Assembly: GCF_002287075.1 (NCBI RefSeq)
Contig: NZ_NSKE01000002.1
Coordinates: forward strand, 62,001-126,000
DNA: 64,000 nucleotides
Source of the DNA: Fodinibius salipaludis
GTDB lineage: Bacteria; Bacteroidota; Rhodothermia; Balneolales; Balneolaceae
Direction: 5' to 3'
Part shown: positions 1 to 64,000 of the stretch, in pieces
Layout: each line of letters starts with the position of its first letter
How positions within the stretch are numbered: the first letter of the stretch is position 1
Translations under genes and position numbers: made by a program
Notes under the pieces: generated by a model
What the model saw: the letters and a program-made list of their open reading frames with translations, nothing else
The model's database searches: none
What the model was told of the DNA's origin: nothing

Positions 1-1
1 G

Positions 2-274
2 GATGAAGCTATTGATGCCATTAAAAAAGAACAACCTGATATTGCGGTGATCTGTAGCTCGGATAAGGAATACAAGGAACTCGTCCCGGCTATTGCGGAT
101 GCGGTTTCTAACCTTGATGATCCACCGATTTTAGTGCTCGCGGGATATCCGGAAGAAGATATTAAGAAGTATAAAGAAGCCGGCATTGATGAGTTTATTT
201 ACTCGAAGTGCAATGTGATTGAAACACTGACCCGATTTCAACAAAAACTTGGGATAATTTTAAATGAAAAATGA
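2..274 (+). CDS. mutA: Methylmalonyl-CoA mutase small subunit, 3' end (partial)
   Basis: Only the C-terminal 90 residues are in the window; the reading frame is open from base 2 and ends at a TGA at 272-274. The visible part is the end of a cobalamin-binding-type Rossmann domain, with the typical AGYPEEDIKKYKEAGIDEFI stretch and a closing NVIETLTRFQQKLGI helix, as in MutA-type small subunits. In this family the small subunit pairs with the catalytic large subunit but does not bind B12 itself. The large-subunit gene begins 58 bp downstream on the same strand, so the two are probably one operon. The start and N-terminal half lie outside the window. Confidence 0.85.
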   Translation, partial: DEAIDAIKKEQPDIAVICSSDKEYKELVPAIADAVSNLDDPPILVLAGYPEEDIKKYKEAGIDEFIYSKCNVIETLTRFQQKLGIILNEK

Positions 275-313
275 AAAATTAAATTGGGATTACCCCATTC
301 TTAATTTTTCATT
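270..313. repeat. AT-rich palindrome between mutA and mutB
   Basis: Arms 270-282 (AATGAAAAATTAA) and 301-313 are perfect 13-bp inverted copies, and the inner loop partly pairs too (ATTGGG against CCCATT, one mismatch). The left arm overlaps the mutA stop codon. It could act as a weak terminator or an mRNA end-processing hairpin, or be a dispersed intergenic palindrome. Confidence 0.6.
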
Positions 314-332
314 CTTAATTCCTAATTGAACT

Positions 333-2465
333 ATGAGACCTGATTTTTCTGACATAGATTTCGATGCTTCGATTTCTGCCGATCAAAAAGGAAATGACAA
401 CGAATCGTGGCAAACAGCTGAGCAAATTCCCGTTAAGCCGCAGTTCACTAAGGCTGATATCGAAAATCTTGAGCACCTTGACTATGCAGCCGGGATCCCG
501 CCGTATTTACGTGGACCGTACTCCACCATGTACTGCTTTCGTCCGTGGACAATACGCCAATACGCCGGATTTTCGACCGCTGAAGAATCTAATGAATTTT
601 ATCGCAAGGCACTGGCTCAGGGACAAAAAGGGCTTTCCGTAGCCTTTGACTTAGCTACACACCGGGGCTATGACTCCGATCATCCGCGCGTTTCCGGGGA
701 TATTGGAAAGGCCGGGGTCGCTATCGATTCCATCTTGGATATGAAAGTACTGTTCGACCAGATTCCGCTGGATGAGATGTCGGTTTCCATGACCATGAAC
801 GGGGCTGTCATCCCAATCATGGCGTTTTATATTGTAACGGCAGAGGAACAGGGCGTATCCAAAGAGAAGCTCTCAGGTACCATACAAAATGATATCCTTA
901 AAGAATTTATGGTGCGCAACACCTACATCTATCCGCCCAAGCCGTCGATGCGCATAGTGGGCGATATCTTTGAGTATACCTCTCAGCACATGCCGAAATT
1001 CAATTCCATTTCGGTGTCCGGCTATCACATGCAGGAGGCCGGTGCTACCTCTGATATTGAGTTGGCCTATACCCTTGCTGACGGACTCGAATATCTGCGA
1101 ACTGGAATCGAAGCCGGACTCGATGTAGATAAATTCGCTCCCCGCATCTCGTTTTTCTGGGCTATTGGGATGAATCACTTTATGGAGGTTGCCAAGATGC
1201 GTGCCGCCCGCATGCTTTGGGCAAAGCTGGTAAAACAATTTGATCCCAAAAATCCCAAGTCAATGTCACTACGTACCCACAGTCAAACATCGGGATGGAG
1301 CCTCACCAAGCAGGATCCGTACAACAACGTAGCACGTACAACCATTGAGGCTATGGCCGCGGCACTCGGACACACACAATCGATGCATACCAATGCCCTC
1401 GATGAAGCCATTGCCTTGCCTTCTGATTTCTCCTCCCGTATTGCCCGCAACACACAGACGTATCTTCAGGAAGAAACTGGCATCACTAAAGCCGTTGATC
1501 CCTGGGCAGGATCATACTATGTGGAATACCTGACTGACCGCATTGCACGTCGTGCATGGGAGCTGATCGAAGAAGTGGAAGAGCTTGGGGGTATGGCTAA
1601 AGCCATTGAAACCGGTGTGCCGAAGATGAGGATCGAGGAAGCAGCTGCCAAAAAGCAGGCCCGTATCGATTCCGGCAAAGAAACTATTGTAGGCGTTAAC
1701 AAATATCAGCTTGACAAAGAAGAGCCGATTGACATTCTTGAGGTTGATAATGAGAAAGTCCGAAAGGCGCAGTTAGATCGGCTCGAAAAGCTGCGAGCAG
1801 AACGCAATGAAGAAGAAGTACAATCAGCGCTTGACGCTATTACAAAAGTGGCAGATACCGGTGACGGTAATCTACTCGATATGGCAGTTAAAGCAGCTCG
1901 CAAGCGTGCAACATTGGGCGAAATTTCCGATGCTATGGAGAAAGCGTTCGGACGTTATACCGCAACCGTTAGATCCGTATCAGGTGTGTATTCTTCAGAG
2001 ATAGATAAAGACGAAAACTTTAAAAAAGCGCAACAGCTGGCCGATGAATTTGCCGAGCTCGCGGGACGACGTCCCCGTATTATGGTAGCAAAAATGGGGC
2101 AGGACGGCCACGATCGCGGCGCCAAAGTAATATCCACAAGTTTTGCCGATCTCGGCTTTGATGTGGATATCGGTCCGCTCTTCCAAACACCCGAAGAAGC
2201 CGCACGACAAGCGGCCGAAAATGATGTGCATATTTTGGGGGTCTCCAGCCTGGCCGGCAGTCATAAAACACTCGTTCCGCAAGTACTTGACGAACTTGAG
2301 AAATTAGGCCGTGATGACATCATGGTAATTGTTGGCGGCGTAGTTCCGGAACAGGACTATGAGTATTTATATGATAAGGGGGTTGTCGGTATTTTTGGAC
2401 CCGGCACAGTTATTTCGCTTGCCGCCCAACAGATTTTGGAGATATTAATTGATGCTCAAAACTAA
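333..2465 (+). CDS. mutB: Methylmalonyl-CoA mutase large (catalytic) subunit
   Basis: Adenosylcobalamin-dependent isomerase that interconverts (R)-methylmalonyl-CoA and succinyl-CoA, linking propionate, odd-chain fatty acid and branched amino acid breakdown to the TCA cycle. At 710 residues it has family length. The N-terminal two thirds is the substrate-binding TIM barrel, with [17 protein letters not shown] near residues 63-80 and a [13 protein letters not shown]-like block (here [14 protein letters not shown]). The C-terminal 130 residues form the B12 domain with the DxHxxG signature D591-G-H593-D-R-G596, where the histidine is the lower axial cobalt ligand. Later blocks SSLAGSH and VGGVVP complete the B12 fold. 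The ATG at 333 has no clear Shine-Dalgarno, as is usual in Bacteroidota relatives. It lies between mutA and meaB. Confidence 0.97.
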
Positions 2466-2490
2466 TTCATTCTCATTAAATTCTGCGGGG

Positions 2491-2513
2491 GTCCAAAACC
2501 GGCAGGGTTTTTA
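2491..2513 (+). terminator. Weak hairpin between mutB and meaB
   Basis: AAAACC (2495-2500) and GGTTTT (2506-2511) pair around a 5-nt loop and are followed by T residues. The 6-bp stem is short, so it would at most attenuate read-through into meaB. Confidence 0.3.
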
Positions 2514-2526
2514 ACTGTCTTTAAAT

Positions 2527-3624
2527 TTGTCTGACGAAACCAAAAATAACAACCCTTCCCTCTCGGTAAATGAGGGTGTTGAACAAAACAACGCTATCAA
2601 CAGAAAGGGATTGGAACGTTTTAAAAATAAAGGCTCGTCTCTTTCACTGGATGAGTACGTCGATGGCATCAAGTCCGGTAACCGAACCATTCTAAGTCGT
2701 GCCATTACGCTTATAGAAAGCACCAAGACAGAACACCGAGAACTGGCACAGGATATCATCGAGCAATGCTTACCCGATACGGGTAATTCCATACGATTAG
2801 GAATCACGGGCGTACCCGGTGTGGGTAAAAGCACCTTTATTGAATCGCTCGGCAATCACATCATTGATCAGGGAAATAAATTAGCGGTGTTAGCCATTGA
2901 TCCAAGCAGCACACGCACCAAGGGCAGTATCCTTGGTGACAAAACACGTATGGAAACGCTTGCCACCAATGACAACGCATTTATTCGCCCATCACCTACA
3001 GGAGGTTCCTTGGGAGGTGTTGCCCGTAAAACACGCGAAACCATTTATCTCTGCGAAGCTGCCGGCTTCGACACTATTTTTATTGAAACGGTGGGCGTTG
3101 GACAATCCGAGACGACCGTACATTCGATGGTCGATTTCTTTTTGCTATTAATGCTGGCCGGGGCCGGCGATGAGCTTCAAGGAATCAAACGCGGCATTAT
3201 GGAAATGGCGGATGCCATTGCGATCAACAAAGTTGACGAAGCCAGTGAAAAGGCGGTCAACCAGGCAGTAAGGGAATACAAAAACGCACTGCATCTATAT
3301 CCCGAAACCAAGTCGGGATGGAGTCCAAAAGTTACCACTTGTTCTGCTTTAACAGATCAGGGTATTTCTGAAATATGGGAGATGGTACAGGAATATATGC
3401 AGCAGACCAAGGAAAATGGTTACTTTGAAGACAATAGAAACCGCCAAGCCAAACACTGGATGTACGACACTATTTCCAATAGACTTACTGAGCATTTTTA
3501 TGATAATCCCGCCGTAAAAAAGAAACAGCAACAGATTGAACAGCAAGTATTAAATGGGGAGATAAGTTCTTTTAAAGCTGCACAAAAACTGCTTGATCTA
3601 TATTTTAGGAAGATGGAAAATTAG
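2527..3624 (+). CDS. meaB: MeaB/ArgK-type GTPase, methylmalonyl-CoA mutase chaperone
   Basis: P-loop GTPase that gates adenosylcobalamin delivery to, and protects, methylmalonyl-CoA mutase. Residues 95-103 form the Walker A motif GVPGVGKST. D125 (AIDPSS) and the switch region ETVGVGQSE (187-195) follow, and NKVD at 234-237 is the guanine-specificity motif. The C-terminal helix ending KLLDLYFRKMEN resembles the family's dimerisation arm. The 365-residue length fits. The start must be TTG at 2527: there is an in-frame TAA at 2512-2514, and the first internal ATG lies beyond the P-loop. Its place 61 bp after mutB supports the assignment. ArgK annotation of this family is an old misnomer. Confidence 0.95.
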   Translation: MSDETKNNNPSLSVNEGVEQNNAINRKGLERFKNKGSSLSLDEYVDGIKSGNRTILSRAITLIESTKTEHRELAQDIIEQCLPDTGNSIRLGITGVPGVGKSTFIESLGNHIIDQGNKLAVLAIDPSSTRTKGSILGDKTRMETLATNDNAFIRPSPTGGSLGGVARKTRETIYLCEAAGFDTIFIETVGVGQSETTVHSMVDFFLLLMLAGAGDELQGIKRGIMEMADAIAINKVDEASEKAVNQAVREYKNALHLYPETKSGWSPKVTTCSALTDQGISEIWEMVQEYMQQTKENGYFEDNRNRQAKHWMYDTISNRLTEHFYDNPAVKKKQQQIEQQVLNGEISSFKAAQKLLDLYFRKMEN

Positions 3625-3682
3625 AATTCCTTTAATACCAACACGAGTCCAGTCACAGGCAATTCTGAATAATATTAAACTA

Positions 3683-4558
3683 CTACTCGCTAGATCGTAA
3701 TACGATATCTCCGTCCTCACTCTCAATTTCGACTTTAGCCTGTCCCCCATTCAGTCTATAAACGGTTCTTTCCTCTTCACCACTTATTTTAGAGAATGCT
3801 CCAAAAGTATTGATATCAGTATCATCATGAGCTATATCAATGCTGCCACCTCCATCTAAAATCTCTAATTCCATATCACCGTCATCTATATTAAAGTAGT
3901 ATTTTCCGGCATCTGATAATCCGGTGCCGAAATATAGGGCTGCATCATCTCCCCGAACATCAATTTCGCTAAACCGTCCGTTATCTACTCGAAACTCTCC
4001 ATCGTCAAGGGTTACCGCAAGTTTACCCTGCCCTTTATCCATCCGGACAACACCATCATCAATTTTGAATGAAAAATCTTCTCCGGTAGCATTTCTTACG
4101 CTGATATCAGAATCATCTGCAACCATATTGATTGCTCCTCCAACATCAGATATGCTATACGTTCCATCGTCGCCCTTTACATCTATTGATACCCCTCTGG
4201 GAATCTCAATAGTAATTCGGTATTCCCTCTCAACCTTTCCAAAGCGAAAATTGGTATTGTTACGCTCGGCTTCTTCTATGTAAAGATCTCCGTTCCGTTG
4301 TTTTACATTCATCTTAAAATCATCTTCAGATCCCCACTCAATTCCATCTACATCAACACGATGATAAACATTAACATTGGCATCAAACCGATCGCTGGAC
4401 CTTATTTCAACATCCGCATCATCGCTATCCAAAAAGACCGTTCCGTCTGCAGCGATACCATAATCCTGATCTAAATTATATTCGTTATTTTGAGCTTCTA
4501 CAGACAGTGCCCCGACCAATAACAGCACTGATATCATTATAGAGACAGAAAATTTCAT
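3683..4558 (-). CDS. Exported DUF4097-like beta-rich protein
   Basis: Starting at the ATG ending at 4558, the protein is about 291 residues with a classical signal peptide (MKFSVSIMISVLLLVG, cleavage near SVEAQ). A longer reading from 4600 adds 14 residues in front of the signal and is less likely. The mature part is repetitive, with alternating hydrophobic and Asp/Gly-rich strands such as DDGDMELEILDGGGSIDI. This is the parallel-beta 'putative adhesin' pattern annotated as DUF4097/DUF2807 in Bacteroidota. It should sit in the periplasm or outer envelope. No enzymatic motif is visible. It begins 75 bp after cdaA on the same strand and may be cotranscribed. Its function is unknown; the adhesin label is not evidence of adhesion. 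Confidence 0.75.
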   Translation of the reverse strand: MKFSVSIMISVLLLVGALSVEAQNNEYNLDQDYGIAADGTVFLDSDDADVEIRSSDRFDANVNVYHRVDVDGIEWGSEDDFKMNVKQRNGDLYIEEAERNNTNFRFGKVEREYRITIEIPRGVSIDVKGDDGTYSISDVGGAINMVADDSDISVRNATGEDFSFKIDDGVVRMDKGQGKLAVTLDDGEFRVDNGRFSEIDVRGDDAALYFGTGLSDAGKYYFNIDDGDMELEILDGGGSIDIAHDDTDINTFGAFSKISGEEERTVYRLNGGQAKVEIESEDGDIVLRSSE

Positions 4559-4633
4559 ATGGAAAAAGCTTTTGTTAAAGTTGAAAACAACTTTACGCAA
4601 GATATGCTAAATTGTTATAAAAGATAGAGGCTA

Positions 4634-5452
4634 CTAACTAAGCTTCAGCTCACTCTGCGCGGATGAAAAGGCTACATCATCTTCATCAATATCTTGATCC
4701 CCGAGGGCTTCTTCCATTTCACTTCGAAGCTTCTGGATGGTCAATCCGCTGGTAAGCGATCCATTTTTAGCAATAGAGATACGTCCCGTTTCTTCGGATA
4801 CTACTACCACAAAAACGTTATTGGTTTCGGTAATACCTACTGCTGCACGGTGGCGTGTTCCAAATACTGACGAGATATTCTGATTCTGTGAGATAGGCAG
4901 ATAGCAGCTTGCGGCTACAATCCGGTTGTTTCGGATAACGATGGCCCCATCATGCAGAGGGGTGTGTTTGTTGAAAATAGTTTTTAAAAGCTCGCTGTTT
5001 ACTTTTGCATCCAGTTTTACCCCAACGTCGACCAGGTCTTGCAGTGTTGAACTGCGCGCAAAGACAATCAGTGCCCCGGTTTTGGTATGAGACATGTCAC
5101 GGACGGCATCAACGACTTCATCAATAATGGTATTGGGATTGGAGTGCACGAAAAAGCGGTCGAGATTCGTATTCTGTCCCAAGCTATAGAGCAGTTTGCG
5201 TATTTCGGGCTGGAAAATGATGAATACTGCTAAAATCCCCACATCCAAAATACCGCGAAGTATAAAGTTGATGGTAGTGAGTCCCAGTGCGCTGACGGCC
5301 GCATTAATGATGATGATAAAAACGAGACCGACGGCGGCTTGAATGGCAAATGTACCACGGATCCACCGGTATAGGTAGAACAGCACCATGGTGATAATCA
5401 GGACTTCGACGAAGTCCCGGACGCCGAATTCAAGGAAGCCAATGGGGATCAA
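4634..5452 (-). CDS. cdaA: Membrane diadenylate cyclase CdaA
   Basis: Makes cyclic di-AMP from two ATP. Three hydrophobic segments (about residues 15-30, 35-58 and 62-80) anchor the N-terminus. The DAC (DisA_N) domain follows, with both catalytic motifs intact: DGA at 168-170 (LHDGAIVI) and RHR at 200-202 (GTRHRAAVG). At 272 residues it is a standard CdaA. No glmM or cdaR neighbour is present, unlike Firmicutes; instead folP lies upstream on the same strand, a neighbourhood commonly seen in Bacteroidota. A 619-bp repeat-filled gap separates the two, so cotranscription is uncertain. c-di-AMP typically controls K+ and osmolyte balance, which would suit a halophile. Confidence 0.95.
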   Translation of the reverse strand: MIPIGFLEFGVRDFVEVLIITMVLFYLYRWIRGTFAIQAAVGLVFIIIINAAVSALGLTTINFILRGILDVGILAVFIIFQPEIRKLLYSLGQNTNLDRFFVHSNPNTIIDEVVDAVRDMSHTKTGALIVFARSSTLQDLVDVGVKLDAKVNSELLKTIFNKHTPLHDGAIVIRNNRIVAASCYLPISQNQNISSVFGTRHRAAVGITETNNVFVVVVSEETGRISIAKNGSLTSGLTIQKLRSEMEEALGDQDIDEDDVAFSSAQSELKLS

Positions 5453-5597
5453 CGGTGTACCTCGTTTTTCTGGATGTTATTTAACGGAATATAAGTATTA
5501 TTTGGCGAAGTTTTAGGTAGGTATTTGATAAGACCTTATATCATTAAGTGGCAGTTATTAAGATAATGGGAAGGAAGGTTCCCAAAAAAATCATGTC

Positions 5598-5619
5598 CAT
5601 TTTTTGTCAGCAAAAAATG
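5598..5619. repeat. Perfect hairpin upstream of cdaA
   Basis: CATTTTTTG (5598-5606) and CAAAAAATG (5611-5619) pair perfectly around the loop TCAG. On the minus strand it is followed, after 7 nt, by a run of T (complement of 5584-5590). It could be a weak terminator of folP-side transcription or a structure in the cdaA leader. Confidence 0.45.
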
Positions 5620-5736
5620 AACGAAAAAAACTGTCGGAGGAATCGTAGATTTTGTACTATTTAGAACCTCAAATCAATATATCGCTCTAAATCGTCTATA
5701 GCTCTTTACTCAATGTTTCCCGCGATTCACCCCGAA

Positions 5737-5850
5737 CCCCCTTCTTTTTTTCTCCCTATTCCACAAGGCGAATAGCTTGTCCAATATAAATTATAATCTA
5801 TTTTAAAAAGTCCCTTTGCCCAATTTTAGGAAAGGACAGAGTAGGGTCAG
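5737..5850. repeat. Intergenic repeat family 2, copy A
   Basis: It shares with 7655-7767 a left block (TTTCTCCCTA) and a right block running from CCCTTTGCCCAATTTTAGG to GGGTCA, with nearly identical total length (114 against 113 bp). It is non-coding. Confidence 0.6.
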
Positions 5851-5937
5851 ATTTAAATTGCAGTTGGGACCTACTTAACCAATGGGGAGATAATACATTA
5901 CGCAGAAAACCTACGTAACAAGAAAAGTAATGTTAGT

Positions 5938-6014
5938 GTCATTCTGAACTTGTTTCAGAATTTCAACCCCTCCTACACTATTCAATCCAGATCCTGAAAT
6001 AAATTCAGGATGAC
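5938..6014. repeat. 77-bp double-hairpin repeat, family 1, copy 1
   Basis: The element starts GTCATTCTGAA and ends TTCAGGATGAC, so its ends are inverted copies. Each half is itself a hairpin: ATTCTGAA/TTCAGAAT on the left and ATCCTGAA/TTCAGGAT on the right. A second copy of 78 bp lies at 6973-7050 on the other side of folP. Confidence 0.85.
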
Positions 6015-6071
6015 ATGCAGCCTGACAGAATTCATAACGAACGCAGATTCCATCCGATAGACAGCAAACAT

Positions 6072-6911
6072 CTACTCAGCTGATGTAATTGCGTTGAATA
6101 CCTGTAGCGAATCGTGGGCTTCTTTGACGTCATGCACGCGGATGATGTTGGCCCCATTGAGCATGGCATGGTAATGAACAGCAATGGTACCTGTCAGGCG
6201 ATCATCAACAGGACGATCGTTAAGAACTTGACCGATCATTGATTTACGTGAGGCACCAACTAAAATGGGACATCCCAAATCCTGCAATTCCTCAAGGTGG
6301 GCAATCAGTTTGAGATTGTGATCCAGTGTTTTGCCAAAACCGATCCCCGGATCTACTATAACATTCTTTAATCCCTTCTCTTTGGCCTGATCAATACGTT
6401 TCTTCAGAAATTGCTTGATATCTGTAATCACTTCATCGTAGGTGGGGTCTTTTTGCATTGTTTTGGGATTACCCTGCGAGTGCATCATCACGTAACCTGC
6501 GTTGTACTGCACGCATAAGTCGACAAAACGAGGTTCTTTTTGAAGTCCGCTCACATCATTAACAAAATGAGTGCCGAGCTTAAGAGCTTCCTCGGCTACG
6601 CGATATTTGGTAGTATCAATCGAAAAGAATGTGTCAGGAAATTGTGTTAGGGCTTGTTCGAGAATCGGCAACACACGATCAAGTTCTTCCTGTTCAGTGA
6701 CAGGCTCAGACCCAGGTCGGGTTGATTCACCGCCTATATCTATGATATGAGCTCCCTGGGAAATCATAAGTCCAATGCGTCCCAGTGCTGCTTCCACTTC
6801 ATTAAAGTTACCGCCGTCAGAAAAGGAATCGGGTGTGGCGTTGAGAATCCCCATTATTTTGGGACATGAGAGGTCGAGGGTTTTGTCTTTGGTTTTAATC
6901 TGGTAAGCCAC
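6072..6911 (-). CDS. folP: Dihydropteroate synthase
   Basis: Condenses 6-hydroxymethyl-7,8-dihydropterin pyrophosphate with p-aminobenzoate in folate synthesis. The 279-residue TIM-barrel enzyme carries the two signatures expected: MGILNATPDSFSDGG near residue 20 (pterin/pyrophosphate loop) and DIGGESTRPGSEPV near residue 58. Later features include IVDPGIGFGKT and a closing GANIIRVHDV segment with the conserved arginine and histidine. The ATG at 6911 follows no strong ribosome-binding site. The gene stands alone between two copies of a palindromic repeat (5938-6014 and 6973-7050), with ferredoxin upstream and cdaA downstream on the same strand. Confidence 0.97.
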   Translation of the reverse strand: MAYQIKTKDKTLDLSCPKIMGILNATPDSFSDGGNFNEVEAALGRIGLMISQGAHIIDIGGESTRPGSEPVTEQEELDRVLPILEQALTQFPDTFFSIDTTKYRVAEEALKLGTHFVNDVSGLQKEPRFVDLCVQYNAGYVMMHSQGNPKTMQKDPTYDEVITDIKQFLKKRIDQAKEKGLKNVIVDPGIGFGKTLDHNLKLIAHLEELQDLGCPILVGASRKSMIGQVLNDRPVDDRLTGTIAVHYHAMLNGANIIRVHDVKEAHDSLQVFNAITSAE

Positions 6912-6972
6912 AGTAATACTGCTTGTTAAAAGATATGAATTATTTGCTCAAGGCTTTGCAAAAGCTAACATG

Positions 6973-7050
6973 TCATCCTGAATTTAGTTCAGGATCTCAG
7001 TTAAATATTTAAAGTAAAATTTACAGATTCTGAAACGAGTTCAGAATGAC
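6973..7050. repeat. 78-bp double-hairpin repeat, family 1, copy 2
   Basis: It starts GTCATCCTGAA and ends TTCAGAATGAC, with inner hairpins CCTGAA/TTCAGG and ATTCTGAA/TTCAGAAT separated by an AT-rich spacer. Relative to copy 1 the CCTGAA and TTCTGAA halves are exchanged, so it reads as the same element in inverted orientation. Confidence 0.85.
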
Positions 7051-7081
7051 GCAGTAAATTTCGTTTTGCAAAGTCGAACTT

Positions 7082-7122
7082 GTTAATAGTTATTAGGCAT
7101 CCCCAGACAAATAACTAATAAC
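7082..7122. repeat. Short AT-rich inverted repeat downstream of ferredoxin
   Basis: GTTAATAGTTATTA (7082-7095) and AATAACTAATAAC (7110-7122) are imperfect inverted copies around CCCCAG. The position is 12 bp past the ferredoxin stop, so it might stabilise or end that transcript. Confidence 0.4.
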
Positions 7123-7133
7123 CAATAACAACA

Positions 7134-7472
7134 TTAATCCCAGGTTTCCTGGAGATGTTCGCGCTTATCTTCTACTTCTGCCCACTCGTCAGCATCGGGC
7201 AAATCTTCCTTGGTTTGATTGATCACGTGATCGGCCCATTCTTCAGCCAGTCGTTCGTTAAGATCAATATAATGCTCCCACTCCATGGGCACTTCGTCAT
7301 CGGGATAGATGGCCTCAACGGGACATTCCGCCACACAAGCATCACAATCAATACACTCGATGGGATCAATGGTAAGAAAGTTTGGCCCCTCCCGAAAAGC
7401 ATCAACCGGACATACCGCCGCACAATTGGTGTATTTGCAGTTGATACATGGTTCTGTTACTACGTATGCCAT
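7134..7472 (-). CDS. fdxA: 7Fe ferredoxin (3Fe-4S + 4Fe-4S), FdxA type
   Basis: Small soluble electron carrier of 112 residues. By alignment to Azotobacter ferredoxin I, C9, C17 and C50 would hold the 3Fe-4S cluster and C21, C40, C43 and C46 the 4Fe-4S cluster; C12 is the extra cysteine also present in that family. The block EGPNFLTIDPIECIDCDACV is typical. The C-terminal half (residues 55-112) is acidic and helical, the FdxA-type extension. Partner proteins are not evident from the neighbours. It is probably monocistronic: a repeat follows and another repeat-bearing gap precedes it. Confidence 0.93.
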   Translation of the reverse strand: MAYVVTEPCINCKYTNCAAVCPVDAFREGPNFLTIDPIECIDCDACVAECPVEAIYPDDEVPMEWEHYIDLNERLAEEWADHVINQTKEDLPDADEWAEVEDKREHLQETWD

Positions 7473-7654
7473 TGGATTTTAAAAATTCTTTGGTGTTTAC
7501 AAAATTGGACTAAATATCACGGCTTCTGGGGATAGATGCAACGTTTTATGTTCCCTAAAACTAATTTAGATGGACTCTTAATTTTGTACTTTTCTATTAC
7601 AGCTTATTGATTTTATGCACAGCAGTATGATGTTTAAAACGGCCTTTCTTTTTT

Positions 7655-7767
7655 GCCCCTCGTTGGCTTTCTCCCTACTTCGCGAGGAGAAAAACTCTTT
7701 GATACAGTCCAAAACTTACTAATAGCGTACCTTTCCCTAATTTTAGGGAGAGGACAGGTGTGGGTCA
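7655..7767. repeat. Intergenic repeat family 2, copy B
   Basis: It contains two internal hairpins, TTTCTCC/GGAGAAA near 7668-7692 and TCCCTAA/TTAGGGA near 7734-7750, and ends AGGACAGGTGTGGGTCA. It aligns with 5737-5850 over both ends and with 13284-13330 over the left hairpin. Confidence 0.65.
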
Positions 7768-7806
7768 AAATAATGCCGTTTAAAACCCATCTGCTGATAT
7801 AAGAGG

Positions 7807-7894
7807 TATATAGTTATAGCTATAAGGCTAACAGAGTATTGGCTATATAATGACTATAGTTAATAGTATAAACAGCATATAGCCTTAACTATAT
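7807..7894. repeat. AT-rich imperfect inverted repeat
   Basis: The segment 7807-7830 (TATATAGTTATAG then CTATAAGGCTA) matches the reverse complement of 7877-7894 (TATAGCCTTAACTATAT) apart from an 8-nt insertion. The region between is also rich in TATAG words. Confidence 0.4.
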
Positions 7895-7951
7895 TCCCCA
7901 GATACAGTAATCTATAAGCTTTAAAAGTACTGTTACATTAGATTAGATACA

Positions 7952-9178
7952 TTACTTCAGCAATACCTTCACACTGTCCAGCGATCCATCATTCGGGGCT
8001 GGCTTGGTAGCCATTAAATAGTTGATTAGCTCGTAAATGTGGATATTCTGGAAAGTTCCAACTTTTTCACCCTGCTTAAAATCAGGTCCGTGAGCAATAA
8101 AAAAGGCCTGCATGGCTTTTTCGTTGTTGTCGTAACCGTGGGTTGCACGAGGTAATGATTCTATAAATTCATCCTGATAATCCTCATCCAGGATCGTATA
8201 ACCCAAATCAGCAATCATAATAATATCTTCTACCCGCCGGTGATTCTTAAGATGATACCGCTCGGGCAAGTCTTCTTTTTTATATACGCGGTAGTTTTCT
8301 TCGGCAGATTTTAGCGCCTGATATACCTCCTCTTCTTCTCCTTCTTTGGGTTGAATTCCGGTCATGGGTCCCCAATTCACCCGTTCCGTATCATCCATAT
8401 CGATTATTTCATCGAGGCGAATAAGCTTGTCAGCCGATAAATCAACCATACCATGATCAGAAACAATGAGGATATTCGTATTCTCCCACAGATTGTTCGC
8501 CATCATCTGATCTTTCAGGTATCCCATAAGACGGTCAGCGCGCTTAATAGCCTGCTTTACCGAATCGGATTCCGTACCGTACCGATGTCCCTTGCTGTCT
8601 ACATCACTGTAATACAATGTGGCAAAATCAACGGTCTGATCACCGGAATCAGTCATCCATTTCATTACGGTATCGATACGTGCACTGCCGGGCATGTCAT
8701 CGTCATAGGTTTTCCAGTGGGTGGGACGCATATCCTGAATATCAGCCTCGGAACCTACCCAAAACATGGTCCCCGTTTTAATACCCTGCTTTTCAAGCGT
8801 ATTCCAGATTGGCTCCCCGCCATACCACTTACCATCTTCTACGGCTTCACGATCCCGAATTCGATACCACTCCTCCCACTTGGGATCGTACATGGTATTA
8901 TTCACAAATCCGGTATTCTCGGGATATAAACCCGTTGCAATAGAATAGTGATTGGGGAAGGTTTTACTGGGGAAAACGGGAATCAATCCTTCCGCTTGTA
9001 CCCCATTTGCAACAATAGCATCAAAATTTGGGGTGTCAACCTTTTCCAGATAATTGTACTTAAAACCGTCAAACGAAATAAGCAGTGTTTTTTGGGGATG
9101 TGATTGCTGCTCGCTACGGCAACCTGCAAGACCAACAAAAACTGTCAACAGTAAAATCGTAATTGCTCTACGTTTCAT
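7952..9178 (-). CDS. Lipoprotein nucleotide pyrophosphatase/phosphodiesterase (ENPP/alkaline phosphatase superfamily)
   Basis: Exported metal-dependent phosphodiesterase of about 408 residues. The ATG at 9178 is preferred because it gives a tidy lipoprotein signal ending VGLAGC, with the lipid-anchored cysteine at residue 20; an ATG at 9199 would add seven residues. LLISFDGF supplies the first metal-binding Asp. FPSKTFPNHYSIATG carries the nucleophilic Thr seen in the ENPP family. YYSDVDSKGHRYG and VSDHGM provide further metal ligands, and a late THGYDN block supplies the last histidine. It should hydrolyse nucleotide or similar phosphodiesters in the periplasm or at the cell surface; the substrate cannot be read from sequence. 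It follows the TonB receptor on the same strand, but a strong terminator separates them. Confidence 0.9.
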   Translation of the reverse strand: MKRRAITILLLTVFVGLAGCRSEQQSHPQKTLLISFDGFKYNYLEKVDTPNFDAIVANGVQAEGLIPVFPSKTFPNHYSIATGLYPENTGFVNNTMYDPKWEEWYRIRDREAVEDGKWYGGEPIWNTLEKQGIKTGTMFWVGSEADIQDMRPTHWKTYDDDMPGSARIDTVMKWMTDSGDQTVDFATLYYSDVDSKGHRYGTESDSVKQAIKRADRLMGYLKDQMMANNLWENTNILIVSDHGMVDLSADKLIRLDEIIDMDDTERVNWGPMTGIQPKEGEEEEVYQALKSAEENYRVYKKEDLPERYHLKNHRRVEDIIMIADLGYTILDEDYQDEFIESLPRATHGYDNNEKAMQAFFIAHGPDFKQGEKVGTFQNIHIYELINYLMATKPAPNDGSLDSVKVLLK

Positions 9179-9285
9179 AAGCAGCGTGAAGTCATTCATT
9201 ATAATATTGCTTCCTCGTAAGTGATTAGACGCGAAGATATTACTTTATCAGTCATATATCAGCATTCTTTTGTGAAATGATTTAA

Positions 9286-9319
9286 AATAAAAAAGGACAG
9301 CCCGAATGGACTGCCCTTT
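9286..9319 (-). terminator. Rho-independent terminator of the TonB receptor gene
   Basis: On the minus strand GGGCAGUCC and GGGCUGUCC pair (two G-U wobbles) around AUUC, then a run of six U (complement of 9289-9294). The wobbles pair only in minus-strand RNA, which fixes the direction. Confidence 0.85.
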
Positions 9320-9341
9320 AGAAAGTAAATAAAAGACTGAA

Positions 9342-12119
9342 TTAGAAGTTCACAGTAACACCAGCATTAAATCTTCGGGGAAGCCCAAAGAAGACTTCTG
9401 CATCATCAGCACTATGATTTACACCATTTGCCTCGTATGCATTATACTGACTATTGTCAGTTGCATCTTGAATATATGTATTATCCAAAACATTGTATAT
9501 GTTCAAAAAGAGGCGTACATCTGCACCGCTAAATATATTATTCAGATCGTACTGCATATGCGCATCAAGTACGGTATAATTAGGCGCTTTCCAAGACTGC
9601 TCTCTGTCAGCAGTGGAAGGATCATTAGGATCATAAGTACGGCTAAATGGGTCAAAATCCGCATAGTGATCAAAGAATGATTTACCAACAATTTGGAAAT
9701 GGAATCTATTCGTTGGATCGACTGATAAGGTATAAGAAAGTTGACGCTGTGGGGCATTTCCAACTTTAAGCCCATCTATTGAAAGAGCCAACTCTTGGTA
9801 TTGATCTTGGCTATAATCAGCTAAGTAACGTGCTTGTACATCACTTTGGTACTCCCAAAAGTTGTAAGAACCATTAACATCCAAGCGTAAGTAATTTGTA
9901 GGCTTGAATGATGTCTCAAGCTCAATACCGCTATGGCGTTGATCAAGACCCGAAATATTAATTATTCCTTCAGTACCATCTTGTTGGGTAACTCCCCGAG
10001 TAAATGAACGATCCTTTCGGTCTGTTAAGTAATAGTTGGCACTAATTGCATACGCTTGCTTTGAATAACGAAATCCACCTTCATAGAAATAATATTTCTC
10101 ATTTTCAGGATCTTCATTTATAGCACCTGAGCGATCGTCAATCACATTATCAAAAATTGGCACTTTTGAAATTATACCAAAGTTAACAAAGCCATCAAGT
10201 GCATCGGTAAAAGAGTATAATCCACCGGTTTTTACTTGATATCCTTGAATATTAGGAGATTCACGATAGAGATTCTCCCCTGGATTTTCAGGATCCTCGG
10301 TAAAGTGATTATCATATGTATATTTAATATTAGTTATACCTGCAGTAGCATAAATACTATAACGTTCTTTTTGAAGTTCTCCCTGCAAATAACCACCAAT
10401 CCAATCAACGGTATTGGTAAAATTGTAATCAACCTTATCTCCTAAACCGGTTCTTCTATTAGGATTAAAATCATTTGCATTATCAATATAGTACTGACCT
10501 CCTAACAGATCCCGCACTTCACGATAGTGCTCAATTTCAGCGGTTCTCCAGTCAATACCACCACCTAATTGCAGATCACCAAGGTCCGCATTTACCTTTA
10601 GAATATCTCCTACTGACCATTGATTATTACGGCTGTTTCGAAGAATTCCAATTGACTCATAATCATCTTTAGTTCCTGAATCAAAATCATTTTGCCAACT
10701 TCTTGCAGTTGAACTATTTACTGCAATTGTTTTATCCCAATCAATTTGATAAGGACTAGGACCAAAGAAAAATGGCTGTTCAGATGAACTAACACCATTC
10801 GCGTCTTTATTAAAGACTTCTCCTAATGTTCCAGTTCCACCACCTTGACCACCGGAATAGTAAAGTACATTCGTTAAACTAATACTTTCAGTAAGTTGAG
10901 AATACCAGTTTAAATTAATTTGTGGCTTATGGAAAAAGTTTTCACGCTCATTGATTGAATTAGCAGAATAACGATCGCGAATTGAGTTTCCAATCCAACC
11001 ATCACCGACATATTGCTTCCCATTATAACTACTACTTACAGGCGCAACATTTTGGTTAAAAAAGTACCCTCTGTCCTGAAATTGATTTAATCCTGCATTA
11101 TCATAAGAGTCTAAATCTCTTGCAAAATCATGGCTAAAAGTAGCAATATTTTGTGCATATAAACGCTGTCCGTGACGCTGTGGAGCCCCTAAAGCAAACA
11201 GATCAAGACGGTTATCTTCATTCACTTGGTAAGAAGCACCAAAGTAATAAGCCCACGCATCCGTCCAAGTACCATCCACCATACCTTCACCAGTCTTACG
11301 TACGCCTACAGCACTAAAGGCAAACTTATCGTTAATCAAGCCAGAGTTCAGAACTACTGTGCTTTTGCGAAAACCAGCATTCCCTATCTCTTGCTTAAAA
11401 CGGCCTCCCGCCTCATTCTCGGCTGGATTTGTAATAATATTCATTGTACCACCAACAGAAGGAACGGCAAGGTTTACATTACTCATACCGCGCTGTACCT
11501 GCATAGATTGAGCAACATCTCCAATTCCATCCCAGTTTGACCAGTAAACCCAGCCATTTTCCATGTCATTAACGGGAACACCATTAATCATGACAGCTAC
11601 ATTAGTTTGTGAAAAACCGCGTACATTAATACGTGCATCACCTGAACCACCACCTTGAGCAGTAGAGTACACTGAGGGAGTTGTATTTAGTACTAGCGGC
11701 AAATCTCGAGAACCTAACTGATTCTCTATCTGTTCTTGACCAACCTCTGCATAAGCTACAGGTGTTTTTTGGTCAGAACGAGAAGCAAACACTTCAAGTG
11801 CCTGCAAAGACTGACTTGAAACTTTCATTTCGAAATTGACTTCCACATCAGAACCATCAATAGTAACCTCCTTCCGCTGAGCAGAAAATCCGACCATTGT
11901 AACTCGGACTGTATAGGTACCATTTTCAAGATCATCAATTTCATAGTTACCATTGACATCGGCAGAAGCACCGGTTGTGGTCCCTACTACAACAATATTG
12001 GCACCCGCAAGTGGTTCGTCAGTATCAGCTTCGGTGACGGTTCCTGTGATAGCATGTTGTGATAATGCTACCATCGGAAACATCAACAAAGCAAAAAGTA
12101 TACTTGTGTATCTTTTCAT
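9342..12119 (-). CDS. TonB-dependent outer-membrane receptor with carboxypeptidase-regulatory N-domain
   Basis: A 925-residue outer-membrane active transporter. Residues 1-20 are a signal peptide (MKRYTSILFALLMFPM, cleaved near ALSQ). Residues 22-110 form a CarboxypepD_reg-like domain (AITGTVTEADTDEPLAGANI). A plug domain follows (about 118-235), with RINVRGFSQTNVAVMINGVPV and VGGTMNIIT. The rest is a 22-strand-type barrel ending in the usual terminal aromatic (AGVTVNF). No SusD-like partner is adjacent, so polysaccharide uptake is not indicated; the substrate is unknown. The gene ends at a strong terminator. Divergent from it lies a small outer-membrane barrel gene, sharing a 518-bp control region. 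Confidence 0.95.
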   Translation of the reverse strand: MKRYTSILFALLMFPMVALSQHAITGTVTEADTDEPLAGANIVVVGTTTGASADVNGNYEIDDLENGTYTVRVTMVGFSAQRKEVTIDGSDVEVNFEMKVSSQSLQALEVFASRSDQKTPVAYAEVGQEQIENQLGSRDLPLVLNTTPSVYSTAQGGGSGDARINVRGFSQTNVAVMINGVPVNDMENGWVYWSNWDGIGDVAQSMQVQRGMSNVNLAVPSVGGTMNIITNPAENEAGGRFKQEIGNAGFRKSTVVLNSGLINDKFAFSAVGVRKTGEGMVDGTWTDAWAYYFGASYQVNEDNRLDLFALGAPQRHGQRLYAQNIATFSHDFARDLDSYDNAGLNQFQDRGYFFNQNVAPVSSSYNGKQYVGDGWIGNSIRDRYSANSINERENFFHKPQINLNWYSQLTESISLTNVLYYSGGQGGGTGTLGEVFNKDANGVSSSEQPFFFGPSPYQIDWDKTIAVNSSTARSWQNDFDSGTKDDYESIGILRNSRNNQWSVGDILKVNADLGDLQLGGGIDWRTAEIEHYREVRDLLGGQYYIDNANDFNPNRRTGLGDKVDYNFTNTVDWIGGYLQGELQKERYSIYATAGITNIKYTYDNHFTEDPENPGENLYRESPNIQGYQVKTGGLYSFTDALDGFVNFGIISKVPIFDNVIDDRSGAINEDPENEKYYFYEGGFRYSKQAYAISANYYLTDRKDRSFTRGVTQQDGTEGIINISGLDQRHSGIELETSFKPTNYLRLDVNGSYNFWEYQSDVQARYLADYSQDQYQELALSIDGLKVGNAPQRQLSYTLSVDPTNRFHFQIVGKSFFDHYADFDPFSRTYDPNDPSTADREQSWKAPNYTVLDAHMQYDLNNIFSGADVRLFLNIYNVLDNTYIQDATDNSQYNAYEANGVNHSADDAEVFFGLPRRFNAGVTVNF

Positions 12120-12637
12120 AATCAGATAGATATGTTCGTTTAGATTAGTGATTAGTGTTGTGCTTTAGAGAGCACGGTATTTTAAGCAAAATTTAAACTA
12201 ACAGACCGTTGAGAACAGAAGACAGTTAATTGACTTGGTAGCTCTCAATCGGTCGCTAATATAAAAAACCTGAGTAACTTATTATACTCTTGTCTTTGTG
12301 AAGATGAGTATACAAATCCTAAGATTAGCATACTGTTAACTCTTTCTATTGTGTTGTTTCCAGAAACAGCATAACAAGCTTAAAAGCAATATTAAAATAC
12401 CCCACCAATATTGGTCTCGTAATATTGTGCGTGAATAATTTTTATTTATTCTAATCCTTTACTTATTTCTGTAACATTTTGATAGGTTTAAAACACTTAA
12501 TCACACATTAAGCGACTTTACTTTAACCGGTCATAATTGATTTGCTTAGAAGAGCTTTTCTCGGAACTTTCTCCATTATTTTCATTTTAAGTAACGTTGG
12601 TTATACCTCAAATAAATTTCAAATAATTAATTCATCT
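12120..12637. other. Divergent intergenic region
   Basis: This AT-rich 518-bp region lies between the TonB receptor and the small barrel protein and should hold both promoters. A perfect 12-bp palindrome, ACCAATATTGGT, at 12404-12415 is a possible operator. No coding sequence or RNA structure is otherwise convincing; an upstream TTG at 12542 in frame with the + gene is not a credible start. Confidence 0.5.
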
Positions 12638-13111
12638 ATGAAAAAACTACTTTCCGTTATATTATTAGCGGTTTTTGTAACACTATCATTAAATACTATT
12701 AGTCATGCGCAGGACGCCGACAAAGACCTGGGTATTGGCTTCATGGTGGGCGAACCCACGGGCCTTACTGCCAAATCATGGACGGGGGGCGGCAATGCCA
12801 TTGATGTAGGCGTAGCCTGGTCGTTTGGACGGTACGATGCCATTACCATACAGGCAGACTATTTATGGCACAACTATAATGTATTCAGTGATGTTGAACA
12901 AGGAAGCTTGCCCCTATACTATGGTATTGGCGGACGCTTGGTACTCGGAGAAAATGACTCCTATATCGGTGCTCGCATACCGGTAGGGCTTAATTATCTA
13001 TTTGAAGATGCTCCTGTTGGGCTCTTCATTGAAGCTGCCCCCATCCTCAACGTGGCTCCATCTACTGACTTTGATATTGATGGCACGCTGGGTGCTCGAT
13101 TCTATTTCTAA
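12638..13111 (+). CDS. Small outer-membrane beta-barrel protein
   Basis: The ATG at 12638 opens a 157-residue protein with a clean signal peptide (MKKLLSVILLAVFVTLSLN, cleaved after SHAQ). An in-frame TTG 96 bp upstream would place a second hydrophobic stretch in front of this signal and is rejected. The mature chain has alternating aromatic/glycine strands, for example GIGFMVGEPTGLTAKSW, YDAITIQADYLWHNY and a final GTLGARFYF ending in phenylalanine. This fits an eight-strand barrel of the outer membrane. The specific function is unknown. A perfect terminator follows 25 bp after the stop, so the gene is monocistronic. Confidence 0.8.
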   Translation: MKKLLSVILLAVFVTLSLNTISHAQDADKDLGIGFMVGEPTGLTAKSWTGGGNAIDVGVAWSFGRYDAITIQADYLWHNYNVFSDVEQGSLPLYYGIGGRLVLGENDSYIGARIPVGLNYLFEDAPVGLFIEAAPILNVAPSTDFDIDGTLGARFYF

Positions 13112-13135
13112 TACGAATTTTACCGTATAAACTTC

Positions 13136-13171
13136 AAAAGGGATATATCCATTATGGGTATATCCCTTTTT
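13136..13171 (+). terminator. Rho-independent terminator of the small barrel gene
   Basis: AAAAGGGATATATCC (13136-13150) pairs with GGGTATATCCCTTTT around ATTAT, followed by a T run at 13167-13171. It is a 15-bp stem with one wobble. Confidence 0.88.
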
Positions 13172-13283
13172 AGATTTCAGGGTAGAGCACTGGAATTAGA
13201 TAGAGGGAAGGTAAGGTTACTATCCTCATTCCACTGTTCTGCTGCAAAATAAATCAAGATCGCAACGCAAAACGCTGCGATGA

Positions 13284-13440
13284 CCCTCTTTTGATTTCTC
13301 CCTACTTTGTAGGAAGAAAAATTCGTTAATGAAAAACCTAATTTCTCAAATCCCTCTTAGAGAAGACAGATTTAGGGAGATTGACTACGTGAACCATCAT
13401 TTTCAATCCTTCTGTCCTCCTTTTCTAAGGAGGAACTCAT
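13284..13440. repeat. Intergenic repeat family 2, copy C (diverged)
   Basis: The left block TTTCTCCCTACTTTGTAGGA matches copy B's TTTCTCCCTACTTCGCGAGGA. A perfect hairpin TCCTCCTT/AAGGAGGA lies at 13415-13434. The middle has drifted. Confidence 0.5.
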
Positions 13441-13570
13441 TCATTAAACTTATTAAAGGTAATGATACTATGCCTCATTGCAGAAATGGAGCTTAGCCTA
13501 CTCAACGAAGTTTTTTAACACAGTTAAGGAGAATTGATAATTAATAAATACTGGCAATGAGCCCGATGAC

Positions 13571-14437
13571 CTACAAGATAATCTGATATCCTTCCTTCGC
13601 CAGTCCTATTGATTTAAACACACTGCCAAACTCAGTATTCAGATGATCATCCAAGCTGCGAAGCTGTTTATCATCAGAATCGGGGTCGTGATGGGTGATA
13701 AAAAGGCGTTGAATATCTAACCGGACAGCAAATTCGACCACATCCTCCCAGGCTGAGTGCCCCCATCCTTTTTTCTCTTTGTAGGATTCACGATCGTACT
13801 GTCCATCATGAATCAATAAATCTACGCCACTCAAAAATGCTTCAAGCTTTGTATCATAATCTGACTTTTCAGACGGCTTCAGAATCAGCTCATTATCCGG
13901 ACAAAAGACAATCTCTTTTCCATCAATAAAAATTTTATAGATAGCTGTTTCAATAGTATGATTGGCTAACATAAAGTCAACATCATAGCCCTCGTATTTC
14001 ATGCGCTTCATGGGCTGGGTAATATATTCAAGGTTGGCATCAATCATATCCAACGTAACGGGAAAGAACGTTTTGGTAAGATGGCCATCCAAAATATCTT
14101 TACAACCACCCTCTTCGCCCTGTTCGGGCATATGAATGCTAAAATGGTTTTTGGAGCCGTAGATAGGTTTAAAAAAAGGAAACCCCTGAATGTGATCCCA
14201 ATGCGGATGTGTAATAAAAATACGCCCCCATATTTTACCCGGCTGATCTTTAAACTTATTGCCCAGGTTGCGTATACCCGTTCCGCTGTCCAGAATTAAA
14301 ACATCATCCGTCCCGGGCACATCAATTTCTAAGCAAGTGGTATTTCCTCCATACTCCATATTTTTTTTATCAGCACAAGGAGTGGAACCACGGACGCCCC
14401 AAAAGGTGACCGTTATATCTTGCTTAGCTTTGTCCAT
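13571..14437 (-). CDS. MBL-fold metallo-hydrolase
   Basis: A 288-residue metallo-beta-lactamase-fold hydrolase. The metal motif is H77-P-H79-W-D81-H82 (THPHWDHIQG), followed by the late ligands in CPDNE and ITHHDPDS. The start, VTFWGVRGSTPCA, is characteristic of a subgroup often annotated as phosphoribosyl cyclic phosphodiesterase-like or 'MBL fold hydrolase' in response-regulator contexts. The enzyme has no signal peptide and should be cytosolic. The substrate is not determinable; a cyclic phosphodiester is one possibility. It stands alone, with the DUF349 gene 163 bp upstream on the same strand. Confidence 0.85.
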   Translation of the reverse strand: MDKAKQDITVTFWGVRGSTPCADKKNMEYGGNTTCLEIDVPGTDDVLILDSGTGIRNLGNKFKDQPGKIWGRIFITHPHWDHIQGFPFFKPIYGSKNHFSIHMPEQGEEGGCKDILDGHLTKTFFPVTLDMIDANLEYITQPMKRMKYEGYDVDFMLANHTIETAIYKIFIDGKEIVFCPDNELILKPSEKSDYDTKLEAFLSGVDLLIHDGQYDRESYKEKKGWGHSAWEDVVEFAVRLDIQRLFITHHDPDSDDKQLRSLDDHLNTEFGSVFKSIGLAKEGYQIIL

Positions 14438-14600
14438 TAAATTTTATCATTTCATGAACCTTCAACCGTCTGCAGGTTATTACATAACTTCTCCTACCTA
14501 TCATTAGACTTCTTTATATCTGCTGTATTCCAAGCACAGAGGAAGTTTTGTATAATATCTTATAGGATGATGGAATGAGTTAGAAAAACAAACTACACCA

Positions 14601-16913
14601 TTAATCACCTGACTGTTCTCGAATCTGATCCATTTTTTGTGTGATCGATTCCATCTTTTCCTGTTTACTCTCTAACTTTTCTTCTACTTCTTCGATTCTA
14701 TTTTCGACCTCATCGAGCAAACTATTTCCACCGTTGGAAGGTTTAAAATAGGTTTTTTTCTCTTTGTACTGCAGAACTTCTTTTTCTAATTGCTTGGCTT
14801 CTTTTTTAACCTGACTATATTCTTTGCGAAGCTTTTGGATTTTACTTCTGTCTTCGGGGTCCAAATCAGCCTTAGCCAACTCCTGATCAAACTTATCTCC
14901 TGATTTAGCAGCACGCATGCGATCATAAATCACATCACAGGCCTCGCGGTACTCTTTCCACATCTTGTTCTTATGCTTGATGGGAACGTAGCCGACATTT
15001 TTAAACTCTTCCTGCAAACCTTTGGCAATATCTACCGCCTCAATAGGATCATCATGTTTGCCCAGCTCGCGCAGTTTCTCAAGAATTTCTTTCTTCTTTT
15101 CCAGATTTTCTTTGCGCTCCTCTTTCACTTCTTTGAAGTGCTCCCGGCGACGATCATAAAACTCATCCATCGCCCCCTTGAACTTCTTCCAAATCTTTTC
15201 TGACTTATCACGCGGCACCGGACCAATCTTCTTCCAACGATCCATAAAGCTCTGCATCTGCGAATGCCCCTTTTCAAAATCATCGGTATGCTTTACTTCA
15301 TTCGCCTTGTCAATAAGCTCCAGCTTCTGCTGATAATGCTCTTCTTCCTGCTCACTTATTTTATCCTGATTATTTGCCTTCCGCTCATTAAAAGCATCCG
15401 TAGCCGACTTAAAGCGTGACCAAAGCTTATCCTCCGCACGCTGTGGCAAGTTCCCTACCTTTTTCCACCGGCGGTGGAGCTTATTAATTTTTCGAGCAGC
15501 CGTCGCCAGATCCTCCTCTTCCAGCAACGCTTCGGCCTCTTCAATAATCTTTTCCTTCTTATGGGTAAATTTATCTACCTTACTTTGATGATCGGGATCA
15601 TATTTATACTTCCGATCGTAATACTCATCCTGCGCACTTTTATATCGGTCCCATACTTTGTTTGATTTTTCTTTGGGCACACGACCAATCTTTTTCCACT
15701 GCTTAGTCAGGTCTTCAAACCTTTCCTCAATCTCATCCCAATTTTCCGTTTCGTGCGTCATTGACTCAGCGACATTCTCCATCTTCTCAAGAACTGTCAA
15801 CTTGAGCATCAGGTTATCTTCCTCTTTCTGACGCTTCTGAACCAAGCGGTCTACCTTATGATCATTGAACGTATCGAGCAACTCCTCAAAACGTTCATCA
15901 AGTTCCTCTCCTTTCCCATTGGGCAGCGGACCCGTACTGTTCCACTGTCCTTTCATCTGACTTACCCGGCGGGTCGCGGTCCAGGTCTCATTAGAAACAA
16001 TGCCCTCAAATTCTTCCAGGAGCTCTTTCTTAGTTTCGAGGTTTTCCTGCTTTTTCTTTTCGAGCTCAGCATAATGCTGCTCTTTTCGCTCTTCAAAATC
16101 ATCAACAATATCGTTGAACTTTTTGTAGAGCTTTTTCACCTGCTCATCACCGGTATCGGGACCTTCAGCCCAGCGGTGACTTAAATTATCGAGCTCTACT
16201 GAAACGTACGACCAATCATTCTGCTTGGCCAGCTCTTGAGCCTTACTTACAATTTCCTTGTAATAATCCAGCGGACTTTCTTCATCCGAAGACTCTTCAA
16301 CAGCATCATCTTCGTCAACTACTTCTTGCTCTTCTTCAGCCTCTTCTTCAGCTGTATCTTCCTCATCCTGCTGTGGTTCAACTTCGACTTCAGTCTCCTC
16401 GTCAGCAGCTTCTGCTACTTCTTCATCTTCAGTCTCTTCTTGTGCTTCAACTTCTTCGGTCTTAGTCTCTGAAACCTCTGGTGCAGGAGATTCTTCATCA
16501 TCAGCCTCCTCTTCTGCCGCTTCATTGGCTTCCTCTCCCTTTTCTTCTTCAGCTGATGCAGCATCGGTTTCCTTTTCAGTCAGATCCGATTTTTTCTCTT
16601 CGACCTGCTTTTTCAATGTGTTGTAATCCCCTATAGCCTCGCTGTTCTCAATCTCATCTTCAAGCGCTGTCAGATCCTCAAGCGTTACATCACCGGCAAG
16701 CGTTTCTTCGATCCTTGCTTGAAGCTTCGAAAAGGCATCTTTCAGCTCAGAAATCTTATCCTCAAGATCATCGGGACTTACTTCGCAAAGCTTCTTACGA
16801 TCAACTTGCTCGTCCCCTTTTAGGAAAAGCTCATTATTTTGGGTTAAAATTACGTATTCATCCTCATATGCATGTTGGGATGTTTCCTTGTTCTCTTCCA
16901 TAGTAGTATCCAC
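14601..16913 (-). CDS. Large DUF349-repeat coiled-coil protein
   Basis: 770 residues built of DUF349 repeats. About six helical units are visible, each with a core like RWKKIGPVPRDKSEKIWKKF followed by FYDRR; the clearest lie at about residues 315-350, 390-425, 465-500, 540-580 and 620-655. Residues 103-214 are a low-complexity acidic Glu/Ala/Asp stretch. The C-terminal 90 residues are a coiled coil. No signal or membrane segment is present. DUF349 proteins are widespread in Bacteroidota, but their role is unsettled. The gene is monocistronic to judge by the 163-bp and 191-bp flanks and the MscS terminator upstream. Confidence 0.85.
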   Translation of the reverse strand: MDTTMEENKETSQHAYEDEYVILTQNNELFLKGDEQVDRKKLCEVSPDDLEDKISELKDAFSKLQARIEETLAGDVTLEDLTALEDEIENSEAIGDYNTLKKQVEEKKSDLTEKETDAASAEEEKGEEANEAAEEEADDEESPAPEVSETKTEEVEAQEETEDEEVAEAADEETEVEVEPQQDEEDTAEEEAEEEQEVVDEDDAVEESSDEESPLDYYKEIVSKAQELAKQNDWSYVSVELDNLSHRWAEGPDTGDEQVKKLYKKFNDIVDDFEERKEQHYAELEKKKQENLETKKELLEEFEGIVSNETWTATRRVSQMKGQWNSTGPLPNGKGEELDERFEELLDTFNDHKVDRLVQKRQKEEDNLMLKLTVLEKMENVAESMTHETENWDEIEERFEDLTKQWKKIGRVPKEKSNKVWDRYKSAQDEYYDRKYKYDPDHQSKVDKFTHKKEKIIEEAEALLEEEDLATAARKINKLHRRWKKVGNLPQRAEDKLWSRFKSATDAFNERKANNQDKISEQEEEHYQQKLELIDKANEVKHTDDFEKGHSQMQSFMDRWKKIGPVPRDKSEKIWKKFKGAMDEFYDRRREHFKEVKEERKENLEKKKEILEKLRELGKHDDPIEAVDIAKGLQEEFKNVGYVPIKHKNKMWKEYREACDVIYDRMRAAKSGDKFDQELAKADLDPEDRSKIQKLRKEYSQVKKEAKQLEKEVLQYKEKKTYFKPSNGGNSLLDEVENRIEEVEEKLESKQEKMESITQKMDQIREQSGD

Positions 16914-17043
16914 GGGTACCTCTAATTCTAACGCTTGTCGATTCGAAATTTTACTTCAAAACTCATAGCTGCTTTTGAGTTTAACCAAGATAATATTTCT
17001 GTGGAACTTATTACAATCCATCTCGGATATCAAAACATCCACA

Positions 17044-17073
17044 AATAAAAAAGCCGACCCACGTGGGCCGGCC
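17044..17073 (-). terminator. Rho-independent terminator of the mscS gene
   Basis: On the minus strand GCCGGCCC pairs with GGGUCGGC (one G-U) around ACGU and runs into U residues (complement of 17047-17052). The wobble fixes the minus direction. Confidence 0.85.
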
Positions 17074-17104
17074 TACTAATTATTCCCTCTTTTAAAAACA
17101 GAAA

Positions 17105-17926
17105 CTAATTCTCGTTGTGGATATATACATCGCGCGAGGGAAAAGGGAAATTGATACCCTCTTCATCAAATCGCTCTTTAATTCGTTTGGTCAAGTCAAA
17201 CTTAAGTGCCCAATAGTCCTCTTTTTTAACCCATGGGCGAACATTTAGATTTACAGAGCTTCCTCCCAGCTCCGAAACGGCAACCTGTGGGGCCGGCTCC
17301 TCCAAAATGCGATCATCCTCATCAAGTACGCCTTTAATTGTTTCCATGGCGTGATCAATATTGTCATTATATCCAAAGCCGATAACCATATCCAATCGCC
17401 GGATATCATTTACAGACATATTCTTAATATTTGTGCCCCACACATTTGAGTTGGGTAAAACCATGGCCACATTGTCGAACGTATCCATCTCGGTAGTAAC
17501 AAGGCCAATTTCTTTTACTGTGCCCGAGACCCCTGCAATATCAACAGCATCCCCGACATTAAAAGGACGCATAATCAACAACATCACACCGGCAGCAACA
17601 TCCGCAAGCGTTCCCTGCCAGGCCAAACCGATCGCCAAGCCGGCTGCACCAAGAACGGCCACCAAACTGGCTGTTTGAATCCCAACCATACTTAATACAA
17701 AAATTACAACAACAGTAAGACCAAGAATTTTGGTTACTTTAGCAAGTAAAGGAGTTAAGGTAGCATCTATGGTTTCAGATTTTTCAGCCCGTTTGCGCAC
17801 CTTTTTACTTAACCATCCCGCCACACTCCAGCCAACAATCAGTACAAAAACCGCAGCTAATACCTTAAGCCCATATTGAACTAATATTGGTACAATACTA
17901 TCAATAATTGAATTAACCTCTTCCAT
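17105..17926 (-). CDS. mscS: Small-conductance mechanosensitive channel, MscS family
   Basis: A 273-residue inner-membrane channel that opens under membrane tension to release solutes after hypo-osmotic shock. It has three transmembrane segments within residues 10-115. The pore helix has the family's Gly/Ala packing, GAAGLAIGLAWQGTLADVAAG, followed by the LLIMRPFNVGD loop into the cytoplasmic beta domain (VSGTVKEIGLVTTEM). The C-terminal alpha/beta domain is complete and ends near RDVYIHNEN. It is the last gene of a minus-strand cluster with Dps and a coiled-coil protein, but an intrinsic terminator (17962-17995) precedes it, so it probably has its own promoter in the 88-bp gap. Confidence 0.95.
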   Translation of the reverse strand: MEEVNSIIDSIVPILVQYGLKVLAAVFVLIVGWSVAGWLSKKVRKRAEKSETIDATLTPLLAKVTKILGLTVVVIFVLSMVGIQTASLVAVLGAAGLAIGLAWQGTLADVAAGVMLLIMRPFNVGDAVDIAGVSGTVKEIGLVTTEMDTFDNVAMVLPNSNVWGTNIKNMSVNDIRRLDMVIGFGYNDNIDHAMETIKGVLDEDDRILEEPAPQVAVSELGGSSVNLNVRPWVKKEDYWALKFDLTKRIKERFDEEGINFPFPSRDVYIHNEN

Positions 17927-17961
17927 ACCCTATCTCCTTTGACATTAGTTAATGTTCTATT

Positions 17962-17995
17962 AAAAAAAGAAGGCAGCCCAAAACGGACTGCCTTA
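17962..17995 (-). terminator. Rho-independent terminator of the coiled-coil gene
   Basis: AAGGCAGUCC and GGGCUGCCUU (minus strand) form a 10-bp stem with one G-U, followed by U7 (complement of 17962-17968). It separates the coiled-coil/dps pair from mscS. Confidence 0.85.
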
Positions 17996-18014
17996 CAGTA
18001 TATTAAATTCAGTA

Positions 18015-18305
18015 TTATTCTTTGACGATTTCCCGGATTTCTGAAAAGCCTTTTTTAACGTCTTTCCAAAGCTTTTCGCTATCCTCCTTTATTTCCTCAA
18101 AAACATCATCGCCTGAGTTCTTAATCTTATCCAGTTTTGCACGCAGACGAGACCGTTTCTCTCGCAGCTCATCCATTCGATCTTCGAGCTTAGCTTTCAG
18201 ATCCTGAGACTCCTTATTAACTCTCTTTTGGAGCTCATCAATCTGGGTATTCCATTCTCGGAGCTGCTTCTCTAACTTGTCGATGTATTCTTCTCGTGAA
18301 GCCAT
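18015..18305 (-). CDS. Small highly charged coiled-coil protein
   Basis: 96 residues, almost entirely amphipathic helix, with heptads through DKLEKQLREWNTQIDELQKR and a second helical half DEIKEDSEKLWKDVKKGFSE-like near the C-terminus. It has no cysteine, no signal peptide and no membrane segment. It resembles the short apolipoprotein-like or LEA-like stress proteins found near dps in halophiles, but no family is recognised with certainty. The gene begins 36 bp downstream of dps on the same strand and ends at its own terminator, so the two are probably cotranscribed as a starvation/osmotic stress unit. Confidence 0.75.
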   Translation of the reverse strand: MASREEYIDKLEKQLREWNTQIDELQKRVNKESQDLKAKLEDRMDELREKRSRLRAKLDKIKNSGDDVFEEIKEDSEKLWKDVKKGFSEIREIVKE

Positions 18306-18341
18306 AATAATATTGTTTTTAGTTTGATTTAGTTATCTCAC

Positions 18342-18839
18342 CTATTCTAAATGGCTGCGCAACATCCAGGCAGTCTTGGAATGTACTTTCAACCGTTCCG
18401 TCAAAAGATCGATTGTTGCTTCGTCTTCTGCATCGTTTGCGGGTTGAAGTGCCTCCCGGGCAGTACGCATTACCTGCTCATTACCTTCTGCAAGGCGCCG
18501 AACCATTTCCATCGCATCCGGCTCATCTTGTTGTTCATCTACAGATGTTAATTCCTTAAACTCTTTGAATGTTCCCGGGGCCCGGTACCCCAATGCCCGG
18601 ATGCGTTCGGCAATTTCATCGACAGCTTCGGCAAGCTCTGTGTATTGCTCCTCAAATTGTTCGTGTAACGAATGAAAAAGCTCACCCGTTACATTCCAGT
18701 GATAATTGTGTGTCTTCAAATACAACATATACGAATCGGCCAATACCTTTGAAAGTGCATCGGCAATAGCTTTACGATTTCCCTGACTGATTCCAATATT
18801 AATTTCCATCGGTTTTTCTCTCTTTGTTTTGGTACTCAT
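18342..18839 (-). CDS. dps: Dps-family DNA-protecting ferritin
   Basis: A 165-residue ferritin-like protein that oxidises and stores iron and shields DNA under stress. The ferroxidase motif is visible: HWNVTGELFHSLHEQFEEQY with both conserved histidines, then AVDEIAERIRALG. The usual Asp after the second His is Glu here, a common variant. Four helices are of normal length. The start at 18839 (MSTKTK) is chosen; an internal Met (MEINIGIS) at residue 11 is an alternative. It heads a cluster with the coiled-coil protein, and with mscS beyond a terminator. Confidence 0.95.
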   Translation of the reverse strand: MSTKTKREKPMEINIGISQGNRKAIADALSKVLADSYMLYLKTHNYHWNVTGELFHSLHEQFEEQYTELAEAVDEIAERIRALGYRAPGTFKEFKELTSVDEQQDEPDAMEMVRRLAEGNEQVMRTAREALQPANDAEDEATIDLLTERLKVHSKTAWMLRSHLE

Positions 18840-19111
18840 AACTGAACACCTTAATACTTTTTGATTCTAATTATTCCCACAGTTGCAGTTTACACTGCAG
18901 CAATAATGCTTATTCTTACTCTTAAAATACGCTTGCAAGAGCTCACAAAAGAATTCTTTTAGATCCTGTAAAAACATGCTGCTCTGTTGTTTGATTTCAC
19001 CACATTGTTAATACAGGAATATGAGATTAATCATTCCAAGAAACCAATAAAAGGTACTTATAGAGAATATAGATATTCCCTGATAACTTAGGAATGGAAA
19101 AAAGAAAATAT

Positions 19112-20155
19112 CTATAGCGCAATCTGCAGATTCAACTGAATTTGGGAGAAATCAGCCCCTTGGTCAACAGGATATATATAGTTCAACTGCACTTCAGAAA
19201 AGTCCGTCGGAAAGATATTAACTCCGCCAACAATAGACTCTGAGCTGGCTCCGATAAAATCTCCTTCAAAATAATCCCAGCGGGCAAGAAGCTGCGTTTT
19301 CGGCGTTACAAAATATCCGCCCGTCACATAGTACCCATAAGGATTGTATTTCCAACCGGCATCAGCATTAATGGTTGAATAAATAAATTCACCGGCTAAC
19401 ATCATTTTCTGATAACTGATACGCGTATCGGCTCCAAGCAACAGTTGTTCGCCCTCAAGCTGCGACAACAATCCCGCCCCTGATGTAGGATTATCACTCT
19501 CTTCATAAGAGGCATTTAATCCCATTATAAATGTATTATTTGAATTGTCGCCAATTTCTGAATTCGTCTCTATCCTTGCCGTATACAAAAACTTGTCGTC
19601 ATCATTGGCATTAGTACCAAAGCCATTGCCGTTAAACATTCCAGCCGTATACTTAAACTTACCATCCGCCACCTTGCCCTGCATTTGAAGACCAACCTGT
19701 CGTTTGGGCGCCAACTGGTTAACAACCGACGACCGGTTAACAAAATCAGTCGCCGCTGCCCCCGTCAAGTATTCATAACTGAACGGAGACTTAAATAATC
19801 CTGCTTTTACTGAAAAGTTTGGCGTCACATTATAATACATATTTGCATCAAGCAGGGCAGTACTACTCACAAAATTTGTCTGCAGCTGGTAGCCGAACTT
19901 ATTGTCGAACTCTCCATACACCTGCAGACGCGCATTGCCGACAGAGAATCCATTTTCACCGGTTACACGCTCAAACTGATAGTCGCCTATTGTTTGGAGT
20001 AATCCGCCAATCGAGAAATACTCATTTTTAAGCTGATCATTAAACTGCTCAAAATCAGATGATGGTTTATCCTGGGCCTGCAATGACATCCCCATAAAAA
20101 AGAACAGTCCAAAAAGAACAATCGATTTAAAAAGGTTAGGAGCATCTGTAGTCAT
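19112..20155 (-). CDS. Phosphate-selective porin O/P-like outer-membrane porin
   Basis: 347 residues with an N-terminal hydrophobic signal (SIVLFGLFFFMGMSLQAQ). The barrel strands match the OprO/OprP pattern: VGNARLQVYGEFDNKFGYQLQ, a FSVKAGLFKSPFSYEYL motif and PKRQVGLQMQG. The typical final strand is FSQIQLNLQIAL. In Pseudomonas this family binds phosphate or pyrophosphate, but in Bacteroidota relatives the specificity is unproven and no phosphate genes are adjacent. RluA lies 97 bp upstream on the same strand, probably unrelated in regulation. Confidence 0.85.
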   Translation of the reverse strand: MTTDAPNLFKSIVLFGLFFFMGMSLQAQDKPSSDFEQFNDQLKNEYFSIGGLLQTIGDYQFERVTGENGFSVGNARLQVYGEFDNKFGYQLQTNFVSSTALLDANMYYNVTPNFSVKAGLFKSPFSYEYLTGAAATDFVNRSSVVNQLAPKRQVGLQMQGKVADGKFKYTAGMFNGNGFGTNANDDDKFLYTARIETNSEIGDNSNNTFIMGLNASYEESDNPTSGAGLLSQLEGEQLLLGADTRISYQKMMLAGEFIYSTINADAGWKYNPYGYYVTGGYFVTPKTQLLARWDYFEGDFIGASSESIVGGVNIFPTDFSEVQLNYIYPVDQGADFSQIQLNLQIAL

Positions 20156-20252
20156 AAAAAATAGTATTCGTTGGTGAGGTTATTTACTTCTAATGAATAA
20201 GAAATTGTTCAAAATCGAAAGTACAGCGACCGTTCCATTTTGGCCAAGAGGG

Positions 20253-20963
20253 CTAACCGGACTCTGCTTCTTTCTTCCATCGAAATCGATCAATCAGACG
20301 CATCATATCAGCCGGGATTTTGGCCTCAAACTGCACTTCTTTTCCATGTCGTGGGTGCTTAAAGGCTAATCGGTAGGCATGCAGCGCCTGACGGTTAATA
20401 AGCGGCTCCCCCTCTTCTTCGGGTGCGTAATGCTGGTCGCCCACCAACTGGTGACCAATATGTTCAAACTGTACGCGGATCTGATTTTTCAATCCCGTAT
20501 CCAGCTGTACTTCCACCAGCGTGTTCTCCAGAAAGCGCTCCTTCACCTTGTACGACAACCGCGCCGGAGTAGCCCCCTCTTCACTGGGATCAACAACAAT
20601 ATTTCGGAAACCATCCTTAATAAGCTTTAAGTGATGCTCTAACACTCCCTCGTCTTCTTCAATCACACCACGCACAATTGCAAGATAGGTACGCTTGGGC
20701 TCATGATTACGGAACTTCTCAACAAGATCATTATAGGCACGCTCATTTTTAGCAAACACCATCAATCCGCTGGTATAGCGATCAATACGATGCACTACGC
20801 CCACACGAACACCGTGCTTGGCCAAATGATCGGCAACAAGGTCGTATAAATTCTTAACGTCACTATCGGGAATAGGAACGGCAAGTAATCCCGCCGGCTT
20901 GTCGACGACAAAAATATCTTTATCCTGTTTAACAATGTAGAAAGGTCGTTTTTTAGCCATCAC
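20253..20963 (-). CDS. RluA-family pseudouridine synthase
   Basis: A 236-residue RNA uridine isomerase. The catalytic signature HRIDRYTSGLMVFAKN contains Asp61, the nucleophile. The N-terminal IFVVDKPAGLLAVP and the closing LHAYRLAFKHP motif are also family hallmarks. No S4 domain is present, which suggests an RluA- or TruC-like rather than an RluD-like enzyme; the RNA target cannot be assigned. It lies 38 bp downstream of a small hypothetical gene in what looks like a two-gene operon. Confidence 0.93.
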   Translation of the reverse strand: MMAKKRPFYIVKQDKDIFVVDKPAGLLAVPIPDSDVKNLYDLVADHLAKHGVRVGVVHRIDRYTSGLMVFAKNERAYNDLVEKFRNHEPKRTYLAIVRGVIEEDEGVLEHHLKLIKDGFRNIVVDPSEEGATPARLSYKVKERFLENTLVEVQLDTGLKNQIRVQFEHIGHQLVGDQHYAPEEEGEPLINRQALHAYRLAFKHPRHGKEVQFEAKIPADMMRLIDRFRWKKEAESG

Positions 20964-21001
20964 AAACCAAGCCCAAGCGGCAGATAATATTAAATCACTT
21001 G

Positions 21002-21349
21002 CTACTCAACACCGTGCACTTCCTTAAGAATAGCTTTTGCCTCTTTATCATTCTTCTGCATTACCCGGTGCTGCAAGTTTGTAACAATCTCTTGCTGGGC
21101 CTTATCAAAAGCCATCTCCTTGGCTTCTTGTTCAGTACCCGTACGCAGCAACTCATAAACATCATCAGCCCGAATAACACTATAGAGCTTATCCTCATTA
21201 AAAGCATGAGCGCGCCGCTCCTCGTATTCCTTAAACAGCTCAGGGAACTCATCGCTGCTCTCGGCCCGGTCAATGACTTCAACATCCTTGGGACCTTCAG
21301 CGCTAAGTGGGGTTTTACAGAGATAAAATAACTTGTGCTTGTAATTCAT
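21002..21349 (-). CDS. Hypothetical protein, 115 aa
   Basis: I do not recognise this protein. It begins MNYKHKLFYLCKTPLS, has a mixed alpha/beta N-terminus and a long charged helix from about residue 60 to the end (ELLRTGTEQEAKEMAFDKAQ). No signal peptide, membrane segment or metal motif is present. It precedes the RluA gene by 38 bp on the same strand, and is divergent from the S46-fold gene with 118 bp between starts. Codon use looks normal for the window, supporting a real gene. Confidence 0.65.
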   Translation of the reverse strand: MNYKHKLFYLCKTPLSAEGPKDVEVIDRAESSDEFPELFKEYEERRAHAFNEDKLYSVIRADDVYELLRTGTEQEAKEMAFDKAQQEIVTNLQHRVMQKNDKEAKAILKEVHGVE

Positions 21350-21467
21350 AATCCAAAAACCTTAGTCAATTTTAATACCAATAACATTCAAACCGCTTTA
21401 ATGTAAGAAAAAATCTTCGCACCTTCGTAATTCTTCACCCACAAAATTTTATTCAACGCACGTTTTT

Positions 21468-23582
21468 ATGCAACAACCCGCCCTCAAAAAATTACGTAGC
21501 GCTATATCAACCATCCTGCTACTCCTTTTTCTTTTGGGAGGATGTTCCTCTCCTGCCACAATACAAGAAGCCGGCCAAGACAAATCATCCCAAAACCAGC
21601 AACAAAACAGTGCCGATAAAACCTCGGACCCTCCCGGGTTCTGGCTGCTTCCGCAAATCGACGGCCCCCTTTATGATAACCTACAATCACAAGGCGTTAC
21701 CCTATCACAAAAAGAAATTTATACTCCCGAGGGTAACTCGCTCAACCAAGCCGTAGTAAAAATAAAAATCGGTGAAAGTCAGGCCGGCACCGGATCATTC
21801 GTATCTTCAAACGGACTATTACTCACCAATTACAGCACTGCCATTCAAGGGATTGCACAAAACAGCGATCGCAACCAAAATTATCTCCAGAATGGTTTTT
21901 ATGCCCAATCCCGCGAACAAGAAATCCCGCTCGAGAACTTTAGCCTGCTCATCACTATTGAACAGGAAGAGATTACTGACCGGATCAACCGGCAGCTTGC
22001 CGATTCACTGACCTACCGGCAGCGACGACAACAAAAGCAGAAAATCGAGAAACAAATTATTGCAGATCGACAATCCCGTAACAACAATTTAGTCGTAGAG
22101 ATCAACGATACCTGGAGTGGCAACCGACAGTTTATGTCGGTCTATAAAGTAATTCGAGATATCCGGCTGGTACATGCCCCATCCAATCCCAACATAAAAA
22201 ATGCTGCAGATTACGCCTTTTTGAGAGCGTACGAAAGTCCAAATGGACGAAACAAAACTTATAACAAATCCAACGTTCCGTTTCAGCCGGAAAAGCACCT
22301 GGCAATTGCTGATGAGAAAGTTGCTCCTCAAGATCTTACGTTAACCCTTGGCTTCCCCGGCGAAACACAGCGCTACGAAAGCAGCTACGCCATCGACTTC
22401 TACCGGAAAAACCGCAACCCCGTACTAATTGATACCTACAAAGCCATCCTCGATGCAGAAGAATACGCTGCCGGCCAGGATTCTGCCACAGCTATTCAAA
22501 ACGCACCGCTTCGCTCCTCACTAAATCACAACCTGATATACTACCAAGCGCTACAACAGGGTATTGATGAACACCATATTATTACAAAAAAACAGACAGA
22601 AGAAGAACAATTTAAAAAGTGGATCAAACAGGACTCACTACGCAATATTAAATACCGCCGTGTGCTAAGTCAGCTTGAACAATCTTATAGAATAGCATCC
22701 CAAACCGGCGACTTGCTTTTTGCATTGGTCAATACCATAAACAACAATAAACTCCTGCAAATAGCCGGACTGTACAATTCGTATTACGAGCATATAAGTG
22801 ATCCCACTAATACTGAAATCAGCAGCACTAAGAAAAAAGGAGTTTTGCAGCGACATCAAAGCATACTCAGTGAAACCAATATCGAAGCCCAAACCCTGAT
22901 GCTTGGGGACATGCTTTACACGCTCGCTACCCTGCCCGATGGAAAGGTCCCCTTTCATCTTATAGAACTATTTAGCAATAGCCAGGAAAATGCCCTTAAA
23001 AAAGAAATTACCTCTTATTTAGAAACACAAAGCAGCCAGTCTATAGTATACGACCTGAATCGTGCTAAAGAGTTTCTAAACCTGCCTGCAGACAGTGCTC
23101 GTAACCATCCAAAAGATGAGCTGGTCAAACTTTATAATGAGCTATTGAGCAGCTATCAATTCAGCCGGAAGAACTATTCGCAGCATGTGCCCTACCTTCG
23201 GCCGGCGCAAAAATTATATGTGCAGGGCCTCCTCAAATTCCGTGGCGAATCGCTCACCTATCCCGATGCTAATGGAACATTGCGGCTGAGTACGGGCCGG
23301 GTAAAAGAATCGGGGGATAAGAATAGTATTGTAAATTTTGTATCGACCACCGATATTTCAGGCGGTAGTTTTGGCAGCCCGGTACTAAACAATAACGGAA
23401 ATCTTATTGGTATCGTAGCAAAAAGAAGCCCCAAAAGCATGATCAATGATCTGCTTTATATGCCCAAGCGTTCCCAAACCGTTAACATGGATATTCGCCA
23501 TATAATCTCCCGAATATCGGAAATGTATAATAACTCAAGCTTGTTAAAAGAAATGCAGATTTCGGATAGCAGAACCAATTAA
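21468..23582 (+). CDS. S46-peptidase-fold lipoprotein, probably catalytically inactive
   Basis: 704 residues with a lipobox LLGGC (Cys26). The overall architecture is that of S46 dipeptidyl peptidases (DPP7/DPP11): GTGSFVSSNGLLLTN at 107-121, a long helical insertion, then TTDISGGSFGSPVLN near 628-642 and the closing DIRHIISRI. In active S46 enzymes the first block continues as TNHHC with the catalytic His, and the last contains GGNSGSP with the nucleophilic Ser. Here these read T-N-Y122-S123-T124 and G-G-S634-F635-G-S-P, so both His and nucleophilic Ser positions appear replaced, and the GDTDNWMWPRHTGDF block before the Asp is also absent. A binding or regulatory role is more likely than peptidase activity. 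SLC13 permease follows 41 bp downstream. Confidence 0.85.
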   Translation: MQQPALKKLRSAISTILLLLFLLGGCSSPATIQEAGQDKSSQNQQQNSADKTSDPPGFWLLPQIDGPLYDNLQSQGVTLSQKEIYTPEGNSLNQAVVKIKIGESQAGTGSFVSSNGLLLTNYSTAIQGIAQNSDRNQNYLQNGFYAQSREQEIPLENFSLLITIEQEEITDRINRQLADSLTYRQRRQQKQKIEKQIIADRQSRNNNLVVEINDTWSGNRQFMSVYKVIRDIRLVHAPSNPNIKNAADYAFLRAYESPNGRNKTYNKSNVPFQPEKHLAIADEKVAPQDLTLTLGFPGETQRYESSYAIDFYRKNRNPVLIDTYKAILDAEEYAAGQDSATAIQNAPLRSSLNHNLIYYQALQQGIDEHHIITKKQTEEEQFKKWIKQDSLRNIKYRRVLSQLEQSYRIASQTGDLLFALVNTINNNKLLQIAGLYNSYYEHISDPTNTEISSTKKKGVLQRHQSILSETNIEAQTLMLGDMLYTLATLPDGKVPFHLIELFSNSQENALKKEITSYLETQSSQSIVYDLNRAKEFLNLPADSARNHPKDELVKLYNELLSSYQFSRKNYSQHVPYLRPAQKLYVQGLLKFRGESLTYPDANGTLRLSTGRVKESGDKNSIVNFVSTTDISGGSFGSPVLNNNGNLIGIVAKRSPKSMINDLLYMPKRSQTVNMDIRHIISRISEMYNNSSLLKEMQISDSRTN

Positions 23583-23622
23583 TCCTTAAATTATTACACA
23601 TCAAACCACGCTTTTTTAGCAC

Positions 23623-25437
23623 ATGGGTTTTGATATTACGATAACACTCCTTGTTCTTATTCTTGCATTTTTGGCTTTAGTATTTGACATATGGACTCCC
23701 GATGCTATCCTTATGACGGCTGTTGGAGTTGTTACTGCAGCAGGAGTTATTAGCCTTGAGCAAGCGGTTCGTCAATTTGGCAACACCACCATTTTAGCCC
23801 TTGGCACCTTATATATTGTTGCCGCATCCCTCCGTAACAGTGGTGCGCTCGATTATGCCAGTGAGTTCATTCTTGGTAAAGGCAGTCAAAACATCAGAAA
23901 AATATTATTCAGGATGACGCCAGGCGTTTCAATTTATTCGGGATTTCTTAACAACACCCCAATAGTTGCGATGGGTATACCCGCTATCCGTCGGTGGGCA
24001 CGTAAATACAATGTCTCATCCTCAAAACTGCTTATACCATTATCATATGCAGCTATTTTAGGGGGCATGTGTACATTAATCGGAACCAGCACAAATCTAA
24101 TAGCTCACGGGTTGCTACAGAGTAACAACTTAGCTGGATTTTCATTTTTTGAATTAGCATGGTTAGGAGTTCCCTGTGCTATAATTGGCTTAATCTATAT
24201 CATTATTTTTAGTCCAAAGCTTACCCCTGACCGCAGTGATATTCGTGATGAGGAGGAAGCTCAGCGTAAATCACTGGTTGAACTTGAGATAACTGAAGAA
24301 GCTGCCCTTGTTGGAGAAACGGTGGAAGAAGCGAACTTACAACAACTGCCGGGGTTTCAACTTGTACGCATTAACAGGCATGACAACGAAATCGCCCCCG
24401 TACCCGAAGATGAAAAGCTTCGCGTAGGAGATCACTTATTTTATGCTCCCCAAAAGGGATTTTTGGATCTTGCCCCAGACCTTACTGATTATCCCGGACT
24501 AAGACTTGCCTTTAAACCGCCGCGAGATATTAAACGAGACGAAAAAAAGAACCGGGAACTCCACCAAGTGGTTGTTAAAGAAGGTTCTCGATTAGTGGGA
24601 TCCACGGTAGAAGAGGCAAAGCTTTTAGATCGTTTTGGCGCTGCCGTCACCGGTGTAAGAAGAGGCGAAAAACGGATACGTGAAAACTTGGGGGATTTTG
24701 TTCTCCGTCCCGGGGATGTATTACTGTTAGATACGAAACGCGGGTTCCAACAAGCCCATGAAGATTCTCAAGACTTTTACCTGACAAGTGAGGCTGGTGG
24801 TGAGGCCCCTTCTTCTAACAGTGGAAAAGACCCAAAAAATGATTTAGGCAAAGATCTATATGTTTCTCTATTCGTACTTGCTGGCATCATTACATCAGTA
24901 ACCGCTGGAATTTTCCATATTGCATTAGCTGGCATTCTGGGGGTAGCGGTATTACTGGCTTTTAATGTTATTGAACCGGGTGATGCAAAAGAATCAATCG
25001 ACTGGACCGTGTTAATTGTTATTGGCGCTGCTCTGGGACTTGGCAAAGCGATGGAGGTCAGTGGGGCAGCAGAATTGATCGGTAATGGGATGCTTAGCAT
25101 AACCAGCGATTATGGCCCCCGAATTATACTTACTGGACTCGTTTTGGTTACCGCTCTACTTACCGAGACCATTACGAATAATGGTGCAATAGCCCTAATG
25201 TTTCCCATTGCACTATCCGTTGCTCAATCACAGGGATTTGATCCTCGAGCATTTATTGCCAGCATTACTCTGGTATCTTCTATGGCCCTGTTAACTCCTA
25301 TTGGTTACCAGACCAACCTAATGGTATATGGTCCGGGCAATTACAAATTTACCGATTTCTTTAAGGTCGGCTTTCCCCTTGCCATAACACTTTGGATTAT
25401 TGTAATCATTTTAGCCCCTATAATATGGCCGTTATAA
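23623..25437 (+). CDS. SLC13-family permease with two TrkA_C (RCK_C) domains
   Basis: 604 residues. About ten to twelve transmembrane helices are split by a cytoplasmic insert (roughly residues 210-390) holding two TrkA_C-like domains, for example AALVGETVEEANLQQLPGFQ and SRLVGSTVEEAKLLDRFGAA. The helical parts carry the twin asparagine hairpin motifs of the SLC13/DASS family: FLNNTPIVAMGIP with GTSTNLIAHG, and TETITNNGAIALMFP with PIGYQTNLMVYGPG. This is the architecture usually annotated as a sodium/sulfate symporter. Because a SulP permease follows 99 bp downstream, sulfate or a related oxyanion is the best guess, but dicarboxylates cannot be excluded. Confidence 0.92.
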   Translation: MGFDITITLLVLILAFLALVFDIWTPDAILMTAVGVVTAAGVISLEQAVRQFGNTTILALGTLYIVAASLRNSGALDYASEFILGKGSQNIRKILFRMTPGVSIYSGFLNNTPIVAMGIPAIRRWARKYNVSSSKLLIPLSYAAILGGMCTLIGTSTNLIAHGLLQSNNLAGFSFFELAWLGVPCAIIGLIYIIIFSPKLTPDRSDIRDEEEAQRKSLVELEITEEAALVGETVEEANLQQLPGFQLVRINRHDNEIAPVPEDEKLRVGDHLFYAPQKGFLDLAPDLTDYPGLRLAFKPPRDIKRDEKKNRELHQVVVKEGSRLVGSTVEEAKLLDRFGAAVTGVRRGEKRIRENLGDFVLRPGDVLLLDTKRGFQQAHEDSQDFYLTSEAGGEAPSSNSGKDPKNDLGKDLYVSLFVLAGIITSVTAGIFHIALAGILGVAVLLAFNVIEPGDAKESIDWTVLIVIGAALGLGKAMEVSGAAELIGNGMLSITSDYGPRIILTGLVLVTALLTETITNNGAIALMFPIALSVAQSQGFDPRAFIASITLVSSMALLTPIGYQTNLMVYGPGNYKFTDFFKVGFPLAITLWIIVIILAPIIWPL

Positions 25438-25536
25438 AATCTATATTGTTAGCTATTGTTTAATTTATATAGACAAAAAAATTCTATAACTATTATCTTT
25501 CGGGTTCAATTTACCTTATTGGGATTTTATTCATAA

Positions 25537-27270
25537 ATGGAAGAATGGCTACGAAAAACATTTAGAATTGCCGAGTGGCTACCCAACTATGACAGTCAAA
25601 AGTTTGGCGGCGATCTTACAGCCGGCCTTACGACGGGGGTCATGTTTATTCCCCAGGGGATGGCGTATGCCGTTATTGCAGGCGTCCCACCCATCTACGG
25701 ACTATATGCCGGTGTTATTCCCTTGCTTATCTATCCATTGTTGGGTACCTCTAAAAACCTTTCTATCGGTCCTGTAGCCATCGACATGCTGATTGTAGCT
25801 GCGGGTGTTAGCCTTCTTGCGGAACCGAACACTGATCGCTATATCACGCTCACAATCTTACTTACCATGATGGCTGGTGGCTTGCAACTGTTAATGGGAT
25901 CAATGCGACTCGGATCGGTCCTTAATATTTTCTCACGACCGGTTATTGCTGGCTTTACACTTGCGGCGCCCCTCATCATTGCATTTAGCCAGGTTAACAA
26001 TTTATTCGGGATTGAACTTTCTCAAACCCAGTATATTATTGTCATTATTGAAGATCTTATAAGTAATTTTGACCAAATCCATTGGCAAACGTTCACATGG
26101 GGTATTGCTGCCATTGCGATAATGGCCATTATACGGTATGTGAAACCTATATTTCCTATTTCAGTTGCTATACTAACCGCCAGTATCCTTTTATCTTGGA
26201 TGACGGGAGCCGATCAGCTCGGCATTCAGTTGGTGGGGGATATTCCAACGGGATTACCTGCTCTTTCGCTCCCCGATATCAATTTTAACAATATGCGTGA
26301 ACTTCTTCCCACTGCCCTGACCTTGGCCCTGGTACAATTCATGAGTGTTGCTTCACTGGGACAAACATTTGCAAAACGCCACAACTATATTATTGATGCC
26401 AACCACGAGCTGGTAGCAATTGGCGCATCCAATTTCTTTGGCAGCTTCTTTAAGTCGATCCCCGTATCCGGTAGTTTTTCTCGTTCAGCGGCCTCGGAAC
26501 AGGCAAACGTCCAAACACCGTTGGCCAACATCATAACTTCTGTTGTGATCATTGCTACCCTCTTGTTTTTAACCCCTATTTTCTACTTCCTGCCGATGCC
26601 GATATTAGCGGCCATAATTATTGTCTCGGCCCTCAACCTTATTGATATTGAGGAATTTAAATTTCTATATAAAACCCGATACAGCGAAGGACTTATTGCG
26701 ATCTTTACGGCTGTTAGCACGCTGCTTATTGGTATCCAAGAAGGTATTTTGCTGGGCGTTGTTGCCTCGATGATTCACATGCTCTATAAATACAGTCGTC
26801 CCAATGTAGCAGAACTTGGCATTATTCCGGGTACCCGGCTTTTTAAAAATCTGGAGCGCAACCCTGAAGCCAAACCCATTGATAGCCTCATGATTCTCCG
26901 CGTTGATGCCTCTTTCTCTTTCGTTAATGCCGATTTTTTCCGGGATTACATTATCGAGAAAAGCCGGGAGCGCAATAAGTCAACGCGCTATGTTGTTATT
27001 GACGGCAGCACTATAAACACTCTCGATACCACAGCTATTGAACAAATTAAAACAATGGTGGGCACCCTTAAAAACTGGGATATCGAGCTTTATATTGCCG
27101 GTCTTAAAGGACCTATACGGGATATTGTCAATAAGTCCGGACTACGTGAGTTTATGGGTAAAGACCACTTTTATCGTGATCCACACGAAGCTGTTTCCCA
27201 CATCCTCGAACTCATTGACGAAGAAGATGAAAGTTCTCGTCTTTCTGATTACGAAGACGTCACCGGCTAA
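25537..27270 (+). CDS. SulP-family sulfate/anion permease with STAS domain
   Basis: 577 residues. The membrane part (about residues 20-420) begins with the family motif DLTAGLTTGVMFIPQGMAYA and contains the PIYGLYAGVIP and SASEQANV-type region (here PVSGSFSRSAASEQANVQTP). The C-terminal STAS domain (about 440-560) has MILRVDASFSFVNADFFRD and YVVIDGSTINTLDTTAIEQI, where a Ser/Thr next to the Asp can be a regulatory site. SulP proteins move sulfate, bicarbonate or similar anions. Its stop TAA (27268-27270) directly abuts the stop of the convergent sixA gene, with no terminator between. The 4Fe-4S APS reductase elsewhere in the window makes sulfate a sensible substrate. Confidence 0.93.
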   Translation: MEEWLRKTFRIAEWLPNYDSQKFGGDLTAGLTTGVMFIPQGMAYAVIAGVPPIYGLYAGVIPLLIYPLLGTSKNLSIGPVAIDMLIVAAGVSLLAEPNTDRYITLTILLTMMAGGLQLLMGSMRLGSVLNIFSRPVIAGFTLAAPLIIAFSQVNNLFGIELSQTQYIIVIIEDLISNFDQIHWQTFTWGIAAIAIMAIIRYVKPIFPISVAILTASILLSWMTGADQLGIQLVGDIPTGLPALSLPDINFNNMRELLPTALTLALVQFMSVASLGQTFAKRHNYIIDANHELVAIGASNFFGSFFKSIPVSGSFSRSAASEQANVQTPLANIITSVVIIATLLFLTPIFYFLPMPILAAIIIVSALNLIDIEEFKFLYKTRYSEGLIAIFTAVSTLLIGIQEGILLGVVASMIHMLYKYSRPNVAELGIIPGTRLFKNLERNPEAKPIDSLMILRVDASFSFVNADFFRDYIIEKSRERNKSTRYVVIDGSTINTLDTTAIEQIKTMVGTLKNWDIELYIAGLKGPIRDIVNKSGLREFMGKDHFYRDPHEAVSHILELIDEEDESSRLSDYEDVTG

Positions 27271-27786
27271 TTATTTATCCAGTTTTCGTAACAACTCGGG
27301 AATCATCATCCAACGAAAACGAGCCGTCCCCGGTTTTATCTGCTTCCATTCTATTGCGGGGTGCTCAATGCTAACCAATCCCCCTGACGAGATTCGCGCC
27401 ACATATTCTCCTTCACCATTACATAAAAGAGAAGCTGTTTCTTCGAGCAGAGGATTGTGCCCAACTATCATTATACGATCTATATTTTCTGACGCCTTTT
27501 GCACCACCGAAAGATAATCTCGTGCCCCTCCATAATACAGGTCTTTATTCCAGCTGATAATATCAGATGTTAAATCAGCAGCCTTTGTGAGAAGCTCGAT
27601 CGTTTCTTGAGCCCGCTTAGCAGTAGATCCGATAATATATCCGGGTCGGACTCCTGCCTGCTTGATAAACAATCCCATTCTTGATGCATCGACACCTCCC
27701 TCTTTGGCCAACGGTCGATCAAAGTCTTTCTGTTTTCCAGCTCCATGGAGTGACTTCGCATGGCGCATCAGCATTATCGTCTTCAT
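27271..27786 (-). CDS. sixA: SixA-type histidine phosphatase
   Basis: A 171-residue single-domain phosphohistidine phosphatase of the histidine phosphatase superfamily. The catalytic RH motif is near the start (MLMRHAKSLHG, His9). SSTAKRAQETIELL supplies the arginine, and MIVGHNPLLEE the second catalytic histidine near residue 104. Small SixA proteins dephosphorylate His residues of phosphorelay or PTS proteins. The gene converges tail-to-tail with sulP without any spacer. Confidence 0.88.
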   Translation of the reverse strand: MKTIMLMRHAKSLHGAGKQKDFDRPLAKEGGVDASRMGLFIKQAGVRPGYIIGSTAKRAQETIELLTKAADLTSDIISWNKDLYYGGARDYLSVVQKASENIDRIMIVGHNPLLEETASLLCNGEGEYVARISSGGLVSIEHPAIEWKQIKPGTARFRWMMIPELLRKLDK

Positions 27787-27870
27787 AATTTCTATTTCTT
27801 ACCTATGAGTAAATCTTCTGAGAACCAATCTAACCCACATTTTAACTGAATCAAAACCATCGTCGTTACA

Positions 27871-29184
27871 TTACGCTTTTGACCACAAATTTATTTTAAG
27901 GATATGCTTGGGAGCAAAATAGGTAAGCGTAGCACCGCGGGCTAACATAAAAAGCGTCATTCCCAACCACAGAGCATGATTCCCCAAATAATGAACGCCA
28001 ATAGCATAGGTAGGCAAAAATACGACAAGCGTAGCAACAATCATGGAATCGCGCATTGGTCCGGTTGCCGTTGCCCCTATAAAAATACCATCCCATATGT
28101 ATGAAAAACTACTTACTACAGGACCAGCAATCGTCCACAGAAAATAAACCATCGCTGTATCGATTACATCCTGCTGGTTGGTAAAAATCTGCAGGATTCG
28201 TACATCAAAAACAGCATATACCAATGATGCCGTCACGGCAATGCCCGTGCCCCAAATAAAGCAGTATTTCACGGCCAGCTTCACACGCTTTTGTTGGTTT
28301 GATCCCGTATAGCGACCAATCAGACTTTCAGCAGCATAGGCAAATCCGTCAATGCCGTACGAGACAATCATCCAGAGCTGCAACAGTATAGAGTTCGCAG
28401 CCAGCACCACATTTCCAAACTCAGCAGATTTTGCCGTAAAAAAGGAAAAGGTAAAAATGAGGCACAACGTGCGGATAAAAATATCACGATTTACCGTAAA
28501 GAAATTTTTCATGGCCTCCAGCTCCAGAAGTAGATCATGCACATAACCGCTCAACCAGCTTCGGTACTTATAGATCAGCAGGACCACTGCCAGCGTTATC
28601 CCGGCATACCGAGCAATAAGCGTTCCCATCGCAACGCCGTCAACGGTCATTCCCATACCGTAAACAAACAGCACATCAAGTCCGATATTAAGACTGTTCA
28701 AAAAGATAGTGACAATCATTGGATAACGAGCATTCTGCATCCCCAGAAACCAACCGTTAATAGCATACAGTGACAACGTTGCCGGGGCGGTAAAAATACG
28801 TATCTCAAAATAGATGCGGGTGTAACGCTCCACTTCGGGGGATGCCTCTACGAGCCAAAAACTAAGGTCGGCAATCCATGCCTGCAGCAGTACAATTAAA
28901 ACCCCAAAAACAATGGCCACGGTTAACGCCCGTGTCAGTGTCATAATGCTCTCGGTCTGATTTTTCTCTCCAAAAGCCTGGGCCGTAATTCCGGTCGTAC
29001 CCATCCGCAAGAATCCGAATCCCCAGAAAATAAAATTAAAGATCATGCTCCCTACAGCAATCGCTCCCAGATAATATGCTTCTTCGAGATGCCCTACCAG
29101 TGCCGTATCAACTGCTCCAAGCAGAGGCACGGAGAGATTGCTAATAATATTGGGAATCGCCAGGTTTAGAACTTTCCGGTTCAA
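27871..29184 (-). CDS. MATE-family efflux transporter
   Basis: 437 residues with twelve predicted transmembrane segments. The N-terminus LNLAIPNIISNLSVPLLGAVDTALVG is a standard MATE/DinF start, with AFGEKNQTE in the first cytosolic loop. Such proteins export cationic drugs or organic compounds using Na+ or H+ gradients. The start is TTG at 29184; no ATG exists before the first conserved helix, so TTG is well supported. It is divergent from the TPMT-like gene over a 202-bp gap. Confidence 0.92.
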   Translation of the reverse strand: MNRKVLNLAIPNIISNLSVPLLGAVDTALVGHLEEAYYLGAIAVGSMIFNFIFWGFGFLRMGTTGITAQAFGEKNQTESIMTLTRALTVAIVFGVLIVLLQAWIADLSFWLVEASPEVERYTRIYFEIRIFTAPATLSLYAINGWFLGMQNARYPMIVTIFLNSLNIGLDVLFVYGMGMTVDGVAMGTLIARYAGITLAVVLLIYKYRSWLSGYVHDLLLELEAMKNFFTVNRDIFIRTLCLIFTFSFFTAKSAEFGNVVLAANSILLQLWMIVSYGIDGFAYAAESLIGRYTGSNQQKRVKLAVKYCFIWGTGIAVTASLVYAVFDVRILQIFTNQQDVIDTAMVYFLWTIAGPVVSSFSYIWDGIFIGATATGPMRDSMIVATLVVFLPTYAIGVHYLGNHALWLGMTLFMLARGATLTYFAPKHILKINLWSKA

Positions 29185-29386
29185 CGGACTTACAAAAATT
29201 TATCGTTTACATTAGCTGATGAATTGTAGCACAGGCATTTTGAAATGGCTAAATATAACTTAATCACAATAGAATTACGATTCTGTAAGGCCGGTGATTT
29301 TCCCTTTTTATTTTTTACCGCAATTAAATTCTATCCCCGGTCAATTGTTTTTATTTTGATAAAAATCAGATCCGAACCAAGAACAT

Positions 29387-30055
29387 ATGGAAATAAGTTA
29401 CTGGCAAAGTCGATGGCGAAAAGGGAATACCGGCTGGCATATGGATACTGTTTATCCGCCCCTTCCCACCCTGTGGAGTCGCCTTGGTATTAAATCTGAT
29501 GCACGAGTTCTTGTACCGCTCTGTGGCAAATCCCTGGATTTACTGTGGCTCGCAAAACATTCTGAAACCGTTACCGGCGTTGATGTATCTCCGAAAGCTC
29601 TGCACCAAGTGATGCAGCAACATAACGAGCCATTTGTTCAGGATTCCAGTCACGGCTTTACAATCTACCGTTCCGATTCCCTGGAATTATGGGAAGGAGA
29701 CTTCGTAAAACTACCGGTAACCCAAATTCCTCCGCAAGATCTTATCTACGACAAAGCTTCTATTATAGCTTTACCTCCTGAGCAACGACCACATCACGCC
29801 AAAAAAATTATTGATCTCTGTAATACTGATACCCAAATTTTGATACAAACCTTTGAGTACAATCAAAGTGAGATGAACGGTCCGCCCTTTTCGGTGGATG
29901 AACAAGAGCTACAAAAGCTCTTTGGCAACCAGTTTGAACTTGTATGTATGCGCGAACAATCAAAGCTGGAGGAGCTGCAACAATTTAAGCGGCGAGGATT
30001 ATCTTCTTACCTAACAGAAAAGATTTTTCACCTGACACCATCAAATCGTGGATAA
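29387..30055 (+). CDS. tpm: Thiopurine S-methyltransferase family protein
   Basis: A 222-residue class I SAM-dependent methyltransferase. WQSRWRKGNTGWH is the TPMT N-terminal signature; VLVPLCGKSLDLLWLA is the SAM-binding loop; YDKASIIALPPEQR follows. In bacteria this family methylates thiols and also selenium or tellurium compounds, so detoxification is likely but the natural substrate is unknown. The ATG at 29387 starts right at the conserved motif, which fits the family's length. Its neighbours are unrelated. Confidence 0.92.
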   Translation: MEISYWQSRWRKGNTGWHMDTVYPPLPTLWSRLGIKSDARVLVPLCGKSLDLLWLAKHSETVTGVDVSPKALHQVMQQHNEPFVQDSSHGFTIYRSDSLELWEGDFVKLPVTQIPPQDLIYDKASIIALPPEQRPHHAKKIIDLCNTDTQILIQTFEYNQSEMNGPPFSVDEQELQKLFGNQFELVCMREQSKLEELQQFKRRGLSSYLTEKIFHLTPSNRG

Positions 30056-30190
30056 GAACATACATTCGGCATAAAAATTAATATCGGAAAATATTTTCCA
30101 TTTTAGACTTCCAGTTGCATATCAGCAAGTCGGCATGTATTTTCAAAGTCATATTTTCAAAAACCACTTTAATTATATACGTATCTGCAC

Positions 30191-30670
30191 ATGGATATTG
30201 AAAAGCGTAACAGAATATTAAGTATTGTACTGGCAATAGTCATCATTGTATTAGGGTATTGGCTGTACCACTCAATTGTTGACCCTTACGAAGAAGTTAT
30301 TGAACGCGAACAGATGACCGAACAAGTTCGCCATCGAATGGGGCTTGTTCGCGATGCCTTGGTCCAATACGAGCAGGATAAAGACAATTTCCCTCCTACT
30401 GAGGGCGGACTCGACACTCTTGTAAGCTATTTAAAAACGGATTCTCTGATGGTCGCCAATGGGGACTCTCTTTTTGCACCAGCAGATCCAAATAAAAGTT
30501 TCAATCCGGACTCGCTGATATATTCACCGAGACCACCCCACAAGAAATTCGAGTATGCGCTCAACGATACCCTACGTCCGAATATTTATCTATTAGAAGA
30601 TCCGGATACCGAAGATCGCATCGGGTCGCTTGAAAAAACTACTGAACTTAATGCTGCCAGCTGGAAATAA
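30191..30670 (+). CDS. Membrane-anchored pseudopilin-like protein
   Basis: 159 residues. Residues 8-28 are one hydrophobic helix (ILSIVLAIVIIVLGYWLYH), after a short charged start. The periplasmic part contains DNFPPTEGGLDTLVSYL, which resembles the YPPTEQGLEALV segment of type II secretion major pseudopilins (GspG). The tail ends with a KKFEYALNDTLRP stretch. There is no prepilin peptidase site (no Gly-Phe before the helix and no Glu at position 5), so it is not a standard pseudopilin. It ends 6 bp before the next gene and is probably cotranscribed with it and rsmD-coaD. Confidence 0.6.
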   Translation: MDIEKRNRILSIVLAIVIIVLGYWLYHSIVDPYEEVIEREQMTEQVRHRMGLVRDALVQYEQDKDNFPPTEGGLDTLVSYLKTDSLMVANGDSLFAPADPNKSFNPDSLIYSPRPPHKKFEYALNDTLRPNIYLLEDPDTEDRIGSLEKTTELNAASWK

Positions 30671-30676
30671 TGACAG

Positions 30677-31540
30677 ATGGAGGAACAACATCCTTGCTTA
30701 GGACTTTGCTTTTTTGAAAATCAGCTCTTTTATGCTGTCAACGATCCAACAAGTTCACAAAAGCTGGCGCATATAGGATGTTACGACTTTAACTTTGATA
30801 TTACCGAAACGCTGCTTGGAAATTCCGAGCAGCACTTTCGGGGTATCAAGCAAACTATTGATCAGTTCAAGGAAGAGTACGAAATTCGTCATCTACGTAT
30901 TCTTTCACTTCCTACTCAAGAATGCTGGACCTCAGTCCCCAAAATCGTTTATGACGATTCCGATGAACGAGAAAAACACATCAACATTTTGATGAGCGGG
31001 ATTGACCGCAAAAACATCCAGCCCACCTGGTACACCCTAAGCAATCAAGATTATAAGTTTCTATTGCTTCGGAACAATCAATCCTTCGAAGGGTTTCGGG
31101 AATTAACCGGGAATACGTCCACAACCGACCTGGTCAGTGATTTTGAAATTGGTTTGCGCTGGGTTCAACATGCAAATCCCGGCGGATCGTTTATGACGGT
31201 CTGTTGTTACCAAGACTGCATTTCTGTAGCTTCATTTATTCTCGGGAAACTGCGCGGAGCCACCTACATTCCCTACGACGAAGTTCAGGATTTGCCCTAT
31301 CTGTGGCTTCAGCATACGAAGCAACTTAACTGGATGGGCGGCCTGCACGAAGAGATTTATGTCTATGGTCAAAATGCTTTTCAAGTTATTGAAATCCTGG
31401 AACCTTTTTGGGATGATGCCGGAACCATTACCAAGATGGACACCCTTGATAAAATTCAAATTGAAGCTGATGAACAAACATATGGCTTTAACCTTGAGTC
31501 GGCCTTCCCCGCCATAATGTTAGCTCTCGATTATGATTGA
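30677..31540 (+). CDS. DUF3822-like protein upstream of rsmD
   Basis: 287 residues, soluble. I do not recognise sequence motifs with certainty. Its features are CLGLCFFENQLFYAVNDP at the start and FMTVCCYQDCISVASFILGK, reminiscent of strand-turn-strand units of actin-like folds. In Bacteroidota a DUF3822 protein commonly precedes rsmD and coaD, and this gene sits exactly there, which is the main reason for the label. Its start overlaps nothing and lies 6 bp after the pseudopilin-like gene. Function unknown; a PilM/GspL-like role next to a pseudopilin-like protein is only speculation. Confidence 0.55.
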   Translation: MEEQHPCLGLCFFENQLFYAVNDPTSSQKLAHIGCYDFNFDITETLLGNSEQHFRGIKQTIDQFKEEYEIRHLRILSLPTQECWTSVPKIVYDDSDEREKHINILMSGIDRKNIQPTWYTLSNQDYKFLLLRNNQSFEGFRELTGNTSTTDLVSDFEIGLRWVQHANPGGSFMTVCCYQDCISVASFILGKLRGATYIPYDEVQDLPYLWLQHTKQLNWMGGLHEEIYVYGQNAFQVIEILEPFWDDAGTITKMDTLDKIQIEADEQTYGFNLESAFPAIMLALDYD

Positions 31541-31631
31541 TAGCTGAATTGATTCGGCAATTATCTCTGTCAGTATTATTTTTTGTACCTTTACATCTAA
31601 ATAGGGTTTTCAAAAACAGAATCAGCAGCAT

Positions 31632-32186
31632 ATGCGCATCATTACCGGCACGCTAAAAGGCCGTCAGATAAATATTCCAAACACGTTAAACGTTCGTCCC
31701 ACGGCGGCCCGTACCAAAGAAGGGCTTTTCTCGATACTCGATGCCCGAAAGTATATCCGCAATGCTAATATTTTGGATCTTTTTGCCGGGTCGGGCAATC
31801 TGGGATTTGAAGCTATCTCACGGGGGGCTTCAAAAGTACTATTTGTAGATAACGACCGCAGGAATATCAAGCATATTGAAAGTGTAGGGCGGGAGTTTAA
31901 TGTAAGTGATCAAATCAGGACAGCGACATCACCGGTAGAAAAGTTCTTGGAAGGCATGCCGCTCCCCTACGATATCATTTTCTCTGATCCACCCTACGAC
32001 TATGAATATATGCACGAGATGATCGAAACCATTACCTCTGATGGCTGGCTTGCAGAAAATGGGTGGTTAATTCTGGAGCACGATAAGCGACATGATTTTA
32101 CCGATCATCCGCACTGTTCCTATTACAAAGAATATGGACGCACCCATGTAAGTATTTTTCTTGATCAACCAGGAATTGAATTTTAA
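31632..32186 (+). CDS. rsmD: 16S rRNA (guanine(966)-N2)-methyltransferase RsmD
   Basis: A 184-residue SAM-dependent enzyme that methylates G966 of 16S rRNA on the assembled small subunit. MRIITGTLKGRQI and RPTAARTKEGLFSIL open the protein. ILDLFAGSGNLGFEAISRGA is the SAM-binding loop, and SDPPYDYEYM is the catalytic NPPY-type motif in its family form DPPY. It is placed 12 bp before coaD, an arrangement seen in many bacteria. Confidence 0.96.
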   Translation: MRIITGTLKGRQINIPNTLNVRPTAARTKEGLFSILDARKYIRNANILDLFAGSGNLGFEAISRGASKVLFVDNDRRNIKHIESVGREFNVSDQIRTATSPVEKFLEGMPLPYDIIFSDPPYDYEYMHEMIETITSDGWLAENGWLILEHDKRHDFTDHPHCSYYKEYGRTHVSIFLDQPGIEF

Positions 32187-32198
32187 AATCTACTATTT

Positions 32199-32702
32199 AT
32201 GGAAACGCTGGCCCTGTATCCCGGTTCATTTGACCCCATCACCTACGGACATCTGGATATTCTTGAACGTGCAACCGAACTTTTTGATGAAGTCATTATA
32301 ACCATTGCCGTAAATAATAAGAAAGAAACCGTCTTTTCGGGGGATGAGCGCGAAGCCCTCATCAAAGAGTGCTTAACAGACAAACCATGGGCCGAAAGAG
32401 TTGAGATTCAACAGTTTACCGGCTTACTGGTTGATTTTGCTAAAGAACGGGATGCCCAAACATTGGTGCGCGGGGTTCGACAAGTATCCGATTTTGAATA
32501 CGAATTCCGCATGGCCCTTACGAATCGGCGGCTGGCGCCCGAGGTTGATACTGTTTTTCTGATGCCCAACGAGCAGCTTACCTTTATATCGGCGTCGTTG
32601 GTTAGAGAAATTGCGTACTGGGATGGCGATTTATCCTCTTTTGTGCCCAATCATGTGGCACAAGCACTGCACGAAAAATTCAAGGATAAAGAAGAGAAGT
32701 AA
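32199..32702 (+). CDS. coaD: Phosphopantetheine adenylyltransferase
   Basis: A 167-residue enzyme catalysing the penultimate step of coenzyme A synthesis, the reversible adenylation of 4'-phosphopantetheine. The nucleotidyltransferase motif T/H-x-G-H is in YPGSFDPITYGHLDI near residues 7-21. The later ISASLVREIAYWDGD block is the ISSxxxR equivalent. Full length and operon position after rsmD support the call. Confidence 0.97.
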   Translation: METLALYPGSFDPITYGHLDILERATELFDEVIITIAVNNKKETVFSGDEREALIKECLTDKPWAERVEIQQFTGLLVDFAKERDAQTLVRGVRQVSDFEYEFRMALTNRRLAPEVDTVFLMPNEQLTFISASLVREIAYWDGDLSSFVPNHVAQALHEKFKDKEEK

Positions 32703-32862
32703 TTCATATTGACTTCTACTCAGTAACAATTCGTTAGGCTGCCAATCTCTTCTTATCAACACTTCCGGGATATCCATCTCATAAACACATAGAAATAGAG
32801 CGCACTTTTTGCTATTTTCAGTACTTTCTAAAACTGATCTCAAGAACTGATTTGATAGCGTT

Positions 32863-34056
32863 ATGATCTCAAAACGAGCGCAAGCTGTTTCTCCCTCCGA
32901 AACTCTGGCCATCTCAGCCAAAGCAAAAGAACTAACGCGTCAGGGTAAGTCTGTCGTCTCGCTCAGTGCCGGCGAACCCGATTTTAAAACGCCCCAACAT
33001 ATTTGCGAAGCTGCTATTAAAGCCATTAATAATGGCTTTCACGGCTATACAATGAATACCGGCACGCCTGAGCTGCGGCAAAGTATTGCTAATAAACTAC
33101 AGCGCGACAATAAGCTCAATTATGATCCTTCTCAAATTGTCTGTACCAATGGTGCTAAACAAGCTTTAGGCTTTAGCATGCTGGCCATGGTAGACGAAGG
33201 TGATGAGGTTATCATCCCCACGCCCTACTGGGTCTCATACCCGCAGATGGTAAACGTAGCGGGTGGCACTCCGGTAACCGTACGTACCTCATTTGAAAAC
33301 AACTATCGCATGACGCCCGAGCAGCTCGAAGATACCATCACCGAAAACACCAAAGCGGTAATGCTCTGTTCGCCCTCTAATCCCACGGGCACCTGCTACA
33401 GTGCCGATGAACTTAAGGCTTTGGCGGATGTACTGGCTGATCATCCAGAGGTGAATATTATTTCGGATGAAATTTACGAATACATCGTTTTTAAGGATGA
33501 GCATGTGAGCATCCTAAACGTTGCACCGGAGCTCAAAGAACGCACAGTACTCATTAACGGATTTTCAAAGGGATTTGCGATGACCGGCTGGCGACTCGGA
33601 TACCTGGCAGCACCTAAATCATTTTCCAATGCCGTTGCTAAAATTCAGAGTCAGGAAACTTCAGCCCCATCCAGTATTTCACAAAAAGCAGGCGAAGCGG
33701 CTTACCGCGGAAACCTTAATGCCGTCCGCAATATGCGCGACTCATTTGAAAAACGACGAGATTATATCGTGGATGCGTTATCAAATATCGACGGACTCAA
33801 ATGCTTTAAACCATCTGGTGCTTTTTATGTATTTCCCGATATCTCTCACTATCTCGGTACCACATCATCAGATGGAACTACCATTGAATCAAGTACCGAT
33901 TTGTGCATGTACCTGATCGAGCAACACGGGCTGGCCGCCGTACCCGGCGACGCTTTCGGGGAACCTAACGGCCTGCGACTCAGTTATGCATCATCCATGG
34001 AGGATCTGCAAGAAGCGGTCAAACGATTACAAACAGGACTGCAAGATTTAACATAG
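32863..34056 (+). CDS. aspC: Class I/II aminotransferase (aspartate aminotransferase-like)
   Basis: A 397-residue PLP enzyme. K236 in NGFSKGFAMTGWRLGY is the PLP lysine. The segment SAGEPDFKTPQHI, the SPSNPTGT block at 171-177 and the substrate-binding Arg in NGLRLSYASS (near 370) are typical of subgroup I-gamma aspartate or prephenate aminotransferases. Oxaloacetate/aspartate exchange is the most likely activity, but specificity between Asp and aromatic or arogenate substrates cannot be settled from sequence. The neighbours coaD and the FmdB-like protein give no further hint. Confidence 0.92.
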   Translation: MISKRAQAVSPSETLAISAKAKELTRQGKSVVSLSAGEPDFKTPQHICEAAIKAINNGFHGYTMNTGTPELRQSIANKLQRDNKLNYDPSQIVCTNGAKQALGFSMLAMVDEGDEVIIPTPYWVSYPQMVNVAGGTPVTVRTSFENNYRMTPEQLEDTITENTKAVMLCSPSNPTGTCYSADELKALADVLADHPEVNIISDEIYEYIVFKDEHVSILNVAPELKERTVLINGFSKGFAMTGWRLGYLAAPKSFSNAVAKIQSQETSAPSSISQKAGEAAYRGNLNAVRNMRDSFEKRRDYIVDALSNIDGLKCFKPSGAFYVFPDISHYLGTTSSDGTTIESSTDLCMYLIEQHGLAAVPGDAFGEPNGLRLSYASSMEDLQEAVKRLQTGLQDLT

Positions 34057-34063
34057 CATACTG

Positions 34064-34071
34064 TAAATTTG
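34064..34071 (+). promoter_or_regulatory. Candidate -7 element upstream of the FmdB-like gene
   Basis: TAAATTTG matches the Bacteroidota -7 consensus TAnnTTTG exactly, 75 bp before the start at 34146. No matching -33 TTTG lies at the expected distance, so support is weak. Confidence 0.2.
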
Positions 34072-34145
34072 TACGAACAAACGAGTTTGGCACATTTTAT
34101 GCTATTTCTCACTGCTATTAGAACCAAATAAAAGTATTATCAACT

Positions 34146-34421
34146 ATGCCAACATATAAGTACAAACGCGAAGACGGAACGACCTTTGAAATCAAGCAAA
34201 GTATTAAAGACGACGCTCTCGAAGAATGTCCCGAAACCGGACAAAAAGTGAAGCGCGTAATTTCCGGCGGTGGCGGCGTTGTATATAAAGGTGACGGCTT
34301 TTATGTTACGGATTACAAAGACAGTGACCGTAAGGAAAAGCGTGCCAAAGAAAAACAGCAAGCCAACGGAACCTCAAACAGTTCAAACGGGACTACCTCA
34401 AAAACTGAAAACACCAATTAA
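34146..34421 (+). CDS. FmdB-like protein lacking the zinc-ribbon cysteines
   Basis: 91 residues. The chain aligns well with FmdB/CxxC-CxxC-SSSS regulators: MPTYKYKREDG at the start, a central ECPETGQKVKRVIS and the YKGDGFYVTDYK motif, then a Ser/Asn/Thr-rich tail. Normal members have two CxxC pairs forming a zinc ribbon. Here the first pair is REDGT with no cysteine, and the second keeps one Cys (ECPETG). Three of four ligands are therefore missing and zinc binding is unlikely. Function unknown. It lies 15 bp before a GbsR/MarR regulator. Confidence 0.75.
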   Translation: MPTYKYKREDGTTFEIKQSIKDDALEECPETGQKVKRVISGGGGVVYKGDGFYVTDYKDSDRKEKRAKEKQQANGTSNSSNGTTSKTENTN

Positions 34422-34436
34422 TTCAATATCAAGCGT

Positions 34437-35036
34437 GTGAATGAATCTCGCTCCCAAACACATGAAGAAGCATTAGAGCAATTTATTTTGCTTTGGGGAG
34501 AGATGGCATCGGCCTGGGGCATTAATAAAACGATGGCCCAAATTCACGCTCTACTATATGCCGAGTCTGATCCGCTGGATACCGATGCTATTATGGATCA
34601 GCTGGATATAAGCCGCGGTAATGCCAACATGAATCTGCGCAACCTGCTGCAGTGGCAACTGATCCACAAGGTACATTTCAAGGGCAATCGCAAAGATTTT
34701 TACACCGCTGAGAAGGATGTCTGGAATATCGTTTCCACCATCATCAGGGAGCGACAGCAGCGTGAGGTAGCACCCATCCGGCAGAATCTGAACAAAACTC
34801 TCGACCTTTTTGAAGAGAAAGAATCCCTCTCTGAAGAAGAGCAGAATTTCCGGGAACGTATCGAAAAATTTACCGAGTTCCTGGAGATGTTTGAGCGGTT
34901 TACGGAGGCTCTCCTGCCGTACATCAACAAGAAGAACCTGAAATTCTTAAAGCATCTGGTTAAACTGGCCGAGATGAAACATTCCATCACAGGACCAAAA
35001 CCGGATTCTTCATCACCACCTCAACATCATGAGTAA
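34437..35036 (+). CDS. GbsR/MarR-family transcriptional regulator
   Basis: 199 residues with a winged-helix N-terminal half. EEALEQFILLWGEMASAWGINKTMAQIHALLY is the GbsR-type start, and the recognition region is DQLDISRGNANMNLRNLLQW followed by GNRKDFYTA. The C-terminal half is a long helical coiled coil that should dimerise the protein. GbsR relatives control choline/glycine-betaine genes in other bacteria, an attractive role in a halophile, but no such genes are adjacent. The start is GTG at 34437. Its last 8 bp overlap yraN. Confidence 0.88.
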   Translation: MNESRSQTHEEALEQFILLWGEMASAWGINKTMAQIHALLYAESDPLDTDAIMDQLDISRGNANMNLRNLLQWQLIHKVHFKGNRKDFYTAEKDVWNIVSTIIRERQQREVAPIRQNLNKTLDLFEEKESLSEEEQNFRERIEKFTEFLEMFERFTEALLPYINKKNLKFLKHLVKLAEMKHSITGPKPDSSSPPQHHE

Positions 35037-35406
35037 AAAAACAACGCGTGAAATTGGCGATGAGGGCGAAGAGCTGGCCGTCGCCTATCTTGAGTCAAAA
35101 GGCTATACCATTCTGGAGCGGAACTATCATTTTGAGCGCGCCGAGGTAGATATTGTAGCCTATGATAATGAGATGTGTATCGTGTTCGCTGAAGTCAAAA
35201 CACGCTCCTCAAATACCTTTGGCGAACCGGAGGAATTTGTAGATGAAGAAAAGATTCAGAATGTCTATAAAGCGGCCGAAGCATGGATTTACGAGCGTAA
35301 AATGGATGGTGTCCCGGTACGATTTGATGTAATTTCCATTCTACAGAAAAATAATGAAGCTCCCGACATCAAGCACTTTGAGAATGCTTTTACACAAGGA
35401 CGATAA
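35029..35406 (+). CDS. yraN: YraN/UPF0102 endonuclease-like protein
   Basis: 125 residues with the PD-(D/E)XK-like UPF0102 fold: GDEGEELAVAYLESKGYTILERNY, then AEVDIVAYDNEMCIVFAEVKTR, whose Asp and Glu-x-Lys form the presumed catalytic core. It is often encoded near ribosome or division genes; its role may be in DNA processing. The start codon lies inside the 3' end of the regulator gene, and the stop is 9 bp from the convergent acyltransferase gene. Confidence 0.93.
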   Translation: MSKKTTREIGDEGEELAVAYLESKGYTILERNYHFERAEVDIVAYDNEMCIVFAEVKTRSSNTFGEPEEFVDEEKIQNVYKAAEAWIYERKMDGVPVRFDVISILQKNNEAPDIKHFENAFTQGR

Positions 35407-35415
35407 CACAGGCCT

Positions 35416-36687
35416 TTAATCTTCTTGTTGACGAAAGAGTCGGGAACGCAAGTCTTTCAACTTCTCCAACTGCTCAACAAATTTTTCGTCATCCAGCAAC
35501 GTTGAACGCTTCTTTTTATCAAGCAGTTTGGATTCCAACAGATCTTTTCCCCGCACAAATAAAGGGGCTGTTGCCAGACTTGCCAGTATATAACCGCCTA
35601 TCCACGGCAAGCTTACTCCTGCTAAAAACAGGATAAACGCTATCAGTATATAATAGAACGGCAACATTAATCCCACTAAAAATTTTACAGAAGCCTCAAA
35701 TGCTTCGTCCTCCAAGTAGCTGTTTACCAGCCACCGGACAAGCTGATAGGGCGGCGCATTGTTAAGCAATGAAAAAAAATAACCAGGACTCAGTATCACA
35801 TCCTTAAGATCAAACGAAACCGGATCCACTACATCCCGGACAGTCAGATCATATTGATCAGCTGTTTCCAGCAAAAACCTCGACTCCTCAACCAACTCGC
35901 CATTTAGCTGATTGCTAATAACTGTTGCGCGACGATTCACCAGCTCAGGATCCAACAACTCTTCCCGATTGGACTCCAGATCATCCAGCATCAATTGGTA
36001 TAAATCATAGTACTTCTTATTGGGAATATGCAGTGTCAGCTTTTTGAGGCGATCCTCAATCTGCATTTTCACCTGATGGGCAGTCTCGCGGTCATCATCC
36101 TGATACGCCTGTTTGTACTGTAAAGCCGGAACCGGCTCACTATACTCTATGCGTACGGGTGTTCTCGACTTCCGATGATTGCCATAACTGATGCCAACCG
36201 GTACAATCTGCAGATCTAATTCCCAGTTGTATTTCTCTTCCACGCCAAAAACAATACGCGTAAATCCTTTGCTAAGCGGACGTATGCGTCGCCCCATAAC
36301 TTGACTTGCCTCAGCAAACACAAGCAGCGCATCATTCCGAGCAAGGCACTGATAACACTCTTCAAATATTTTCTCATTGCGTTTTATAGTTCCGAAACCA
36401 TCTCTGGCGCGATAAACCGGAAGCATGTTCAGCGAATAGAAAAAACGATCCAATATAGGATTGCCAAAAGCCTCGGCACGGGTCAGAAAGTGGACAAAAT
36501 GTCTCGTGTTGTTAACTATATGCAACGCATCCAGAAAAGAATTCTGATGGTTTGCAATAAACATAACCGGTTTATTTTCCGGCACATGTTCTCTTCCAAT
36601 CACCTTTATATCCGAATAAAAAAGGTGCAATGCCGGACGTATAACACCATACCTGAAAAACTGATACCAGAGATAATTCTTACGCAT
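35416..36687 (-). CDS. Lysophospholipid/glycerol-phosphate acyltransferase
   Basis: 423 residues. The N-terminal plsC-like domain has ANHQNSFLDALH, the NHxNSFLDA form of the NHx4D motif used by many Bacteroidota acyltransferases (one residue longer than the textbook spacing), and FAEASQVMG in place of FPEGT. A linking region of helices (about 190-290) and two transmembrane segments near residues 330-380 follow. It should acylate lysophosphatidic acid or glycerol phosphate at the inner membrane. Its first 8 bp overlap the upstream BASS transporter gene, so they are one operon. Confidence 0.85.
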   Translation of the reverse strand: MRKNYLWYQFFRYGVIRPALHLFYSDIKVIGREHVPENKPVMFIANHQNSFLDALHIVNNTRHFVHFLTRAEAFGNPILDRFFYSLNMLPVYRARDGFGTIKRNEKIFEECYQCLARNDALLVFAEASQVMGRRIRPLSKGFTRIVFGVEEKYNWELDLQIVPVGISYGNHRKSRTPVRIEYSEPVPALQYKQAYQDDDRETAHQVKMQIEDRLKKLTLHIPNKKYYDLYQLMLDDLESNREELLDPELVNRRATVISNQLNGELVEESRFLLETADQYDLTVRDVVDPVSFDLKDVILSPGYFFSLLNNAPPYQLVRWLVNSYLEDEAFEASVKFLVGLMLPFYYILIAFILFLAGVSLPWIGGYILASLATAPLFVRGKDLLESKLLDKKKRSTLLDDEKFVEQLEKLKDLRSRLFRQQED

Positions 36688-37606
36688 TGCTAAAAACTTG
36701 TTGTAAAGCTGATTTTCCTATCGACCAGTACCACCCAATTCCCAAGCCGGTAACGATATGCCAAATGCCCCACCAAGCTGCGACAAGAGCCATACCTCCC
36801 AATCCCTCAAAAAAGTTAAAAATGAGTAGCAGTCCCAAACCGGAATTTTGGATGCCGGTTTCAATAGCAATTGACTTTCGATCTTTATAAGGTAGATTAA
36901 ATATCGATGCCAGCGCATATCCGCCCGACAGGGCAAAAGCGTTGTGGAAAAATACAAGAGCAATTACCAAATGCACATAGCTCAAAAAATTATCAAAATT
37001 CATGGCAAAAGCTACGAGCACAAATCCCGCAAAAAAGATAATTCCAAATCCTTTAATATAGCTTGAAATCCTTTGGGCCACCTTTTCTCGATAATGACGA
37101 ACGGTCATTCCCAATATAAGTGGAATACCCAGAATTAAGCCAATGATCTTAAAAACTTCCCATAAATTTATATGGATGTCTCTCAATATGATACTGGTAG
37201 GTTCATACAAACTGGCCCAGAGCGTGAAGTTAAAAGGAGTCATAATAATGGCCGAAGTGGTAACTATGGCCGTCATACTTACCGACAACGCTGCGTTGCC
37301 CTTGGCCAACAGCGAAAAAAAGTTTGATACATTGCCACCCGGACAAGCTGCTACCATAAACATCCCCAGAGCCATACTCGGATGCGGTTCAAAGAAAATC
37401 ACCAGCAGAAATGTAATCGCCGGCAACAAAAAAAACTGCGAAAAGATACCTACTATGGTAGATTTGGGATCTTTAACAACGCGTTTGAAGTCTTTAATCG
37501 ACAACTCCAGTGCCACGCCAAACATAATTACAGCCAGCGATATATTCATCACCAGCAGCCCGCCTTCACCTAAATTCAAGCGTAAGGCGTCAATAGATTC
37601 ATTCAT
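36680..37606 (-). CDS. Bile acid:sodium symporter (BASS) family transporter
   Basis: 308 residues with nine or ten transmembrane helices. MVAACPGGNVSNFFSLLAKGNAALS is the diagnostic crossover helix motif, and the second inverted repeat has AIETGIQNSGLGLLLI. The family carries organic anions such as bile acids, pyruvate or pantoate with Na+. The natural substrate here is unknown. It overlaps the following acyltransferase gene by 8 bp, an operon whose logic is not obvious. Confidence 0.9.
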   Translation of the reverse strand: MNESIDALRLNLGEGGLLVMNISLAVIMFGVALELSIKDFKRVVKDPKSTIVGIFSQFFLLPAITFLLVIFFEPHPSMALGMFMVAACPGGNVSNFFSLLAKGNAALSVSMTAIVTTSAIIMTPFNFTLWASLYEPTSIILRDIHINLWEVFKIIGLILGIPLILGMTVRHYREKVAQRISSYIKGFGIIFFAGFVLVAFAMNFDNFLSYVHLVIALVFFHNAFALSGGYALASIFNLPYKDRKSIAIETGIQNSGLGLLLIFNFFEGLGGMALVAAWWGIWHIVTGLGIGWYWSIGKSALQQVFSNA

Positions 37607-37713
37607 AGTTTATCAAATTAATAATCACAGTCTACCTATCATTACAGTAGACATCTAAGCACTTGAAACTGCTATTTAAATAAAACAAATTTTACTGCAT
37701 TTCTCAGTTATTT

Positions 37714-39657
37714 CTACTTTACAACTACGTTAGGACGCAATTTATCCATGGTTTTGGGACCAATGCCCCTGATATTTTCGAGTTGATCGATATGGGCGAA
37801 CTGTCCGTTGTGTTCACGATATTCAATAATTCGCTGGGCATAGGCAGACCCAATGCCGGGTAACAACTTCAGTAACGAAGCATCTGCCGTATTAATATTA
37901 ATAGGAAAAGCCTCTGAAGGCTCAGAATCATCCAAATCTTCATCACGCAGAAATTTTCTCCCTACCTTTTCGGAATTTCTCCACATCCCCGCCTGTTGCC
38001 GCTTTGCCTGCTCGGTATACTGTTTGAAAGCTCGCACCGAATCGGGGTGTTGCGCATAGTACTGCTCGTGCTGACCAAACCCCTGCTGCAGTAAGTGTTT
38101 GTTTAATGGTATGATTTTGCCCTTCTCCGTTTTTAGCCTCACATATGCCTGAAATGCACCATAACCGGCATCCGGGCGATCACCCGACGCTCCCTGCAGC
38201 TTCACTTCCCCACCGGATATTAGGTTCCGCAGATAACCCGAGGCTTCACGGGCATAATAGTCCGAGGAATCTTGCCCCGCATAAATACGCGGTACATTTA
38301 TACCCAGAAACTCCACACCGTATCCAAACCCCGGCAGGACCTCTATCGCAAACTCACCTCCGTCTGACACCTCCTTAACCGGGTACCAGTGATCCGGATC
38401 AATAACGGGAGCAGGCACATCGGCCTCTCGCTGCGCACGCCGCACAACCCCACTAAAGTCCTGATAGAATTGATTCGTAATCCGATCGGAATGAATAATA
38501 AGCAGATTTTCATCATTATTAACTTCGGCATTTTTTGAGAAATTATACGAACCGGCAACTGTTACCCCTTTATCGGATGGATCCGGATGTTTGGCATCCA
38601 CCAGCATAACCTTGTGATGCAGTTTCCGCATCTCATTAGCGGGAAGAATCATCCGGTTTTGCACCTTGGCTTCCGGTGATGCCCAGATATCGCCGTTGTT
38701 CTTATATCGATAATAAAACATCGGATCGATAACCCCGTTAAGTTCGATTTCTCCCGTGGCCGACATCTGCCAGATTGTTCTGCTGAGGGGTATACTCGGC
38801 GTAATTGCAAATGCCTGGAATCCAACATCATGCTGGGCTTCTGAACGAACCACCTCTACCAACCGATCCATAATACTGGGCTTGCTACCCGATCGGTTGA
38901 TAGGCGAAAAATAGAGTTCTACTTTCGTGTCATCCACAAAATAGGTGTTCTCACCCACGTACGATTTATCTTTGTGATATTTTGATTTTGCCGGATTGGG
39001 TGTTTCATCGTTATCACCCCACATCTGTTCAAACTCATGAAGATAGGCCTTGGCAACACCGCTATCTTTAATAATGATGGTGTTATTGGTATTATAGGCT
39101 CCCGTATACGTCAAGTTTGTTGATCCCGTCCAAACCTTATCATCATGAGGTGTGGGACTCAAACCATCAATAACTGCAAATTTATGGTGCATGTCGGCAC
39201 CGGCGTTAACCAAATCGTTGTCATCAATATCACCGTCGGGTTCATACACGTCCCCATCATCATCGATTGAAATAATACCGGCCTGCCGAAGTGTAACCCA
39301 CATAGCTGAATCAATTTCAGCTGCATCGGTTCGGTTATAATTATCTGTCACCACTCTTACCCTTACACCCCGCTTGGCCGCTTCCGCCAGTGCTTTACCG
39401 ATGCGCGGATGCTCCAGATCATAAATAGCCAAATCGATACTATGATTCGCCTCATCAATAAGCGATTCGAGCGTAGCCAGCAGGTCAGCGTTACTTTTAC
39501 TCATATTCCCAGGCAATGCCACTGAATAATCAGCCGGCTGATTAAAATAAACCTTGATCCATTCTACCGAACTGGTGTCCTGCAAAGCCCCTTTTGCCTG
39601 CAGATAGAGCGGCGACAAAATAAAAAAGCCACATAGTAGAAAGAGCCTGCCCTTCAT
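37714..39657 (-). CDS. Exported phospholipase D-family/SNase-like/helix-hairpin-helix fusion
   Basis: 647 residues, with a signal peptide (residues 1-21, cleaved near LQAKG). Two PLD-type HKD motifs are complete: H157-x-K159-x4-D164 with GSTN 178-181, and H347-x-K349-x4-D354 with GSYN 369-372. Residues 436-565 resemble a staphylococcal nuclease-like domain, but the positions of its catalytic Arg, Glu and Arg read GVEFLGINVPR and DAGYGAFQAYV, so they look lost. Residues 584-647 are a ComEA-type helix-hairpin-helix pair (LLPGIGSAYAQRI and IRGIGPKTMDKL) that binds DNA. A secreted nuclease is the best guess; lipid hydrolysis is the alternative. It is divergent from ftsB over about 80 bp. Confidence 0.88.
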   Translation of the reverse strand: MKGRLFLLCGFFILSPLYLQAKGALQDTSSVEWIKVYFNQPADYSVALPGNMSKSNADLLATLESLIDEANHSIDLAIYDLEHPRIGKALAEAAKRGVRVRVVTDNYNRTDAAEIDSAMWVTLRQAGIISIDDDGDVYEPDGDIDDNDLVNAGADMHHKFAVIDGLSPTPHDDKVWTGSTNLTYTGAYNTNNTIIIKDSGVAKAYLHEFEQMWGDNDETPNPAKSKYHKDKSYVGENTYFVDDTKVELYFSPINRSGSKPSIMDRLVEVVRSEAQHDVGFQAFAITPSIPLSRTIWQMSATGEIELNGVIDPMFYYRYKNNGDIWASPEAKVQNRMILPANEMRKLHHKVMLVDAKHPDPSDKGVTVAGSYNFSKNAEVNNDENLLIIHSDRITNQFYQDFSGVVRRAQREADVPAPVIDPDHWYPVKEVSDGGEFAIEVLPGFGYGVEFLGINVPRIYAGQDSSDYYAREASGYLRNLISGGEVKLQGASGDRPDAGYGAFQAYVRLKTEKGKIIPLNKHLLQQGFGQHEQYYAQHPDSVRAFKQYTEQAKRQQAGMWRNSEKVGRKFLRDEDLDDSEPSEAFPININTADASLLKLLPGIGSAYAQRIIEYREHNGQFAHIDQLENIRGIGPKTMDKLRPNVVVK

Positions 39658-39736
39658 TTGGTTGTGTTTGATCTATAATTTGTAGTATTTTCGACCCTAA
39701 TGTTCGCCATTACTATTGCCTAAAGCAACTTCGCTG

Positions 39737-40042
39737 ATGAATTACGAATTACTGAACCCCTTACGGTGGCGCAAATCTTTTCTGGCCCTTATTCTGGGCG
39801 GCATTGTCGTGGTATGGTTTACCTTTATCGATACCTATAGCATTTGGGCGCGTATCGAACTCAACCAGCGCAAAGCAGAACTCAAGGAAAAGAAGGAACA
39901 GCTAAAAAATGAAACACAGGTTCTTAAGCAAGAAATTGAAAACCTTGAAACTGATCCTTTTCTGCTGGAACGTATTGCCCGCGAAGAGTATGGTATGAAG
40001 AAAGAAGGTGAAACAGTTTATAAAATCAAAGAAGTTGATTAA
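39737..40042 (+). CDS. ftsB: FtsB/DivIC-family septum formation initiator
   Basis: About 101 residues from the ATG at 39737 (an upstream TTG at 39716 would add seven). One transmembrane helix (FLALILGGIVVVWFTFIDTY) is followed by a coiled coil (ELKEKKEQLKNETQVLKQEI) and the closing LLERIAREEYGMKKEGETVY. These match bacterial division proteins that bridge FtsL and FtsQ. The gene precedes lptD by 109 bp. Confidence 0.9.
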   Translation: MNYELLNPLRWRKSFLALILGGIVVVWFTFIDTYSIWARIELNQRKAELKEKKEQLKNETQVLKQEIENLETDPFLLERIAREEYGMKKEGETVYKIKEVD

Positions 40043-40117
40043 CTGCGCCTCTGGTGACACTTCGTTTCTTTTCACTTCTGCTTTATACTATATAAGCTTA
40101 CATTCTTCTTAACATCC

Positions 40118-40125
40118 TAACTTTG
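40118..40125 (+). promoter_or_regulatory. Candidate -7 element upstream of lptD
   Basis: TAACTTTG matches the Bacteroidota TAnnTTTG element, 26 bp before the lptD start. No clear -33 partner is seen. Confidence 0.25.
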
Positions 40126-40151
40126 CTTAACGCACTACCGGCATCAATCGC

Positions 40152-42878
40152 ATGAATACATCGTTCAAATATTTTTGCGGATATTGGGGATTGATGCTGT
40201 TGCTATTCTTGGGGACCAATCAACCCCTTTGGGGACAAGACACGACGGCAGTTCAGGATACTTTGCAAGAACAAACGGTCCCCCAAGGCCGGCCGGGCGC
40301 TCAACAAGGCCAGCAATCGGTAAGCCAACCCGAACAAGAAGGGCAAGTTAATTTTCAAGCCAGTGATTCACTGACTTTTGACTTTGAACAGAATCGCATT
40401 GCCACCCTTTTTGGCGATGCCAATGTTGTCCACAGCTCCGGCGAACTAAAGGCTGGAAAAGTGGCTATGAACCTCGACAGCAGCCTGGTAAGCGCCAACA
40501 CCCAGACACCACAAGATACCCTCTCACAACCTGTCCTCATCCGCGACGGCGACCGTGTGCGCAGCAACAAGATTGATTTTAACTATAAAACCGAAAAAGG
40601 TCGGTTCGAAGTTGCCCGGGTGGGTGTGCAGGACGGTAACCTCATCGGAACAAAGGTTAAAAATGAAAGTCCCCATGTAGTATATCTTGAGGATGCTATT
40701 TATTCTACCTGTCAACTCGACCACCCGCATTACTATATTCAGGCCGCAAAAATGAAGGTAGTCGATGAAGAAGAAATTTTCTTTGAGCGGGCCCGGCTGT
40801 TTATTCTTGATATTCCCTATCCGCTCATTTTTCCTTTTGGCTATCTGCCCGGCAAGTTTGATCAAAAGCAATCGGGATTACTCGAGCCAACTTACGCCTA
40901 CCAACAGCGTCAAAGTCGAGGCATAGGTCTGCAAAATTTCGGATGGTTCCAATATTTCAATGACTACCTTACGGGACAGGCTTCGGCAGATATTTTTACA
41001 TCTGGCTCTTATTACTTTAATGCACGTTCCAATTATCGCATCCGTGATAAATTAAATGGTAGTATCGACATTGGATATTCCAAAGAGAACAGTGGACTTG
41101 AACCTACTGATCCTAATTTTACTACGAATGTTCAGAAGTCACTCAGCCTTAGCCACAGTCAAGATTTTTCACCCTATGCCAATCTTGATGCAAATATTAA
41201 TTTAAGGACCCAAGATTACAACCAGCGTAACTCCTATGATCCGGATGAGCGCGCTGAAACAAGCACCCGATCGAATCTTAACTATCGGTATCGACATCCC
41301 GAAGGTGATTACAATTTTAATGCCTCTATTCGACATAACCAGAATTTTGCCACTAATGTAACTACCCTTTCGGGACCTGAAATAACCTTTAACCCCAAAC
41401 GATTCACACCATTTTCAGGGGACCAGCAAACTACCGGGGGAGAATCAAGCTGGTATGAAAGCCTTACTGTAAACTATCAAAACAACTTTAGTTCAGATTT
41501 TGAGTTTGAACCAACAGCGGGCGATTCTGCAACTGTCAATTGGTTCGAGTCGCTGATCGACCCCGCCAAATATCGGGAAGCAACAGATAATGACGACCAT
41601 TATAACTTCGGGTTTCGTCAACAGGTTGATATGCGGATGAATCAACTTATCCCCAGCCAATATATCAATGTAAGTGCCGGTGGTGACTATACGGAATACT
41701 GGTACCCTACTTCAACCCGGAAAACATTCAACCGGGATTCTGTTCGCGTAGAAGAAGAACAAGTTCGTGGATTTACCTCAGCCAGGGAATTTAGCACAAA
41801 CCTAAATTTTAGTACCAAGCTTTATGGTTTGATGAATCTGAATATAGGTAACTTCCAGAGTGTCCGCCATGTTCTTACTCCATCAATCTCTTTTAGCTAC
41901 AGCCCCAATTTTCAAAGTGACTCTTGGGGATATTATCGCACGGTACAAACGGATACCGCTGCTTCGCCAGGTCAGGAGCCCCCAACACAACGATATTCCA
42001 TTTTTGAAAACGAGGTGTATAGAGGACCAACCGGCAGAGAACAGCGCTCAATCAATTTCAGCCTTAATAATACCTTTGAAGCTAAAAAGGTAGAGCGGGA
42101 TTCGACCGGCGAAAAGAAAGAAAACATTATTAATCTTATTGACCAATTAAGTCTTAGTTCGAGCTATAATTTCGCGGCCGACAGCCTAAAACTAAGCAAC
42201 TTAAATACAAGCTTAAGAGCCAAAATTTTACCGGGATTAAATATTCGTGCCAACGCTAACTTCAACTTTTACGATCGCAATGATCAGGGTGCCCGGATTG
42301 ATGACTTTTTAATTCAAACAGACAACAAACCATTTGAACTTACATCTTTTTCCACCAGTACCAGCTATTCGGTTAAGTGGGGTGAAGGGGGCTTTCAATC
42401 CAATGACAAACCTCATTATCCGCAACAGTATAATCCACTAAACCAGAGCATTTTTCATCCGGTAGATCCCCATTTCAACAGACAACCGGTGCGTGGCTTT
42501 AATTCTCCGCTCTCTTTTTCTATTGATTTCAGTTATCGATGGAACTTAAACCCATCCCCTAACGCAGATAACAATAAATCAGCTACAATAAACGCCCGTA
42601 ATATCAACATCAAACTTACGCCAAAATGGGATTTCCGTACTCAAATAGGATATGATCTCGTAGCAAAAGAATTCACTCCTTCTCAGTTTTCATTAAGTCG
42701 CAATCTCCACTGCTGGGATTTGTCGTTTACCATGAATCCGTTTGGGGATAATCAGTATTACTTCTTTTCGCTGCGCGTAAATGCTGGACAGTTACAAAGC
42801 ATCTTCCAAAAACTGCCGGGACTAAACAACCTTGAGCGATCTTCCAGCAACAGCGGTCGCCGACCACGTGGATTTTAG
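40152..42878 (+). CDS. lptD: LPS-assembly protein LptD-like (OstA)
   Basis: A 908-residue outer-membrane protein that inserts lipopolysaccharide into the outer leaflet. A signal peptide (1-29, ending LWGQ) is followed by a Gln-rich linker. Residues 75-200 form an OstA jellyroll (VNFQASDSLTFDFEQNRIATL, then ATLFGDANVVHSSGELKAGK). The rest is a large beta barrel, and IPYPLIFPFGYLPGKF is the typical LptD region joining them. The barrel has many aromatic strands, ending YYFFSLRVNAG. LptE and the other Lpt genes are not in the window. The 346-bp downstream gap contains a palindrome. Confidence 0.9.
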   Translation: MNTSFKYFCGYWGLMLLLFLGTNQPLWGQDTTAVQDTLQEQTVPQGRPGAQQGQQSVSQPEQEGQVNFQASDSLTFDFEQNRIATLFGDANVVHSSGELKAGKVAMNLDSSLVSANTQTPQDTLSQPVLIRDGDRVRSNKIDFNYKTEKGRFEVARVGVQDGNLIGTKVKNESPHVVYLEDAIYSTCQLDHPHYYIQAAKMKVVDEEEIFFERARLFILDIPYPLIFPFGYLPGKFDQKQSGLLEPTYAYQQRQSRGIGLQNFGWFQYFNDYLTGQASADIFTSGSYYFNARSNYRIRDKLNGSIDIGYSKENSGLEPTDPNFTTNVQKSLSLSHSQDFSPYANLDANINLRTQDYNQRNSYDPDERAETSTRSNLNYRYRHPEGDYNFNASIRHNQNFATNVTTLSGPEITFNPKRFTPFSGDQQTTGGESSWYESLTVNYQNNFSSDFEFEPTAGDSATVNWFESLIDPAKYREATDNDDHYNFGFRQQVDMRMNQLIPSQYINVSAGGDYTEYWYPTSTRKTFNRDSVRVEEEQVRGFTSAREFSTNLNFSTKLYGLMNLNIGNFQSVRHVLTPSISFSYSPNFQSDSWGYYRTVQTDTAASPGQEPPTQRYSIFENEVYRGPTGREQRSINFSLNNTFEAKKVERDSTGEKKENIINLIDQLSLSSSYNFAADSLKLSNLNTSLRAKILPGLNIRANANFNFYDRNDQGARIDDFLIQTDNKPFELTSFSTSTSYSVKWGEGGFQSNDKPHYPQQYNPLNQSIFHPVDPHFNRQPVRGFNSPLSFSIDFSYRWNLNPSPNADNNKSATINARNINIKLTPKWDFRTQIGYDLVAKEFTPSQFSLSRNLHCWDLSFTMNPFGDNQYYFFSLRVNAGQLQSIFQKLPGLNNLERSSSNSGRRPRGF

Positions 42879-43224
42879 ATATTATTTATAATAATTTTTG
42901 AGTGAGAATTAATTCACTCGTTTGAAATGAACATTGGGGACTCGCTCGAAGAAAATCAATTCACTCAATTTTACGGTTTTAAACCGGGCATAGTGAATTC
43001 TGGGTAGAGACCGTAGGGAGAACAGGATAATTCTATACCGGTTTATTTTGTCGAAATAGATCTTCTTGAGAAGGACCATTAGAATTATCCCTCCCGAAGG
43101 TCAGAGTAGTTCCAGAATTCCAAGCCTTGATCTTTTAGTTCCTTTTGCATCAAGGTAAAAGGAATACCAGAATACAATTTGGAAACCGAAAATAAATCTA
43201 TCCTCTACTATTCAATAGAAATTT
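42879..43224. other. Non-coding gap with large imperfect palindrome
   Basis: No gene is seen between lptD and the stop of ribE. The small hairpin GAGTGA/TCACTC near 42899-42920 might end lptD transcription, and the large palindrome lies at 42995-43120. A further short inverted pair (TTCCTTTT/AAAAGGAA) occurs near 43140-43165. Confidence 0.55.
42995..43120. repeat. 126-bp nested imperfect palindrome
   Basis: The outer arms GAATTCTGG (42995-43003) and CCAGAATTC (43112-43120) are perfect. The inner arms GATAATTCTA (43026-43035) and TAGAATTATC (43080-43089) are also perfect, and the segments between them share GACC...GGGAG with a 4-nt shift. The loop is 44 nt. A transposon-derived MITE, an integrated palindromic repeat or a terminator-like structure are possible. 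Confidence 0.65.
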
Positions 43225-43818
43225 TTATATCCCTCGATTCTCGAGGTATTTCACCACATATTTCCCCAGCACATCAAACTCCAGGTTCACTGTATCACCC
43301 ACCTCTTTTGCATTGAGATTGGTATGCTCATAGGTATAGGGAATAATAGCAACGGTAAAGGTATTATCCTGCTCATTGGCCACCGTCAGACTAATCCCAT
43401 CAATAGCAATGCTACCGCGTCCTACAATTAAATTACTGTGCTCTTTAGGATATTCAATCGTAAACAGCCAATCCGTTCCTTCCTGATCTATATTTTTAAT
43501 GGTGCCGGTTGCATCCACATGTCCCTGCACAATATGGCCGTCAAGCAGCTGATCGGGGCGGAGCGACCGCTCGAGATTAACCGAATCATCTTTCTGCAAA
43601 TCCCCAATATTGGTTTTTCGAAGCGTCTCAGCTACACTTTGCACGGTAAACGTTTCAGCATCACACGCCGTAGCCGTATGACAAACACCGTTAATACTAA
43701 TACTCTGATCAATGCTCACTTCATCAGCAAAATCACTGGCAATGGTGATTTCCTTACCATCTTCAAGTGAGGTAATCGTTTCAATCTGTCCAACCGATTT
43801 TATAATTCCTGTAAACAC
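43225..43818 (-). CDS. ribE: Riboflavin synthase alpha chain
   Basis: A 197-residue enzyme that dismutates two 6,7-dimethyl-8-ribityllumazine molecules to riboflavin. It starts MFTGIIKSVGQIE, the standard opening, and contains two lumazine-binding repeats: SINGVCHTATACDAETFTVQ-like in the first and GSIAIDGISLTVAN in the second. It lies 24 bp after ribD on the same strand, so they form a ribDE operon. No FMN riboswitch is seen upstream. Confidence 0.96.
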   Translation of the reverse strand: MFTGIIKSVGQIETITSLEDGKEITIASDFADEVSIDQSISINGVCHTATACDAETFTVQSVAETLRKTNIGDLQKDDSVNLERSLRPDQLLDGHIVQGHVDATGTIKNIDQEGTDWLFTIEYPKEHSNLIVGRGSIAIDGISLTVANEQDNTFTVAIIPYTYEHTNLNAKEVGDTVNLEFDVLGKYVVKYLENRGI

Positions 43819-43842
43819 GTTTCTAATTCTTTCTGATTGTGA

Positions 43843-44958
43843 TTAAAGATATCCGGTAAACAACAGATCGTTACCTACCTGTCGCCACTGCACATCACGA
43901 AATTCCATAATTTCTGACATCCTGTTGATGCCGACTCCCATCACTGATTTAGTGCCACCACCCAGCATTTTAGGAGCAATAAAACATTCCACTTTATCCA
44001 CTAATCTCTGGCGCAATAAGGCCGAAGCCAAATTCTGTCCGGCTTCAACCAAAATAGAGGTCACAGGCAGATGAGCCAATTCACGCATTGCTTCATCTAA
44101 ATCAGTATGACCGCCTTTTTCATCCACCAATAGCGTCTGACCCCGAAAATAATCCGATTGCAGCATGTTTAACATCGGATCGGCTTCATTTTCAAACTTT
44201 TCTTTGTTATGGGTCAGCACAATCGTCTTTTCCTCGTACTGATCGGTAAACAAGTTCAAATCGCGTGGGAGATCCAACGGACCATCAATGACTATGCGCT
44301 TGGGTTGGCGCCCCTCAACATGGCGCACCGTAAGCCGGGGATTATCGAGTAAAGCAGTATTACGCCCCACCATTACCGCATCATATTGGCTACGCCATTT
44401 GTGAACAAACGCCCGTGATTCGGGTCCGCTAATCCACTCCGAATCCCCATCGGGAGCAGCAATATATCCATCCAGCGTCTGTGCAATTTTTAGCGTTACA
44501 AACGGACGATTATGCGTCTGATAGTGCAGAAAAAACTCATTCAGTTGTTGAGCCTCTTCTTTCATCAATCCTACATCAACCGTGATGTCATGATCGCGCA
44601 AATACTGAATGCCTTTCCCAGCCACTTTGGGCGTAGGATCTTCCATCGCTATCACAACCCGGCTGATCGGAAGATCGGCAAGGAGTTCGCAGCAGGGCGG
44701 TGTATTCCCATGATGGGCACACGGTTCCAACGTAACATACACAGTAGCACCTTTTAGCAACTCAGGGTTGTTAACCGAATCGACCGCATTTCTCTCGGCG
44801 TGCGGCTGACCGTAGCGCTCGTGATATCCCTGACCAATTTTCTGACCGTCAGCAGATACAATTACGCATCCCACCATAGGATTGGGGGACACATAACCCG
44901 CACCTCGTTCAGCAATCTCAAGCGCCAGCTCCATCCATTTTTTATCTGATTTGCTCAT
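43843..44958 (-). CDS. ribD: Bifunctional riboflavin deaminase/reductase
   Basis: 371 residues combining a diaminohydroxyphosphoribosylaminopyrimidine deaminase with a 5-amino-6-(5-phosphoribosylamino)uracil reductase. The N-terminal cytidine-deaminase domain shows HAERNAV and PCAHHGNTPPC (zinc and catalytic residues). The C-terminal RibD_C domain begins near residue 147 with TLKIAQTLDGYIAAPDGDSEWI and ends with a VEAGQNLASALL NADPH-binding region. It is the first gene of the ribDE pair and starts 47 bp past the ppiD terminator region. Confidence 0.96.
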   Translation of the reverse strand: MSKSDKKWMELALEIAERGAGYVSPNPMVGCVIVSADGQKIGQGYHERYGQPHAERNAVDSVNNPELLKGATVYVTLEPCAHHGNTPPCCELLADLPISRVVIAMEDPTPKVAGKGIQYLRDHDITVDVGLMKEEAQQLNEFFLHYQTHNRPFVTLKIAQTLDGYIAAPDGDSEWISGPESRAFVHKWRSQYDAVMVGRNTALLDNPRLTVRHVEGRQPKRIVIDGPLDLPRDLNLFTDQYEEKTIVLTHNKEKFENEADPMLNMLQSDYFRGQTLLVDEKGGHTDLDEAMRELAHLPVTSILVEAGQNLASALLRQRLVDKVECFIAPKMLGGGTKSVMGVGINRMSEIMEFRDVQWRQVGNDLLFTGYL

Positions 44959-45004
44959 AATAATATCACTAATCTATTGCCGCAATCATCAAATCTCTTC
45001 AAAC

Positions 45005-45036
45005 AAAAAAGGGCAAGAAGCGTTCCTCCTTGCCCT
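45005..45036 (-). terminator. Rho-independent terminator of ppiD
   Basis: GGGCAAG (45011-45017) pairs with CTTGCCC (45029-45035). Minus-strand transcripts run from the stem into U6 (complement of 45005-45010). It separates ppiD from ribD. Confidence 0.85.
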
Positions 45037-45064
45037 GAAAATACATTTAATATTTTTCTATTAC

Positions 45065-46840
45065 TTAGCCGCGCAGCAATTGGGCTCGGTTATCTTCAAT
45101 ATCCGCCTCTTTCTTAAGTTGCTCAATCCAGGTATTCATAAATGCCTGATTTTTCTGCCGGCGTAATTGCTGACGAATACGCTGTCGCTCATCAGCTGTG
45201 AGATTATCAAGATCAGCTTCGTACAGTTCATCCAACTGCACTACGAAAGCCGCTGATGTACCTTCAATTGCCGGGGATTGTTCACCTTCATTCAGGCCAA
45301 AAATAGCACCCACAACTTTAGGCTCTCGTCCTGCACCTTCAATTGTTGCATCACTTTTAGCAAGCGATTCTACAGTCATTACTTCTTTACCTGCTGCCTC
45401 TGCTATACTTTTCAGATCACTATTTTGACTAATAAGATCTTCAACATTGGTAACAATCTGCTGCTTCCGCTTATTATTTGTTACAACCGTTCTTATTTGA
45501 TCTTCAACCTCCTCAAAAGGTTCAACTCCGGCCTCTGTAATTTCGTTTACTTTAATAACCACAAACTGCTCGTTTAGCTCCAGGGGATCGGAAATCTGCC
45601 CTTCATAAGCCGATTCCAAAAATCGCATGATCTGTTGACTCTGCCCGATACCAGATATAAAGTTGTTGCCTTTTGTAGCAAATGCTTCACTGATCTCGAG
45701 ATCACGCCGCTCCGCCTCTCCTTTAAAACCATCTTCCTGGGCATAAAAGCTGAAGTCATCAGCTGTTTCGGCGCGAGCATCAATTGTTGCAATCGGATCT
45801 GCTGTAATATCTCGACCAAAAACCGTAAACGTTACCTCATTGGCGGTTTCATCCAGTTTCTTAAGCAAAAACAGTCGCCCCCCATCCTGAATTACATCCG
45901 TAACTTTGCCAACTGATACATCTAACACCGGTTGATAGAGTTCACGAATCTCATCTTTATTCGCCGTTTTTACACTATATTCCATATCGGACTGATAGCG
46001 ATTAAAAAAGAGCGAATCGTTCTCCGCTGTAACAAATTCAGACTGCAAGCGATTCATTTCCTCAAATGTACGGGTTGTATCCTCCTTGGTAGGCGTTTTA
46101 TCAAAACTCACATATGTGATGCGGTATGATTCTTTTCGCTCATACTTATCCTGATTATTGTTGTAGTACTCCCGTAAATCATCTTCAGATACCGAAATTT
46201 CACTATTGCTGACATCAGCGTAAGGGAACCGCACAAAAGAAACATCAGCACGCGTGTTATTGCGGATATAATACTGCTCAACCTCATAATCGCTCACATC
46301 CATCGACGATTGCAGATAATTATTCATTTTCTGCTGCTGCCGCTTTTGACGCATCTGCTGCTCAATAGAAATAAGCAGCTGCGTATTTTCCGGAGCTTCC
46401 GCCCATGATTGCAGTGCTACTCTATCAATAGTTCCATCTTCATTAGCAAAATTCTGCCGAATAAGCGGATCGGGGTTCGGGCCCGTAATCATATCTACTA
46501 CTTCCTGATCGGTTACATGAATGCCCAAATCATCCATCTTATCCTGGAGCAATCTGCTATTCACCAAATCATTCCATGACTGTTGTTCGTACTGCGCACG
46601 AACTTCGGGGGTCATAGAATTACCCGTTCGCTCAGAATACTGCTGAGTATAATACTGCAGGCGGTTATTATATTCTTCCAATGAAATTGATTCACCATTT
46701 ACCGATCCAAGTGTTCGCGGCCCCTGCTGAATAACATCAAACATGTTCGTATCAGCCAACATCCATAACACTCCGAATGAGAAAATAAGTACCCAGAGAA
46801 TAACACTGGTACTTTTTCTCATTTTATCCATTACACCCAT
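45065..46840 (-). CDS. ppiD: PpiD-like periplasmic folding factor (SurA_N/rotamase)
   Basis: 591 residues. One transmembrane helix (about 10-29, SVILWVLIFSFGVLWML) anchors a large periplasmic part. Residues 40-220 form a SurA N-like chaperone domain (SVNGESISLEEYNNRLQYY). The centre has a rotamase-like region, and a second helical domain follows (about 380-591). It matches the PpiD architecture seen across Bacteroidota. The role is in helping exported proteins emerge from the Sec translocon. PPIase activity in this group is often weak or lost and is not assessed here. Its own terminator lies 29 bp after the stop. Confidence 0.88.
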   Translation of the reverse strand: MGVMDKMRKSTSVILWVLIFSFGVLWMLADTNMFDVIQQGPRTLGSVNGESISLEEYNNRLQYYTQQYSERTGNSMTPEVRAQYEQQSWNDLVNSRLLQDKMDDLGIHVTDQEVVDMITGPNPDPLIRQNFANEDGTIDRVALQSWAEAPENTQLLISIEQQMRQKRQQQKMNNYLQSSMDVSDYEVEQYYIRNNTRADVSFVRFPYADVSNSEISVSEDDLREYYNNNQDKYERKESYRITYVSFDKTPTKEDTTRTFEEMNRLQSEFVTAENDSLFFNRYQSDMEYSVKTANKDEIRELYQPVLDVSVGKVTDVIQDGGRLFLLKKLDETANEVTFTVFGRDITADPIATIDARAETADDFSFYAQEDGFKGEAERRDLEISEAFATKGNNFISGIGQSQQIMRFLESAYEGQISDPLELNEQFVVIKVNEITEAGVEPFEEVEDQIRTVVTNNKRKQQIVTNVEDLISQNSDLKSIAEAAGKEVMTVESLAKSDATIEGAGREPKVVGAIFGLNEGEQSPAIEGTSAAFVVQLDELYEADLDNLTADERQRIRQQLRRQKNQAFMNTWIEQLKKEADIEDNRAQLLRG

Positions 46841-47008
46841 AAAATCCTCTTATCTACGTCTTAATTGGTTCAAAAATGACATTCTTTGTGCTGCTTACAA
46901 GCTTCCAAATATACAAGAAGGCAATACTAAGAGCAATCTGACAAACCCAAAAATTATTTACATACAGATTCGCAATATAGATTATTGCCCGGTGCTACGC
47001 CATAACTT

Positions 47009-47938
47009 TTAAAATACCTCGATAAGCCGCATATGCTTAAGGTATTTCCGAGGATTTTCATTGATATTTTTAATCAACGAATCCATCTCCCCGGTCATAC
47101 TTTCTAAATTATCATACAACGCCGGATCGTTAATCATCTTTCCAAGACTTCCTTCCCCGTCATTAATTTTGGTAAGAATTTCCTGCAGCTCGTTATTCGT
47201 TTTATTCAGATCCTTGCTAAGAACTTCAAGCTCTTTCAAAGATTTATCCAGGCCCGTGAGCACAGAATCAACTTTTGATTTATTACGGGAACTCATCGTA
47301 TCCACATTCGCCAAGAACCGCTCGGCATGTCTGATACTTGACTCTATCTCGGTACGCCTGTTATCAAGAATAGTGGCTATATCATCGGATGTGTTATGTA
47401 GGTTTTGGAAAACACTGTCTATTCGCCCTTTGGCATCATCATCGAGCACATTATTGAGCTGAGCCAGAAAACGATTTAACTTTTCAAATGAGTCTGAAAC
47501 ATCCTCGCTGAGCTCCTGTCCTTCATCTTTAAAAACTTCCATCATACCTGCCCGGTATTCTCCCTTTATTGTATCCCCATACTCAAGCATTTCAGAAGAG
47601 TCACCTCGTTCAACGATAATGGCTTTCTCGTCCAACAGTCCTGATGACTGCAGATAGGCTACTGAGTTGCGAGGGATATCTACCCCGAGCTCGAAACTAA
47701 ACGTTACAGCCACACTGTCATCTTCAGTCAGTTCCATTTTCTTAACGGAACCCACCTTTACTCCATTTATATAGATATAGTTTCCCGGAGAAAGCCCGTC
47801 GGTACGATCAAAGGTGGAATGGATAACCTGCGACTGCCGAAATACGGGCAGATCACTCATTAGGCGATATCCGATAAAACCCAATACAATAGCGGCTAAA
47901 ATTGTTATTGCTACTTTTAATTCGTTGCTAATCTTCAA
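47009..47938 (-). CDS. mlaD: MlaD/MCE-family lipid transport protein
   Basis: 309 residues. An N-terminal transmembrane helix (VAITILAAIVLGFIGYRLM) is followed by the MCE domain (about 38-115, STFDRTDGLSPGNYIYINGVKVG). A long helical C-terminal tail (DDDAKGRIDSVFQNL...NKTNNELQEIL) probably forms the hexameric tunnel of Mla/Yrb systems. It moves phospholipids between the membranes. It is the last gene of an mlaE-mlaF-mlaD operon, 11 bp after mlaF. Confidence 0.93.
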   Translation of the reverse strand: MKISNELKVAITILAAIVLGFIGYRLMSDLPVFRQSQVIHSTFDRTDGLSPGNYIYINGVKVGSVKKMELTEDDSVAVTFSFELGVDIPRNSVAYLQSSGLLDEKAIIVERGDSSEMLEYGDTIKGEYRAGMMEVFKDEGQELSEDVSDSFEKLNRFLAQLNNVLDDDAKGRIDSVFQNLHNTSDDIATILDNRRTEIESSIRHAERFLANVDTMSSRNKSKVDSVLTGLDKSLKELEVLSKDLNKTNNELQEILTKINDGEGSLGKMINDPALYDNLESMTGEMDSLIKNINENPRKYLKHMRLIEVF

Positions 47939-47949
47939 AATAACTCCTG

Positions 47950-48690
47950 TTAATTTCTTATTTGATACTCGCTTGCAGTAATGAAGTCCATCAGTTCCTT
48001 ATTGTCACTTTTACGCATTTCACCTACCGTACCATACCAGCACATTCCCTGATTTTCAAGGAATACTACTTTTTCGGCAATTTCGAGCACACTATGAATG
48101 TCGTGAGTAACAACAATAGATGTAATATTTAAGTTTTCGGCCATTGAGATTATCAGCTTGTTAATCTCAGAAGAGGTCCTCGGATCAAGTCCGGAAGTCG
48201 GTTCATCATATATTAAAAAATCGGGCTCCAAAATAGTAGCCCTGGCCAAAGCCACACGCCTGCGCATGCCTCCCGACAGCTCGGCCGGTGATTTTTCACC
48301 GGTTCCTTCAAGATTTACCAATCCAAGTGCTTCTTCTACTTTTTTAGTAATATCTCCTTCGGAATAATCTGTAAAATAGCGCAGCGGAAACGCAATATTT
48401 TCAAAGGTATTAAGCGAATCAAAGAGTGCCGAACCCTGAAATAAAACACCAAACCGCTGACGCATTTTCCGTAAGGCTACATATTCCAGATCAAATACAT
48501 TCTCCCCGTCAATGATTACTTCTCCGGAATCAGGATACATCAACGCATTCAAATGCTTAACCAGCACCGATTTTCCACAACCGGAGCGTCCAATAATGGC
48601 TACGGTCTCACCATCCTCAATATCAAATGAGACATCCTCCCACACGAGGAGATCACCAAAACTCTTTTTTAGATTTCGTATTTCTATCAT
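47950..48690 (-). CDS. mlaF: MlaF-like ABC transporter ATPase
   Basis: A 246-residue ABC ATPase. Walker A is IIGRSGCGKSVLVKHL; the signature is ELSGGMRRRVALARA; Walker B is FLIYDEPTSGLDP; the switch histidine is in VVTHDIHS. The FGVLFQGSALFDSL segment is characteristic of Mla/Ttg2A ATPases. It powers the MlaE/MlaD lipid transporter at the inner face of the inner membrane. It lies 16 bp after mlaE. Confidence 0.95.
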   Translation of the reverse strand: MIEIRNLKKSFGDLLVWEDVSFDIEDGETVAIIGRSGCGKSVLVKHLNALMYPDSGEVIIDGENVFDLEYVALRKMRQRFGVLFQGSALFDSLNTFENIAFPLRYFTDYSEGDITKKVEEALGLVNLEGTGEKSPAELSGGMRRRVALARATILEPDFLIYDEPTSGLDPRTSSEINKLIISMAENLNITSIVVTHDIHSVLEIAEKVVFLENQGMCWYGTVGEMRKSDNKELMDFITASEYQIRN

Positions 48691-48706
48691 CGCAATTTAT
48701 TGAATC

Positions 48707-49444
48707 TTATAAGAACACGGCTGCCAGTACGAAGTCGGCCAATAATACGTAAATACAGCTTAAAACTGTAGCCTGTGTGGTACTATTTCCTACTCCTTCG
48801 GCCCCCCCGGAGGCATAATATCCCTTAAAACACGATACGGAAGTTATTACATATCCAAACACAAAAGCTTTAAGGATACCAAAGGTAACATCCCAGGGAT
48901 AAAAGAATTGTCGTGCGCCCTGTATAAACTCGGCAGGTGGAATAGCCCCTGAAATAGCTCCCGCAACGATACCACCTACTATTCCCGAAATACTGGCAAA
49001 AATATACAGCATGGGAAACATAATTAATCCCGCAAGTACACGAGGCAGTACCAAAAATGAAACGGAGTTAAACCCCATCGATTCCAGAGCATCAATTTGC
49101 TCACTCACGCGCATAGTCCCCAGCTCAGTAGCAATACGAGCTCCCACCTTTCCGGCCAAAACCAAACTTGTAATCACCGCAGCAAGCTCAATAAGCAGAG
49201 ATTCAGAAGTAATAGCGCCAATAATCGAAATCGGAACAAAGGCAATTTCAAGTTGATAGGCCGTTTGGATAGTCATTACGGCACCGGTAAAAACCCCCGT
49301 CAATAATACGATAGGCACTGATTCATACCCAATTTTTAAAAGCTCGTTAACAAGATTTTTCTTGTACGTATCTACCTCATATAGCGAGCGTAATGACCTA
49401 TATAATAGCAGGCTGTACTTTCCTAATTTTTCTAATGCTTCCAT
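48707..49444 (-). CDS. mlaE: MlaE-like ABC transporter permease
   Basis: A 245-residue DUF140/MlaE permease. It has five or six hydrophobic segments with the family motifs IGYESVPIVLLTGVFTGAVM, ELAAVITSLVLAGKVGARIATELGTM and SEQIDALESMG. It is the first gene of the mlaEFD operon, and no promoter or upstream partner is visible before it other than 122 bp separating it from the divergent K+ channel gene. MlaA, B and C are not in the window. Confidence 0.94.
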   Translation of the reverse strand: MEALEKLGKYSLLLYRSLRSLYEVDTYKKNLVNELLKIGYESVPIVLLTGVFTGAVMTIQTAYQLEIAFVPISIIGAITSESLLIELAAVITSLVLAGKVGARIATELGTMRVSEQIDALESMGFNSVSFLVLPRVLAGLIMFPMLYIFASISGIVGGIVAGAISGAIPPAEFIQGARQFFYPWDVTFGILKAFVFGYVITSVSCFKGYYASGGAEGVGNSTTQATVLSCIYVLLADFVLAAVFL

Positions 49445-49566
49445 ATATCATATTGTGCTAAAAGAACGCTGGAAACTATTAAATTTATACGTCGTTGTCA
49501 TTTCATACGCTTTAATTTTTCAACTATATTAACCTACTGCAAATTAATCACAACAATAACCATTAT

Positions 49567-50673
49567 ATGTTCCGTTTTTACGACGATATCATTGACAGTA
49601 TTATAGTGGTTAGAATCACTATAGCTATTAGTATATTGGTTGTTGTGTTTATAGTTGGTTCGCTTGGCTACCACTTTATTGAAGGCATGCAATTCTTTGA
49701 TGGATTTTATATGACCTTCATCACCATAACCACTATCGGATTTGCAGAACTCACAAACCTCTCACAGGGTGGACGTATTTTGACGATGGTTCTTTTTGTA
49801 ATGGGGATCGGAGTCATCTCATATATTGCCTCTCAAACCACACAGCTTATTTTTGAAAGTGAAATTTTTAGATTACGTGCTATGAAAAAGCAACTAAAAA
49901 AAATGGAACGCCATTATATTATAGCCGGCTATGGCCGTATAGGTCATCGCATAGCCGAAGTACTTCAAGACGCTAATATATCTGTTGTGGTAATTGATAA
50001 CAGGGAAAGTAGTATTGAACGAATTAAGGATGATAAATTATTATACGTTGATGGAGATGCACAAGATGAAGATGTACTAAAAGAGGCCGGTATTGAAAGG
50101 GCCAAGGGATTGGTTTGCACCCTCTCCCGCGATCAGGATAATGTATTTACAACGCTCATAGCTCGAGAATTAAATCCTGAACTCTTTATTCTTGTGCGCA
50201 CGAATCACCATCATAATACTAAAAAAATTAAGCGAGCCGGTGCCGACAAAGTGATTTCTCCCTACGAAATTGGGGCCGACCGAATGGCGAATGTTATTCT
50301 ACGCCCGAATGTTGATCAATTTATGGATCAAATATTGGGAGGCACTACGCAAGATCATGTATTTGATGAGGTGAAGATTTTCGAAGGATCTGATCTTGCT
50401 GACAAAACTCTGGCCGAAGCGCAAATTCGGCAAAAATATTTTGTGGTTATAATTGCCATTATTCCTGAGGACCAACAGAATATCCGATTTAATCCCGGTA
50501 GCGATGATAAAATTTCAGTTGGTGACTCACTTATTGTTCTGGGAGATATTGAGCGTATTAAACACCTTCGTGAAGAAGGGTGTGAAGATTTTCGAACGCT
50601 TGAAGAAAGGGTCTCCAACTACGATTTCATAAATGAAATAAATACATCTGAAAAAAATATACAATCTGCATGA
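49567..50673 (+). CDS. Two-helix K+ channel with TrkA_N and TrkA_C domains
   Basis: 368 residues. Residues 17-34 and 70-92 are the membrane helices of a pore module, with filter region T55-T56-I57-G58-F59-A60-E61 in place of the usual T-V-G-Y-G-D. The RCK domain follows: Rossmann motif GYGRIG at 121-126 and VVIDNRE, then a TrkA_C domain (about 280-345). The filter's last Gly is Ala, so ion selectivity should be tested. The RCK region could sense nucleotides or c-di-AMP. The gene overlaps aroC by 4 bp (ATGA). Confidence 0.88.
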   Translation: MFRFYDDIIDSIIVVRITIAISILVVVFIVGSLGYHFIEGMQFFDGFYMTFITITTIGFAELTNLSQGGRILTMVLFVMGIGVISYIASQTTQLIFESEIFRLRAMKKQLKKMERHYIIAGYGRIGHRIAEVLQDANISVVVIDNRESSIERIKDDKLLYVDGDAQDEDVLKEAGIERAKGLVCTLSRDQDNVFTTLIARELNPELFILVRTNHHHNTKKIKRAGADKVISPYEIGADRMANVILRPNVDQFMDQILGGTTQDHVFDEVKIFEGSDLADKTLAEAQIRQKYFVVIIAIIPEDQQNIRFNPGSDDKISVGDSLIVLGDIERIKHLREEGCEDFRTLEERVSNYDFINEINTSEKNIQSA

Positions 50674-51857
50674 TACGATATTTAACGGCTGGCGAATCGC
50701 ATGGCCCACAACTTACAGGCATTGTCGAAGGCATACCTGCCGGACTCCCTATCACTGAAGAGGAAATTGCCCTACACCTGGCACGTCGCCAGAAAGGATA
50801 CGGCCGCGGCGGACGCATGGCATTTGAAAAAGATCGCGCCGAAATTTCATCGGGGGTCCGTTTCGGTAAAACAACCGGCGCCCCCATTGCTATGCAGATG
50901 CCGAATCGTGCCCACGAAAAAGATGACTCTAACTGGCCCAAAGTGTTAGCAAAAGAAGGAGATGGTGAAGATGTCGAAAAGATTACCGTCCCTCGTCCCG
51001 GCCATGCCGACTTAACGGGCGTGCAAAAGTATCGTTATGATGATATACGTCCCGCCATCGAGCGTTCCAGTGCCCGCGAAACAGCCATGCGCGTAGCTTG
51101 CAGCTCAATCGCTCGAAAATTCCTTAAGCATTTTGGCATTGAAATCGGTGGACATGTAACCCGTATCGGCAGTGTGGGCTACGAGAATTCCTGGGAAGAT
51201 GTGCGCGAAATTGTTGATCCACTTGCTGCACAAGGGGCAGAAACGATCTTTGAAAAATCAGACGAATCTCCTGTACGTTGCCTCGATGAAGAACTTACCC
51301 AAGAGATGCGCGAACTGATTATCAAACGTCGAAAAGAAGGCAGCTCACTCGGCGGACATTGGGAGGTCGTTGTTACCGGTCTGCCGGAAGGTCTCGGCAG
51401 CTTTGTCCACTGGGATCGTAAACTCGGAGGACAAATAGCCCAGGCTGTTATGGGCACCCAGGCTATGAAAGGTGTGGAAATCGGGCAAGGATTTGAGTCC
51501 GGTCGCCGGCACGGTCAGGTTGTACACGACGAAATTATGTATGCAGATGACACTTATAAACGAAAAAGCAATCGTATGGGCGGACTCGAAGGTGGCGTAA
51601 CAACGGGCATGCCCCTGATTATTCGCGGCGTAATGAAGCCCATCCCTACCATGCTTACACCCATCGACACCGTGGATATCGAAACCAAAGAAAATAAAGA
51701 TACCCGATACGAACGCTCGGATGTATGTGCCCTGCCTCGGGCCATTGTTGTAATGGAAAGTGTAATTGCGCCCGTGCTGGCTAATGCGTTTCTGGAAAAG
51801 TTCGGGGGCGATTCAATCGAGGAAATCGAAGAACGATATCAAAACAGAAATAATTGA
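50670..51857 (+). CDS. aroC: Chorismate synthase
   Basis: A 395-residue FMN-dependent enzyme converting 5-enolpyruvylshikimate-3-phosphate to chorismate, the last step of the shikimate pathway. Hallmarks are TAGESHGPQLTGIVEGIPAGL, the GYGRGGRM segment, the FGKTTGAPI loop, RPGHADLTG and RSSARETAMRVA, plus GGLEGGVTTGMPLI. The length and start are standard. The 4-bp overlap with the K+ channel gene implies translational coupling even though the functions are unrelated. Confidence 0.97.
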   Translation: MIRYLTAGESHGPQLTGIVEGIPAGLPITEEEIALHLARRQKGYGRGGRMAFEKDRAEISSGVRFGKTTGAPIAMQMPNRAHEKDDSNWPKVLAKEGDGEDVEKITVPRPGHADLTGVQKYRYDDIRPAIERSSARETAMRVACSSIARKFLKHFGIEIGGHVTRIGSVGYENSWEDVREIVDPLAAQGAETIFEKSDESPVRCLDEELTQEMRELIIKRRKEGSSLGGHWEVVVTGLPEGLGSFVHWDRKLGGQIAQAVMGTQAMKGVEIGQGFESGRRHGQVVHDEIMYADDTYKRKSNRMGGLEGGVTTGMPLIIRGVMKPIPTMLTPIDTVDIETKENKDTRYERSDVCALPRAIVVMESVIAPVLANAFLEKFGGDSIEEIEERYQNRNN

Positions 51858-51959
51858 AAAATAGAAATTAATTAAAACACCACATACTTTATTGATTTCT
51901 GTATCTTATTACCGGAACATAAAATACCTCGTACAACTTTAACGTTACCGTAATACGTT

Positions 51960-52307
51960 ATGAGTTCAGATCAAAAATCAAAGATAAAACAGCTGGCCCG
52001 GCAGATTAAACACAACCCCGGGGACTCGTTTTCGAAGTTCGCTCTGGCGCTGGAATTCCGTAAGGAAGGAGCGTTTAAAAAGGCGCGCATTTTGTTTGAG
52101 GATATTCTGTCGAGCGATCCCGAATACGTAGGAGTTTATTACCACTTGGGCAAATTGTATGAAGCGCTGGACAGACTGGACGATGCACAAACCTTGTATC
52201 AAAAAGGGATAACGGTAGCTAATGAACAGGATGAACAACGCACAGAGAAAGAACTAAAAGAAGCGCTGCAACAACTTAAAATGGAAATGGAAGAACGATC
52301 GAGCTGA
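51960..52307 (+). CDS. Small tetratricopeptide-repeat protein
   Basis: 115 residues carrying two to three TPR motifs: SFSKFALALEFRKEGAFKKARILFEDIL, then GVYYHLGKLYEALDRLDDAQTLYQKGI. It has no signal peptide, so it should be cytosolic and bind partner proteins. The stop TGA shares its last base with the ATG of the LysM gene, so the pair is translationally coupled with it. Confidence 0.85.
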   Translation: MSSDQKSKIKQLARQIKHNPGDSFSKFALALEFRKEGAFKKARILFEDILSSDPEYVGVYYHLGKLYEALDRLDDAQTLYQKGITVANEQDEQRTEKELKEALQQLKMEMEERSS

Positions 52308-53410
52308 TGAGGATGATGAAACCATTATTACTTTTTTTCATTGTATTTCTTGGGCTTACAACACTTACTCTGGCCCAAAGCCAATCGCATACCGTAAAGC
52401 AGGGCGAAACCCTGTTTAGCATTGCCCAACAGTATGATAACGAAGTGGAGCAAATAAGAGAATGGAATAATCTGCGCGGCAATGAACTTTCGGTCGGACA
52501 AACGCTGCTTGTTAGTGCCCCCTCACCTGATTCTGCCATCACACATACTGTACAACGACAAGAAACGCTTTTCTCGATATCCAAGCAGTATAACGTGAGT
52601 ATTGCCGAAATTAAAAACTGGAACGAACTCTCGACGAATAACCTCGAAGTAGGTCAACAACTTACGATTTATCCATCCGAACCCAACAATCAGGAACAAC
52701 AGTCGCTGGTGGTTGAAAATAACCCCCAAAACAACAGCTATTATACCGTCAAAAGTGGCGATTCGTTGTACAAAATTGCTCAAGAACATGATATGTCTGT
52801 TGAGGAAATAAAGTCACTAAATGATCTGACGTCCAATACCATCAGGGTGGGACAGCAACTAACAGTCCGCGGTAAATCTTCACCGCCGCCCTCTGTCGCT
52901 GACGAGGGTATTGAGTCTTCGCCCCAGGGTAAGTTTATGGTTCATACCGTATCCGGAGAGACAAAAACGCTGCAGGATCTGCTCAATAAATTCCGGATGG
53001 ACGAACAGGAGTTTCGGGCATTGAACCCTTCGATAGATAAAAACCGTTTTAAAGATGGAAGTGAAATCACTGTCTTGGCTCCACCTACCAGAACCTACGA
53101 AAATCCTTATTTGATGAGTTCCGGTATGCAGGATTTGGGTTCTACGGCAGTGTCTCAATACAGTAAAAATGAGCGTGGAAATCCAACTACCAACGGTGAA
53201 CTGTACAACCCAAATGACTTAACAGCAGCCCATTCTAACATCTCGCTTGGATCTGTTATCTACATTGAAAATAACGACAATAATCGGGGCGTATATGTGC
53301 GCATCAATGATCGACATTCAGGAAACGGGCTCAAGCTGTCATCCGCTGCCTGGCAAACGCTTAACTTTAGTGATAATCTGTCTACTGTGACTATTTATCA
53401 AAATCAATGA
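52307..53410 (+). CDS. LysM-repeat/RlpA-like exported protein
   Basis: 367 residues with a signal peptide (MKPLLLFFIVFLGLTTL, from the second of two nearby Met codons, cleaved near TLAQ). Three LysM repeats follow at about 28-70, 78-122 and 142-185, each with the HTVKQGETLFSIAQQY-like pattern and a WNNL-type end. A fourth, degraded LysM-like unit is at about 208-255. The C-terminal 90 residues are an RlpA-like double-psi barrel (VSQYSKNERGNPTTNGELYN, YVRINDRHSG). It should bind peptidoglycan in the periplasm. It overlaps the CPBP gene by 4 bp. Confidence 0.88.
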   Translation: MRMMKPLLLFFIVFLGLTTLTLAQSQSHTVKQGETLFSIAQQYDNEVEQIREWNNLRGNELSVGQTLLVSAPSPDSAITHTVQRQETLFSISKQYNVSIAEIKNWNELSTNNLEVGQQLTIYPSEPNNQEQQSLVVENNPQNNSYYTVKSGDSLYKIAQEHDMSVEEIKSLNDLTSNTIRVGQQLTVRGKSSPPPSVADEGIESSPQGKFMVHTVSGETKTLQDLLNKFRMDEQEFRALNPSIDKNRFKDGSEITVLAPPTRTYENPYLMSSGMQDLGSTAVSQYSKNERGNPTTNGELYNPNDLTAAHSNISLGSVIYIENNDNNRGVYVRINDRHSGNGLKLSSAAWQTLNFSDNLSTVTIYQNQ

Positions 53411-54135
53411 GCAATATTCGACAATCGATAAAACATTATTTTTCGTCCACACATACCCTTCTGTACAGCTATTTAATTAGCCTTCCGCTATTATTGCTTT
53501 ACGAAGTGCTCATTTTTCTGGCACAGCCTGATTCAGAACAAGTGGTTCGCATCTCTGTGGATGTGTGGATTAAAACGCTATTCTCATATATCGGTAAAGA
53601 TGTACTCTCTATTACCCTTATTTTAGTGGCACTCGTTGGTATGTTTGTTCTCTATCGCGAACGAAAGAAATTATCGTCGCTAAAGATGAGCTACTTTTTT
53701 ACTATGCTCATCGAAGCCTCGTTTTATGCTTTTTTTCTGGCCCTTTTAATTAATACGACTGTCAGTGGGTTGTTACAGATAGTTCAAACATCACCCATCG
53801 AAAGTTTAACCACGCTGCAGCAATTGGCACTCTCACTGGGGGCAGGATTATATGAAGAACTATTCTTTCGGGTCATCTTAGTATCAGCCCTGCTTTTTAT
53901 TTTCAAAAAAGTCTTTGCCAAACAATCGGTAGCTTTTGCCTCTGCAATTCTTTTGGCCGCTGTGATTTTTAGTTTAGTTCACTATGTGGGCGCTTTTGGT
54001 GATCCCTTTACATTAGGTTCATTTTTATTTCGTTTCTTATTCGGACTGGCACTCAACGCCATTTATTTATGGCGTGGATTTGGTATGGCAGCATGGACAC
54101 ACGCCATTTACGACCTGATGGTTATCGTCTATTAA
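53407..54135 (+). CDS. CPBP-family intramembrane metalloprotease
   Basis: 242 residues with about six transmembrane helices. The CPBP motif EExxxR is Y-E150-E151-L-F-F-R155, a second catalytic His is H192 (SLVHYVGAFGD) and a third is in AAWTHAIYD near residue 231. These are all the residues needed for a CAAX-protease/Rce1-type glutamyl protease in bacteria, where it acts in bacteriocin immunity or in membrane protein cleavage. The substrate is unknown. It is the last gene of the TPR-LysM-CPBP operon. Confidence 0.9.
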   Translation: MSNIRQSIKHYFSSTHTLLYSYLISLPLLLLYEVLIFLAQPDSEQVVRISVDVWIKTLFSYIGKDVLSITLILVALVGMFVLYRERKKLSSLKMSYFFTMLIEASFYAFFLALLINTTVSGLLQIVQTSPIESLTTLQQLALSLGAGLYEELFFRVILVSALLFIFKKVFAKQSVAFASAILLAAVIFSLVHYVGAFGDPFTLGSFLFRFLFGLALNAIYLWRGFGMAAWTHAIYDLMVIVY

Positions 54136-54392
54136 CAAACTTGATTTCGTAAGAAGTTAAAAGTAGAAACCATCTTTGTTTACCCTATGATTAAACAGAA
54201 CATTTATATTAACTATGGGGTATATCAGTTAAAACAATTAACGTTTTAAAACCATAATTGATATCATAAGATTTGTTATATTTCAATTTAAGGGAAAGTG
54301 CTATTGATTTGAGTGTGTTACGCTTAGGTAACACTGACTTGATACATCATTTGAATAATACTGACTTAACCATCAACAGTTAAGCTATCGGG

Positions 54393-54968
54393 ATGGCCGA
54401 ACTTACAAAAGAGGAGATCCAAAAACAGGAGGATTTCGAGGAAGAAATTGTTCCTCACCTGGATGCTATGTACAATTTTGCCCTTCGCCTTACTTCTGAT
54501 CCAAGTGATGCCGAGGATCTTGTACAAGATACTATTGTCAAGGCGTTTCGCTTTTTCAGCAGCTACGAAAAAGGCACCAATGCTAAGGCATGGCTATTCC
54601 GTATCCTCAAGAACTCCTATATAAACAACTACCGAAAGCAATCTAAACAACCCAACCAGGTTGATTACGATGAGGTGTCGGAGTTTTATGAAACAATCCG
54701 GGCCGACCGAACGGACACCTCTGACCTTGAAGATAAAATGTTTCGTGAGCTTGTTGATGATGATATCTCCCAAGCCCTGGAGGAGTTACCAGAAGATTTC
54801 CGTACTGTCGTGCTGCTTTGTGATGTAGAAGGCTTTACATACGAAGAAATTGCCAATATGCTGGATGTTCCCATTGGTACCATTCGATCACGGTTACATC
54901 GCGGACGAAATCTTTTGAAAGCCCAACTCAAAGAATATGCCGAAAAACGGGGCTATAAAGAGGATTAG
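54393..54968 (+). CDS. ECF-type RNA polymerase sigma factor
   Basis: 191 residues. Region 2 is visible as YNFALRLTSDPSDAEDLVQDTIVKAFRFFSSYEKG, with the core-binding and -10 recognition helices. Region 4 is LCDVEGFTYEEIANMLDVPIGTIRSRLHRGRNLLK, whose helix-turn-helix contacts the -35 element. No anti-sigma gene is adjacent: the next gene is a convergent histidine kinase 15 bp away. The 257-bp AT-rich leader should hold the promoter; TATATTTC near 54284 is a weak -7-like candidate. Confidence 0.93.
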   Translation: MAELTKEEIQKQEDFEEEIVPHLDAMYNFALRLTSDPSDAEDLVQDTIVKAFRFFSSYEKGTNAKAWLFRILKNSYINNYRKQSKQPNQVDYDEVSEFYETIRADRTDTSDLEDKMFRELVDDDISQALEELPEDFRTVVLLCDVEGFTYEEIANMLDVPIGTIRSRLHRGRNLLKAQLKEYAEKRGYKED

Positions 54969-54983
54969 TGCTATTATAGAGCA

Positions 54984-56309
54984 CTACGCTCTTGTCACTT
55001 CCGATTCATCTTCTACCGCCACCGGGTTTTCAACGGCCTTTAAAATAACACGCATGGTGGTTCCCTCTCCCAACTCCGATTTATGGATAACCAGTTTTCC
55101 TTTATGATACTCTTCTATAATTCGTTTTGTCAGGCTTAGCCCCAATCCCCAGCCCCGTTTTTTAGTGCTGTATCCCGGCTTAAAAACCTCACTTTGATAT
55201 TTCTTTTCGATGCCGACGCCTGAATCAGTAATATCGATAAACACCTCGCTCTCTACCCGCTCCAACTTTACTGACACATATGATTTTGTAGTGTTGGATT
55301 TGATAGCATCCATTGCATTTTTGATCAGGTTTTCCAGAGCCCACTGAAAAAGATCCGGATTAACCTTGGCACGCACATTGGAATCAATGTTCCGCAGCAC
55401 ATCCACATTATTACCCAGCTGGGGCAAACGCTGCTCCATATAATCCATGACCTCTTCTAAAATAGGATTCAGCTTTTGAGCATTTAGCTCCGGCTTCGAT
55501 CCAATTTTATTAAATCGTTCGGCCACGCCTCGAAGCCGACTGATGTCATTTTCGAGCTCGTTACATATTCGCTGTGTAAAGTCATCATCCTTTTCCTCCC
55601 GAAGCAGCTCCACCCATCCATACAAACTGGACAAAGGTGTCCCCAACTGATGGGCTGCCTCTTTGGTCATTCCCACCCATAAGTTTGATTGCTCGGACTT
55701 AGCAATGGTTCGATAACTTATATATCCGATCCCAAGCAGTACCGCCAGCAAACTCAACTGGATATACGGAAAATATCGAAGGTACCGCACGGTCGGACTT
55801 TCCCCATAATACACATATTGGGTCTGGGAATACTCCTCATCACCAAGCGTTATTTCTATGGGATCATGCATGGCCGCAAATCGATCGATCAAATCTTGAT
55901 CAACCGTCTCGTCAACGTGATTCGTAAACATCACATCCCCTCGTTCATCAACAATAATGCGCGGCACTTGGAATCGATCTTCACTAAGTACAATTTCCTG
56001 AGTGACAAATGTTTGAGAGGCCCGGTCGGCCTCAGCCTTTTCGATCATGTTAATCACACTATCGGGTACTGCAGCACTTGCATTGGTCCTAAGGTAATTG
56101 GAAGCAGCCAACAGGTTCTGGCTGATCTCTTCCTGAGTAGGATTCCCTGTATACTCTATGGCTTTTGCCCACAGCTCTATCCCCGACCGCTCCTGTGTAA
56201 GAATTCTGTTAACCAAATATTGATTATAGGCAAACGAACCAATCCCAAGCAGAATAAGAAATCCCACTAAAACAATATTTATTCTGTTGGATGTAAGTTG
56301 TATTCTCAT
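54984..56309 (-). CDS. Orphan sensor histidine kinase
   Basis: 441 residues with two transmembrane helices (about 12-31 and 182-200) bracketing a periplasmic sensor region of 150 residues. The HisKA-like H box is EAAHQLGTPLSSLYGWVELL, phosphorylatable His220. The N box ENLIKNAMDAI, G1 DSGVGI and G2 GWGLGLSL complete the ATPase. No response regulator lies beside it, so its partner is elsewhere. It converges on the ECF sigma gene, a possible functional link (stress) but not evidence of one. Confidence 0.93.
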   Translation of the reverse strand: MRIQLTSNRINIVLVGFLILLGIGSFAYNQYLVNRILTQERSGIELWAKAIEYTGNPTQEEISQNLLAASNYLRTNASAAVPDSVINMIEKAEADRASQTFVTQEIVLSEDRFQVPRIIVDERGDVMFTNHVDETVDQDLIDRFAAMHDPIEITLGDEEYSQTQYVYYGESPTVRYLRYFPYIQLSLLAVLLGIGYISYRTIAKSEQSNLWVGMTKEAAHQLGTPLSSLYGWVELLREEKDDDFTQRICNELENDISRLRGVAERFNKIGSKPELNAQKLNPILEEVMDYMEQRLPQLGNNVDVLRNIDSNVRAKVNPDLFQWALENLIKNAMDAIKSNTTKSYVSVKLERVESEVFIDITDSGVGIEKKYQSEVFKPGYSTKKRGWGLGLSLTKRIIEEYHKGKLVIHKSELGEGTTMRVILKAVENPVAVEDESEVTRA

Positions 56310-56365
56310 ACCAATGCGGATAGAATATATATCCCATTAAAAAAATCTACCGGTATATTTTACAA

Positions 56366-56400
56366 AATAAAAAAGGCATCACCGAATTGATGATGCCTTC
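56366..56400 (-). terminator. Rho-independent terminator of the clp operon or of the kinase gene
   Basis: AAGGCATCA (56373-56381) and TGATGCCTT (56391-56399) form a 9-bp stem. On the minus strand it runs into U6 with interspersed A (complement of 56366-56374). Because it precedes the start of the histidine kinase by 57 bp, it ends clpX transcription rather than that gene. Confidence 0.85.
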
Positions 56401-56424
56401 AAAACTAATCTTTTTTCCTATTTT

Positions 56425-57687
56425 CTAAGCAGAAGCTTTGCGCTTCTCATAAACGGGCGGTGCTTCATCCAGAACCGTTTCACGGGTTATTACACACCGT
56501 TCAATATTATCCATTGAGGGCAGGGTATACATAATATCCAGCATGGATTTTTCCATAATGGAACGCAGCCCACGTGCACCTGTACCTCGTTCGAGAGCTT
56601 TTTCAACAATAATCTCGAGCGCATCCTCTTCAAATACAAGCTCGACCCCTTCCATCTGGAAAAGCTTTTTATACTGTTTAACGAGTGCATTTTTGGGCTG
56701 TACCAGAATTTTGATCATGGCATCTTCATCCAGCTGATGCAAGCCTGAAATTACAGGTAAACGACCAATCAATTCCGGAATCAAACCGTATCGCTGCAGA
56801 TCCTGTGCTTCGACGTGGGTAAAAATATCGGGATCATCCTTATCGTATGTTACCTGCTCCTCGGAATGGAATCCAAGTGAACTTACCGAGAGGCGCTTGG
56901 CTATAATTTCCTCCAATCCACTGAAAGCTCCGCCACAAATAAACAGGATATTCGAGGTATCAACCTGTATAAAACTCTGTTCGGGATGCTTACGTCCACC
57001 CTTCGGCGGAATATTAGCTACCGTTCCTTCTAAAATTTTAAGCAGGGCCTGCTGTACTCCTTCACCGGAAACATCACGCGTTATAGAGGGATTATCACTT
57101 TTACGAGCCACCTTGTCAACTTCATCAATATAAACAATACCGCGCTTGGCCTGCTCTACATCATAATCAGATGCCTGTAACAAGCTTGATAGGATACTCT
57201 CCACATCTTCTCCCACATAACCGGCTTCCGTTAGTACCGTTGCATCGGCAATAGTGAACGGAACATCAATAACATCAGCCATTGTTCGAGCTAACAGGGT
57301 TTTTCCACAACCCGTTGGGCCCAGCAACATGATATTACTTTTTTCCACTTCAGTATCATCAAACTCATCACCTAATTCCGAGCTAACACGCTTGTAGTGA
57401 TTATATACTGCTACCGAAAGAGTTTTCTTGGCTCCCTCCTGACCTATGACATACTCATCAAGTCGGGATTTTATCTCGGCCGGCTTCAACAGCGGTTTAT
57501 AGTTCTTTTCCCGCTTTTCTGACATCGAGGCCAGATCACTCTTTACAATGCCGGAGGCGTCAGCCACACATCGATCGCAGATATACACGTCGTTAGGGCC
57601 GGCGACCATGCTGTTTACTTCATGGCTTGATCGTCCACAAAACGAACAGTGAATTGTTTTTTCGTTGTTATTTTCTTGGTCGCTCAT
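56425..57687 (-). CDS. clpX: ATP-dependent Clp protease ATPase subunit ClpX
   Basis: A 420-residue AAA+ unfoldase that feeds substrates into ClpP. The N-terminal zinc finger has CSFCGRSS and YICDRCV (four cysteines). Walker A is [13 protein letters not shown], Walker B is VYIDEVDKV, and there are [19 protein letters not shown] sensor 2 residues. The gene follows clpP by 26 bp on the same strand and is last in tig-clpP-clpX. Confidence 0.97.
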
Positions 57688-57713
57688 TGTCCTCTAACTG
57701 AAAGTCTTAAAAT

Positions 57714-58397
57714 TTACTCTTCTTTTTTACGCTTCATAATGTTATCAACCAAACCGTACTCTTTTGCTTCCTCAGCAGCCATCCATTTATTACGGTCGGT
57801 ATCTTCCATAACCTGATCTACCGATTTTCCGCTGTGTTCAGCAAGTACTTCGCTAATCAGTTTTTTGATGCGTAAAATCTCTTGTGCCTCAATCTCAATA
57901 TCACTGGCTTGACCGCGCACACCGCCCAATGGCTGGTGAATCATAACACGGGAATTAGGCAATAGATTTCGTTTACCTGCCGCTCCACCTGCTAACAACA
58001 GCGCACCCATCGATGCCGCCATCCCCACACAGGTGGTGGCAACATCACATTTAACGTACTGCATAGTATCATAGATTGCAAAACCTGCAGAAACCACTCC
58101 ACCAGGGCTATTAATATACAGGTTTATATCCTTCTCGGGATCTTCCGATTCAAGAAATAACATCTGTGCTACAATAGAACTTGCTACTGTATCATTAACA
58201 GGGGTGCCCAAGAAGATAATGCGATCTTTAAGCAGGCGCGAATAAATATCAAATGCCCGTTCACCACGTTCCGTCTTCTCGACGACCATCGGTACCAGAT
58301 TATTATTCTGGATACGGTCTGTATCTCCTGCATCGCTTGGCATTTCGTATAATGGTTGCTTTTCCATAAGTAAATCAGAAATAATAGTTTTATTCAA
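57714..58397 (-). CDS. clpP: ATP-dependent Clp protease proteolytic subunit
   Basis: A 227-residue serine protease of the tetradecameric ClpP barrel. S129 in [14 protein letters not shown] is the nucleophile and H154 in VMIHQPLGG the base, with the third residue in the MEDTDRNKW stretch near 199-201. The N-terminal propeptide of about 35 residues is somewhat long. It sits between tig and clpX with short gaps (18 and 26 bp). Confidence 0.97.
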
Positions 58398-58415
58398 TAA
58401 CTAATGTTGTAGGCA

Positions 58416-59702
58416 CTACGCCTCAATATCTTCGTCGTGTTTTTCCTGATAGGTTTCTTTATCAATTTCCTTGATGTTAACCTCATCTTTTAACCTGTCA
58501 AACACCTTTTCTTCACGAATACTGTTTCTCAAACTCTCAAGCTGCTGCGGATTCTGTGCAAACATATTCCGCATCTGATCGACACTGATGCCATAGCGCG
58601 AAGCTTCAGCCTCTAAGTGCTGATCTATATCTTCGGGTTTTATCTCGATATCGTCAAATTTTTCTTGCAGCTTCTCATTAAGGAAAAACCACTTGGCATC
58701 GCGAATCGCGCGATCTTCCATATTTTCCTTGTATTCCTCTTCATCAAAATCAGGGGGTAACTGTCCCTGTGACTGCTGCTTTACACGCTCAACATATTGG
58801 TTTTGCACCTGTTTCTTAAACACTTCAGGAACGTCAAAGTCATGTTTATCAACAAGCGAATCAATGATATCGTTCTTAAACAGATCATCCGCCGACTGAT
58901 CGTAATAATCCTGAATCTTACTTTTGATCAGACTCTTAAACTCATCCACGTTTTTAGCTTCTCCGTCTGAGGCTTCCTTGGCAAACTCATCCGTAAGGTC
59001 AGCTTTGTGCAGCTTCTCAACCTTTTTAACATTAAGCTTAAAGCTGTGTGTGTGGTCATCATGACCAATTTCAACATCAATCTCATCACCCACTTCATGA
59101 CCGAGAAGATCATCGCGAAACTGCTCTGATTCTTCTTGTGTCAAATCAATGGTTTCTTCCGTTTTATTCTCTTCGTCGGGCTCTCCGTCATCATCCAACG
59201 GAATAGCATCAACAGTTACGCGGTTGTCTTCCGTAATCTCTTCCTCAACAACCTCCCAGTTACCCTGCTGTTTTAGCTGTCGATCGAGCTCTTCGCCCAC
59301 TTCTTCATCCGTAACGTCATGGACAAGGCGATCCACTCCAACTTCACTGAGATCAGTTAACTCAAATTCCGGACGTGCTCCTATCTTGAACTTTGCCTCG
59401 AGCTCATCATTTTCCCAGTTTAGTTCCAGCATCTCGCTTTCCCCAACCGGTTCATATTCAGGCACTACCTCATTCTCAAAAACCTCCTGAACATATTTAC
59501 TGACCTCTTCTTGTTCGATTTCGTCTCCAAAACGCTTGCGAACAATTTTAATAGGTACTTTGCCAGGACGAAATCCGGGCATGTTAATCTGTCCGCGATA
59601 TTTTTTATAGGCCTCTTTAAACTTCGGCTCCAAATCTTCGCGATCGGCCGAAATAATTAATTCCTTGTCTACAGAGGTGATGTCATTGACTGTTATTTCC
59701 AC
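58416..59702 (-). CDS. tig: Trigger factor
   Basis: A 428-residue ribosome-bound chaperone. The ribosome-docking signature GFRPGKVPIKIVRKRFG lies near residues 43-58. The central FKBP-like domain (about 150-240) is degenerate and acidic, as in other Bacteroidota. The C-terminal arms are a long helical region rich in charged residues. It is the first gene of the tig-clpP-clpX operon and starts 55 bp downstream of tRNA-Leu, so the tRNA promoter may also serve it. Confidence 0.93.
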   Translation of the reverse strand: MEITVNDITSVDKELIISADREDLEPKFKEAYKKYRGQINMPGFRPGKVPIKIVRKRFGDEIEQEEVSKYVQEVFENEVVPEYEPVGESEMLELNWENDELEAKFKIGARPEFELTDLSEVGVDRLVHDVTDEEVGEELDRQLKQQGNWEVVEEEITEDNRVTVDAIPLDDDGEPDEENKTEETIDLTQEESEQFRDDLLGHEVGDEIDVEIGHDDHTHSFKLNVKKVEKLHKADLTDEFAKEASDGEAKNVDEFKSLIKSKIQDYYDQSADDLFKNDIIDSLVDKHDFDVPEVFKKQVQNQYVERVKQQSQGQLPPDFDEEEYKENMEDRAIRDAKWFFLNEKLQEKFDDIEIKPEDIDQHLEAEASRYGISVDQMRNMFAQNPQQLESLRNSIREEKVFDRLKDEVNIKEIDKETYQEKHDEDIEA

Positions 59703-59757
59703 AGGACTACTCCAAATAGTATTTTATTAGAACGGTAAAAGTGATAAAAGATGTATG

Positions 59758-59840
59758 TACGAGAGGGGGGACTCGAACCCCCACGCCTTAAAGGCACTAG
59801 ATCCTAAATCTAGCGCGTCTACCAATTCCGCCACTCTCGC
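59758..59840 (-). tRNA. tRNA-Leu (anticodon UAG)
   Basis: The minus strand reads GCGAGAGUGGCGGAAUUGGU at the 5' end. The acceptor stem pairs GCGAGAG with CUCUCGU (one G-U), the anticodon stem-loop is CUAGA-UUUAGGA-UCUAG, and the T arm has GGGGGUUCGAGUCCCCC. A long variable arm (type II) fits leucine. CCA is not encoded. About 83 nt including the discriminator A. Confidence 0.95.
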
Positions 59841-60026
59841 AAGTGCTCAACTAATCTGCAAATATTTACATTTACCAGATTTTGAGAGTCTCGAAAAATA
59901 TGGCTTTTTTCATCTGATATCAACATTAATAATGCGCAATTTTTTAGTGTTCGGGCTATGAGTCACAGCTTCAATTTTGTAATTTCATACACTACAACTA
60001 AACACCAACCCTGACGATTCGCACTC

Positions 60027-60386
60027 ATGTTTTACAACCTTCGCTTGGTTTATATCACCACAAAAGATAAAGCAGAAGCCAAATCTATTGGTAAAAAACT
60101 TGTTAAAGAGAACCTGGCGGCTTGCGTCAATATTATTGACGGTATGGAAACTATCTACCGCTGGGAAGAGGAAATTGTGGAAGACACCGAAGCCATCCTA
60201 ATTGCAAAAACGCCCTATCACAACGTTCAAAATCTTACAGATCGCGTGAAGGATCTCCACAGCTATGAATGCCCCTGTATTATCTCGCTACAGCTAACCG
60301 AACAGGAAGGCAACGAAGAATATCAAAAGTGGCTACTTAAAAACTCCCAAAAACAGGAAATTGATTATGAAGTAGAAGATTTGTAA
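60027..60386 (+). CDS. cutA: CutA divalent-cation tolerance protein
   Basis: 119 residues with the CutA1 ferredoxin-like trimeric fold: LVYITTKDKAEAKSIGKKLV, then ENLAACVNIIDGMETIYRWE and EDTEAILIAKT, ending near LHSYECPCIISLQL. The family is linked with copper tolerance, though the mechanism is unclear. The gene converges on cysH with 16 bp between stops. The start ATG lies 27 nt after an AT-rich segment with no convincing promoter. Confidence 0.93.
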   Translation: MFYNLRLVYITTKDKAEAKSIGKKLVKENLAACVNIIDGMETIYRWEEEIVEDTEAILIAKTPYHNVQNLTDRVKDLHSYECPCIISLQLTEQEGNEEYQKWLLKNSQKQEIDYEVEDL

Positions 60387-60402
60387 TCGGATTTCGAGTC
60401 TC

Positions 60403-61059
60403 TTAACGATGTAATCCACATTCAGTTTTTGAAAAGTCACTCCAGCGGCCTTCGCGGCCTTCCCCCTTGGAGGTACAGTGCGTACAACCTATAGAATCGA
60501 ATCCCTCCTCTTTCAGCGGGTGCTCCGGTAAACCATGGCTTTCAATATATTCTTCCACCAGTGATGAATTCCAATCGATAAGTGGATAAAATTTTATAAG
60601 CTCATTATCATCATCCATAATAGGCAAGCTATTGCGATGACTATCCTGAAAGCCGATAAGTCCTGACATCCAAACTTTATACTTCTCCTTAACACGATCT
60701 AATGGCTCAACCTTGTTAATATCGCAACACTTATCGGGATTATCTTCCCAAAGTTCCTCTTTAAACGTATGAGCATGCTCCGCCGGATCGGGACGCAAAT
60801 CAATGACATTTAAATCCAGCAAGCGTGTTAGCCGCTGCTTGTACGAAATAGTCTCTTCGAAATGATATCCGGTATCAATAAAATAGATAGGACAACCGGG
60901 CTTTATTCTACTTAACAAGTGCAACAGCACAGCCGAGGTAGTGCCAAATGATGACGTTACCAGTACATCCTTAAACGTATTAAATACCTGGGCTACGCGC
61001 GCATCAACAATTTTTGCCGAAAGCGACCGATTTATCTTTTCTTTATTGACAAGATACAT
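60403..61059 (-). CDS. cysH: Adenylyl-sulfate reductase, 4Fe-4S CysH type
   Basis: 218 residues. It reduces APS (or PAPS) to sulfite with thioredoxin. The PP-loop is VTSSFGTTSAVLLH near 34-47, and Cys214 in the terminal TECGLHR is the catalytic cysteine. Cysteine pairs C111-C112 (DKCCDINK) and C192/C195 (GCTHC) would bind the 4Fe-4S cluster of APS-type enzymes, so APS is the likely substrate; PAPS-only relatives lack them. Sulfate entry may be through the SLC13/SulP genes at 23.6-27.3 kb. Confidence 0.93.
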   Translation of the reverse strand: MYLVNKEKINRSLSAKIVDARVAQVFNTFKDVLVTSSFGTTSAVLLHLLSRIKPGCPIYFIDTGYHFEETISYKQRLTRLLDLNVIDLRPDPAEHAHTFKEELWEDNPDKCCDINKVEPLDRVKEKYKVWMSGLIGFQDSHRNSLPIMDDDNELIKFYPLIDWNSSLVEEYIESHGLPEHPLKEEGFDSIGCTHCTSKGEGREGRWSDFSKTECGLHR

Positions 61060-61105
61060 ATAGATTTCGTTTTAATACCCAATTCAAACAAGCCTTAATC
61101 TAACA

Positions 61106-61861
61106 GTGAGCATTGTAAAAATCGAACAGAAAAATCATATTTGCCGAGCCACCATCAATCGCCCCAAATCACACAATGCGATCAACTTTGGGGTGATGGA
61201 TAAACTTGAAAACCTACTCGACGAACTCGAGCATGATGCTACCACTCGCTGTTTTATTTTATCGGGATCAGGCCAAAAAACCTTTATCTCCGGTGGAGAC
61301 TTACGAGAGTTCCACACCATCAAAACAGCAGAAGAGGCAAAACCGATGGCCAAGCGCATGCTCGCCATTTTAAAACGCATCGAACAACTGCCCTGCTGGA
61401 CGATCGCCGCTGTCAATGGAGCAGCCTATGGGGGCGGGTGTGAAATGATGCTTGCTTTCGACTTTCGAATAGCGGCTCCGCACGCTACTTTTGGATTTAC
61501 CCAAGGCAAGTTCTATTTGCCACCCGGCTGGGGCGGACTTACCCGTTTAGTCGAAAAGGTAGGACGCTCTACAGCTCTACTTTGGCTGGCAGAGGCAAAA
61601 GTCATAGACTCACAAACAGCTCTCCGCCATAACCTTATTAACCATATAACTGAAAGTAGCGATTGGCAAGATGAAATTTGGGAGCGAGCTCAAAATCTCA
61701 CGAAAAATGACCGTTCATTTATCAAAAACCTGAAAGAGGGAGCCATGCGTTCTACTCAGGCGCGCTGGAAAGCAATTGAAGCTGAACTCGATTCATTTGC
61801 TCAATTCTGGGAAAGTGATCTACATGAAGAGCGTGTGGAAAAGTTTTTAAATCGAAAATAG
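61106..61861 (+). CDS. Enoyl-CoA hydratase/isomerase family protein
   Basis: 251 residues of the crotonase fold. FISGGDLREFH provides one oxyanion-hole segment, and AVNGAAYGGGCEMMLAFDFRIA the second. The glutamates usually needed for hydratase catalysis are not in the standard positions (TFGFTQGKFYLPPGWGGL carries no obvious Glu), so another crotonase reaction is possible. The start is GTG at 61106. Substrate unknown; it may act in fatty-acid or propionate-related acyl-CoA turnover. Confidence 0.85.
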   Translation: MSIVKIEQKNHICRATINRPKSHNAINFGVMDKLENLLDELEHDATTRCFILSGSGQKTFISGGDLREFHTIKTAEEAKPMAKRMLAILKRIEQLPCWTIAAVNGAAYGGGCEMMLAFDFRIAAPHATFGFTQGKFYLPPGWGGLTRLVEKVGRSTALLWLAEAKVIDSQTALRHNLINHITESSDWQDEIWERAQNLTKNDRSFIKNLKEGAMRSTQARWKAIEAELDSFAQFWESDLHEERVEKFLNRK

Positions 61862-61876
61862 CATCTAAATAGAACG

Positions 61877-63136
61877 CTATTCTTTTACTCTTTTACGCAG
61901 ATACATTTTGGTTTCATAGCGGTCCCCTTTGCGAAATAGCTCTACCCGCATCGAATCTCCCTCCTGATACTCTCGAAATAGAGCCTGTGCATGCATCTTA
62001 CTTTGTATTCGCTCATTCCCGATTTTTAAAATAATATCGCCCGGCACAATTCCAGCTTCAAAAGCCGGCCCGTCTTTATTTACACTATTAACCAACAAAC
62101 CACGGGTTGCCGGCAAATTGTATTTCATTACTAATTGACGGGTCATTTCAACAGTATTCAAGCCGGGATCATAAGACAATGTTACCTCCCCGGTACTTGA
62201 CAGCTGATCGATAATTTTTTGCACCCGCTTACTGGGGATGGCGAAACCGAGTCCCACATTACCACCGCTGGTACCCCCGGTAAAAATAAAGGTATTGACA
62301 CCGATTACTTTTCCCTCACTGTCAACCAGCGGACCTCCTGAATTCCCCCGGTTAATAGCGGCATCAGTCTGAATCATATCCATATATACCCGTGGTTCAT
62401 TAGGATTGGGACGAAAATCACGATTTATCGCACTCACAACTCCCACTGTAACCGACGGCTTTGCAGACTCAAATAATCCAAACGGATTGCCTACCGCCAG
62501 CGACCATTCCCCAACTAACACGCTATCTGAATCTCCAAATTCTACGGCCGGGAATGTGCGATCTGCATCAATTTTTAACAACGCTAAATCGGCAAGTTCA
62601 TCCTCACCCAATACCTCAGCCTCATATTGTTCCCCATCCGGCAAAGAAACAACTACGCGTTTAGCCTGTTCATTCGCTACATGTTGATTCGTAACTACCA
62701 ACCCATCCGAGCTAATAATAAATCCAGATCCCATACTGCTAACTTCCCGCTCAATGGGCACCGGAACAAATCGATTATAATACTCACTGAACTTTAATCG
62801 GCGTCCGCCCTGTACCATTTCTGTGACCGTAATACTCACCACAGCCGGACTTACCTTCTTCACCGCTCTGGTTATAGCCGTTTGGCGACTGGTGCTGATT
62901 TGCTCATCGGGATCTTTCGTTTGTGCTACCGGCTGTTCGTAATTACTGTTACCTTGGGATTGCTCTGCCGAATTGGAATTAGACATAGAATCTCCCAATA
63001 CGGTAGAAATGCTTGCTCCTAATGCCTCAGTCACCTTAGAATTGCTACTTGACTGAGAATGACTTTGTTTATCCAAACATCCTGCTATTAAAACAGACAG
63101 GACCACCGCTGCACTTAAAACGGATTGCTTAACCAT
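61877..63136 (-). CDS. HtrA/DegP-like serine protease lipoprotein
   Basis: 419 residues with a lipobox ending LIAGC (Cys20), so it should be membrane-anchored in the periplasm. After a Ser/Gln/Asn-rich linker, the trypsin-like domain has the triad H152 (VVTNQHVA), D183 (ELADLALLKID) and S266 (INRGNSGGPL). One PDZ domain (about 335-415, GLLVNSVNKDGPAFEAGIV) is present. It should degrade misfolded envelope proteins; DegS-like signalling is possible. Confidence 0.93.
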   Translation of the reverse strand: MVKQSVLSAAVVLSVLIAGCLDKQSHSQSSSNSKVTEALGASISTVLGDSMSNSNSAEQSQGNSNYEQPVAQTKDPDEQISTSRQTAITRAVKKVSPAVVSITVTEMVQGGRRLKFSEYYNRFVPVPIEREVSSMGSGFIISSDGLVVTNQHVANEQAKRVVVSLPDGEQYEAEVLGEDELADLALLKIDADRTFPAVEFGDSDSVLVGEWSLAVGNPFGLFESAKPSVTVGVVSAINRDFRPNPNEPRVYMDMIQTDAAINRGNSGGPLVDSEGKVIGVNTFIFTGGTSGGNVGLGFAIPSKRVQKIIDQLSSTGEVTLSYDPGLNTVEMTRQLVMKYNLPATRGLLVNSVNKDGPAFEAGIVPGDIILKIGNERIQSKMHAQALFREYQEGDSMRVELFRKGDRYETKMYLRKRVKE

Positions 63137-63154
63137 TAAAAAGATCCAAGTTTA

Positions 63155-64000
63155 TTACGACTTATCTACGCTAACAAGCTGTTCGGCACCAATCTCTACC
63201 AAGTCTTCGATCGCTTTTTCGAGCGGTCCCGGATGCCATGCACCCGATGCCTTTTTATGGCCTCCGCCTCCTACTTTTCGTGCCCATTTATTAACGTCGA
63301 CATCATTGCTTTTGGAGCGAAGACTCATCTTTACGCCATCACCCAGCGCCTTAAATAATATTGCAGCTTTAATACCAGCTACACTCAGCGGATAGGCTAC
63401 AAACCCTTCGCAATCGTCATTGGTAGTATTGGTTTCTTCCAGCATCTCTTTCGTAACGTACATAATAGCTATTTGATTGTCCTCAAATAACTCAATCGTA
63501 CTCATCGCCTTGCTAAGCAAATGCAGCTGGTTGAGACTTTTCGTCGAAAACACTTTTTCGGCCACCTCGTTGGGACGAAACTCACCCAGTCGCAACAATT
63601 CTGAAGCAATGTTCATAGTTTCGGGCGTAACGCTGTCGTATTGCAGCGATCCGGTATCCGTTAAAATGCCAGTATAAAGAGCTTTCGCCACTTTCTCGTC
63701 TACCTGTGAGACATCATTTTGCAAAAAGAGATGAAAAATAAGCTCGCACGTTGATGACGCCTCCTCAACCGAGATACTCAAATCAAAACCATCATGTGGA
63801 TCGGGATGGTGGTCAACCATAAACGACGGCTTCGGATAATCCTGAATATAATCGGAGTAACTGCCAAAACGCTTGGGGGAGTTTCCATCCAACACTAAGA
63901 ATGCATCACATTTATTCAGTGCTTTCTCATTCGGTTCTTGGATAGGATAGAATTCAGCAAGCCATTGTAAATTTAATGGAACATTATCATCATTAAACCC
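63155..64000 (-). CDS. nrnA: DHH/DHHA1 phosphoesterase, NrnA-like (5' end truncated by window)
   Basis: The reading frame is open through the window edge at 64000, and about 282 residues are seen. An apparent start at 63895 (TTG) is inside the conserved domain: DAFLVLDGNSPKRFG continues upstream, so it is not the true start. The DHH core is visible as VDHHPDP, and the DHHA1 domain near the C-terminus has the GGGGHKKASGA motif. NrnA-like enzymes degrade nanoRNA and dephosphorylate pAp, which links sulfate assimilation and RNA turnover. The remaining N-terminal residues lie outside the window. Confidence 0.9.
   Translation of the reverse strand, partial: GFNDDNVPLNLQWLAEFYPIQEPNEKALNKCDAFLVLDGNSPKRFGSYSDYIQDYPKPSFMVDHHPDPHDGFDLSISVEEASSTCELIFHLFLQNDVSQVDEKVAKALYTGILTDTGSLQYDSVTPETMNIASELLRLGEFRPNEVAEKVFSTKSLNQLHLLSKAMSTIELFEDNQIAIMYVTKEMLEETNTTNDDCEGFVAYPLSVAGIKAAILFKALGDGVKMSLRSKSNDVDVNKWARKVGGGGHKKASGAWHPGPLEKAIEDLVEIGAEQLVSVDKS

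Follow-up and report, generated by a model that had tools for sequence, protein, structure and literature searches.

Our analysis of the window, a stretch of 64,000 nucleotides from Fodinibius salipaludis, identified a gene for a protein in which a tandem-HKD PLD core is followed by a degenerate SNase domain and a ComEA-type tandem helix-hairpin-helix (HhH2). We consider it probable that this protein is an exported, and probably periplasmic, PLD nuclease whose dead SNase domain and HhH2 hold the nucleic acid. The recruited pseudo-nuclease is the unusual feature; an exported nuclease with a DNA-binding tail is of a known kind. The combination is real, conserved and apparently unstudied, is made of familiar parts, and is carried by many relatives of the salt-loving host bacterium. 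The features of the gene are as follows.

37714..39657, minus strand: whole gene for the PLD(HKD x2)-SNase-HhH2 protein, 647 aa, ATG start (open reading frame, domain searches and homologues)
39595..39657, minus strand: probable Sec signal peptide, residues 1 to 21, ending in LQA with KG following (by inspection; aligned homologues have hydrophobic N termini)
38413..39564, minus strand: tandem PLD catalytic core, residues 32 to 415 (Pfam and predicted fold)
39166..39189, minus strand: HKD motif 1, H157-K159-D164 (alignment)
38596..38619, minus strand: HKD motif 2, H347-K349-D354 (alignment)
37960..38388, minus strand: catalytically degenerate SNase (OB-fold) domain, residues 424 to 566 (Pfam, 1snq alignment and predicted fold)
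37717..37905, minus strand: ComEA-type tandem helix-hairpin-helix, residues 585 to 647 (Pfam, NCBIfam and hairpin motifs)

Domain layout and predicted location

All Pfam matches on the 647-aa protein exceed the gathering score: PLDc_2 twice (E 4.4e-35), SNase at residues 448 to 560 (1.5e-9) and HHH_3 at residues 585 to 644 (3.2e-22). Together with NCBIfam matches they confirm the modules named in the initial annotation, and the signal peptide that it placed before them appears likely from inspection of the N terminus, MKGRLFLLCGFFILSPLYLQA, which resembles a Sec signal peptide. The architecture is not due to chance, because it is conserved end to end across dozens of genomes at 45 to 84% identity.

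Sec export would carry the enzyme across the inner membrane. A search of the 647-aa protein for a T9SS sorting tail (PF18962 or similar) gave no match up to an E-value of 1, and the C terminus consists of HhH. Since a signal peptide is present and such a tail is absent, the periplasm is the likelier site, and release outside the cell appears less likely. One homologue (L021) has a lipobox-like N terminus (LASC), which suggests a membrane-anchored, lipoprotein-like version.

Catalytic core and accessory modules

Both HKD motifs had been judged intact, and they are indeed invariant in an alignment of 22 sequences and unvarying across 35 homologues. The core shows the hallmarks of the tandem-HKD PLD superfamily, namely, two HxKx4D motifs with GSxN within one predicted fold, and its two halves are predicted to form a single PLD-type active site. 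Metal-free cleavage through a histidine-phosphate intermediate is established for this superfamily, and the window protein would cut phosphodiester bonds in the same way, with no need for metal.

Does the core act on nucleic acids or on lipids? Its best NCBIfam PLD model is the NucT nuclease (1.6e-14), with cardiolipin synthases far weaker (7e-4 and 0.17), but the NucT-type matches are partial, and the protein scores 53.9 bits against the cut-off of 297 bits for the NucT equivalog NF010492. Profile matches of the core in the PDB include the endonuclease 1byr and NucT (6ehi), and in PHROGs the matches were limited to a functionally uncharacterized PLD family and a nuclease of the SNase type. 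The full-length protein was modeled with a pLDDT of 85.1, and the nearest folds to the core are those of PLD3 and PLD4 (Z 31 to 32), which degrade nucleic acids. Serratia phospholipase D (7e0m) reaches a Z of 30.9, within 1 of PLD3 and counted as tied, so that the fold alone does not distinguish nuclease from lipase. The good fit of this compact bacterial enzyme would suit an exported lipid-directed enzyme, a phospholipase D or transphosphatidylase, with the SNase and HhH domains as adaptors or as anchors to DNA or matrix, as would the tandem HKD in a single chain, which is common among lipases. However, the protein has no lipid-binding module and is instead fused to two nucleic-acid-associated modules, and nuclease models score well above those of cardiolipin synthases; we therefore regard a lipid-directed enzyme as quite unlikely. 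The sequence models lean toward a nuclease, and the two attached modules point strongly in the same direction. Hence, a nuclease activity, on DNA or RNA, is favored, in the periplasm rather than in the extracellular space that had also been considered, while the biofilm remodeling role suggested with it found no support.

The central region matches the SNase family PF00565 with 38.7 bits (gathering score, 21 bits) and adopts an SNase/OB fold in the prediction, in line with its first assignment. The isolated SNase-HhH2 part was modeled with a pLDDT of 88.5, and the SNase part of the model superimposes on staphylococcal nuclease with a Z of 17.5 and an rmsd of 2.3 over 132 residues. In the alignment to 1snq, R35 is replaced by E449, D40 by N454, E43 by R457 and R87 by A501. 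The loss of the catalytic Arg/Glu/Arg that the initial annotation had suspected extends to the whole family: none of the 35 homologues keeps the Arg35/Glu43/Arg87 triad of active staphylococcal-type nucleases, and the position of Glu43 is occupied by Arg in 19, Ser in 15 and Trp in 1, with Glu in none. The calcium ligand Asp21 is apparently lost too, as read by eye from a MAFFT alignment in a column outside the 1snq alignment. D463, S464, N519, Q536, D539 and S540 are nearly fixed in the family and are unrelated to SNase catalysis, and therefore the domain is presumably under selection for something else. That it serves as a DNA-holding module, as had been surmised, is supported by its conservation, its fold and literature precedent.

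Both hairpins of the HhH tail are intact (LPGIG and GIGPK). The tail scores just above the cut-off of TIGR00426, the ComEA repeat region (53.7 versus 53.1 bits), and its closest relatives are the DNA-receptor domains of ComEA. HhH domains may also bind proteins or play a structural part. Three nucleic-acid-associated modules are conserved together across the family. We hypothesize that the SNase domain, although devoid of catalytic residues, keeps its OB fold and forms a nucleic-acid clamp with the HhH2 tail.

Such a clamp would probably allow a catalytic body that is acidic and adapted to salt to keep its hold on DNA when ionic strength is high. The net charge per residue of the PLD body is -0.060 in Balneolia and -0.017 in Crocinitomicaceae (Mann-Whitney p 7e-5), a contrast to be read as supportive only, because the sequences are related and phylogeny is confounded with salinity; the SNase and HhH2 parts stay close to neutrality in either group. 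There is precedent in DNaseTA, a secreted DNase of Thioalkalivibrio, which owes its activity in up to 4 M NaCl to the HhH2 tail; in the view of Alzbutas and colleagues, merely turning acidic is no option for the DNases of halophiles because DNA binding would be hindered (PMC4486849, PMC4777378). The legend to Fig. 2 of the second paper lists PLDc among the domains that occur with ComEA-type HhH2 (PMC4777378), so that a two-part PLDc-HhH2 fusion had already been glimpsed. A literature search, with most subscription journals outside it, found nothing direct on the three-part family. The claim of an undescribed type thus stands for the union of PLD, degenerate SNase and HhH2, for which this search gave no report, but not for the broader class, since secreted DNases with ComEA-type HhH2 tails are known in halophiles (PMC4486849, PMC4777378). 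More tentatively, these proteins may be a family of exported DNases in their own right, independent of metal and adapted to salt, whose DNA grip is a recruited SNase pseudoenzyme beside a ComEA-derived clamp. They would then represent a second, independently evolved solution to cutting DNA at high salt, with a PLD scaffold in place of a DNase I scaffold.

The likely role of the enzyme would be the degradation of environmental or imported DNA for phosphate, nitrogen and nucleosides. In sediments, where extracellular DNA is a major source of phosphorus, Bacteroidota are reportedly widespread degraders of environmental DNA (PMC8289736). An exported nuclease based on PLD could escape searches for the usual nuclease families and, if it is metal independent and salt tolerant, could be a useful reagent. 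The predicted function of its SNase domain would also make it a clean example of a pseudo-nuclease retained as a binding module.

Distribution and genomic neighborhood

A search for the exact domain architecture showed that PLD-SNase-HhH2 is not a one-off but recurs in Balneolia and Crocinitomicaceae. The class-level sample (Balneolia) comprised 195 genomes, of which 48 carry the full architecture, one of them clipped by a contig end. The sample of Brumimicrobium's order comprised 249 genomes, of which 10, from Crocinitomicaceae, carry it, as counted from matches at an E-value of 1e-170 or below, with the remaining matches confined to the core. A homologue from Fodinibius/Aliifodinibius (L024) is 84% identical. 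When a maximum-likelihood tree was built from the PLD core, every full-architecture protein fell into a single clade (100/100) whose base is unresolved, and nested within it the Crocinitomicaceae members make up a clade of their own (100/100). This nesting suggests either that the gene was transferred from one lineage to the other or that it is of old origin.

Within the genus, the gene is present in 7 of 12 genomes. One genome (G008) retains an in-place remnant (L062, 1357-1857), flanked by the same FtsB-like and symporter genes, of which only N- and C-terminal pieces with stops are left; here the gene is in the course of being lost. The patchy presence and the broken remnant indicate that the gene is dispensable.

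In Balneolia the neighbors are conserved and ordinary (FtsB-like, LptD-like, symporter and acyltransferase genes, named by inspection), the FtsB-like and LptD-like genes being divergent from the PLD-SNase-HhH2 gene; the neighbors in Crocinitomicaceae differ. At seven Crocinitomicaceae loci (L034, L035, L037, L039, L040, L042 and L044), the gene directly upstream consistently encodes a protein resembling what we take to be 2-phosphosulfolactate phosphatase (ComB). No functional operon was seen around the gene in the 21 flanked loci, no adjacent nuclease, nucleotidase or competence gene was recognized in them, and a scan for consensus promoters and terminators stayed at chance level.

These loci bear on a periplasmic enzyme of natural transformation, whose ComEA-like tail would let it encounter DNA entering at the ComEA/ComEC channel and trim or degrade this DNA. 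The ComEA type of the HhH2, the likely periplasmic location of a protein lacking a T9SS tail, and the presence in the genome of ComEC and a separate ComEA-like HhH protein are consistent with such a role, and NucT has been linked to transformation as well as to the salvage of purines (PMC5714352). Yet the gene has no linkage to competence genes in the flanked loci, and many relatives keep ComEA-like HhH proteins without it, which makes a dedicated transformation enzyme unlikely.

A defense nuclease directed against incoming phage DNA, similar to DrmC of DISARM, is extremely improbable. The PADLOC model of DrmC does match the PLD domain (E 2.9e-11), but this reflects the generic PLD fold, as the protein reaches 39.6 bits against the NCBI DrmC cut-off of 133 bits, an identity that we rejected; moreover, the protein is predicted to be exported and its neighborhood is conserved and unrelated to defense. 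We also rejected a defense island or mobile element, given these ordinary neighbors and the fact that no plasmid record covers the full architecture. Large Vibrio plasmids (records H1 to H8), including those of V. coralliilyticus, encode a distant PLD-like protein that matches the tandem-HKD core only (27% identity).

Comparison with known systems

The exported PLD nuclease proposed here has more distant relatives in which the tandem-HKD core is common, at about 30 to 37% identity, and is joined to other accessory parts. Two such proteins from Bacteroidota/Balneolota (L059 and L086) resemble it in their homologous core, their export and an OB-like accessory domain, but they lack SNase and HhH and carry an OB-like DUF5689 with an Fn3-like region at the N terminus and a T9SS sorting tail at the C terminus; L101 and L102 look similar by eye. 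DUF5689, presumably an OB fold, matches OB weakly and below threshold (E 0.0028). The same core is thus paired with OB-type domains in differing positions, as DUF5689 precedes it and SNase follows it. In L059 (1-4020), the T9SS-tailed DUF5689-PLD gene lies directly upstream of a gene for an exported EEP-family protein that seemingly ends in a T9SS-like tail as well, possibly a two-enzyme DNA-degrading pair.

PLD3 and PLD4 are lysosomal 5' exonucleases. They share with the window protein the compact tandem-HKD fold and, as predicted for the latter, nucleic-acid turnover outside the cytosol, but they have no SNase or HhH and are only 15 to 17% identical. Staphylococcal nuclease has the fold of residues 424 to 566, whereas its Arg35, Glu43 and Arg87 are all replaced in the window protein. 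NucT of Helicobacter pylori (PMC5714352) and Nuc of Salmonella have the PLD active site and sequence similarity to the HKD halves, but they are chains of about 155 to 180 aa with a single HKD and neither SNase nor HhH.

DNaseTA of Thioalkalivibrio sp. K90mix is likewise exported, has a C-terminal ComEA-type HhH2 tail and comes from a salt-adapted bacterium (PMC4486849, PMC4777378). Its catalytic domain, however, is a metal-dependent EEP (DNase I-like) domain and not PLD, and it has no SNase domain; its activity has been demonstrated, whereas that of the window protein is predicted. The resemblance between the two lies in design, not in family.
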